Shown: positions 1 to 34,598 of the stretch, one piece after another
Numbering within the stretch: the stretch's first letter is position 1
How the letters are laid out: each line of letters opens with the position of its first letter
DNA from: Nitrospiraceae bacterium
Lineage (GTDB): Bacteria; Nitrospirota; Thermodesulfovibrionia; UBA6902
Length of the DNA stretch: 34,598 nt
Direction of reading: 5' to 3'
NCBI GenBank assembly: GCA_003599425.1
Contig: QZKC01000069.1
Span: 1 to 34,598 of the forward strand
The notes under the pieces: generated by a model
Seen by the model: only the letters and a program-made list of their open reading frames with translations
What the model was told of the DNA's origin: nothing
Database searches by the model: none
Translations under genes and position numbers: made by a program

Positions 1-906
1 CGTTTTGCGCATGGACCTGTTACTAATAAGCGTTACCTGCCTATCTTGACGTCACGAGGATGCCCATATCAGTGCAGATTTTGTGTTATTCCGGAAACTA
101 ACAAGAGGCACTGGCGCATGAGAAGTGCAAAGAATGTTGTAGATGAAATGGAATTTTTTTACAGTATGTACAAAATCCAGGAGTTCCATATTGAAGATGT
201 AGACCCGACTATATCGGATAAACGTTTCAGGGAAATATGTCAGGAGATCATCAGTCGCGGATTGAAGATTAGCTGGAAAATTGTATCAGGCACAAAGATT
301 GAAACCATTCGTGACGAAAAAACCATCGATCTTATGGCTCAGGCAGGCTGCCGGTATGTTTCGATATCGCCTGAGTCAGGTTCTCCGAATGTTCTCAAGC
401 TTATGAAAAAACCGTTTGATCTTGCTCATGCTGAACGCCTTGCCGCTCACATGAGTAAAGTAGGTATAAAGTTGCAGATATGTTTTGTGCTGGGATTCCC
501 CGGTGAAACAGTTGAAGATCTTCAAATGACATGGGATCTGGTCCGCAGACTTACGCGTAAGGGTATCGATGAAATTGCGCTTTTTATTGTAACTCCGGTG
601 CCGGGTTCAGCAATTTATGATTCGATCGGTGGTTATGGGTCTCTTTCCGAGCTTAATTTTTCACCGGTATGGCGGGATGATTATGAGAGATTGAGCCGAT
701 TCAGGTTAGCCCTTTATCGTCATTTCCTGCTCTGGAAATTAATACATCATCCGTTAAAATTTCTCAAGCAGCCCCTGAATTTTTTATTGCGCAGGTTTGA
801 AACCAAAATGGAAATGGTTCCTTACAGGGTGTTGGCAATATGGTTTTACAAAGTTAGACAAACTATCACTGATGTTGTTTTCTGGAGAACTCCGTGCCCA
901 AGGTAA
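1..906 (+). CDS. B12-binding radical SAM protein, 5' end cut by window
   Basis: The reading frame is open from base 1, so the gene begins left of the window; 301 residues are visible. The radical SAM cluster motif CxxxCxxC is at window residues 21, 25 and 28 (GCPYQCRFC). It is followed by the usual features of the SAM barrel: a GxxIxWK-like strand, an SPESG segment, and FVLGFPGET, which resembles the GxPGET motif of the BchE/HpnP/MiaB-like superfamily. The N-terminal cobalamin-binding domain expected in this family would lie upstream and is not seen, so the B12 assignment rests on similarity to the two related genes downstream. The C-terminal 60 residues are basic and hydrophobic, which suggests membrane association. 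Enzymes of this class catalyse radical methylations or rearrangements on lipids, sugars or peptides; the substrate here is unknown. It overlaps the next gene by 13 bp, so the two are cotranscribed. Confidence 0.85.
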   Translation, partial: RFAHGPVTNKRYLPILTSRGCPYQCRFCVIPETNKRHWRMRSAKNVVDEMEFFYSMYKIQEFHIEDVDPTISDKRFREICQEIISRGLKISWKIVSGTKIETIRDEKTIDLMAQAGCRYVSISPESGSPNVLKLMKKPFDLAHAERLAAHMSKVGIKLQICFVLGFPGETVEDLQMTWDLVRRLTRKGIDEIALFIVTPVPGSAIYDSIGGYGSLSELNFSPVWRDDYERLSRFRLALYRHFLLWKLIHHPLKFLKQPLNFLLRRFETKMEMVPYRVLAIWFYKVRQTITDVVFWRTPCPR

Positions 907-2390
907 CTTTTGTCTATCCTGATTTTGAAAATCTCGGAGTTCAGTATTTAATGTCAGTATGCCTGGAGAATGGTTATGAAGTTGATCTGGTTCATTACCA
1001 TGCAAGAAATAATTTTGTCAATAGAGTGAATAAATCCATCTCTTTTTCTGAAATAGCCCAAAGAGTTGCCAGTACCAATCCAGATATTGCAGCTTTTTCA
1101 TGTGTGACTGACAATTATCAATATCAACTTAACTGCGCAAGAGAACTGAAAAAAATAATGCCTTATGTGATCACGATATTCGGCGGAATACATCCTACGG
1201 CAGTTCCTGAAAGGGTGTTTGAAAATCCGGAAGTTGACAGCATAGCCATAGGCGAGGCCGAAGGTTCTTTTGGTGAATTTCTTAGAGAGGGAAACAGAGG
1301 AGATAAGTTTGCCCTTGCCGATAAACCAATCAAGGGAATAATATTTAAATCAGGTGGCCGGGTTATAGGAGATTTTTCAGAAGGCATACTGTCTGATCTG
1401 GATAAGATGCCTTTCCCTCATAAGTCTCCTTTCATTCCCATAATGAAGCTGACCGGAGAATATCGTCTGATTACGAGCCGCGGATGTCCTTACAGTTGCT
1501 CATATTGTTTTAATTCTTTCTATCATGGGCTGAGAGGCAAAAAAGATTTGAGACGGAGGAGCGTCACAAACGTAATAGACGAACTTCTACTGGCTAAAGA
1601 GCAGTTTGATCCAAAATATATTTCCTTTTGGGACGATTCATTTACTACAAGCAAAAACTGGATCCGTGAATTTTGCGATCAGTATAAAAGTAAAATCAAT
1701 CTGCCTTTTATGTGCATTGTAAATCCTTTTTATATAGACAAGGAGACATCTGATTTGCTGAACTCCACCGGCTGTATCTTTGTAGGAGTAGGTGTGGAAT
1801 CGACTTCAGAGGAAGTATGCCTAAAAGTGCTCAACAGGAGATCCAGCAATGAGAGAATTGTTCAGGCCATAAAGCACTTAAAGGAGTCGGGCATATTGGT
1901 GCAGGCTGATCACCTGTTGGGAATACCTGGTGATACTCTTGAGAAAGAAGAAGAAAGCGTCCTGTTCTATAACAAATGCAGGCCGGATATAATCAGTGTG
2001 TACTGGTTAACGTATTATCCGAAGACGGAGATAGTGAAGTTGGCGTATCAACAGGGATTGCTTTCTGATAAAGAAATAAATGATATTGAACAAGGTTTGC
2101 TGATTCAGGGCGGCTCTCTTCTTACAGGGGGCAGTTCGAAGGACCCTGCTAAATATTACAGTATCAATTTATTGTTTAATTATTTCCCACTATTGCCAAA
2201 ATGGGTTGTTACTTTTTTAATTAAAAGCCGTTTGTATCGTATATTCCGGATAAGAAATTATTATATTTCTACTGCATTGCCCCGGGTAATAATCGCCCTG
2301 ACCAAAAGGCGTTATGTTCATGGACGGACTTATATAATCAATTTTTTACGAGAGATAATATTGAGTAAATTCCAAAGGTCAAATACATAG
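894..2390 (+). CDS. B12-binding radical SAM protein
   Basis: 498 residues. An N-terminal Rossmann-like cobalamin-binding domain (about 1-135) carries FGGIHPTAVPE near residue 96-106 and IAIGEAEGSF near 117-126, both typical of B12-binding radical SAM proteins. The cluster cysteines C198, C202 and C205 sit in TSRGCPYSCSYCFN. Later come GVGVES and LLGIPGDT, which are SAM-barrel motifs. The start is GTG at 894, chosen because GGAG lies six bases upstream (CTGGAGAACTCC) and because the cobalamin domain begins at once (KVTFVYPDFENLG). The gene overlaps the end of the previous radical SAM gene. The reaction is not identifiable; methylation or ring or chain remodelling of a glycan or lipid is inferred from the neighbouring glycosyltransferases and methyltransferase. 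Confidence 0.88.
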   Translation: MPKVTFVYPDFENLGVQYLMSVCLENGYEVDLVHYHARNNFVNRVNKSISFSEIAQRVASTNPDIAAFSCVTDNYQYQLNCARELKKIMPYVITIFGGIHPTAVPERVFENPEVDSIAIGEAEGSFGEFLREGNRGDKFALADKPIKGIIFKSGGRVIGDFSEGILSDLDKMPFPHKSPFIPIMKLTGEYRLITSRGCPYSCSYCFNSFYHGLRGKKDLRRRSVTNVIDELLLAKEQFDPKYISFWDDSFTTSKNWIREFCDQYKSKINLPFMCIVNPFYIDKETSDLLNSTGCIFVGVGVESTSEEVCLKVLNRRSSNERIVQAIKHLKESGILVQADHLLGIPGDTLEKEEESVLFYNKCRPDIISVYWLTYYPKTEIVKLAYQQGLLSDKEINDIEQGLLIQGGSLLTGGSSKDPAKYYSINLLFNYFPLLPKWVVTFLIKSRLYRIFRIRNYYISTALPRVIIALTKRRYVHGRTYIINFLREIILSKFQRSNT

Positions 2391-2439
2391 TTGCCGTGGA
2401 GTTCTGACAAAAGCGTGAACATCAACCAAAAGTAAAAGG

Positions 2440-3393
2440 ATGGAACAGAATAAAAACAAAATTGAACCAGGCATGGGCCGGACGATCGTAGTTGCGATTC
2501 CCTGTTATAACGAGGAATTGACGATTGTTAAGGTAATAAGAGGATTCAGGAACATATTGCCAGAGGCGCCTATTCACGTTTTTGACAACAATTCAAGTGA
2601 TAAAAGTGCAGAAATGGCCCAAAAAGAAGGGGCCATTATTCATTATGTGAGAAAACAGGGCAAAGGTAATGTCATGCAGGCCATATTCGATGCAATAGAT
2701 GCTGATGCCCTCATCGTTGTTGACGGTGATGATACATATTATGCTGAAGACGCACCAAGATTGCTCGATCCCATTCTCAAGGGGAAAGCTGACATGGTTG
2801 TTGGCAACAGACTGGTGAACGTTACAGATTATTCAATGCGCCGTCTGCATCAGTTTGGCAACCGGCTTATTGTTGGCGCTATCAATTTTATGTTTAAAGT
2901 GGATTACCTGGATATTTTATCTGGTTACAGAGTTTTCAGTCGGCGCTTTATCCGTACCGTGCCTATCCTTACACCGGGGTTTGAGACAGAAACCGAACTG
3001 ACTTTGCAGGCTCTGGAAAAGGGAATGGAAGTTATTGAACTCCCGATTTCATACAAAAGCAGGCCGGAAGGGAGTGAATCCAAGTTGAGGTCGTTCTATG
3101 ACGGGAGAAGAATAATCATGACGGCAGCCATGCTTCTCAGGGATCATCATCCTATCAGGTTGTTTGGTGTAATCAGCCTTGTTGGATTTATAGGCTCTGC
3201 CGCGGCAGCACTGATGAGGATAATAAATTATCTTGGGGTCGCAACATTGCCTGACAAGCTGTTAACAGGAATTATAATAATATTGAGTCCCCTGTCCGTT
3301 GTATCTCTGGCAATAGGTTTGATTTTGAGCGCCATCAATACACGATTCCGTGAATTAAATCAAATTTCAAGTAGAGGGAAATTTAATGACTAA
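2440..3393 (+). CDS. GT2 family glycosyltransferase with C-terminal membrane segments
   Basis: 317 residues with a GT-A fold of the DPM1/GtrB type. The nucleotide-binding start is VVAIPCYNEE (17-26), the FDNNSSDKS segment is at about 48-56 and the DxD-type metal site is VDGDD at 94-98. The acceptor region FETETELTLQALEKG is present. Two hydrophobic helices at about 241-262 and 273-297 anchor it in the inner membrane, as in polyprenyl-phosphate sugar transferases. It probably moves a sugar from a nucleotide donor to a lipid carrier for the surface glycan. The Shine-Dalgarno is weak: AAAAGG abuts the ATG. It overlaps the following methyltransferase by 8 bp. The exact sugar cannot be read from sequence. 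Confidence 0.88.
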   Translation: MEQNKNKIEPGMGRTIVVAIPCYNEELTIVKVIRGFRNILPEAPIHVFDNNSSDKSAEMAQKEGAIIHYVRKQGKGNVMQAIFDAIDADALIVVDGDDTYYAEDAPRLLDPILKGKADMVVGNRLVNVTDYSMRRLHQFGNRLIVGAINFMFKVDYLDILSGYRVFSRRFIRTVPILTPGFETETELTLQALEKGMEVIELPISYKSRPEGSESKLRSFYDGRRIIMTAAMLLRDHHPIRLFGVISLVGFIGSAAAALMRIINYLGVATLPDKLLTGIIIILSPLSVVSLAIGLILSAINTRFRELNQISSRGKFND

Positions 3394-4321
3394 GCAGACT
3401 GCATATCATGAAGAAATGTTTGAAAATGTAAACTGTAATCTTTGCGGAAGCAATGATTATAAAATTATTTATCCTGCTGTTTATACGAGGGCTAACCTTG
3501 ATAATATCGTTGAGACATTCCGATCCTCAGGCGATGAGGTGCTTATAGACCAGATGGTATGCTGTAAAAAATGCGGTCTTCAGTACCTCAATCCACGTCT
3601 GCGTCAGGATATTATTCTTGAAGGGTACAGCGGCGGATCTGATGAGACTTTTGTATCTCAGATATCCGGGAGGGAGCGCACGTTTGCCAGGTCACTTGAA
3701 TTAATCGAAAAAATTGTTCCGCAGAAAGGCAAGATACTGGATGTCGGCACTGCCGGTGGATCTTTCCTCGGGGTTGCCAGTCAGCGCGGCTGGGATGCAG
3801 TGGGATGTGAGCCAAGCAGATGGCTTGCTGATTGGGGCAGCAAACATTACAACATTACTATCCATCCAGGTACAGTATTTGACATGAAGTTCAATGAAAA
3901 TTCATTTGATGTTGTAACGTTATGGGATGTATTGGAACACACGCCTGATCCTAACGCGGTTCTGCGAGAATGTAATAGAATTCTAAAACCTGGTGGAACA
4001 CTTGTTATCAATTACCCTGATATCGGATCATCCGTTGCCCGCCTGATGGGACGCAAATGGGTCTTTCTGCTGTCTGTTCATCTTTACTACTTTACGCTGA
4101 TAACCATGCAGGAAATGTTGGCCCGGGCAAATTTCAAGGTGGTTGTACGGAAGAAACACTGGCAGACTCTGGAACTCGGGTATATTTTTTTCAGAATGCA
4201 GGCATACTTGTCCGGCCCCGCCAAGCTCGGGAATAAAATAATATCTGCTTTTGGGATGGACAAGGTTATGATACCATACTGGATGGGGCAGACCCTGCTG
4301 ATTGCCCGTTGTTCCAAATAA
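3386..4321 (+). CDS. Class I SAM-dependent methyltransferase with N-terminal zinc-ribbon-like region
   Basis: 311 residues. The N-terminus has paired cysteines C17/C20 (CNLC) and C59-C63 (CCKKC), a putative zinc ribbon common in methyltransferases of polysaccharide clusters. The SAM-binding motif I is ILDVGTAGGSF at 117-127, the acidic motif follows near CEPS (141), and WDVLEHTPDP at 180-189 is the post-II motif of the Methyltransf_23/11 group. The first base of the ORF lies inside the end of the GT2 gene (8-bp overlap), so translational coupling is likely. A role in methylating a sugar or a lipid-linked intermediate is inferred from context; the substrate is not known. Confidence 0.85.
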   Translation: MTKQTAYHEEMFENVNCNLCGSNDYKIIYPAVYTRANLDNIVETFRSSGDEVLIDQMVCCKKCGLQYLNPRLRQDIILEGYSGGSDETFVSQISGRERTFARSLELIEKIVPQKGKILDVGTAGGSFLGVASQRGWDAVGCEPSRWLADWGSKHYNITIHPGTVFDMKFNENSFDVVTLWDVLEHTPDPNAVLRECNRILKPGGTLVINYPDIGSSVARLMGRKWVFLLSVHLYYFTLITMQEMLARANFKVVVRKKHWQTLELGYIFFRMQAYLSGPAKLGNKIISAFGMDKVMIPYWMGQTLLIARCSK

Positions 4322-4340
4322 ATTTACTGGAGACAAAAAT

Positions 4341-5759
4341 ATGAGCGAGAAGACGAAGTTAGTTGTTCTGGGGGCTGGGATCGGCGGTTTGTCTGCCGGT
4401 TATTTCTTAACCAGGAACGGAAAATATGAAGTGACTATACTTGAGAAATCGCAGGACATAGGCGGAGTTTGCGGCAGCTTCACGCATGACGGGTTCGTTC
4501 TGGACTATGGTGCTCACAAGTTATATTCGGTAATTCCCGGCATATTGGATGAAATCAGGGGTGTAATGGACGGCCGTCTTCTTAAAGTGCTGAAGAAAAA
4601 CCGTATATTCCTGCGCGGCCATTTATTAGACTATCCTTTAAAACTCGGTAATCTTGCGAAGGCATTAGGATTAGGAACATTTCTGAAATTGGGCGTTGGT
4701 TATGCGGTTACTTTTGTTATGGGGCTGATCGACAGGAAACCAGCGGCTTCATATGAAGAATATATATTAAAAAGATTTGGAAGGGGTACATATGAGCTGG
4801 TTTTTGAACCTTTAGCTGATAAGGTCTGGGGAGACCCTTCAACGCTCCATCCTGATATGGCACGCACAAGGCTGCCTGCTTCGGGAGGGGTAGATGTCAT
4901 CCTGAGACTGTTAGGCATAAAGAAAGAGTCAAAAGAAACAAGCGCAGAATATTTTTATTATCCCAAAAAGGGCTTTGGAGACTTTCCAGGAACTTTAAGA
5001 GAAAAAATAGAAGAGAAGGGAGGGAAGGTTTTTACAAACGCATTACCGCAACGCGTTATTATATCTGACGACAAAATAGTCGGCATTGAGGTGTTGATGG
5101 ATGGACAGCCCAGTGTTCTTTCCTGTGATTATGTTGTATCTTCCATTCCGCTTTCAGCTTTAGGTGAATTGGTCTTTCCTGGTGATGATAAGTTCAACAG
5201 TGCTGTGCAAAAGCTGGAATTCAGGAATGTAATACTCGTTTATATCTTTGTGAACAGACCTGTTATTTTGGAAGACCAGTGGATATTTTTCCCTGAGAGA
5301 GAATATATCTTCAGCCGTATTTTTGAGCAGAAGCAAATGAATCCTGATCTGGGACCTGCCGAGAGAACATCCATTTGCTGTGATTTTACCTGCACGAACG
5401 ACAGCTGGCAATGGAAGGCGGGCGATGACGAGATAGCGGCAAAGTGTGTTGAAGGACTGAAAAAAAGCGGTTTTGTCAAGGACAGCGAAGTAAGCGGACA
5501 CCTTGTTGTCAGGTTCCCCAATTTTTATCCGCGGTATGATCTGAAATATCAGGAGAAAATTAAAGAGGTTACTTTAAAGTTCCGGGAATTGGATAATCTT
5601 CTCCTTACCGGCAGGATCGGGATGTATAACTACAATAATGCTGATCACTGCTTTGATATGGGAAAATTTATTACAGAGAAAATTACGGAAGGGAAACAAA
5701 TCAGCAATATAATGGAAGAGCTGGAACAGAGGGTTGCAAATTACAGGATAGTTGATTAA
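4341..5759 (+). CDS. FAD-dependent amine-oxidase/protoporphyrinogen-oxidase-like oxidoreductase
   Basis: 472 residues from the chosen ATG. The frame is open to 4302 inside the previous gene, but the ATG at 4341 has TGGAGA (4328-4333) at good spacing and puts the dinucleotide fold right at the N-terminus: LVVLGAGIGGLSAG, with GxGxxG at 11-16 and the acidic strand end ILEKSQDIGG after it. DYGAHKLYS is the second conserved segment of this family, shared by amine oxidases, phytoene-desaturase-like enzymes and UDP-galactopyranose mutases. The C-terminal LLTGRIGMYNYNNADH segment matches the FAD-closing motif, most similar to UDP-galactopyranose-mutase-like and PPO-like proteins in glycan loci. It probably oxidises or isomerises a sugar or lipid intermediate; haem synthesis is unlikely given the neighbours. 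Confidence 0.83.
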   Translation: MSEKTKLVVLGAGIGGLSAGYFLTRNGKYEVTILEKSQDIGGVCGSFTHDGFVLDYGAHKLYSVIPGILDEIRGVMDGRLLKVLKKNRIFLRGHLLDYPLKLGNLAKALGLGTFLKLGVGYAVTFVMGLIDRKPAASYEEYILKRFGRGTYELVFEPLADKVWGDPSTLHPDMARTRLPASGGVDVILRLLGIKKESKETSAEYFYYPKKGFGDFPGTLREKIEEKGGKVFTNALPQRVIISDDKIVGIEVLMDGQPSVLSCDYVVSSIPLSALGELVFPGDDKFNSAVQKLEFRNVILVYIFVNRPVILEDQWIFFPEREYIFSRIFEQKQMNPDLGPAERTSICCDFTCTNDSWQWKAGDDEIAAKCVEGLKKSGFVKDSEVSGHLVVRFPNFYPRYDLKYQEKIKEVTLKFRELDNLLLTGRIGMYNYNNADHCFDMGKFITEKITEGKQISNIMEELEQRVANYRIVD

Positions 5760-5780
5760 CCCTGCGAAGAAAAGGAATTT

Positions 5781-7193
5781 ATGAACAAAATCGTATTCCT
5801 CCAGAAGGAAGTGGAAGATAAACTCGGACCGATGATACTCACCGCGTATCTGAAAGCTAACGGCTTTGATGCTGAAATAATAATTAATCCGCAGAGACAT
5901 ATCAGGGAGCTTAAAAAAAACCCCCCGGCATTCATAGGCATGAGCCTTTGCTCTCCTTCTGTTAACTGGGTGATCTCAACGGCGCGCTATATCAGGGAAA
6001 ATCTTCCTGGCTCCAAGATAGTGTTAGGAGGTCCTCATCCCACATTTTTCCCTCAGATTGTCGAGCAGCCTGATATAGATATTGTTTGTGTCGGGGAGGG
6101 AGAAAAGCCTCTGCTTCAGGTTCTGAAAAATTATGATGGCAGTATATCTTCGATCAAAGATGTTCCCAATCTCTGGATAAAAGACGGGGATACCATAATA
6201 AAAAACGACGTCGGTCAGCTTTTGACCGAGGAGGAATTATCTCAACTGCCTTTTGCCGACCGTTCCCATTATGATGCGTATCCTGTGCTGAGGAACAATC
6301 CGCACAAGAAGGTCTGGACCTCGAGAGGTTGTCCTTTCAATTGCAGTTATTGTTTTAACCATGCGTACAAAAAGATATACAAAGGTCATGGTAAAATCAT
6401 CCGCCAGAGGTCGGTCGAGAGTGTTATTAACGAAATAAAGGAATTGAAAAAATACGGCTGGAAGACCCTTGAGATCATCGATGATCAGTTTCTTTTGTCA
6501 AAGGACTGGGTTCGTGAATTTTGTGACAAATACACGAAGGAGATTGCGCGCCCTTTTGCATGTATAAGTTCTGCAAAACAGATTGATTCTGAAGTCGTAG
6601 GCATGCTGAAGAAGGCAGGGTGCGTAATCATGTACTTTGCAATTGAAAGCGGAGTGGAAAAGATCAGAAGGGAAATCTACAATAAACCGGTTACAAATAA
6701 TGACATATACAGGGCAGCAGATGCGCTGCATTCCCATAACGTGTCATTCGTAACGTTCAATATGGTCGGACTTCCCGATGAATCCCTTGAAGATATTTAT
6801 GAGACGGTGAGAATAAATCAGAGCATTAAGGCAACATACCCTGTGTGTTCTATACTTCAGCCTTATCCGGGTACGCATATAGCGGAAATCATCAGAAAGC
6901 AAACGGGCAAGGATTTCGGGAATAAATTCACGTACTCATATTTTCAGTCAAGCATTATTGACGATCCTGACAAGCGGAGACTTTTTAACAATGCTCAGAA
7001 GCTGTTCGGATATTTTGTGAAATCGGATGTTAAATATGATAAATTTGTTCGTTTGGTAAAGCATCCGGTCTTGCATATTGACAGATTATATCCACTTGTT
7101 TTCTACTGGAATTTTGGCAGAGATATCAAGGACAGATATGGAATAGGCTGGTTATCATTGTTAAGATACTGGCTCTATTCCAAAAGCAAATGA
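5781..7193 (+). CDS. B12-binding radical SAM protein
   Basis: 470 residues. The N-terminal cobalamin-binding domain (about 1-140) contains LGGPHPTFFPQ at 82-92 and VCVGEGEKPLL at about 102-112. The cluster cysteines C184, C188 and C191 are in TSRGCPFNCSYCFN. AIESGVEKIRR and NMVGLPDES are the next SAM-barrel motifs. The start is supported by AAGGAA eight bases upstream. It is the third enzyme of this kind in the cluster and shares the motif layout of the 894-2390 gene. It follows the FAD enzyme by 21 bp, so it should belong to the same transcript. The substrate is unknown. Confidence 0.88.
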   Translation: MNKIVFLQKEVEDKLGPMILTAYLKANGFDAEIIINPQRHIRELKKNPPAFIGMSLCSPSVNWVISTARYIRENLPGSKIVLGGPHPTFFPQIVEQPDIDIVCVGEGEKPLLQVLKNYDGSISSIKDVPNLWIKDGDTIIKNDVGQLLTEEELSQLPFADRSHYDAYPVLRNNPHKKVWTSRGCPFNCSYCFNHAYKKIYKGHGKIIRQRSVESVINEIKELKKYGWKTLEIIDDQFLLSKDWVREFCDKYTKEIARPFACISSAKQIDSEVVGMLKKAGCVIMYFAIESGVEKIRREIYNKPVTNNDIYRAADALHSHNVSFVTFNMVGLPDESLEDIYETVRINQSIKATYPVCSILQPYPGTHIAEIIRKQTGKDFGNKFTYSYFQSSIIDDPDKRRLFNNAQKLFGYFVKSDVKYDKFVRLVKHPVLHIDRLYPLVFYWNFGRDIKDRYGIGWLSLLRYWLYSKSK

Positions 7194-7490
7194 CGGCCAG
7201 CATATTCTAATCACATCACTGTTCATTTTTTATTTGATGTATCAGGCAGGCAATATCAGTTCGGGGAGTTGATAGTTCTCTGTTTAACGTATTTTCATTT
7301 CTCATTGAAAAATGTCAACCTGCATCATTAATGCTATGAATAATGAGGGTTTGAAGCTTCGCTTTGAATTCTGCAACGTGTTATTATTAGAAAATTTATA
7401 TTCTCAGAATATCGTCGTTTCCCGACCGTCTTTGCGGGATGGTGCAGAGGCAAACAGAAGACAATCAAGAGCCGTTGGTGAAAGCAGACA
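7194..7490 (+). other. A/T-rich intergenic gap inside the glycan cluster
   Basis: These 297 bases have no convincing gene. A frame of 60 codons (7312-7494) exists but lacks a ribosome-binding site and recognisable protein features. A weak promoter-like pair (TTGATA near 7274 with TATTTT about 15 bases later) and a short hairpin (TCCCG...CGGGA near 7421-7440) are visible. Neither is strong enough to name. Confidence 0.4.
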
Positions 7491-9083
7491 ATGACAGATA
7501 TTGCAAAAAATAAATTTCCCTGGATTATTATTTCTGCCGGTGTTGTATTAAGGGGGGTTCAATACCTGCACAATACCTCTCTCTGTCTTGATGAGGCACG
7601 GGATGTGGTCGCCGGTATTTGGGATCGGTCCCTATCAGATTTGTTTGCCCCGCCTCCCGCGATATATACTCCAACTCCTCCAGCGGGTTTTTTTGTAATT
7701 GAGAAACTCATTGTGCAGGCATTTGGCGATAGCGAATATGCACTGAGACTTATCCCGCTTTTAGTGAGTGTCCTTTCACTGTTTCTCTTTTATTATGTGG
7801 CGAAGCAGTATATGAAGCCCGGAGCTGCAAGATTCGCCCTGATCCTTTTCGCTATTCTTGAACCACTGATTTATTATTCATCGCAGGTAAAACCCTATAC
7901 AATAGATATTGCTGTCGCTTTGCTGCTCTTTCTGGCTGCGAATTACATCCGGTCAAACAGATTATCATTCAGGGATGTTATTTTATTGGGTGGAGTTGGA
8001 GCGGCACTAATATGGTTCTCAAGTCCTTCTGTATTTGTTATGGCAGGCGTAGGAACTGTTTCAGTTATTTCAGCGTTCAAGACAAAGGACAGGCCGAAAG
8101 CTATCAGGATAATGCTCATCTGTTTGTTTTGGGCAGTTGGTTTTGCCTCTCATTACCTGCTGTATCTTCATAATTTAACGAACGAATATATGCTGAACGC
8201 AGCAAGGGGCGAACAATGTTTCATGCCATTGCCTCCGAAAACGTTTTCTGACATAAAATGGTTTATTAATGCATTTTTCAGTATGTTTGAAGAGACGGCT
8301 GGTTTTTATTTTTCAAAAAGTATAGCTGCGTTTCTTTTCCTTGTCGGCTGCATCTCTATGGCTTCAAGAGAAAAAGAAAGGTTCTTTCTCCTGATATCTC
8401 CTTTACCTTTGGTACTGTTGGCATCGGGACTCTCTTTTTATGCGTTTAAACAGAGAATCATATTATTTTTGATGCCTTCTCTTCTCTTTTTTATTTCAGA
8501 GGGCATTGAGGAAATAGGTGATAAAACCCGGAACAAGGCGCCGATGATCAGAACACTGTTGATCGGGTTATTGTTGTTTCATCCAATACTTTCCGCAGCA
8601 AGCCATTTATTTAAACCAATTTCGCTTGAGCATGAAGAGATCAAACCCGTGCTGAACTATATCAGCAAGAACTGGAAGAATGAAGATATGCTGTATATTC
8701 ATTATCGTGCACATCCTGCATTTATTTACTATGCAAAGAGATATGGCTTTGTAGAGAATGATTATATTGTGGGTGTATATGCGGGAGATAAAAATAATCA
8801 GTGGGCGTTTTCTGTGGATTATCTGAATGTGTATACGGGGGATCTTGACAGGCTCCGCGGCAAAAAAAGAGTATGGACGCTTTTTACAAATACTCCTATG
8901 CTTCATAAGGGTGTTGATGAAAAGATTTTTTTTGAATATTATCTTAATATCATTGGGCGGCGAATTGATTTCTTTGAAAATGATGGGCCGGCAGTCTATC
9001 TCTATGATCTAAGCAGAAGCAGTGCCTCTTCATCTTACCCTTATGACGATAAAGTCAGGAGAGAGCTGCATTGGAACTTCTAA
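7491..9083 (+). CDS. GT39/ArnT-like polytopic membrane glycosyltransferase
   Basis: 530 residues with many hydrophobic segments (about ten membrane spans in the first 370 residues) and a soluble C-terminal domain. The first extracytoplasmic loop holds LCLDEARD with D34-E35, the acidic pair that is catalytic in dolichyl-phosphate-mannose and ArnT-type transferases. YYSSQVKPY at about 125-133 resembles the second conserved loop (YxxE/R) of this superfamily. The enzyme should use a polyprenyl-phosphate sugar on the outer face of the inner membrane to glycosylate a lipid or protein. The ATG at 7491 has no Shine-Dalgarno. It sits between the radical SAM block and the O-antigen-ligase-like gene, so it probably acts late in assembly of the surface glycan. 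Confidence 0.8.
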   Translation: MTDIAKNKFPWIIISAGVVLRGVQYLHNTSLCLDEARDVVAGIWDRSLSDLFAPPPAIYTPTPPAGFFVIEKLIVQAFGDSEYALRLIPLLVSVLSLFLFYYVAKQYMKPGAARFALILFAILEPLIYYSSQVKPYTIDIAVALLLFLAANYIRSNRLSFRDVILLGGVGAALIWFSSPSVFVMAGVGTVSVISAFKTKDRPKAIRIMLICLFWAVGFASHYLLYLHNLTNEYMLNAARGEQCFMPLPPKTFSDIKWFINAFFSMFEETAGFYFSKSIAAFLFLVGCISMASREKERFFLLISPLPLVLLASGLSFYAFKQRIILFLMPSLLFFISEGIEEIGDKTRNKAPMIRTLLIGLLLFHPILSAASHLFKPISLEHEEIKPVLNYISKNWKNEDMLYIHYRAHPAFIYYAKRYGFVENDYIVGVYAGDKNNQWAFSVDYLNVYTGDLDRLRGKKRVWTLFTNTPMLHKGVDEKIFFEYYLNIIGRRIDFFENDGPAVYLYDLSRSSASSSYPYDDKVRRELHWNF

Positions 9084-9125
9084 GAAATAATAAGATTATG
9101 AAAGCACGGAAGTAATTAAACCGAA

Positions 9126-11423
9126 ATGTCGTCTGAAAAACTGAATAATATTTACATCATTGGGATAAAATTCCTTGTTTTCACGATCCCTTTCCTGCCC
9201 CTTTATATTTCATCTTCGTTGATATTCCCCTATATTGAAGGAAGAACATATGCATTCAGGATTATTGTTGAGGCGGCCGCGGTATTATGGATGGGTCTTT
9301 TGGTTTTAGACAAGCGCTACAGGCCTGAAAACTCACCCTTATTTATTACAGTCTTGATATTTACTTTCATAGCCGGACTTGCAAACCTGACAGGAGTGAA
9401 TCCCTATAAAAGTTTCTGGTCAAACTATGAGCGCATGGAAGGATATATTACTATTTTGCATCTTGCGCTTTATTTTCTGATTGCGAGAAGTGTTTTAAAA
9501 GTTAAAAAAGACTGGCTGATATTCCTGGGTATGTCTGTTATCGCCGGGACAGGCGGCAGTCTGTATGCACTGTATCACAGAATTATAATGGGCTTTCCAT
9601 TCAGGGAGGCAGGCACCATAGGGCATCCGACATTTTTTGCTTCTTATCTTCTGCTTGTTCTTTTTGCTGCGCTGCTTTTATTTATTAATGCACGCAGTGA
9701 TAATTTCAGAAACATCTGCCTGTCAGCCATGATATTATTTGCGTATGTTATATACCTGACCGCTGCCAGGGGACCCTTCATTGCAGCGTTTTGCGGTGTA
9801 ATAATTTTCAGCCTTTTCTATGTCTTTGGTAAATCTGCCTCTTCTGGTAAAAAGCCGCAGAGAGCGTTGGCATTGTCGGTTATAGTGATTTGTTTTATTC
9901 TATCTGCTGTATTCCTGCTTTTTTACAAAACCCCTGAAACACCCAAGGGTTTTGTGGAATTTCATGAAACGATTTCGAGGCTTGCAACCGCAGATATTGA
10001 TACCTCGATTGCCGGCCGTCTGGATGCGTGGAAAGTTGCGTGGGAGGGAATTAAGGAAAAGCCGTTTTTGGGGTGGGGACAGGAGAATTTTATAAGCGTC
10101 TATCCTGATAACCCGGTACGATATGGACAATATATCTACGGAGTTAATCTGATCATGGACAAGCCTCATAATATTATATTTGAATGGCTTGTAAATGCAG
10201 GTTTCTTAGGGCTGCTTGCTTATCTTTCTATTTTTGGAACTGCCGTTTATTCAGTACGGAGCGCGTATGTCAAAAGCAATATTATAAAGGCTGAGGCCGC
10301 AGCGCTCACAACGGCACTTTTAGTATATTTCGTACAGAACCTGTCCACTTTTGATACGATCAACACATACATAGTTTTCTTCGGACTGCTTGCCTTTATT
10401 GACAGAATACATAATGCCGGGGCGGGAGTATTTCAAAAAGCAGAGAATGCTTCAGAAAAAACAAGGATCAGGTCAGTAGTCGTATGCATGATCGCATTTT
10501 TGGCAATGTCAATCGTTTCATATTTTATCAATTATAAGCCCATGAAAGAGTCTTATCTTACTAACAGAATAGTCATGTCGTTGAAGAATAAAGAGAGCAA
10601 CATACAGAAGCGCAGGGAGTTTGAGAGTTTGATAGATGACTTTCATGCTGCACTGTCTTTGAATACCTTTGGGGATACTCATGTAAGGCTTTTAATGCAC
10701 TCAATTGCAGACAGTATTTTAAAGTTTAAACTTTTTGATATTAAGGGAGCCGTGAAATTTGTTCAGGCAACTTCACTGGAGTTGCCCAAAATAATTGAGA
10801 GAGACCTGTACAATTTAAATTATTGGATGACTGTAATTAATTTCTATAATGCTGTTGCTGTGTATGAACCTTCTTTTATTGCAAAAGCGGAGAAACTGAT
10901 AAGGCAATGTATGCTCCTGAGCCCTGAAAATGAATGGCCCTATTTTGCACTTGCTGAAAATTTTATTCTCAAAAAGGAGTTTGAAAATGCGGTTTCAACT
11001 GTAAAGAAAGTTGTTGATCGCAATCCCGGCAATGATCAGCTTCAGATAAGACTGGCACTGACGGGGATCCTGACCTCAAGGGAAGATGTGCTGGATAAGG
11101 CAATGGAGAATGTGAAGACAATCAGAGCATCAACTGACGCTGCCGTCTCATCCGGGAGGACCCCGGTTTTCAATGAAGATGAACTGCTGGTCTTTGCAAA
11201 TACCGCAAAGGAAATTAAAAACTATAATCGTGCGCTTCAGTTTTATAAAGAGCTAATAAAGATTTCACCAAGTGTGGCTCAGTATCATTACGATGCAGCT
11301 GATATATACTATAGCCTTGGCGACAGGGAGAGTGCCTGGGAAGAGGCACGGAAAGCGGCAGAGATTGACCCTGCGAATTTCGAAAGCAGGACAGATAAAT
11401 TCAGGATTCCATTAAATAATTAA
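9126..11423 (+). CDS. O-antigen ligase/polymerase-like membrane protein with C-terminal TPR tail
   Basis: 765 residues. The first 450 residues contain about 11-12 membrane helices with Wzy/WaaL features: TAARGPF, then a large periplasmic loop with AGRLDAWKVAWEGIKEKPFL leading into GWGQENF and a PHN motif (DKPHNIIFEWL), which contains the His implicated in ligases. After a last helix at about 455-475, residues from about 590 to 760 contain repeated helix pairs with TPR character (FALAENFILKKEFENAV, YNRALQFYKELIKISP, YDAADIYYSLGDRESAWEEA). Such ligase-TPR fusions occur in Nitrospirota and Deltaproteobacteria. It should join or polymerise glycan on the periplasmic side, with the TPR tail recruiting partners. 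Ligase and polymerase roles cannot be separated by sequence alone. Confidence 0.82.
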   Translation: MSSEKLNNIYIIGIKFLVFTIPFLPLYISSSLIFPYIEGRTYAFRIIVEAAAVLWMGLLVLDKRYRPENSPLFITVLIFTFIAGLANLTGVNPYKSFWSNYERMEGYITILHLALYFLIARSVLKVKKDWLIFLGMSVIAGTGGSLYALYHRIIMGFPFREAGTIGHPTFFASYLLLVLFAALLLFINARSDNFRNICLSAMILFAYVIYLTAARGPFIAAFCGVIIFSLFYVFGKSASSGKKPQRALALSVIVICFILSAVFLLFYKTPETPKGFVEFHETISRLATADIDTSIAGRLDAWKVAWEGIKEKPFLGWGQENFISVYPDNPVRYGQYIYGVNLIMDKPHNIIFEWLVNAGFLGLLAYLSIFGTAVYSVRSAYVKSNIIKAEAAALTTALLVYFVQNLSTFDTINTYIVFFGLLAFIDRIHNAGAGVFQKAENASEKTRIRSVVVCMIAFLAMSIVSYFINYKPMKESYLTNRIVMSLKNKESNIQKRREFESLIDDFHAALSLNTFGDTHVRLLMHSIADSILKFKLFDIKGAVKFVQATSLELPKIIERDLYNLNYWMTVINFYNAVAVYEPSFIAKAEKLIRQCMLLSPENEWPYFALAENFILKKEFENAVSTVKKVVDRNPGNDQLQIRLALTGILTSREDVLDKAMENVKTIRASTDAAVSSGRTPVFNEDELLVFANTAKEIKNYNRALQFYKELIKISPSVAQYHYDAADIYYSLGDRESAWEEARKAAEIDPANFESRTDKFRIPLNN

Positions 11424-11439
11424 ATGATACTATTTGCAA

Positions 11440-11468
11440 TTGACATCTCTTAATTAATAAATTATAAT
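11440..11468 (+). promoter_or_regulatory. Consensus sigma-70 promoter of the LamG lipoprotein
   Basis: TTGACA at 11440-11445 and TATAAT at 11463-11468 are separated by exactly 17 bases, a perfect consensus. The transcript would start near 11475 and carry a perfect AAGGAGGT ribosome-binding site at 11501-11508 before the ATG at 11513. Confidence 0.85.
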
Positions 11469-11512
11469 TTTGCATCTTTCGTTTTATCTACAACAAACCT
11501 AAGGAGGTATTA

Positions 11513-12550
11513 ATGAAAATAATAAAACTTGCCAAAAGGATGTACGCTTTATTCCTTGTTTCAGGTATCCTGCTTTTATGTACCGGATTTATATTCATAA
11601 GCTGCGGCAAAGGCCCTCAGACCAAGGTTCAATTGATAGACGCCGGAGATTTCGCTCTTGATTTCAGTAAGACACCAGAAGAAGGAGAGGCTTATATTGC
11701 CAATCAGAATCTTTTCAGAAGGGCACAGAATTGTCCAAGAGGATTAGGTATAAGCGCTATTCCTCCATTTGACGTGGGAGAATGCACAAGAACAGTTGAT
11801 CCTAATGTGAAAGAATTTACTGTTGAAGGATGGATAAAGAGGAAAACAAGCGGGGCATTAAATGGCGGAATACTGTCCAGATTTGATGTCGGTGGACTTT
11901 CATTATATGTGAAGAACAATAAACCAAAATTAGCAATATTAATTCCTGTTACAGGTACCGCTACATTTACTGCAGCATCTGCGGATGATTTGCAGGTTGA
12001 TAACTGGACACATGTTGCCGGAGTGCTTGTTAACGAAAACCACGGCGCTGTCGTCGGACATCCCGCATGTAGTGGAGGTCAATCTGAAACTCCGCATTTA
12101 GACCTTTATGTAGATGGTGTGTTAAAATCGTGCGGCAGGACATGGGGAGGCAGCGGCAGTAACCCAGAAATAACAGCTCCTCAATTTGCTCCTGATGATG
12201 GAGGAGATGGTCAAGGCTACATGCAGATTTACATGGGTGCAATACCATTTCAGTTTTCTATTGATGGTCTTGATGATCAGACAAAACTTGAAGCTGTTCT
12301 TGATGACATAAGATTCTGGACAGTTGCAAGGACACAGGCAGAAATTCAGCAGTGCATGAATACTAAACTCACGTTGTCAGGCACATGTACAACTAATGAT
12401 GCTAATTTGAAGGGATACTGGGCTTTTAATGAAGGGACGGGTTCTACTGCAAATGATTCATCAGGTCAAAACAATGCCTCATCAATAGTTAGCCCCCATG
12501 GGGAGAATACTATTTTTACCGGCGCCTGGGTTACAGATACTCCCTTCTGA
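11513..12550 (+). CDS. LamG/concanavalin-like domain lipoprotein
   Basis: 345 residues. A basic N-terminus and hydrophobic stretch end in FISC with C31 as the likely lipidated cysteine (Phe at -3 is less usual). Residues about 95-300 form a LamG_3-type jelly roll: FTVEGWIKRKTSG, WTHVAGVLV, LDLYVDGVLKS and LDDIRFWTVARTQAEIQ, ending in LKGYWAFNEGTGSTANDSSG, the classical closing motif of this domain. It should be anchored to a membrane and bind carbohydrate or act as a surface or structural lectin; no catalytic residues are evident. It has its own ideal promoter and ribosome-binding site and its own terminator, so it is monocistronic and probably abundant. Confidence 0.87.
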   Translation: MKIIKLAKRMYALFLVSGILLLCTGFIFISCGKGPQTKVQLIDAGDFALDFSKTPEEGEAYIANQNLFRRAQNCPRGLGISAIPPFDVGECTRTVDPNVKEFTVEGWIKRKTSGALNGGILSRFDVGGLSLYVKNNKPKLAILIPVTGTATFTAASADDLQVDNWTHVAGVLVNENHGAVVGHPACSGGQSETPHLDLYVDGVLKSCGRTWGGSGSNPEITAPQFAPDDGGDGQGYMQIYMGAIPFQFSIDGLDDQTKLEAVLDDIRFWTVARTQAEIQQCMNTKLTLSGTCTTNDANLKGYWAFNEGTGSTANDSSGQNNASSIVSPHGENTIFTGAWVTDTPF

Positions 12551-12563
12551 AATTTTATAATCT

Positions 12564-12598
12564 AAAAAAGGGGCAGACAATATATCTGCCCCTTTTTT
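12564..12598 (+). terminator. Strong Rho-independent terminator after the LamG lipoprotein
   Basis: A perfect 14-bp stem (AAAAAAGGGGCAGA at 12564-12577 with its complement at 12585-12598), a 7-base loop and a T-run. It starts 14 bases after the stop codon. Because the stem carries A and T tracts on both sides, it can work on either strand. Confidence 0.92.
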
Positions 12599-12637
12599 AT
12601 GCTCGCAAGAACCCTTTCCCAATATGTTAATACCATG

Positions 12638-12667
12638 TTGACACATGACGATGGATTTACTTAGAAT
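12638..12667 (+). promoter_or_regulatory. Sigma-70 promoter for a probably leaderless phosphatase transcript
   Basis: TTGACA at 12638-12643 and TAGAAT at 12662-12667, 18 bases apart. The expected transcription start, seven bases after the -10 box, falls on or next to the A of the ATG at 12674. There is no Shine-Dalgarno between them. Confidence 0.6.
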
Positions 12668-12673
12668 CAATAA

Positions 12674-14557
12674 ATGCTTTCAAACTTCACTGTCAGTCCC
12701 AAATACAATAAAGTAATCCTTCTTGGAATGGATGGGCTGGATCCTAAGATAACCAGCCACTTGATGCAATCAGAGGACCTCCCGAATTTTGCCAAACTAA
12801 GACAGATGGGCGGTTTCATGCCTTTAGCAACCAGTAACCCTGCACAGAGTCCTGTTGCGTGGGCCTCTATTGCTACCGGAAATAATCCGGGGTATCACGG
12901 CATTTTTGATTTTTTAAATCGCCGGGTAGCTGATTATATGCCGGAATTGGCGATAGTAAAGATGAATCCCAAGAATGTTTTTGGAAAAAGAGAGGCGATG
13001 TTTTTACCGGTTATGCACGGTAATGCTTTTTGGGACTATGCTTCCAGTATTAATATTTCCTCAACAATTTTGAAATGGCCTATGACCTTTCAGCCAAAGC
13101 AGACGCAGACAAAACTCTACGCCGGGCTTGGTGTTCCGGATATCAGGGGAGGGCTTGGCAAGTATGCATTCTACACGTCCAGAGACATCCCTAAGAATGC
13201 AGAAGGATCTGAAAAAGCAATAAAAGTTCAGATAAATAATGGGGCCATCAAGACGCATGTATTTGGTCCAAATGTTGCCAAACTTATGTCAAGAGAGTTT
13301 GCCAGGGCTGAAATGATCATAAGAACTTTTCCTGAAAACGGAACTATCGAAATAGATATAGATGGGATGAAATATAAAGTGTATAGGAACAAGTGGAGTG
13401 AATGGATAGAGGTAAAATTCAAGCTGGGAATGATGAAAACAACAACGGGGATCGTCAAGTTTTATTTGAATCAGATCAGCCCGGAATTTGAGTTATATAT
13501 GACACCTGTGCAAATAAATCCCAATGACCCTGCATTTGTTATTTCAAGTCCGGATGATTATATAAAAGAACTTGCTGACAAACTGGGATGTTTTTATACC
13601 CTGGGTATGCCTGAAGATACCAAGGCTCTCGAAGAAGGGAGAACAGACGAGGAAGCATTCATTGCTATGTGCGATGAAATTATGGATGAGCAGGAAAAAA
13701 TGCTCTGGCATGAGTTCAACAGATTTAAGGAAGGGTTGCTGGCAGCAGCATTTTTCTCAACTGACAGGATACAGCACATCTTCTGGGTGACAAAGGACCC
13801 TGCGCATCCCCTTTATGATAAAGCATATGCCCAGAAATACGGCCATGTCATTGATGATTATTACCGTACAATGGACAGGATCCTCGGGGAAATGCTGAAA
13901 CAGATAGATGATAAGACTGCTCTCATGGTCTTTTCAGATCATGGATTTACTACCTTCAGGCGTGCTGTCCATATTAATTCCTGGCTGGCGCAAAATGGTT
14001 TTATGAAGTTGACCCGGCAGGTTTCGCAGGATGACAAGGAAGGGGGCGGGCTCTTTCAGTATGTGGACTGGAAAAATACTAAAGCATATGCACTTGGTTT
14101 TGGCAGTATCTACTTGAATGTCAAAGGCAGAGAGAGGGAAGGCATTGTTGAGCAAGGAGCAGAAGCTGAGTCTCTGGCAGATCAGATTACCGAGAAACTG
14201 AAAGGAGCGAAAGATCCTAAGAATGGGCAATCTGCTGTAAAGGATGTCTATAAAAAAGACAGGATATATTCCGGTGAGCAGGCTCATAGTGCTCCTGATC
14301 TCGTCGTTGGATTTCAGGATGGATACAGGGCATCATGGCAGACTGCTGTCGGCGGCTCCCCGGCTATATTATTCGAAGATAATTTAAAGAAATGGACTGG
14401 TGATCATATTGTCGACCCTTCAATTGTCCCCGGGATTTTCCTGAGTAATTTCAAGATTAACACAGAGAATCCCTCGCTCATGGATATTGCACCTACTGTT
14501 ATATCATGCCTTGGGGTATCATCAAATAATATGGAGGGGAAATCACTGATCTCATAA
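12674..14557 (+). CDS. Alkaline phosphatase superfamily phosphodiesterase/nucleotide pyrophosphatase-like enzyme
   Basis: 627 residues. Core motifs of the type I phosphodiesterase/PglZ-like branch: ILLGMDGLDP with metal ligand D20, the nucleophile region NPAQSPVAWASIATG (S59 or a nearby hydroxyl residue), PGYHGIFDF at 72-80, then STDRIQHIFW and MVFSDHGF, which supply the remaining metal-binding Asp/His residues, and HSAPDLVVGF near the C-terminus. There is no signal peptide, so a cytosolic location is predicted. Enzymes of this group cleave phosphate esters or phosphodiesters; the substrate here is unknown, and a role in handling lipid-linked glycan intermediates is only inferred from position. 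The start has no Shine-Dalgarno and lies directly after a -10 box. Confidence 0.85.
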   Translation: MLSNFTVSPKYNKVILLGMDGLDPKITSHLMQSEDLPNFAKLRQMGGFMPLATSNPAQSPVAWASIATGNNPGYHGIFDFLNRRVADYMPELAIVKMNPKNVFGKREAMFLPVMHGNAFWDYASSINISSTILKWPMTFQPKQTQTKLYAGLGVPDIRGGLGKYAFYTSRDIPKNAEGSEKAIKVQINNGAIKTHVFGPNVAKLMSREFARAEMIIRTFPENGTIEIDIDGMKYKVYRNKWSEWIEVKFKLGMMKTTTGIVKFYLNQISPEFELYMTPVQINPNDPAFVISSPDDYIKELADKLGCFYTLGMPEDTKALEEGRTDEEAFIAMCDEIMDEQEKMLWHEFNRFKEGLLAAAFFSTDRIQHIFWVTKDPAHPLYDKAYAQKYGHVIDDYYRTMDRILGEMLKQIDDKTALMVFSDHGFTTFRRAVHINSWLAQNGFMKLTRQVSQDDKEGGGLFQYVDWKNTKAYALGFGSIYLNVKGREREGIVEQGAEAESLADQITEKLKGAKDPKNGQSAVKDVYKKDRIYSGEQAHSAPDLVVGFQDGYRASWQTAVGGSPAILFEDNLKKWTGDHIVDPSIVPGIFLSNFKINTENPSLMDIAPTVISCLGVSSNNMEGKSLIS

Positions 14558-14595
14558 AAAAAGAGTTCCATGAAAATAAACTGGAACTCTTTTTT
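14557..14595. terminator. Bidirectional terminator between convergent genes
   Basis: A 14-bp perfect stem (AAAAAAGAGTTCCA at 14557-14570 and its complement at 14582-14595) with an 11-base loop. T-runs are present on both strands. It overlaps the last base of the phosphatase stop codon and lies 33 bases beyond the stop of the convergent cysteine-rich gene, so it can serve both. Confidence 0.9.
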
Positions 14596-14628
14596 GACTG
14601 GTTTTATTATGGGAATATTAATTTGTCA

Positions 14629-14871
14629 TTATTGATACACAGACCCTGATGGCTGTTTCGGATTTCTGGAACCGGTGCCTCTAACCGCTTTCCCGTTTTT
14701 CCGGTCCCCATTTCCGTTATGTTCCTTATAGATTTCACATAGTTCAAAATTGAAGCTGCAAAGGGTTATCGCCCTTTCGATATCCTGGCTATCCAGTTTT
14801 ACACAATAACAATTTTCAAACGGTTCAGTAAGAAAAGGACAAAGTTTTCTATTCTTTGATGAATTGATCAT
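14629..14871 (-). CDS. Small cysteine-rich protein, probable target of the adjacent sigma-54 system
   Basis: 80 residues, not assigned to a named family. Five cysteines lie in the first 45 residues (C11, C21, C23, C38, C45), giving C-x9-C-x-C-x14-C-x6-C, in a compact region ending FELCEIY. The tail from about residue 50 is hydrophilic and glycine/lysine-rich. No signal peptide or membrane helix is seen. The spacing could bind zinc or an iron-sulfur cluster, or form a redox thiol site; this is inference. Support for a real gene is strong: AAGGAG at 14877-14882 sits six bases before the ATG, a -24/-12 promoter lies just upstream, and a terminator follows the stop. It lies downstream of, and on the same strand as, a sigma-54 activator gene. 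Confidence 0.8.
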   Translation of the reverse strand: MINSSKNRKLCPFLTEPFENCYCVKLDSQDIERAITLCSFNFELCEIYKEHNGNGDRKNGKAVRGTGSRNPKQPSGSVYQ

Positions 14872-14896
14872 TATATCTCCTTATGGAGAGGTAGGA

Positions 14897-14912
14897 CGCA
14901 ATATATATGCCA
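14897..14912 (-). promoter_or_regulatory. Sigma-54 (-24/-12) promoter of the cysteine-rich gene
   Basis: Read on the minus strand the sequence is TGGCATATATATTGCG. It matches the RpoN consensus TGGCAC-N5-TTGC at all invariant GG and GC positions with correct spacing; only the C of GGCAC is changed. The predicted start is near 14886, leaving a leader of about 15 bases that holds just the AAGGAG ribosome-binding site. The neighbouring gene encodes a sigma-54 activator. Confidence 0.82.
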
Positions 14913-14999
14913 GGTGAACTGGTCGTGTAATCAATAAAAATTAATTATTTATTGAAGAGTTGAAAGTGGGGGTTATATGAGAAAAGTGATTGAAAGAGA

Positions 15000-15032
15000 T
15001 TGTGCACATGAGCGCTATGTCACAATCATGTG
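15000..15032 (-). promoter_or_regulatory. Candidate upstream activator sites for the sigma-54 promoter
   Basis: Two inverted repeats interleave here: TTGTG (15000-15004) with CACAA (15021-15025), and CACATGA (15005-15011) with TCATGTG (15026-15032). They lie about 114-146 bases upstream of the predicted sigma-54 start, which is the usual distance for NtrC-type enhancer sites, and end at the stop codon of the regulator gene. Binding by the adjacent regulator is inferred. Confidence 0.45.
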
Positions 15033-16751
15033 TCATGTCCCATTTGCATCGGTTGTTTGGACCAAATTAAATTCTTTGATCTTGCGGTAAATGGAGCGCC
15101 TGCTGATTCCCAGCAGTTGAGCAGCCCTTGATTTATTCCAGGCGGCTTTGTCGAGTGCCTGAAGGATGATCTGGGGATCATCTACATCTCCATTAGTATT
15201 ATTTTGAGGGATGGCCGCATCTGCAAAAGATTTCAGCTCAAATGGCAGATGTTCAGTGGTGATCGTATGCTGTTTACAGAGGATGAATGCATGTTCCAGT
15301 GCATGTTCCAGTTCCCTTATATTGCCTGGCCAGTGATATTCCATGAATATTTTTTCTGCATCTTCAGAAATTGCCCTGATCCCCTTTCTGAATTTATTGT
15401 TGAATTTCTTAATAAAGTGGTCCGCTAAAAGCGGAATGTCTTCACGCCTTTCCCTCAGAGGCGGCAGGTTAACTTTCATGACATTCAATCTGTAATAGAG
15501 GTCTTCGCGGAATTCACCCGTTCTCACCTTTTTGGAAAGATCCTGATTAGTTGCAGTAATGACCCGGACATCTACTTTGACCGTTGTTGAATCACCAACC
15601 CTTTCAAACTCCTTTTCCTGAAGCACCCTCAGTAGTTCTATCTGGATCCTGGGGGATATATCAGCTATCTCGTCTAAAAAAATAGTCCCTCCGTCAGCTA
15701 ACTGGAAGCGTCCGATCTTATCCCTGATCGCACCTGTGAAAGACCCTCTGACATGTCCGAACAGTTCACTTTCGAGGAGATTTTCTGACAATGCAGAGCA
15801 GTTAACTTTTACGATCTGATGCTGGTTGCGGTTGCCCTTGTAATGAAGCGCTTCTGCTACAAGTTCCTTTCCTGTTCCGCTTTCACCGGTGATGAGCACA
15901 GTAGTTTCCACGTCTGACAGGAGATCAATCAGGGAATAAAGCTCCTGCATTTTTTTGCTGTTCCCTATAATATTATGAAATTTCTGCCGATCATTCAATT
16001 CTCTTTCAAGGTCTGTTAATCGTGTTTCATCCTTAACGACCATTATTGCCCCTGAGAATTCTCCATGACGGTTCAGGAGAGGAGATGTGGTCAGTGACAC
16101 AACCTGTTCAAGGCCGTTTTTCATTTGACAGTCGAGGCCCTGTATTTCAACTGATTTTTTTGTGCTGATGGTACTGGTAAGCGCTTCAAGACATTTCCCG
16201 CTGCATCTGGTTTGCAGGAGGCTGAATTTTTCTCCGACCGATTCACGGGCCACGCCACAGATGCCGTGCGTTGCCTGATTGATCTCGAGTAAAAATAAAT
16301 CTTTGTCCACAGTGATAATAGCATCCTTGACGCTGCTGAAAATGGCTTCAAGGTTTGAGCGGTATTTCTCTTTCTCATCAATGACCGCTTTATGCTGCAA
16401 AGCAACATCAATAGCATGGAAGAGCGTATCTTTCTGAATAGGCTTCGGTAAATAATCAAAGGCCCCGAGACGAATTGCCTCTGATGCAGTCTCAATGTTC
16501 GGGTATCCTGTTATCATGATCACCGGACAGTTCAATTTCTTGTTCTTTATCTCGCGCAATATATCAATTCCGGTCTTCCCTCGCAAAATAATATCTGCAA
16601 AAATAACGTCAAAATCAGATGTGGCAATACAATCCATGGCTTCATCAAAATCTTTTGCAGCGCTCACTTCAAAGTCTTTTGCAGAAAGAAATTTATTGAA
16701 AGTGAATCTTATTCCTTCTTCATCATCTATTATTAAGATCTTTGCCTTCAT
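15033..16751 (-). CDS. NtrC-family sigma-54-dependent response regulator (REC-PAS-AAA+-Fis)
   Basis: 572 residues. Receiver domain 1-120 with acidic pair D9-D10, phospho-acceptor D53, T81 and K103. A PAS domain at about 130-245 contains four cysteines (C165, C183, C187, C208). The AAA+ domain at about 260-490 has Walker A GESGTGKE (289-296), the sigma-54 contact loop as GSFTGA (336-341, Ser in place of the usual Ala), Walker B GTIFLDE (355-361) and an arginine-finger region RLNVMKVNLPPLRER. A Fis-type helix-turn-helix lies at about 534-562 (NKSRAAQLLGISRRSIYRKI). It should activate RpoN promoters after phosphorylation by the kinase encoded immediately upstream, which overlaps it by ATGA. The PAS insertion between REC and AAA+ suggests a second, cytosolic input. 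Confidence 0.95.
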   Translation of the reverse strand: MKAKILIIDDEEGIRFTFNKFLSAKDFEVSAAKDFDEAMDCIATSDFDVIFADIILRGKTGIDILREIKNKKLNCPVIMITGYPNIETASEAIRLGAFDYLPKPIQKDTLFHAIDVALQHKAVIDEKEKYRSNLEAIFSSVKDAIITVDKDLFLLEINQATHGICGVARESVGEKFSLLQTRCSGKCLEALTSTISTKKSVEIQGLDCQMKNGLEQVVSLTTSPLLNRHGEFSGAIMVVKDETRLTDLERELNDRQKFHNIIGNSKKMQELYSLIDLLSDVETTVLITGESGTGKELVAEALHYKGNRNQHQIVKVNCSALSENLLESELFGHVRGSFTGAIRDKIGRFQLADGGTIFLDEIADISPRIQIELLRVLQEKEFERVGDSTTVKVDVRVITATNQDLSKKVRTGEFREDLYYRLNVMKVNLPPLRERREDIPLLADHFIKKFNNKFRKGIRAISEDAEKIFMEYHWPGNIRELEHALEHAFILCKQHTITTEHLPFELKSFADAAIPQNNTNGDVDDPQIILQALDKAAWNKSRAAQLLGISRRSIYRKIKEFNLVQTTDANGT

Positions 16752-18754
16752 TCCTCATCCTTAATGTCAGTAGTGGGTAGATCTATCATTATTTTGGTGT
16801 ATTCTCCTTCTATGCTGTTGATTATCAGTTTTCCTTCATGTTCGTTTATGATCCCATGGCTGATGCTTAGACCTAAGCCTGTTCCGATCCGGTTAGGCTT
16901 GGTGGAGAAAAAGGGATTGATCACTTTGTCAATAATGTTGGAGGGTATGCCGTTGCCTCTGTCATGAAATACAATCCGAACATAGGGGGCCGAAGCGGTC
17001 ATTATCTTTTCACACGATATCTCAAGTATTTTGTTTTCGTGGGTCCCCGGGTATTTCTGGTTAAGGGCATAACGGGAGTTGCTTATGATATTTAAAAAGA
17101 CCTGCTGAATCTGCTGAGCGTGTACGGGCACCTTAATAGCTTTAGCAGGGATATGTACTTTCAGGTGTATCCCGTCTTTCCTTATTTGAGCTGAGGTGAG
17201 GGAAAGTGTGTCAGCAAAAATATCATGCAGGTACACATAGCTTTTTTCCTCTTTTCTGATCCGAGCAAAGGATAAAAGGCTTCGGACAATGGTAGCGATC
17301 CTGTCGCCGTCCCTGACAATTCTCATGGGAATGTCAATCTCTTCGTTTTCAGGCTCGAGCTCATCAATCATTATTTGCGCATAGTTAATGATATTGTTTA
17401 TGGGGTTATTGATCTCATGAGCCACACCTGCAGCCAATTCACCAAGAGATGCAAGATGTCTTGAACGCATCGCCCCGGCCTGTAAATTTGTTTTTTCTGT
17501 TATATCACGGGCCAATTCAATGACATTTTTTACCTTTCCTGAGTCATCTTTGATCGGGAAGGACCTGATATCCCAGATTTTACCGCCAGCGGTTATTATT
17601 TCAGCAGTCTCTTCAAGGCCGGATATGAAGCTCTTCAGGGTAGGGCAGTTCTCGCAGGGAGAAAACACATTGCAGCAAAGACTGTAGCAATATTGCCCGG
17701 AAAGCTCAGACTCGTTGCTATTAAATGCGGAAGCCGCAGCCTTGTTGGCCCACATTATTTTCAGATCAGGAGAAAGCAGGAGGAGGTTGTCAGGAATACA
17801 GTTAAGAAGAGTATGAAATTCCTTAGAGAGGTTGCGGTATTTACTCTCACTTTTTCTGAGCAATTCAACGGCAATTTTACGCTCTCCGATTTTTTCTCTC
17901 AGTTGTTCATTGGTCATCTTCAATTCTGAGGTACGTTCTTCGACACGCATTTCAAGTTCTTCTTTGGCTTTTTTGATATCTTCTTCCGTCTTTTTACGTT
18001 CTGTTATATCTCTTGCTATATGGATGAGGCCAATGAGCTGATTGTCCCTGTCAAACCGGGGCATTGCCCGAATTTCAATATACATGTTCAGATGAGGTTC
18101 AAAGATCTCAAAATCCGCAGGAACACCTGTCTTGAGGCAATCGCAACTGGGACAGCCTTCAGGAGCGCATTTTGTTCCATGATAGAATTTGAAACATTTA
18201 GTAATGTTTTCTGAGTATGAAGAAGGCAGATTCAATATTTTTTGAGCAGCTTTATTTGCGTAAACTATATTGAACTCCTTGTCATGGATAGTGATTATGT
18301 CTGTTATTGCATGAAAAGTATTTTCCCAGTCATGTTTTGCCTGGAAAAGCATTTCTTCCATTTTCTTACGTTTGGTTATTAAATATAACGAAAATTGAAT
18401 CGCGGGTTTTCTGTTATAAGTAAATCGAATTGCCATCAATTCCACATCAATAGTTGTTCCATTGATAGAGATAAGTTTTGTTTCGAGGGGAAGGAAAGGC
18501 TCTTCTTCAATCAAAAGGCTCTGAAACTGTTTTTTTACTGTATCATGGTGGGTAGAGGAAAGAAAGCTTATCAGGGATTTCCCAAGCAGTTGGTTGATAT
18601 TTACTGCGCCAAATAAATTTATTCCGGTCTTATTCAGGAAGATGATCTCGCCATCGAGTTGTATCCCCGCTGCAATAGGGGATAATTCTATAAGCTGTTT
18701 GAATTGAGCATCTTTAATGGGCGATGGGTTTAACGTTTCAGGTTTGCAGGGCAT
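16748..18754 (-). CDS. Cytosolic multi-PAS sensor histidine kinase
   Basis: 668 residues with no membrane helix, so a soluble kinase. Three PAS domains lie at about 14-130, 140-255 and 310-420. The second and third carry dense cysteines (C187, C196, C201, C204, C206; and C356, C360, C361, C367, C370) in arrangements such as CFKFYHG followed by CPSCDC, and CENCP. A coiled-coil stretch (about 252-310) joins them. The dimerisation/phosphotransfer domain has H446 in GELAAGVAHEINNPINN. The ATPase domain has N-box NIISN (555-559), G1 DRGNGIP, F-box FFSTK and G2 GTGLGL. The likely partner is the overlapping NtrC-type regulator. The signal is unknown; redox, metal or gas sensing through the cysteine-rich PAS domains is inference. 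Confidence 0.95.
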   Translation of the reverse strand: MPCKPETLNPSPIKDAQFKQLIELSPIAAGIQLDGEIIFLNKTGINLFGAVNINQLLGKSLISFLSSTHHDTVKKQFQSLLIEEEPFLPLETKLISINGTTIDVELMAIRFTYNRKPAIQFSLYLITKRKKMEEMLFQAKHDWENTFHAITDIITIHDKEFNIVYANKAAQKILNLPSSYSENITKCFKFYHGTKCAPEGCPSCDCLKTGVPADFEIFEPHLNMYIEIRAMPRFDRDNQLIGLIHIARDITERKKTEEDIKKAKEELEMRVEERTSELKMTNEQLREKIGERKIAVELLRKSESKYRNLSKEFHTLLNCIPDNLLLLSPDLKIMWANKAAASAFNSNESELSGQYCYSLCCNVFSPCENCPTLKSFISGLEETAEIITAGGKIWDIRSFPIKDDSGKVKNVIELARDITEKTNLQAGAMRSRHLASLGELAAGVAHEINNPINNIINYAQIMIDELEPENEEIDIPMRIVRDGDRIATIVRSLLSFARIRKEEKSYVYLHDIFADTLSLTSAQIRKDGIHLKVHIPAKAIKVPVHAQQIQQVFLNIISNSRYALNQKYPGTHENKILEISCEKIMTASAPYVRIVFHDRGNGIPSNIIDKVINPFFSTKPNRIGTGLGLSISHGIINEHEGKLIINSIEGEYTKIMIDLPTTDIKDEE

Positions 18755-18783
18755 AGGGTTGCTGGATATATAAAACTATCTTA

Positions 18784-18827
18784 TTAGTAAATTACATTAT
18801 TTTACTAAATGTGACATTTTTCTACAA
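18784..18827 (-). promoter_or_regulatory. Putative promoter and operator of the kinase-regulator operon
   Basis: On the minus strand TTGTAG (18822-18827) and TAAAAT (18799-18804) are 17 bases apart, a moderate sigma-70 match. The -10 box is embedded in an 8-bp inverted repeat (TTAGTAAA at 18784-18791 and its complement at 18801-18808), and a second palindrome, AAATGT-G-ACATTT, covers 18807-18819 in the spacer. This fits a repressor or autoregulatory site. The start codon at 18754 has no clear Shine-Dalgarno. Confidence 0.4.
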
Positions 18828-18846
18828 TAAGTAAGATTGTTCTATT

Positions 18847-18980
18847 GTAACCCCTCAGTTATGTGGGGACTTATTGTCATTCCGGCTTGTCGGGAATCAA
18901 GCTTGTAAGGCTGATTCCCGACGCGCTTCGCTTGCGGGAATGACGTCTCAAACAGTTGTGCCCCATAACTGAGCGGTTAC
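18847..18980. mobile_element. MITE-like element with IS66-type ends and 8-bp target duplication
   Basis: A 134-bp non-coding element. Its ends are inverted repeats: GTAACCCCTCAGTTATG on the left and the complement of GTAACCGCTCAGTTATG on the right (16 of 17 identical). Inside is a second imperfect palindrome, GTCATTCC...GGAATGAC with CGGGAATC...GATTCCCG. The 8-bp sequence GTTCTATT directly flanks both ends (18839-18846 and 18981-18988). GTAA termini with 8-bp duplications are hallmarks of the IS66 family, so the element was probably moved in trans by an IS66-type transposase. No coding capacity is present. Confidence 0.8.
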
Positions 18981-19063
18981 GTTCTATTAACGAATTAGCG
19001 TGAACTTGCGGCGACGTTTCCCGCCATATGCTTTAACCGGGAGATGGCAGATACTATGTAGAT

Positions 19064-20422
19064 TTACAAAATATATCGGCTTAAATCCTCATCCTTGATG
19101 ATCTCACTCAATTTTTTCAGGACATACGCTGCATCTATGGTGATCTTCTTTTCATTGGTCTCCGGGGACTCAAAAGATATATCTTCAAGGAGTTTTTCAA
19201 GGATAGTATGGAGTCTTCTTGCCCCGATATTCTCGGTTTTTTCATTGACCAGGGCAGCAATTGAAGCGATTTCTTCTACAGAATCATCGGTGAATCTGAT
19301 AGAGACTCCCTCTGTCTCGATCAGGGCTATATACTGTTTGATCAGGGCGTTTTTGGGTTCTTTCAGTATCCTGAGAAATTCGTCTTTCCCGAGGGCATCG
19401 AGTTCAGCCCTTATCGGAAATCTTCCCTGCAGTTCAGGGATAAGGTCAGAGGGTTTTGAGACGTTGAACGCGCCTGCTGCAATAAAAAGTATATGGTCAG
19501 TCCTTACGGCCCCGTGTTTTGTGGAAACAGTTGATCCTTCAACTATAGGGAGCAGGTCTCTCTGTACGCCCTCTCGTGACACATCCGGCCCGTAACTGGA
19601 CCCCTTTGATGCGATCTTGTCGATCTCATCTATGAATATAATGCCGTTCTGTTCTGTCCTCTCAATGGCTTCTTTAACTACTTTATCCATGTCGATAAGC
19701 TTGTTCGCTTCTTCCTGCTGAAGGATCAGCAGAGCATCAGCAATTTTAACTTTCTTCTTCTTTGATTTTTCAGGAAGGAAATTGCCGAGCATTTCCTTGA
19801 GGTTCATCTCAAGGTCATCCATTCCTATATTCGAGACAATTCCAAATGGCACCATTTTTTCACGCACTTCAAGGTCGATATATCTGTTATCAAGTTTTCC
19901 TTCCCGCAACTGATTGCGCAGCTTTTCGCGGGTTTCATGATAATTGTCTTTTTCATCTTCAACTGTTTCAGACACCCCGACCGGAGCAACTTTTTTCTGA
20001 GATCGCGGGGGAGGGAGCAAGAGGTTTAGGATCTTTTCCTCTGAAAGCGATTTTGCTTTTTCCTGATACTTCTCAATGTGCTCTGTTTTGACCATAGAGA
20101 GGGCGAGATTGGTAATGTCTCTGATCATTGACTCCACGTCCCTTCCGACATAACCGACCTCAGTGAATTTTGATGCCTCAACCTTTACGAACGGCGCCTG
20201 TGCCAGTTTTGAGAGTCTTCGTGCTATCTCAGTTTTCCCAACACCTGTTGGGCCTATCATCAATATATTTTTGGGTAAGATTTCATCTTTCAACTCATCT
20301 GATAATAGTTGTCTCCTCCACCGGTTTCTCAGAGCGATAGCTACAGCTTTTTTCGCTTTGTTCTGGCCGACTATATATTTATCGAGTTCTTTAACTATTT
20401 TTTTAGGTGTGAGATTATCCAT
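19064..20422 (-). CDS. hslU: ATP-dependent protease ATPase subunit HslU
   Basis: 452 residues from the ATG at 20422, within the usual 440-470 range. The frame extends nine codons upstream into hslV, but the chosen start gives the family N-terminus [20 protein letters not shown] and has GAGG at good spacing. Walker A is GPTGVGKTE; the pore and N-terminal region [20 protein letters not shown] is conserved; the I-domain (about 110-230) is shorter and charged; Walker B is [13 protein letters not shown]; sensor 2 is [19 protein letters not shown]; and the C-terminus DLSRYIL is the tail that docks into HslV. It unfolds substrates for HslV in the cytosol. It overlaps hslV by 8 bp (ATGGATAA). Confidence 0.98.
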
Positions 20423-20948
20423 GCAGTTCCTCAATACTGATCGATTCATTTGTATAAATACATATTTTGGATGTGATCTTCATTGCTTCTTCAACTATCT
20501 CTTTGGGTTGTAATTGTGTGTGCAGCAAAAGCGCCTTTGCTGCAGCATGCGCATAAGGGCCCCCAGAGCCGATTGCGGCAATGCCATCTTCAGGCTCAAT
20601 GACGTCTCCATTGCCTGAGATAATGAAAGAGTGTTCTTTATCGCTTACAATGAGAAGGGCCTCAAGCCGCCTCAATATTTTGTCAGTTCGCCAGTCTTTG
20701 GCAAGTTCTACGGCAGCTCTTGTAATATTTCCCCGATAGGTTTCCAGTTTGCCTTCAAATTTTTCAAAGAGCGTAAAAGCATCTGCCGTTGCCCCGGCAA
20801 AACCTGCAAGGACTGCATTGTTATACATTCTTCTGATCTTCTTTGCATTGTGCTTCAAAACGGTCTGTCCAAGGGTGACTTGTCCATCTCCACCTATAGC
20901 GACCTTGCCGTCCCGTCTTACACAGAGTACAGTAGTTGCATGAAACAT
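20415..20948 (-). CDS. hslV: ATP-dependent protease subunit HslV
   Basis: 177 residues from the ATG at 20948. This start is preferred over the in-frame ATG at 20960 because GGAG lies six bases before it and none precedes the other. The N-terminus [25 protein letters not shown] has a short propeptide MFHA before the catalytic threonine T5, like CodW/ClpQ-type proteins rather than the bare MT of E. coli. [27 protein letters not shown] and [16 protein letters not shown] are conserved core motifs. It is the proteolytic dodecamer of HslUV. The order xerC-hslV-hslU matches the codV-clpQ-clpY order known in Bacillus. Confidence 0.98.
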
Positions 20949-20969
20949 AGTAAGCTCCATTTATTAATA

Positions 20970-21854
20970 TTATTCTTCTTCATCTTCTTTTGCCATGGGA
21001 TGGGCCTTATCATAAACTTCCATGAGATGCCCGATGTCCACATGTGTATATTTTTGCGTTGTTGACAGGGAAGAGTGTCCCAGGAGTTCCTGAATCGATC
21101 TCAGGTCCGCACCTTCATGGAGCAGGTGTGTTGCAAATGTATGCCTTAGAGTGTGAGGCCCGGGATCGCTGTTGAGATTAACCATCCTGCTGTAATGTAC
21201 TACTATACGTCTGACGCTTCGCTGTGTCAACCTTCCCCCCCTGATGTTCAGGAACAGCGACTGGGACTTTTTCTTCAGGGAAATCCTTTCAGGAAGATAA
21301 TTTCTTATGGCGTCCATGGCCTTTGAACCTACCGGGACTATCCGCTCTTTCATTCCCTTTCCTTTCACTCTGACAAGAGATTCTTTCATATCAAGATCGC
21401 CGATATCGAGCGAGGTCAATTCGGCCACCCGCAAGCCAGAGGAATAAAGAAGTTCAAGGATCGCTTTGTCCCTTGCAGCCGTGAATGTATCTCCCTGAGG
21501 TTTTTCCACAAGAGCAAAGACTTCATCTACAGAAAGAAACCGTGGAAGATTTTTGGGGACTTTCGGGGTGGCTACAAGCCTGGCAGGGTTCGCAGTCAAA
21601 AAACCTTCTCTGTAAAGGTACCTGAAGAATGATCTGACAGTAGCGAGTTTTCGTGCAATGGTGGTTTTTTTTAATTTCTTATGGTGCAGGAACGCAAGGA
21701 AGTTTCTTATATCATGATTGTCAATGTCTTTTATGTTCTTATCTGAAAAACCATGGAAATCCCTGAGGTCTTCTGTATATGCCTTCAGGGTAAGCGGAGA
21801 GCCTCCCTGTTCTCCTTTTATATATTCGAGAAACTGTTCGATGTGTTTTTGCAA
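20970..21854 (-). CDS. xerC: Tyrosine recombinase XerC/XerD
   Basis: 294 residues, full length for the family. The N-terminal SAM-like core-binding domain covers about 1-90 and the catalytic domain 105-285. All catalytic residues are visible: R142 (SSGLRVAEL), K166, H234 and R237 (PHTLRHTFATHLL), H260 (LLGHSSLSTTQKY) and Y269. The start is TTG at 21854, supported by AAAAGG about eight bases upstream. It resolves chromosome dimers at dif. The protein is assigned XerC rather than XerD because it is linked to hslVU; sequence alone does not separate the two well. The stop lies 21 bp from the hslV start, so these genes are likely one operon. Confidence 0.95.
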   Translation of the reverse strand: MQKHIEQFLEYIKGEQGGSPLTLKAYTEDLRDFHGFSDKNIKDIDNHDIRNFLAFLHHKKLKKTTIARKLATVRSFFRYLYREGFLTANPARLVATPKVPKNLPRFLSVDEVFALVEKPQGDTFTAARDKAILELLYSSGLRVAELTSLDIGDLDMKESLVRVKGKGMKERIVPVGSKAMDAIRNYLPERISLKKKSQSLFLNIRGGRLTQRSVRRIVVHYSRMVNLNSDPGPHTLRHTFATHLLHEGADLRSIQELLGHSSLSTTQKYTHVDIGHLMEVYDKAHPMAKEDEEE

Positions 21855-21931
21855 CGTACTGCCTTTTGATTTATATTGTCAATTATATGTCCAGGTCTTA
21901 CTGGATTATTGTTATTTTAGAAAGTATACAT

Positions 21932-23140
21932 TTATCTTGCAAGCAGATACCGGGACAGAATGAAATATTCCATGAGGGCAACGGACATGATCAATATGCA
22001 AACAGAAAAGATCTTCCTGTATATGGCGTGCATTTCAGCCTTAAAATATTCCCGTGTCAGCACAAGGCAGAGATGCACAGGAGACAGAAGCACACCGACA
22101 TATCCGGAAGCAAAGGCAAAGGAGATGGCGCCCAGATGGTGAGTATTTTCAAGTCCCAGCAGGATAGGGAAGGTGCTGCCCACAAAACCCACGGTAAGTC
22201 CGGTCAGAAGTCCATAGATGAACGGGAGAAAAAAAAGGATTGGCAGGACAGGGATGCCTTCACTGGAGAAAAACGCGCTTATGTTCGTTACCGCTCCGGA
22301 GACATTGAGCACTCCTTTGAAGGTCATCACCCCGAGGATTATCAAAATTATCTCCCATGAGAGTCCTTCTTTCAGTGTCTGCAGGATATTCTTTGGAGAA
22401 TATCTTAAGACAGCAAACATGCCTATAATTATTACGCCCAGGCTCAATGATAAATTCAGATGCAGTCCTATTACCATGAAAAGAATAAGGGCGATGGGGA
22501 AAAAGCTCAGGAGCCCTGACCTTGTTATGATCTTAAACCCTTCTTTCTGAGAGCCGACCCCTGATAAACCCCACACAGTTCCGCCGAGCACCAGACACAT
22601 GGCAAACGGCAGATTGGCAAGGATTATGTTTCTCAGAGGCTGAGCAGTGATCGCTGAACAGAGGATTATCCCTGGATAAAGAGGGAGTATAAATTCCCAG
22701 GGATGCCTGAACATATAATTTACAAATGCTTTCTTTTCAGGGGAGATGTTAATGCCCTTTGAGGCCTCATCCACCATCGGTGCGGAAAAGAGCGCTCCAC
22801 CCATAGAAGGCAGAATACCGATGAGTGCAGGCATGGAGGCCATCAGCGCCCTTCTGTCCATGACCATTCCCCTGAAAGAATCCATCATTTTCTGCATGAT
22901 CCCGTTCATTCTCATAACGATCTCAAATATTCTGATGAGAGTAAGCGCAAGGATGAGGCTGATGGTGGTCTTATCAGTTGTCCCAATATAAAAGGCATTC
23001 AGGAAATCAATTGGAGCGAGCATATAAAAAACAGCAAGGATCACCGATGAGAGGGCCATGACAATGCCGAGATTCCACTTCCTCTTCAGAAGAAAAATCA
23101 TGATGATAAGGACTGATGCGATCTTAAGGATGTCAGACAT
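21932..23140 (-). CDS. DUF401 family membrane permease
   Basis: 402 residues, almost entirely hydrophobic, with about 11-12 membrane helices. MPALIGILPSMGGALFSAPMVDEA at about 104-127 and YMFRHPWEFILPLYPG are characteristic of the DUF401 (TIGR00529) group, which resembles GntP/Dcu-type anion permeases. LTVGFVGSTFPILLGL near residue 316 is a second re-entrant-like motif. The substrate is unknown; an organic anion is a guess from the superfamily. The ATG at 23140 has no Shine-Dalgarno and follows a TATAAT box (minus strand, 23147-23152) by six bases, so the message may be leaderless. It is separated from xerC by 77 bp. Confidence 0.87.
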   Translation of the reverse strand: MSDILKIASVLIIMIFLLKRKWNLGIVMALSSVILAVFYMLAPIDFLNAFYIGTTDKTTISLILALTLIRIFEIVMRMNGIMQKMMDSFRGMVMDRRALMASMPALIGILPSMGGALFSAPMVDEASKGINISPEKKAFVNYMFRHPWEFILPLYPGIILCSAITAQPLRNIILANLPFAMCLVLGGTVWGLSGVGSQKEGFKIITRSGLLSFFPIALILFMVIGLHLNLSLSLGVIIIGMFAVLRYSPKNILQTLKEGLSWEIILIILGVMTFKGVLNVSGAVTNISAFFSSEGIPVLPILFFLPFIYGLLTGLTVGFVGSTFPILLGLENTHHLGAISFAFASGYVGVLLSPVHLCLVLTREYFKAEMHAIYRKIFSVCILIMSVALMEYFILSRYLLAR

Positions 23141-23146
23141 GCGTTA

Positions 23147-23152
23147 ATTATA
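23147..23152 (-). promoter_or_regulatory. -10 box immediately before the DUF401 gene
   Basis: TATAAT on the minus strand ends six bases before the ATG at 23140, so transcription would start at the ATG. No consensus -35 was found at 16-18 bases; TTGTCA occurs at shorter spacing. Weakly supported. Confidence 0.3.
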
Positions 23153-23195
23153 CAATATGACAACATGACAACGAAGCGCTTTGAAGGCAGTTGTC

Positions 23196-23792
23196 TCAGG
23201 GCAGTAAGCCTGCGCGTTTTACATCTTCGATGGTATCTATATCAGAGAGCATTTCCGTTAATCCTGCCGAGTAGCCGAACTTATTTGCCTGCTCAATGCT
23301 TTTCTTCAGGGTCTGGGCAGACGACCACGGCACATTAAGAAATATCTCCCTGATCAATTTACGCATGCCCACCAGATAATATCCTCCGTCTTTTGCAGGT
23401 CCGAACACGGTATCGTTTCCCGACAGGATGTCAAAGGCCTTCTGAATTATTGCAGGAGTGATATCAGGAATGTCGGCGCCGACAAGGACTGCTTTTTTAT
23501 AGCCTGAACTGAAGACATGATTGAAAGAGTTGAACATTCTTACCCCGAGATCTCCTTCATTCAAGGGAATAAGACTGACGCCGAAGTGAAGAAAATAATC
23601 TTCAGCGTTTGCAGGTGCAAAAGCAATAAACGTATCTGCATACGGGATATTATTAAGTTTTGAAACGGTCTGCTTTAGCAGTGATATATATAACTTCAGA
23701 ATATCTTCATCTGACAGGTGCCCGTTGAGCCGTGTTTTTACCTGCCCCTTTTCAGGATATTTTGCAATGATTATCAGTGCATTCGTGTTCAT
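23196..23792 (-). CDS. TIGR04282/DUF2064 family glycosyltransferase
   Basis: 198 residues with a nucleotidyltransferase-like GT-A fold: ALIIIAKYPEKGQVKTRL at the N-terminus, which is the signature of this family; VLVGADIPDITPAII in the middle, which supplies the metal-binding Asp; and GPAKDGGYYLVGM, strongly conserved. The family is named for arsenosugar biosynthesis in some cyanobacteria but is widespread elsewhere. It overlaps the next upstream gene by ATGA (23789-23792), so the two act together, perhaps building a modified sugar. No arsenic methyltransferase gene is nearby, so the arsenosugar role is not supported here. Confidence 0.9.
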   Translation of the reverse strand: MNTNALIIIAKYPEKGQVKTRLNGHLSDEDILKLYISLLKQTVSKLNNIPYADTFIAFAPANAEDYFLHFGVSLIPLNEGDLGVRMFNSFNHVFSSGYKKAVLVGADIPDITPAIIQKAFDILSGNDTVFGPAKDGGYYLVGMRKLIREIFLNVPWSSAQTLKKSIEQANKFGYSAGLTEMLSDIDTIEDVKRAGLLP

Positions 23793-24478
23793 CGTATATC
23801 TTTATAATACTTGATAAGCCTGTCAGGGGAAATGCCCAGGAATTTATATGAGAATGCAATTGTCCAGTCCCTGATAGTTGTAAAAATGATCCCTTCCCTG
23901 AGCCATCTCCTTGGTGAGACTTTGACAGGAGGTTGCACAAAGACAATATTCCCCTGCTTTTTCAGTCTCCCGGATATCTCTATATCTTCCATGAGGGGCA
24001 TATCCGCGAAGCCTCCGATATGATCAAAGACACTTTTTCTCAGAAACATGCCCTGGTCGCCATAGATAAGAGAAGTGGACCGCGCCCTCAGGTTTGCCGC
24101 TGACTCAATTATTCTGAAACCTGCTTTTGGATGGTCTATCGACAGAAAAAATCCCCCTGCCGCGATACTTCTGTCCCTGAGTGTTTCCCTGATCATCTGA
24201 AAACCTTTTTCGGGCAATACGCAGTCTGCATGGAGGAAGAGCAATATTTTTCCTGTGGACTGCTGCGCTCCGAAGTTCATAACACTGGCCCTGCCTGTCT
24301 TTGCGACAAAGACTTTGTCCGTAAATTCCCGTGCAATGGACACCGTATTATCGGTACTGCCGCCGTCAACTACAATGAGTTCTTCATAAGAAGTTAATTT
24401 GAACTGCCTCAGGCTGTCAGGAAGCAGGCCCTCTTCGTTCAGTACAGGAACTATTATGGTTATTTTATCTTGACTCAT
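23789..24478 (-). CDS. TIGR04283 family GT2 glycosyltransferase
   Basis: 229 residues, a short GT2: IIVPVLNEE at the N-terminus, VVDGGSTDNT at about 37-46, FLHADCVLP with the DxD-equivalent region at about 80-88, GDQGMFLRKSVFDHIGGF and MEDIEISGRL toward the C-terminus. The pairing with the following TIGR04282 gene is the usual arrangement of these families. The ATG at 24478 has no Shine-Dalgarno; TATAAT on the minus strand (24488-24493) ends nine bases before it, which predicts a leader of only a few bases. Confidence 0.9.
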   Translation of the reverse strand: MSQDKITIIVPVLNEEGLLPDSLRQFKLTSYEELIVVDGGSTDNTVSIAREFTDKVFVAKTGRASVMNFGAQQSTGKILLFLHADCVLPEKGFQMIRETLRDRSIAAGGFFLSIDHPKAGFRIIESAANLRARSTSLIYGDQGMFLRKSVFDHIGGFADMPLMEDIEISGRLKKQGNIVFVQPPVKVSPRRWLREGIIFTTIRDWTIAFSYKFLGISPDRLIKYYKDIR

Positions 24479-24527
24479 TACTGGAATATTATAGCTGCTG
24501 TGAACACAGAAACATTTATTTAGTAAT

Positions 24528-24649
24528 TGTTGCGGAAAGTCCAGATTGTCACTCTGAACGAAGGGAGGAGTCTCCTTAGTTTTTGATTAATCAGAGATTC
24601 TTCGCTTCGCTCTGAATGAGAGAGAAGCGATATTCATATTTCCGCAACA
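24528..24649. repeat. Palindromic intergenic element with 11-bp terminal inverted repeats
   Basis: TGTTGCGGAAA at 24528-24538 and its exact complement at 24639-24649 bound 122 bases of non-coding sequence. The interior has a second imperfect palindrome (CACTCTGAACGAAGG against TTCGCTTCGCTCTGAATGA), a motif type common in dispersed extragenic repeats. No clear target duplication is seen, so a mobile origin is possible but unproven. Confidence 0.6.
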
Positions 24650-24660
24650 GCTATTTTAGC

Positions 24661-24696
24661 TGTCAAAATTGACAAAAATACAGCAAATGATATCAT
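24661..24696 (+). promoter_or_regulatory. Putative glk promoter with overlapping inverted repeat
   Basis: TTGACA at 24669-24674 and TATCAT at 24691-24696 are 16 bases apart. The -35 box is the right half of an inverted repeat, TGTCAA-AA-TTGACA (24661-24674), a possible operator. The predicted start near 24703 leaves a leader of about six bases with no Shine-Dalgarno. Confidence 0.5.
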
Positions 24697-24708
24697 ACAT
24701 ACTGACAA

Positions 24709-25689
24709 ATGGGAAAGATTTTCACAGCTGATATAGGTGGGACGAACAGCAGGTTCGCGCTTTTTGAGATTGCCGAAGATCGGAACCTCTCACTTGCCGG
24801 AACTCAGTGGCTCAAGACCACTGAGTCCTCATCTTTTCATGATCTGCTCTCCAGACTGAAAAAGACAGGATTTAATTTGTCTCCTTCCGACATCGACATT
24901 GCGGTTTTTGCCGTTGCAGGGCCGGTTGAGAACGGGGCAAGAAGCTCTCCGCCTTTTATTTCCTGGGATATCGATGTTTCTGTGGCAAAGAAAGATACCG
25001 GTATTGCCCGGTGCATGCTCATAAATGATTTTGTTGCTCAGGCATACGCATGTCTTTCGTCTGTCGGTAAATCCGCGATCCCGATTTTGCCCGGACAGGC
25101 AGTGCCGGATGGAACCATAGGAGTGATAGGCGCGGGGACAGCGCTTGGCAAAGCAGTGCTCGTCCCTGACGGGAGGGGCGGCCATGTGGCTATGCCATCT
25201 GAAGGCGGACATACGAATTTTCCTTTTGCATCAGGGAGAGAATTTGAGTTTCATGGTTTCATGAAACATGAACTCGGCGACACATATATAACTGCGAACA
25301 GGGTTGTTTCAGGGAAGGGATTGGCGCTCATCCATCAGTTTCTTGCAGGGGAGAAGCTGGCGCCGAACGAGGTTGCCGGGAAACTCTCGCAGCATCCTGA
25401 AACCCTTGCATGGGCCTCAAGGTTCTATGCAAGAGCGTGCAGGAACTTTGCCCTGGAAATACTCTCAACCGGAGGACTCTACATTGCCGGAGGAGTTGCA
25501 GCGAACACCCCTCAACTGGTAAACAGTAAAATCTTTGCGGATGAATTTCGCAGCTCAGATACCCTTCTTCACTTGCTCGCTAAAATACCGCTTTATTTGA
25601 TCACGGACCAGAATGCCGGACTTTGGGGCAGTGCAGTCCTGGGAGCACAGACATTGAAAAGGCGCCAAAGGCTTAATAGCAGCGTTTAA
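24709..25689 (+). CDS. glk: Glucokinase
   Basis: 326 residues of the bacterial glucokinase family (Glk, PF02685), not ROK, since the ROK zinc motif is absent. The phosphate-binding motif DIGGTNSRFALF is at 6-17; FAVAGPVENG follows; INDFVAQAYA holds the catalytic Asp; IGAGTALGKA is the second phosphate loop; PSEGGHTNFPF and VVSGKGLALIH are conserved in Glk; and GGLYIAGGVAANTPQLV is the adenosine motif. It phosphorylates glucose with ATP in the cytosol. The gene appears monocistronic. The right-hand intergenic region contains a separate regulatory palindrome. Confidence 0.95.
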   Translation: MGKIFTADIGGTNSRFALFEIAEDRNLSLAGTQWLKTTESSSFHDLLSRLKKTGFNLSPSDIDIAVFAVAGPVENGARSSPPFISWDIDVSVAKKDTGIARCMLINDFVAQAYACLSSVGKSAIPILPGQAVPDGTIGVIGAGTALGKAVLVPDGRGGHVAMPSEGGHTNFPFASGREFEFHGFMKHELGDTYITANRVVSGKGLALIHQFLAGEKLAPNEVAGKLSQHPETLAWASRFYARACRNFALEILSTGGLYIAGGVAANTPQLVNSKIFADEFRSSDTLLHLLAKIPLYLITDQNAGLWGSAVLGAQTLKRRQRLNSSV

Positions 25690-25755
25690 AGGTTTCAACT
25701 GTAGCAATGTTATTCTCTTTCTTGCTTATGAAATTAGAAGTTGCGATCTCAATTA

Positions 25756-25773
25756 ATATGATTTAAATCATAT
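25756..25773. promoter_or_regulatory. Perfect 18-bp palindrome, FNR/CRP-type operator candidate
   Basis: ATATGATTTAAATCATAT is a perfect palindrome. Its core TGAT-TTAA-ATCA (25759-25770) matches the FNR/DNR half-sites (TTGAT-N4-ATCAA) except at the outermost base. It lies upstream of the FixH-like lipoprotein and cytochrome c peroxidase genes, a gene type often under FNR-like control. The regulator identity is inferred. Confidence 0.5.
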
Positions 25774-25891
25774 GAGATGCTGCGCTGAGCTTCTACAATG
25801 AGACAAAAGCAGGCAAACAGGGATGCGTTCCTGCCCCCAAGGTTAATTGATCTGCTTGAAAAGATGCCGTAACTCACTGAATAGTTTATAG

Positions 25892-25917
25892 TGGGAGGGC
25901 AGGGGTTGGCCCTCCCA
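25892..25917 (+). terminator. GC-rich hairpin with partial T-tract upstream of the FixH-like gene
   Basis: A 9-bp stem (TGGGAGGGC at 25892-25900 and GCCCTCCCA at 25909-25917), an 8-base loop, then TTTTCATATATTTT. It could end the glk transcript or act as an attenuator in the leader of the next operon, because it lies between the palindrome at 25756 and the ATG at 25947. Confidence 0.6.
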
Positions 25918-25946
25918 TTTTCATATATTTTCAGAAAGGCGAAGAA

Positions 25947-26771
25947 ATGAGATTTTTTTATGCTGTAGTGTCGGTTTGTCTGGTGTTTTCCGGCTGTAAG
26001 ACTATGGAGGAATCTCCCCAAAAGCACGGTGCATTTACCCGGCACTATGAGTCGAGCCTTTTTCAGGTTACTAAGATGGGGATGTTCAGCGTTGAAATGG
26101 TGGTCCGGGAACATGATCTGAGAACAGGGGTCAACACAGTTGACCTCATTCTGCACGACAAGAACGACAAAGACGTCATTGGCGCCCGCATAGAAGTAAC
26201 TCCGTGGATGCCGGATATGGGGCACGGGGTGTTTGAAAAACCTTCTGTCAAGGAAAAAGGCGGAGGACTTTACACAGTTGAGAACATCATTCTTACCATG
26301 AGCGGCCGTTGGGAGTTAAGGGTGTCGGTCACCGCAGACGGAATGAAGGACAGCGCGGCCTTTGACTTTCCTGACGTGAAGGTTGACAGGGGGCACGATC
26401 ACAAGATGGTCGAGTCTCCGACAGACCTCGACCTTTCCACAGAAAAGCTGACGGAGCACGGGGAATTCAGAGTCTCATATAAAAGCAGCGCAGCACCTGT
26501 CCCGATCAACATGATCCACACATGGCAGGTAAGGCTCAAAACACCTGACGGAAGCTCAGTTTCCGGCGCTCATATCTCTCTTGATGGTGATATGCCTGAG
26601 CATGGCCACGGACTGCCGACAGAGCCTGAGGTATCTGAGGGAGTTGAGCAGGGCTTATATCTTGTCGAAGGAATCAAATTCAGCATGCCCGGTTGGTGGG
26701 TGATGAAATTCAATATTAAATCGGCGAATAAAGCAGACAGTGTAACGTTCAATTTACTGTTGAAGGAATAA
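25947..26771 (+). CDS. Lipoprotein with two tandem FixH/YtkA-like domains
   Basis: 274 residues. A short signal ends at FSGC with C17 as the lipidated cysteine. Two copies of a YtkA/FixH-like beta domain follow: the first (about 35-145) has MPDMGHGVFEKPSV and YTVENIILTMSGRWELRV; the second (about 165-274) has MPEHGHGLPTEPEV and YLVEGIKFSMPGWWVMKF. Each has the HGxG-type loop and the methionine-proline-glycine strand, which may bind copper or another metal. It sits 10 bp before a di-heme peroxidase gene, a frequent pairing, so a role in metal or haem delivery or in electron transfer at the periplasmic face is inferred. The ribosome-binding site is AAGG with a seven-base spacer. Confidence 0.85.
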   Translation: MRFFYAVVSVCLVFSGCKTMEESPQKHGAFTRHYESSLFQVTKMGMFSVEMVVREHDLRTGVNTVDLILHDKNDKDVIGARIEVTPWMPDMGHGVFEKPSVKEKGGGLYTVENIILTMSGRWELRVSVTADGMKDSAAFDFPDVKVDRGHDHKMVESPTDLDLSTEKLTEHGEFRVSYKSSAAPVPINMIHTWQVRLKTPDGSSVSGAHISLDGDMPEHGHGLPTEPEVSEGVEQGLYLVEGIKFSMPGWWVMKFNIKSANKADSVTFNLLLKE

Positions 26772-26781
26772 TCGGGATTGG

Positions 26782-28041
26782 TTGAATAAGGGGAACAGAC
26801 TGATTAAATCCATCTACACAACATTGCTCATAGCTCTGATAATGCTGCTTATGCCGGCAATATCATGGTCTCTGGACCTTCATACATGGTCAGAAGATGA
26901 GAAGGCGGTTCTCAGGTCATTATGGATAGGCTCCCTGCCTCCCCTTCCTGAAGACCCGTCTAACAAATATTCGGCTGACCCCAAAGCAGCAGATCTCGGC
27001 AGGAAGCTTTTTTTTGACAGCCGGCTGAGCGGGAATCTGAAAGTTTCCTGTGCCACCTGCCATCCTTCCAATATGAATTTTGCAGACAGCCTGCCCCTTG
27101 CACATGGAATCGGAACAACAACAAGGAGGACAATGCCGCTGATAGGGACAGCGTACAGTACGTGGCTTTTCTGGGACGGCAGAAAAGACAGTCTCTGGGC
27201 ACAGGCGCTGGGACCGATCGAGAGTCCTGTAGAGCATGGCTTCACGAGGACGCAGTGCGCCTCAGTCATCATGGAGCACTACAAAAAAGAATATAGCGAG
27301 ATATTCGGCCCCCTGCCGGATTTTTCCGAAAGAGACCTGCCTCTTCAGGCAAAGCCTTCTGCCGATGAGCCGGTCGCACTGAAGGCATGGATCACCCTGC
27401 CGCGCGAAAAGAGAGAGGCCATTACAGGGGTTTACGCAAATATGGGCAAGGCTATAGCTGCATTTGTCGGGACGATCGTACCGACCCCTTCCCGGTTTGA
27501 TCTATATGCAGAAGCTGCGCTCAGAGGGAATCCTTCTGCCATGCTGGCCGCTATGACAAATGATGAGGTAAAAGGATTACGCCTTTTTATTGGCAAGGCT
27601 AAATGCACAAACTGCCACAGCGGCCCTCTCTTTACAAACGGCGGATTTCATAATGTCGGCGTACCGCAGCCTGAGAAACTCCCACCTGATAGCGGGCGTT
27701 CCGATGCCATAGCGAAAGTGCTTGCCGATGAGTTTAACTGTTTGGGCATATACAGTGATGCAAAACGTTCAGATTGCGCCGAATTGCGCTTCATGGACAC
27801 AGCGACATACAAGTATTTCGGCGCCTTCAAGACTCCCACACTAAGAAATGTTGCTGAGAGGGCGCCTTACATGCATGCCGGACAGATACCCTCCTTGCGA
27901 AAGGTCCTTGAGTTTTACCGGGATTTGAAGCCAGGACAGCGAGCCGCTGACCTGGAACACGGGGACCTGACTGATCCTGAACTGGAGCAGCTTGATGCCT
28001 TTCTGCGCACCTTGAGCAGCCCGCTGAAATTTGCCGAATAG
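26782..28041 (+). CDS. Di-heme cytochrome c peroxidase family protein
   Basis: 419 residues. A signal peptide covers about 1-30 (cleavage likely after AISWS). FFDSRLSGNLKVSCATCH carries the first haem c motif, C90-x-x-C93-H94, and KCTNCHSGPLFTNGGFHNVG the second, C275-x-x-C278-H279. WDGRKDSLWAQALGPIESPVE and FKTPTLRNVAERAPYMHAGQ are the conserved CCP/MauG segments; the methionine of YMHAG is a likely axial ligand. It should reduce hydrogen peroxide in the periplasm or oxidise a protein substrate. The start is TTG at 26782 with a weak ribosome-binding site, ten bases after the lipoprotein stop, so coupling to that gene is likely. Confidence 0.93.
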   Translation: MNKGNRLIKSIYTTLLIALIMLLMPAISWSLDLHTWSEDEKAVLRSLWIGSLPPLPEDPSNKYSADPKAADLGRKLFFDSRLSGNLKVSCATCHPSNMNFADSLPLAHGIGTTTRRTMPLIGTAYSTWLFWDGRKDSLWAQALGPIESPVEHGFTRTQCASVIMEHYKKEYSEIFGPLPDFSERDLPLQAKPSADEPVALKAWITLPREKREAITGVYANMGKAIAAFVGTIVPTPSRFDLYAEAALRGNPSAMLAAMTNDEVKGLRLFIGKAKCTNCHSGPLFTNGGFHNVGVPQPEKLPPDSGRSDAIAKVLADEFNCLGIYSDAKRSDCAELRFMDTATYKYFGAFKTPTLRNVAERAPYMHAGQIPSLRKVLEFYRDLKPGQRAADLEHGDLTDPELEQLDAFLRTLSSPLKFAE

Positions 28042-28100
28042 TGTTTCTTGCAAAAAGAGTAAAGGGGGTTTCTGAAGTTCAAAAAATGAAAAGAGAACAC

Positions 28101-28775
28101 ATGAATAAAGTTCTGATTATCCTGCTCATTGCGGGTCTCGTTGCCTCCTTCAGGATATTCGATCTCGGGCAGTACCTCTCCCTCTCCTATATAAAAGAGT
28201 CTCAGGAGAGATTTCATGCTTTATACTCAGAACACCGTGTTCCCATGATAGCCGGTTATATGGCTATCTATATCCTTGTTACTTCATTATCCCTGCCGGG
28301 AGCAGCTATAATGACACTTGCAGGCGGGGCACTTTTCGGACTTGTGACAGGCACAATACTCGTGTCATTTGCAAGCACCATTGGAGCAACGCTGGCATGC
28401 TATGTCTCACGATTTTTCCTGAGGGATTGGGTTCAGGGCAAGTTCGGTGATAAATTAAAGACAGTGAATGATGGAATAGAGAAAGAGGGCGCTTTTTATC
28501 TTTTTACTCTGAGGCTGATACCGGTCTTCCCGTTCTGGCTCATCAACCTGGTGATGGGTCTCACGAAGATGCCTTTGAGGACATTTTTTTGGGTCTCGCA
28601 GGCCGGCATGCTTGCAGGCACGATCGTTTATGTAAATGCAGGAAAAGAACTGGGCAAGATAGAATCTCTTTCGGGCATATTGTCACCCGGATTGATCATA
28701 TCCTTTGTGCTGCTCGGCCTGTTTCCACTTATCGCGAAAAAATCGATTGCATTTTATAAGGCAAAAAAAGAGTAA
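28101..28775 (+). CDS. TVP38/TMEM64 (VTT domain) membrane protein
   Basis: 224 residues from the ATG at 28101, which starts right before the first helix (NKVLIILLIAGLVASF). The frame is open to a GTG at 28041 overlapping the peroxidase stop, and ATG 28086 is also possible. SLPGAAIMTLAGGALFG and TIGATLACYVSRFFLRDW are the signature of the SNARE-associated/VTT family, and FTLRLIPVFPFWLINLVMG is the re-entrant second half. About five to six membrane segments. Members act as lipid scramblases or undecaprenyl/phospholipid transporters; this role is known for DedA relatives and only inferred here. It lies in the same direction as the peroxidase and 400 bp before a mercuric-reductase-like gene, a common association. 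Confidence 0.88.
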   Translation: MNKVLIILLIAGLVASFRIFDLGQYLSLSYIKESQERFHALYSEHRVPMIAGYMAIYILVTSLSLPGAAIMTLAGGALFGLVTGTILVSFASTIGATLACYVSRFFLRDWVQGKFGDKLKTVNDGIEKEGAFYLFTLRLIPVFPFWLINLVMGLTKMPLRTFFWVSQAGMLAGTIVYVNAGKELGKIESLSGILSPGLIISFVLLGLFPLIAKKSIAFYKAKKE

Positions 28776-29180
28776 CCTATATATAAATAAATCATGAAGG
28801 ATACACAGAGACAGCCCCATTTAACTCAATCTCAAGTCAGCATTATACAAACTGATTTGAAGAAAGCCATGGTTCGAGAACATCTTGAATGCAGTAGATT
28901 ATTGAAAATACTAAGATGTTTAAATCTCACAAAGGCAAGCCTGTCTCAGGATTTCTATAATCGACAGAATTGTTTGCATTTTGTCTTTTCATTTTGCAGA
29001 CGTAATCTTTTGACAGGATTCAAAGTCTTTTTTTTAAAGGTGTCGTATAGAAATTCTTCACCAGCATTTCCTTTGTGCCTCTGCTCCTTTGTCCCTAGGT
29101 GCCTTCCATTGTTCGCCCCTGGGGATCAGCCGAGGCTGAGAACAGAGTTCGCTATAAATAAATTAATGTAGGAGGCCACC
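28776..29180 (+). other. Long intergenic region with a dispersed repeat
   Basis: 405 bases between the VTT gene and the flavoprotein gene. It contains a 125-codon frame (28794-29171), judged spurious because it lacks a ribosome-binding site, has no protein features and runs through a repeat (29070-29111). A good AGGAGG ribosome-binding site for the next gene is at 29171-29176. No promoter or terminator stands out. Confidence 0.5.
29070..29111 (-). repeat. 42-bp dispersed repeat, copy 1 (inverted relative to copy 2)
   Basis: Read on the minus strand it begins CAATGGAAGGCAC and ends CAGAGGCACAAAGG. It matches 33315-33356 on the plus strand at 37 of 42 positions by eye. Both copies are intergenic, so this is a small dispersed extragenic repeat. 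Confidence 0.7.
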
Positions 29181-30629
29181 ATGCCAAAATACGATTTTGA
29201 CATAGGGATACTTGGGGGAGGCGCGGCAGGGTTGACGGTTGCTTCCGGAGCAAGCCAGTTTGGGGCAAAGACGCTCCTTATTGAAAAAGAAAAGGCGCTT
29301 GGCGGCGACTGCCTGCATTATGGCTGTGTGCCGAGCAAGACACTCATCAGGTCTGCGCATGTATATCACATGATGAAGAATGCCTGGAAATATGGGCTTC
29401 CGGGTGTTGACATAATGCCTGTTGACTATAAAGACATCGCAAAGCGCATCCAGTATGTCATCGGCACTATCCAGAAGCATGATTCTGAGGAGAGGTTCTG
29501 CGGGCTTGGGGTAAAGGTGGAATTCGGAGACGCTGCTTTTACTGATGAGCATTCTGTCAGGGTGAACGGCAATACATACTCGGCAAAGAAATGGGTCATT
29601 TCTTCAGGTTCATCACCTGATATTCCGCCAATGGAAGGAATAGACGCCACCCCTTACATTACGAACAGGGAAATTTTTTCGCTTGACAGCCTGCCGAAGT
29701 CCATGATCGTCATCGGCGCAGGGCCCATAGCTGTCGAGATGGCGCAGGCCTTTTGCAGATTGGGAACGAAGGTATCTGTTGTTCAGCGCAGCGGGCAGAT
29801 ACTGAGCAGGGAAGATAAGGACATGGCAGACATGGTCATGAATGTCCTGAAGGCAGAAGGTGTTGAGTTCTATATGAATACTTCCATTGTAAGGACAAAG
29901 GACCTTGGTAATGAGAGACAGGTCGTTATTAAAAATAAGGACGGCCTGGAAACAAGCCTCAGGGCTGAGAGGATACTTGTGGCGCTGGGAAGAAGGGTGA
30001 ATACGGAGGGCCTCGGACTGGAAAGGCTCTCTTTGCGGTTTGATAAAAAGGGCGTCAAAACGGACCAGCGCATGAGGACCAATCATTCTCACATTTATGC
30101 TGCAGGTGATGTTACCGGCGAATATCAGTTCACTCATGCGGCGGGATATGAAGGCGGCATTGTCCTGAGCAATGCGATCCTGTATTTGCCAAGGAAAGCT
30201 GATTACACTAACCTGCCATGGTGCACCTATACTGATCCCGAACTTGCAAGCATAGGGATGAACGAGAAGCGTGCTAATGAGGCGGGCGTTGAGTACGCGG
30301 TGTGGACAGAGGAATTCAGGTCAAACGACAGGAGCCTTGCGGAAGGTGAGGAGACAGGAAAAATAAAGGTTCTCATTGATACTGGCGGGAAACCGCTTGG
30401 GGTCCAGATTCTGGGCCCTCAGGCCGGAGAGCTTGTCAGCGAGTGGGTCGCGGTCATGAACGGAGGAGTGAAGCTTTCAACACTTGCCGGAGCAGTCCAT
30501 CCATACCCTACGCTCGCTGAAATAAATAAAAAGGTGATCGGCAGCTATTTTTCGGGCAAGATATTTTCTGACAAGGTGAAAAAAACACTCAGGTTCCTGT
30601 TCAATTTTAAAGGCAGGGCCTGCGGGTGA
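29181..30629 (+). CDS. Mercuric-reductase/dihydrolipoamide-dehydrogenase-like flavoprotein disulfide reductase
   Basis: 482 residues. The FAD fold is DIGILGGGAAGLTVASGA at 7-24, the redox-active disulfide is C44-LHYG-C49 in GGDCLHYGCVPSKTL, the NAD(P) fold is MIVIGAGPIAVEMAQAFCRLG at about 175-195, the second FAD motif is IYAAGDV, and the catalytic His-Glu dyad is HPYPTLAE near 445. The mercury-binding C-terminal vicinal cysteines of true MerA are absent: the protein ends KGRACG with one cysteine. It lacks dehydrogenase-complex neighbours, so a general or unknown disulfide reductase role is likeliest. The ribosome-binding site AGGAGG (29171-29176) is well spaced. Confidence 0.9.
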   Translation: MPKYDFDIGILGGGAAGLTVASGASQFGAKTLLIEKEKALGGDCLHYGCVPSKTLIRSAHVYHMMKNAWKYGLPGVDIMPVDYKDIAKRIQYVIGTIQKHDSEERFCGLGVKVEFGDAAFTDEHSVRVNGNTYSAKKWVISSGSSPDIPPMEGIDATPYITNREIFSLDSLPKSMIVIGAGPIAVEMAQAFCRLGTKVSVVQRSGQILSREDKDMADMVMNVLKAEGVEFYMNTSIVRTKDLGNERQVVIKNKDGLETSLRAERILVALGRRVNTEGLGLERLSLRFDKKGVKTDQRMRTNHSHIYAAGDVTGEYQFTHAAGYEGGIVLSNAILYLPRKADYTNLPWCTYTDPELASIGMNEKRANEAGVEYAVWTEEFRSNDRSLAEGEETGKIKVLIDTGGKPLGVQILGPQAGELVSEWVAVMNGGVKLSTLAGAVHPYPTLAEINKKVIGSYFSGKIFSDKVKKTLRFLFNFKGRACG

Positions 30630-30659
30630 ATGATAAACAGTATTTTTTTTGCCGGTCAC

Positions 30660-30687
30660 TTGACATATAACTACATTTCAATATAAT
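30660..30687 (+). promoter_or_regulatory. Sigma-70 promoter of the rhodanese gene
   Basis: TTGACA at 30660-30665 and TATAAT at 30682-30687, 16 bases apart; both boxes are perfect. The predicted start is near 30694, giving a leader of about 70 bases. Confidence 0.8.
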
Positions 30688-30765
30688 TAGAGTTGTAATA
30701 GATATGTGAACACTGTCAAAGTGAACTGTCTGTATCCCTAAATATCACACGAAGGAGGAGCAAAA

Positions 30766-31722
30766 ATGTACATCAAAAAAGGAGGAACTATGAGTTTTCA
30801 CAGGAAAGTACTGGCTGGACTGTTCTCGCTGTTATTCATTGTTGCAATGTTCGCCGGTCAGCAGACTGCTTATGCCAATGGCTGGGAACCCCTTGTTGAG
30901 ACAGGATGGCTGGTCCTGCATCTGGGGGAAGAAGATATGAAACCGGTCTATGTAGGTTTTGTCGAAGAAAAACCGGGTGACGGAAAGGCAAAATTCGAAG
31001 CCTCTCATATCCCTGGTTCTGTATATCTTGGCATGAATGACCTCATGAGCGTAATGAGGGGAAACAACAATGCACCGGACAAGACTAAATTTGAGGCATT
31101 GATGGTACAGCTTGGAATAAGCAACAACTCGCGTGTTGTGTTGTACGGCAGCCCTGCTGCAAACCCTTTTGTGCCGGGGACCTACTGGATGATGAAATAT
31201 TTTGGACATGAAAATGTCGGCATTCTGAATGGTTCTTTTGACAAGTGGACTGAAGAAAAACGCAAAACTGAAAAAGGCGCTGCAAAAGCCGGAGCCGCGG
31301 CGGCCTACAAGGCCAAAGAAGGCGACAGTTCAATCATGGCAAATGCTTCGTATGTCATGAGCAAGCTCAAGAACGAAAAAGTTGTCATTGTTGACACCCG
31401 CGGAGAGGATGAATACAAGGGAGAGAAAAAGATAGATTACATAAAGGCAAAAGGGCATATTCCCGGTGCGGTCAATCTGAATTTCTATCCTTCAAACCGT
31501 ATTGACTCCGGCCTGTATAAAACGGCTGAAGAACTGCGGAAAGAGTACGAACAGGCAGGCATAACAAAAGACAAAGAGATCATCATATACTGTGAAGGCG
31601 GCCCCCGCGCGTCCGATACCTTTTTCATACTCAAGGATCTCCTGGGCTATCCCAATGTCAAAACCTATGTCGGCGGATGGCTCGAGTGGGGCAATGACGC
31701 AAAGTATCCTGTAGAAAAATAG
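30766..31722 (+). CDS. Periplasmic tandem-rhodanese sulfurtransferase
   Basis: 318 residues. The signal peptide ends at AYA before NGWEPL (about residues 9-42). The first rhodanese-like domain (about 45-165) includes ASHIPGSVYLGMNDL and GSPAANPF in place of the active-site loop, so it lacks the catalytic cysteine. The second (about 195-318) has VDTRGEDEYKG and the active-site loop YCEGGPRASDTF with the catalytic Cys and an Arg in the CxxxxR pattern. This tandem layout, with only the C-terminal domain active, is that of thiosulfate or mercaptopyruvate sulfurtransferases. Two starts are possible: 30766 (AAGGAGG, seven-base spacer) and 30790 (AAGGAGG, four-base spacer, start MSFHRK). The first is chosen for spacing. 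Its own promoter precedes it. Confidence 0.9.
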   Translation: MYIKKGGTMSFHRKVLAGLFSLLFIVAMFAGQQTAYANGWEPLVETGWLVLHLGEEDMKPVYVGFVEEKPGDGKAKFEASHIPGSVYLGMNDLMSVMRGNNNAPDKTKFEALMVQLGISNNSRVVLYGSPAANPFVPGTYWMMKYFGHENVGILNGSFDKWTEEKRKTEKGAAKAGAAAAYKAKEGDSSIMANASYVMSKLKNEKVVIVDTRGEDEYKGEKKIDYIKAKGHIPGAVNLNFYPSNRIDSGLYKTAEELRKEYEQAGITKDKEIIIYCEGGPRASDTFFILKDLLGYPNVKTYVGGWLEWGNDAKYPVEK

Positions 31723-32051
31723 CTATAAAGGGTTTTATTCCTGAAAGTTTACTAAATGTGAAAGGGCTTTGGTTATCTGTTCATGCAGATCATCAAAGCC
31801 CTTCATACCATCTTGCCAGTTCTGATCCGATAAGGTGCGGGTTGAAGGCGCTTATCAGTAAGGCATCAGAGTTTCTCCCGGAAAAAGAGACCAATATGTA
31901 TTACCGCAGGCGAACGAGGCCTCGGAGAGCAGGCAAACCCCTGTGATGATCGAACTGTCCTTTTTTTATTGAATTTGTTGCACCACCAGCGTCAATTGGG
32001 AATGAACCGCTTAAAGGTCAAAGAAAGATCAAAACAAATTTCGGTACAATT
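31723..32051 (+). other. Structured intergenic region of unknown role
   Basis: 329 bases with no convincing gene. A 62-codon frame (31758-31946) overlaps strong hairpins and has no ribosome-binding site. Besides the two-step hairpin there is a GATAAG...CTTATC stem-loop near 31829-31856 and a run of seven T at about 31963-31969. The region could hold a small RNA or decayed sequence; I do not recognise a known RNA family. Confidence 0.4.
31762..31803 (+). other. Two-step hairpin downstream of the rhodanese gene
   Basis: An outer 10-bp stem (AAGGGCTTTG at 31762-31771 with CAAAGCCCTT at 31794-31803) encloses an inner stem (ATCTG with CAGAT). There is no T-run after it, so it is not a standard terminator. 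It may stabilise the 3' end of the rhodanese message or belong to an RNA structure. Confidence 0.5.
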
Positions 32052-32270
32052 GTGCTGATGACTTCCACCGACAGCATAAAAGACAGGCTTGCAGCATATT
32101 ATCACTGGAATTATATACAGGCTCTGGAGCAGGCTATTATGGTGGCAAATGAACAGAAGTCGGATATCGGGGAAGTAAGGCGCTGGTCGCTCAAGGAGGG
32201 ACATAAAGATAAGTTTCAGCATTTTCTGGATGAACTGAAAACCAGTCAGAAAAATACATCCCAAAAGTAG
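32052..32270 (+). CDS. Hypothetical small protein
   Basis: 72 residues from GTG 32052, or 70 from ATG 32058; neither has a clear Shine-Dalgarno. The protein is soluble and helical with an amphipathic pattern (LAAYYHWNYIQALEQAIMVANEQKS and HKDKFQHFLDELK) and no cysteine. I do not recognise the family. It lies 59 bases before a methyltransferase gene in the same direction. Composition looks protein-like, with third-position bias similar to the neighbours, but the call is uncertain. Confidence 0.45.
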   Translation: MLMTSTDSIKDRLAAYYHWNYIQALEQAIMVANEQKSDIGEVRRWSLKEGHKDKFQHFLDELKTSQKNTSQK

Positions 32271-32329
32271 CAGGATAGTTGAGTTGAGGACATTTCACAA
32301 GTAAAATACATGTCCTTACATCGCGTTTT

Positions 32330-33271
32330 ATGGAAAAACTACAACAGAGTGTCGAGAATTTTGTGGCCCTTGAGGGGATCATTACCGACGGCAGCCATCA
32401 GCTCTTTCATAAGGTTGTCGCCGGGATGCACGAGTTGTGCTTTTCCATCCTTGAGGCAGAAAAAAGGGGCCGGTCCAGGTCTTCCATAGAGGAGACAATA
32501 CAGCCTGCCAGGGATATCCACAGCCGGTCTGTATTTGTCAGGCGTCTGCAGGAATGGCCCAGAAAATATCCCGGAGATTTCGAAACGATCGAGTATATCT
32601 GCGACCTCGAGAACAGGTCGGTCTATGGCACAGTGGAATATTATATTGAAGAATATGCGCTGAATTCCGCTATTGCGCAGCAGCACAGGAACAAGCTGCA
32701 CCATCAGTCCGAACTTCTCCTCGATACACTTTTGATCAACGGGAACAGTAAAAAAATATTATCGGTGGGGTGCGGCGGCTGCCGTGATATCCTGCGTATT
32801 GAAAAATATATTCACGATATATCATGTGAGATAGTCATCAATGATATAGACAATGATGCGCTTGAACTGTCAGCAAAACGGCTTGCAATCCTGAAAGGAC
32901 TTCAAATGGTGCCCGGCAATATCATACAGGCGCTTAGAAGGGTCGAGCAGTACGGGCCATTTGACCTTATTGTTACCGGCGGACTCTTTGACCACATGTC
33001 TGACAAACATGTTTCATTTTTCCTGAAACACACATTCAACAGGCTGCTCAGGAAAGAGGGCACGCTTTTTTTTGCCAATGCGATAGAGGGAAATCCCTTC
33101 AGGGTGTGGATGGAATATCTGACAGACTGGAAGCTGTTTTACAGATCTGAAGAAGCCCTTGCCGGCCTTCTGGACTCTGCAGGATTTGCACCCGGGGCAG
33201 CGAATATCAGGAAGGATGAAACGGGGCTGACTTTTTTAGTGAAGGTAAAGGGGACGCAGTCAGGGGGCTGA
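32330..33271 (+). CDS. Class I SAM-dependent methyltransferase, PhcB-like
   Basis: 313 residues. The N-terminal 130 residues are helical (EKLQQSVENFVALEGIITDGSH and IEYICDLENRSVYGTVEYY), and the Rossmann domain follows with KKILSVGCGGCRDILRIE as motif I, IVINDIDNDALELSAKRL as motif II and LIVTGGLFDHMSDKH near the post-II motif. The layout resembles the family that includes PhcB, which methylates 3-hydroxy fatty acids to make a quorum signal; whether this one does so is not shown. The start has no good Shine-Dalgarno. A 7-bp inverted repeat (AGGACAT and ATGTCCT, 32287-32316) lies just before it and could be an operator. Confidence 0.75.
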   Translation: MEKLQQSVENFVALEGIITDGSHQLFHKVVAGMHELCFSILEAEKRGRSRSSIEETIQPARDIHSRSVFVRRLQEWPRKYPGDFETIEYICDLENRSVYGTVEYYIEEYALNSAIAQQHRNKLHHQSELLLDTLLINGNSKKILSVGCGGCRDILRIEKYIHDISCEIVINDIDNDALELSAKRLAILKGLQMVPGNIIQALRRVEQYGPFDLIVTGGLFDHMSDKHVSFFLKHTFNRLLRKEGTLFFANAIEGNPFRVWMEYLTDWKLFYRSEEALAGLLDSAGFAPGAANIRKDETGLTFLVKVKGTQSGG

Positions 33272-33314
33272 ACGGTTTACGGATAACCTTGATTATTCAT
33301 TACGAACTCCGTTC

Positions 33315-33356
33315 CAATGGAAGGCACACAGCGACAAAGGCACAGAGGCACAAAGG
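33315..33356 (+). repeat. 42-bp dispersed repeat, copy 2
   Basis: Matches the minus strand of 29070-29111 at 37 of 42 positions, with the core CAGAGGCACAAAGG identical. It lies between the methyltransferase and rpiB genes. Confidence 0.7.
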
Positions 33357-33432
33357 GGAGTCCGCAGCAGGCTGCCCTTTGTGCATGTAAAGATGTTATA
33401 TGAAATATAATTCAAATAAAAAGGAAGATAAG

Positions 33433-33864
33433 ATGAAGAGGATTGCGATAGCAACTGACCACGCGGGGTTTAAACTCAAAGCGACGATAAAGGCTCACCT
33501 TATATCCAAAGGATATTACGTGACCGATTACGGGACGGACAGCGATGAACCGGTGGACTATCCTGATTTCATAAGGCCTGCTGCTGAAAGCGTTGCAAAT
33601 GGAGAGAATGATCTCGGCATAGTTATGGGAGGAAGCGGCAACGGCGAGGCAATCGTGGCAAACAAGGTGAAGGGCATCAGGTGCGCGGTGTGCTGGAATG
33701 TGGAGAGCGCCCGGCTTGCAAAAGAGCACAACAATGCAAATGTGATCTCCATCGGCGCGAGAATGATTACGGAAGGAGAGGGGATTAAAATAGTTGACAC
33801 ATGGCTGAGCGCTGAATTCCAGGGGGGCCGTCACCAGCAGAGGATCGAGAAAATAGAAGGTTAA
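33433..33864 (+). CDS. rpiB: Ribose-5-phosphate isomerase B (Glu-type)
   Basis: 143 residues from the ATG at 33433, which has AAGGAAG upstream. An upstream ATG at 33400 is in frame, but a TATAAT-like box lies inside that extension (33406-33411), and the family N-terminus is MKRIAIATDHAGFKLK. IVMGGSGNGEAIVANKV at 63-79 is the active-site loop. The usual catalytic Cys of E. coli RpiB is Gly here and E72 in GNGE takes the place of the mycobacterial catalytic Glu. RARM-type ends (ISIGARMITEGEG) are conserved. It interconverts ribose-5-phosphate and ribulose-5-phosphate in the cytosol. It converges with the transaldolase gene with only three bases between the stops. Confidence 0.93.
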   Translation: MKRIAIATDHAGFKLKATIKAHLISKGYYVTDYGTDSDEPVDYPDFIRPAAESVANGENDLGIVMGGSGNGEAIVANKVKGIRCAVCWNVESARLAKEHNNANVISIGARMITEGEGIKIVDTWLSAEFQGGRHQQRIEKIEG

Positions 33865-33867
33865 TGC

Positions 33868-34598
33868 CTACTTTCTTATCAAAGCGTTCCAGTCAGATGA
33901 GAATTTATCCATGCCTTTGACGGTCAGATCGTGACTGATATCGTATTCCTGCCAGTTTTTGTACATGTCGATATCTTTATACGGGATATCTTTCAGATCT
34001 TTAGAGCCATAGACAAAATCCTCGCCCGGAATGGGAAGCCCTTTCTCTCCCCATTCTTTCAATATGCTAAATGGCGCAGTAATAATATCCGAACCGAGAC
34101 GCAGAGCATACATCAGGTGGTCATAGGTCCTCACGCTGGCGGTCAGTACCATGACGTGGCCGTCACCTTTATGAAACATCCTGATGATGTTGTCTATCAA
34201 TGCCATGCCATTCTCCCCCCTGTCATCAAGACGGCCTATAAACGGCGAAACAAATACATCTCCCTTTTTTGCACCTGACGTTGCCGCATAAACAGCAGCA
34301 GCCTGCTCCTGAGTGAAGCAGAGGGTCATGTTTACCCGCAGGCCCTCCTTCACTGCCTGCTGGGCTGCTGACAGGCCTTCGCTATTTACGGGAAATTTTA
34401 CGTGCGCGTTGGGAATCCATGAAAACATTTCCCGGCCCTGCTGCAGCATCTGTGAAGCACTTGTAGAAAGGTCCGCGTATACTTCAATGGATATCGATCC
34501 AAGCGGGATCAGGGAGGAAATCTCTCCGGCAACATTTTTGTAGAAACTGTAGATCTCCTCTTCAGTAAAGTTATCGCCTTTTTCAAGACGCCTGCGTG
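33868..34598 (-). CDS. Transaldolase-family protein, 5' end cut by window
   Basis: The frame is open to the right edge; 243 residues are visible and the start lies outside. ISIEVYADLSTSASQML is the beta-strand start of the fructose-6-phosphate aldolase/transaldolase family. NAHVKFPVNSEGLSAAQ contains the Schiff-base lysine in VKFP, corresponding to VKIP in the family. NMTLCFTQEQAAAVYAATSGA, then FVSPFIGRLDD, and LTASVRTYDHLMYALRLGSD follow the usual order. It should transfer dihydroxyacetone units in the non-oxidative pentose phosphate pathway, matching the adjacent rpiB. The sequence is transaldolase-like rather than a strict FSA; the exact subclass is not clear. Confidence 0.88.
   Translation of the reverse strand, partial: RRRLEKGDNFTEEEIYSFYKNVAGEISSLIPLGSISIEVYADLSTSASQMLQQGREMFSWIPNAHVKFPVNSEGLSAAQQAVKEGLRVNMTLCFTQEQAAAVYAATSGAKKGDVFVSPFIGRLDDRGENGMALIDNIIRMFHKGDGHVMVLTASVRTYDHLMYALRLGSDIITAPFSILKEWGEKGLPIPGEDFVYGSKDLKDIPYKDIDMYKNWQEYDISHDLTVKGMDKFSSDWNALIRK

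Follow-up and report, generated by a model that had tools for sequence, protein, structure and literature searches.

A cysteine-bearing mini-protein as a probable output of sigma-54 two-component circuits in Nitrospirota and Geobacteraceae

In the window, that is, the whole stretch of 34,598 nucleotides analysed, a gene for a small cysteine-rich protein lies beside the genes of a sigma-54 two-component system, which raises the question of what this circuit controls and what the small protein does in it. An earlier note had regarded the set as a self-contained sensory circuit whose output is an undescribed small thiol protein. The reading favoured here, with a probability of about 0.6, is that a sigma-54 two-component circuit would control proteins of the cell exterior and have the mini-protein as its most constant output, as judged from comparison of sequences.

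The small gene and its regulator pair

The open reading frame at 14629..14871 (minus strand), recognized from the ORF list and a homolog profile, encodes 80 amino acids with cysteines at positions 11, 21, 23, 38 and 45 (C-x9-C-x-C-x14-C-x6-C), and no signal peptide was evident on inspection by eye. A putative sigma-54 -24/-12 promoter, TGGCATATATATTGCG, was located ahead of it at 14897..14912 (minus strand) by reading the sequence and comparing orthologs; one exact copy was found in the 2.9 Mb genome and none of the reversed pattern. Transcription of the gene is expected to start near 14886, and a short leader read from the sequence (14872..14886, minus strand) carries an AAGGAG ribosome site. 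Promoter, leader and cysteine-bearing frame had all been described in the earlier note and were borne out. The source genome, an assembly of 2.9 Mb in 106 contigs that is 89.6% complete, encodes rpoN.

An inverted repeat on the 3' side of the stop codon (14595-14557), between the small gene and a convergent phosphodiesterase-like gene, folded at -17.3 kcal/mol (z -4.1). As an A run flanks this hairpin on one side and a T run on the other, it could terminate transcription in both directions, and the bidirectional intrinsic terminator proposed before is possible at 14557..14595 (strand-neutral) from sequence and folding. It was absent from a consensus terminator scan because its loop has 11 nt and the scan maximum was 8. 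No exported gene was found after the small gene in the window.

Upstream of the small gene and in the same direction stand first a histidine kinase gene (16748..18754, minus strand) and then the gene for an NtrC-type sigma-54 activator (15033..16751, minus strand), and domain matches confirmed both members of this adjoining pair. The kinase has several PAS domains, two of them Cys-rich, and no transmembrane segment was evident by eye. The regulator combines receiver, PAS, AAA+ and Fis domains; its receiver, AAA+ sigma-54 domain and Fis-type HTH gave Pfam matches above cut-off, and what we take to be its GAFTGA loop reads GSFTGA.

Distribution, linkage and cysteine core of the family

The family was present in 38 of 61 genomes (the source genome and 60 relatives) with 1-6 matches each, three of them in the source genome, and all 9 other genomes of the window genus carried it. 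Searches with a profile of 78 members gave 49 positive genomes among 395 sampled across the phylum, and 36 among 76 from the family to which a Geobacteraceae MAG belongs. The 28 named loci with a family protein were mostly from Nitrospirae, Nitrospiraceae or Thermodesulfovibrionia MAGs, together with one Nitrospinota and two Geobacteraceae/Geobacter entries.

The 81 copies were divided into window-like loci (type A, n=32, 29 of them being the window copy and the 28 that follow it in similarity rank), copies beside a paralogous kinase/NtrC pair (type B, n=21), the rest (type C, n=25) and fusions (n=3). A further 40 phylum-wide loci, obtained from 41 places after the weakest (G297:C107) was left out, were treated apart. 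All comparisons were sequence-based, and related genomes are non-independent samples.

The linkage to a two-component pair pointed out in the earlier note was conserved. The NtrC gene was found ahead of the small gene in 24 of 32 type A loci, and an NtrC gene within 1.8 kb and of at least 48% identity was ahead of it in 25 of 40 phylum-wide loci; linkage in type B was not counted as evidence, since that class is partly defined by the linked NtrC. Of the 65 Geobacteraceae matches, 27 were examined as loci, mostly with flanks of 1.5 kb; in 16 of these the gene stood behind that of a sigma-54 regulator other than this NtrC (27-52% identity). Presence of the family and of an NtrC ortholog agreed in 60 of 61 genomes, with G044 as the sole exception, at E <=0.001 for the family and E <=1e-200, a threshold of our own choice, for the NtrC ortholog. 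Three genomes (G003, G006 and G007) had their best NtrC match on another contig, and the upstream palindrome described below and the promoter were still found at the small gene.

Cysteine conservation over 149 domain sequences was 147 for C11, 148 for C21, 134 for C23, 148 for C38 and 147 for C45. With C11, C21, C38 and C45 near-invariant and C23 dispensable, the core is a four-cysteine site with a frequent fifth; the five-cysteine pattern proposed earlier is thus conserved in the family, except that C23 does not belong to the core. Cysteine spacing was rigid, and the conserved residues other than cysteine included P17, Y22, S28 and Y48. These four near-invariant cysteines probably form a metal or redox site. 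Many type A proteins carry, in addition, a C-terminal cysteine after an Asn/Gly-rich tail (for example L027, L030, L032-L035, L037, L040 and L041), which is absent from the window protein.

The claim that the protein is undescribed held in the libraries searched, as no family name was obtained from Pfam, NCBIfam, PHROGs or PDB. The window protein had no significant match in the first three, and the family profile retrieved from PDB only two antibody chains (E 0.77 and 1.4), neither credible. Pfam matches among the 78 members were weak and scattered, with at most 3 members per Pfam family, which ruled out a known domain; a phage origin was rejected, as phage records and PHROGs gave no match. 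The predicted structure of the full protein was poor (pLDDT 53) and says nothing on the metal site. A selenoprotein was considered for four phylum-wide matches (L146-L149) with one apparent internal TGA, read as X, and was rejected for these four, in which TGA is a stop after the domain (G291, G297:C53, G176 and G182); G297:C107 and Geobacteraceae rows with stops lie outside that set. The small protein was not found as a subject in the literature titles and abstract openings, and a term search of the available main texts of PMC2725144 and PMC4641369 gave neither cysteine nor PEP-CTERM.

Cysteines were also kept in the putative sensors. Four cysteines in the PAS domain of the NtrC-type regulator (C165, C183, C187 and C208) were retained in 23/23 type A and 21/21 type B regulators and in 19-22 of 21-22 phylum-wide ones. 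Two Cys-rich PAS segments of the kinase (residues 187-206 and 356-370) were kept among type A kinases and partially conserved outside type A; these segments are possible Fe-S or metal sensors. Conserved cysteines in the sensors together with a four-cysteine output protein suggest that the circuit senses redox state or a metal.

A second small cysteine motif, CPxL...C...YVPS..EL..YC...CP.Y, was found between -1.2 and +1.5 kb of 9 of 21 type B, 12 of 40 phylum-wide and 0 of 32 type A genes; type C had it at one locus (L065), two more pattern matches being ferredoxin-like. This second four-cysteine family was seen in tandem with the first in L135-L138, L143-L144, L146-L148, L150, L155 and L159 and in type B loci such as L078, L081 and L087. 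In L148 its motif forms one protein with a receiver domain, and by cluster L159 looks similar; neither the Cys part of L148 nor the L078 copy had a Pfam match. A STAS-like gene followed 12 of 21 type B copies (one was checked against Pfam), and a sigma-70-like gene stood further downstream in some type B loci. After the type B Cys genes, for example in L087 and L067, STAS-like genes, genes of ~98 aa and RpoD-like sigma-70 genes were seen to recur.

Promoter and upstream palindrome across copies

When sequences with GG at -24, GC at -12 and fixed spacing were sought, as in a sigma-54 promoter, type A orthologs had them: a strict site within 200 bp was present in 32 of 32 type A loci, including L053, L056 and L061, which had been added to the class because of this site, compared to 5 of the 334 genes in a background set made up of twenty 20-kb stretches of three single-contig relatives. 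The sigma-54 promoter of the earlier note is strongly upheld by this difference. Strict sites elsewhere numbered 3/25 in type C, 0/21 in type B, 1/40 phylum-wide and 2/3 in fusions. Under a relaxed pattern the counts were 15/25 for type C, 8/21 for type B (whose scan was confined to 200 bp), 27/40 phylum-wide and 3/3 for fusions, compared to 14/334 in the background. Outside type A the -12 box was more often TTGA or TTGT, and part of type C retained the upstream palindrome alongside such a variant -12 box. With the promoter and the cysteine pattern both conserved in orthologous loci, the idea of a small cysteine-bearing protein under its own sigma-54 promoter survived the comparison. Control of the mini-protein gene by the adjacent pair through sigma-54 is very likely on these grounds.

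The pattern TGGCAYN5TTGCW had 12 matches in the source genome (L102-L113) compared to 1 for the reversed pattern. Several of these sites were seen by eye ahead of flagellar-like, cytochrome-like and PEP-CTERM-like genes. L109 and L113 are followed, at 65 and 39 bp from the first base of the site, by Cys-bearing frames of 61-62 aa, and the family Cys pattern was not seen in them by eye.

A likely activator site, TGACACATGATTGTGACA (15018..15035, minus strand), was recognized as a recurring palindrome from comparative counts; it lies 105 bp ahead of the -24 box, and the NtrC gene ends within it. Downstream of the palindrome another recurring element that resembles a half-site, CATGTGCA (15003..15010, minus strand), was noticed by eye. 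The source genome contained two exact copies of TGNCACAN4TGTGNCA, one before the window gene and one before its paralog at C1:73733. Exact palindromes were present in 20/32 type A loci and 0/334 background genes, and with at most two mismatches in 29/32 and 5/334, respectively. The palindrome together with a relaxed promoter was found in 11/25 type C and 20/40 phylum-wide loci and in 0/334 background genes. In 36 type A and C loci the distance from palindrome to -24 box fell into classes about one helical turn apart (84-87, 93-96, 104-108 and 115-121 bp), with an outlier of 45 bp at one locus with masked bases.

Across the 61 genomes 44 exact palindromes were counted, compared to 3 for the reversed pattern, and by position 26 of the 44 lay within ~230 bp upstream of a family match. 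Among the other 18, six stood ahead of a gene with a PEP-CTERM-like tail, and only two of these genes (L258 and L259) had a -24/-12 match in between; the remaining palindromes were, by eye, ahead of lipoprotein-like, glycosyltransferase-like or unrelated genes. Some of these 18 may be chance occurrences.

A different element was found in type B. GACATGTC occurred in 17 of 21 type B intergenic regions, mostly twice (background 0.02 per kb), compared to 4 of 24 in type A and 0 of 22 phylum-wide; the type A palindrome was present in 16 of 24, 0 of 21 and 4 of 22 intergenic regions of types A and B and the phylum-wide set, respectively. Among the regulators whose sequence was displayed, the recognition helix read SRRS in 4/4 of type A, NVRT or TVRT in 8/8 of type B and DRKT in 3/4 of the phylum-wide set. 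As both the site and the recognition helix differ in type B, these data fit an activator and a predicted site that diverged in step next to one and the same small gene.

Exported partners and the role of the mini-protein

In the three fusions (L073, L080 and L083) the Cys domain forms the N-terminus and is followed by a signal-peptide-like stretch, and the C-terminal tail contains PEP together with a hydrophobic stretch and basic residues. Six type C loci, L055, L059, L064, L066, L079 and L054, encode this exported family in a separate gene directly downstream, L054 being the paralog copy in the source genome. A pattern test placed a PEP-CTERM-like gene within 600 bp downstream in 6/32 type A and 11/25 type C loci, together 17/57 (15/50 among loci with at least 1.3 kb downstream), whereas 400 kb of background held 2 ORFs of this kind. 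No such neighbour was present in 21 type B or 40 phylum-wide loci, and a general tie to exported genes was ruled out for these copies. A TIGR02595 scan of 23 proteins (the neighbours and one fusion, L075 being left out) gave four at or above the cut-off of 16 bits (L050, L079, L258 and L265), 17 at 9.3-15.9 bits and two without a match (L066 and L070). The three fusions had no match at E <=0.01 in the curated model search.

Exosortase (PF09721) was found in 36 of 61 genomes, 28 of 38 with the family and 8 of 23 without it, and was not found in the source genome, an assembly that is 89.6% complete. The tie between exosortase and the family is loose on these counts, and an obligate one was ruled out. 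PEP-CTERM-like tails without a PF09721 match were seen in G022 (L079) and the source genome (L054); in these two, another sorting enzyme may exist, or the match may have been missed.

These observations bear on the self-contained circuit of the earlier note. It is probably not self-contained, as the palindrome also precedes the paralog and, in relatives, some exported PEP-CTERM-like genes. Naming the small protein as the output overlooked exported targets, which a minority of copies precede or are fused to. The circuit probably has more outputs than the small protein and would in relatives reach exported PEP-CTERM-like proteins; a regulon of surface proteins is quite likely on the comparative evidence.

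Known systems of this kind were compared. PrsK/PrsR likewise comprises a kinase and a sigma-54 response regulator, with an upstream motif and a -24/-12 site ahead of PEP-CTERM genes. The available part of Haft et al. 2006 (PMC1569441) describes a motif 1 that ends in TTTACA, at a mean of 62.8 nt before motif 2, with the motifs reported in Proteobacteria only. In contrast, the window motif is TGNCACAN4TGTGNCA, with 84-121 bp in most cases between it and the -24 box, and it has neither the TTTACA end nor the 62.8 nt spacing, so it was rejected as a PrsR binding motif. PrsR identity was also rejected: the window regulator has a PAS domain and scored 364 bits against a TIGR02915 cut-off of 502.6. 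PrsK was absent among the best 25 of 74 models matching the window kinase. The regulator resembles PrdR (NF041552) in a near full-length alignment of its residues 1-562, and PrdR identity was rejected at 360 bits against a cut-off of 795. DVUA0057 of Desulfovibrio vulgaris is a response regulator predicted to control PEP-CTERM genes, with five predicted PEP-CTERM targets enriched by DAP-chip (PMC3333781); unlike the window circuit, the accessible part of that paper mentions no small Cys protein. PepA, likewise a PEP-CTERM protein under sigma-54 control, is encoded by the RpoN-dependent gene pepA, and the abstract of its report does not mention a Cys mini-protein, in which it differs from the window circuit (PMC9850573). 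We read the window circuit as a sigma-54 surface-protein circuit that is PrsK/PrsR-like yet distinct.

The mechanism we propose would run as follows. The kinase and the NtrC-type activator would act on TGNCACAN4TGTGNCA, a site that mostly lies 84-121 bp ahead of a -24/-12 promoter; this promoter would drive the mini-protein gene and, in relatives, some exported PEP-CTERM-like genes too. The mini-protein would be cytoplasmic and would bind Zn or an Fe-S cluster through C11, C21, C38 and C45. Tentatively, it could be an adaptor or switch between the Cys-bearing sensor circuit and the making or export of a surface partner. Its domain would then occur in three forms, as a free protein, in tandem with the second Cys family and as an N-terminal segment that exported proteins can shed. 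In the widest form of the proposal, which we offer with reserve, the cytoplasmic four-Cys mini-domain, of a kind not described before, could be a metal- or redox-gated coupler of sigma-54 circuits to surface building in at least Nitrospirota and Geobacteraceae, with activator and site having co-diverged.

Somewhat doubtful, on the same evidence, is a feedback regulator that binds the Cys-rich PAS domains of kinase or activator and shuts off or tunes the circuit, the surface genes being merely co-regulated. The most constant association of the family is indeed with the kinase/NtrC pair and not with exported genes, the type B and phylum-wide modules sit among STAS, receiver and sigma-70-like genes, and the related-looking four-Cys motif is joined to a receiver domain in L148 and, by cluster, L159. 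However, the three fusions join the family domain itself to an exported protein and not to a regulator, and the paralog in the source genome has no NtrC or kinase match within 7 kb and lies upstream of an exported gene.

The fusions could also point to an escort or quality-control factor for a co-encoded exported protein, the fused form being a cytoplasmic N-terminal extension released at signal-peptide cleavage; the position of the Cys domain ahead of the signal-peptide-like stretch and the separate downstream gene at the six type C loci agree with this. Such a role is unlikely, since an exported neighbour was found at just 17 of the 57 loci of types A and C and the type B and phylum-wide loci have none. 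It is improbable that the protein is a simple thiol or metal buffer without a partner, induced by redox or metal stress: five cysteines per 80 residues and sensors with Cys-rich PAS domains would suit a buffer, but the rigid Cys spacing, the conserved P17, Y22, S28 and Y48 and the fusions speak for a folded module with an interaction role. A chance frame with a chance promoter-like site, which the short gene and the missing family match might suggest, is refuted by the conservation of protein, promoter, palindrome and linkage and has a negligible probability.

Control of proteins of the cell exterior by the sigma-54 circuit, with the mini-protein as its most constant output, is the reading we retain as the more probable. 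The analysis also brings to light a family of small proteins, without a name in the libraries searched, whose genes repeatedly neighbour those of sigma-54 regulators; spanning Nitrospirota and Geobacteraceae, it offers an entry point to a new signalling component of bacteria that are mostly uncultured. For Nitrospirota the locus provides a concrete candidate with a regulator, a predicted binding site and predicted targets. The genes for exported proteins beside family copies hint at a switch, not described so far, by which uncultured bacteria may build their cell exterior.
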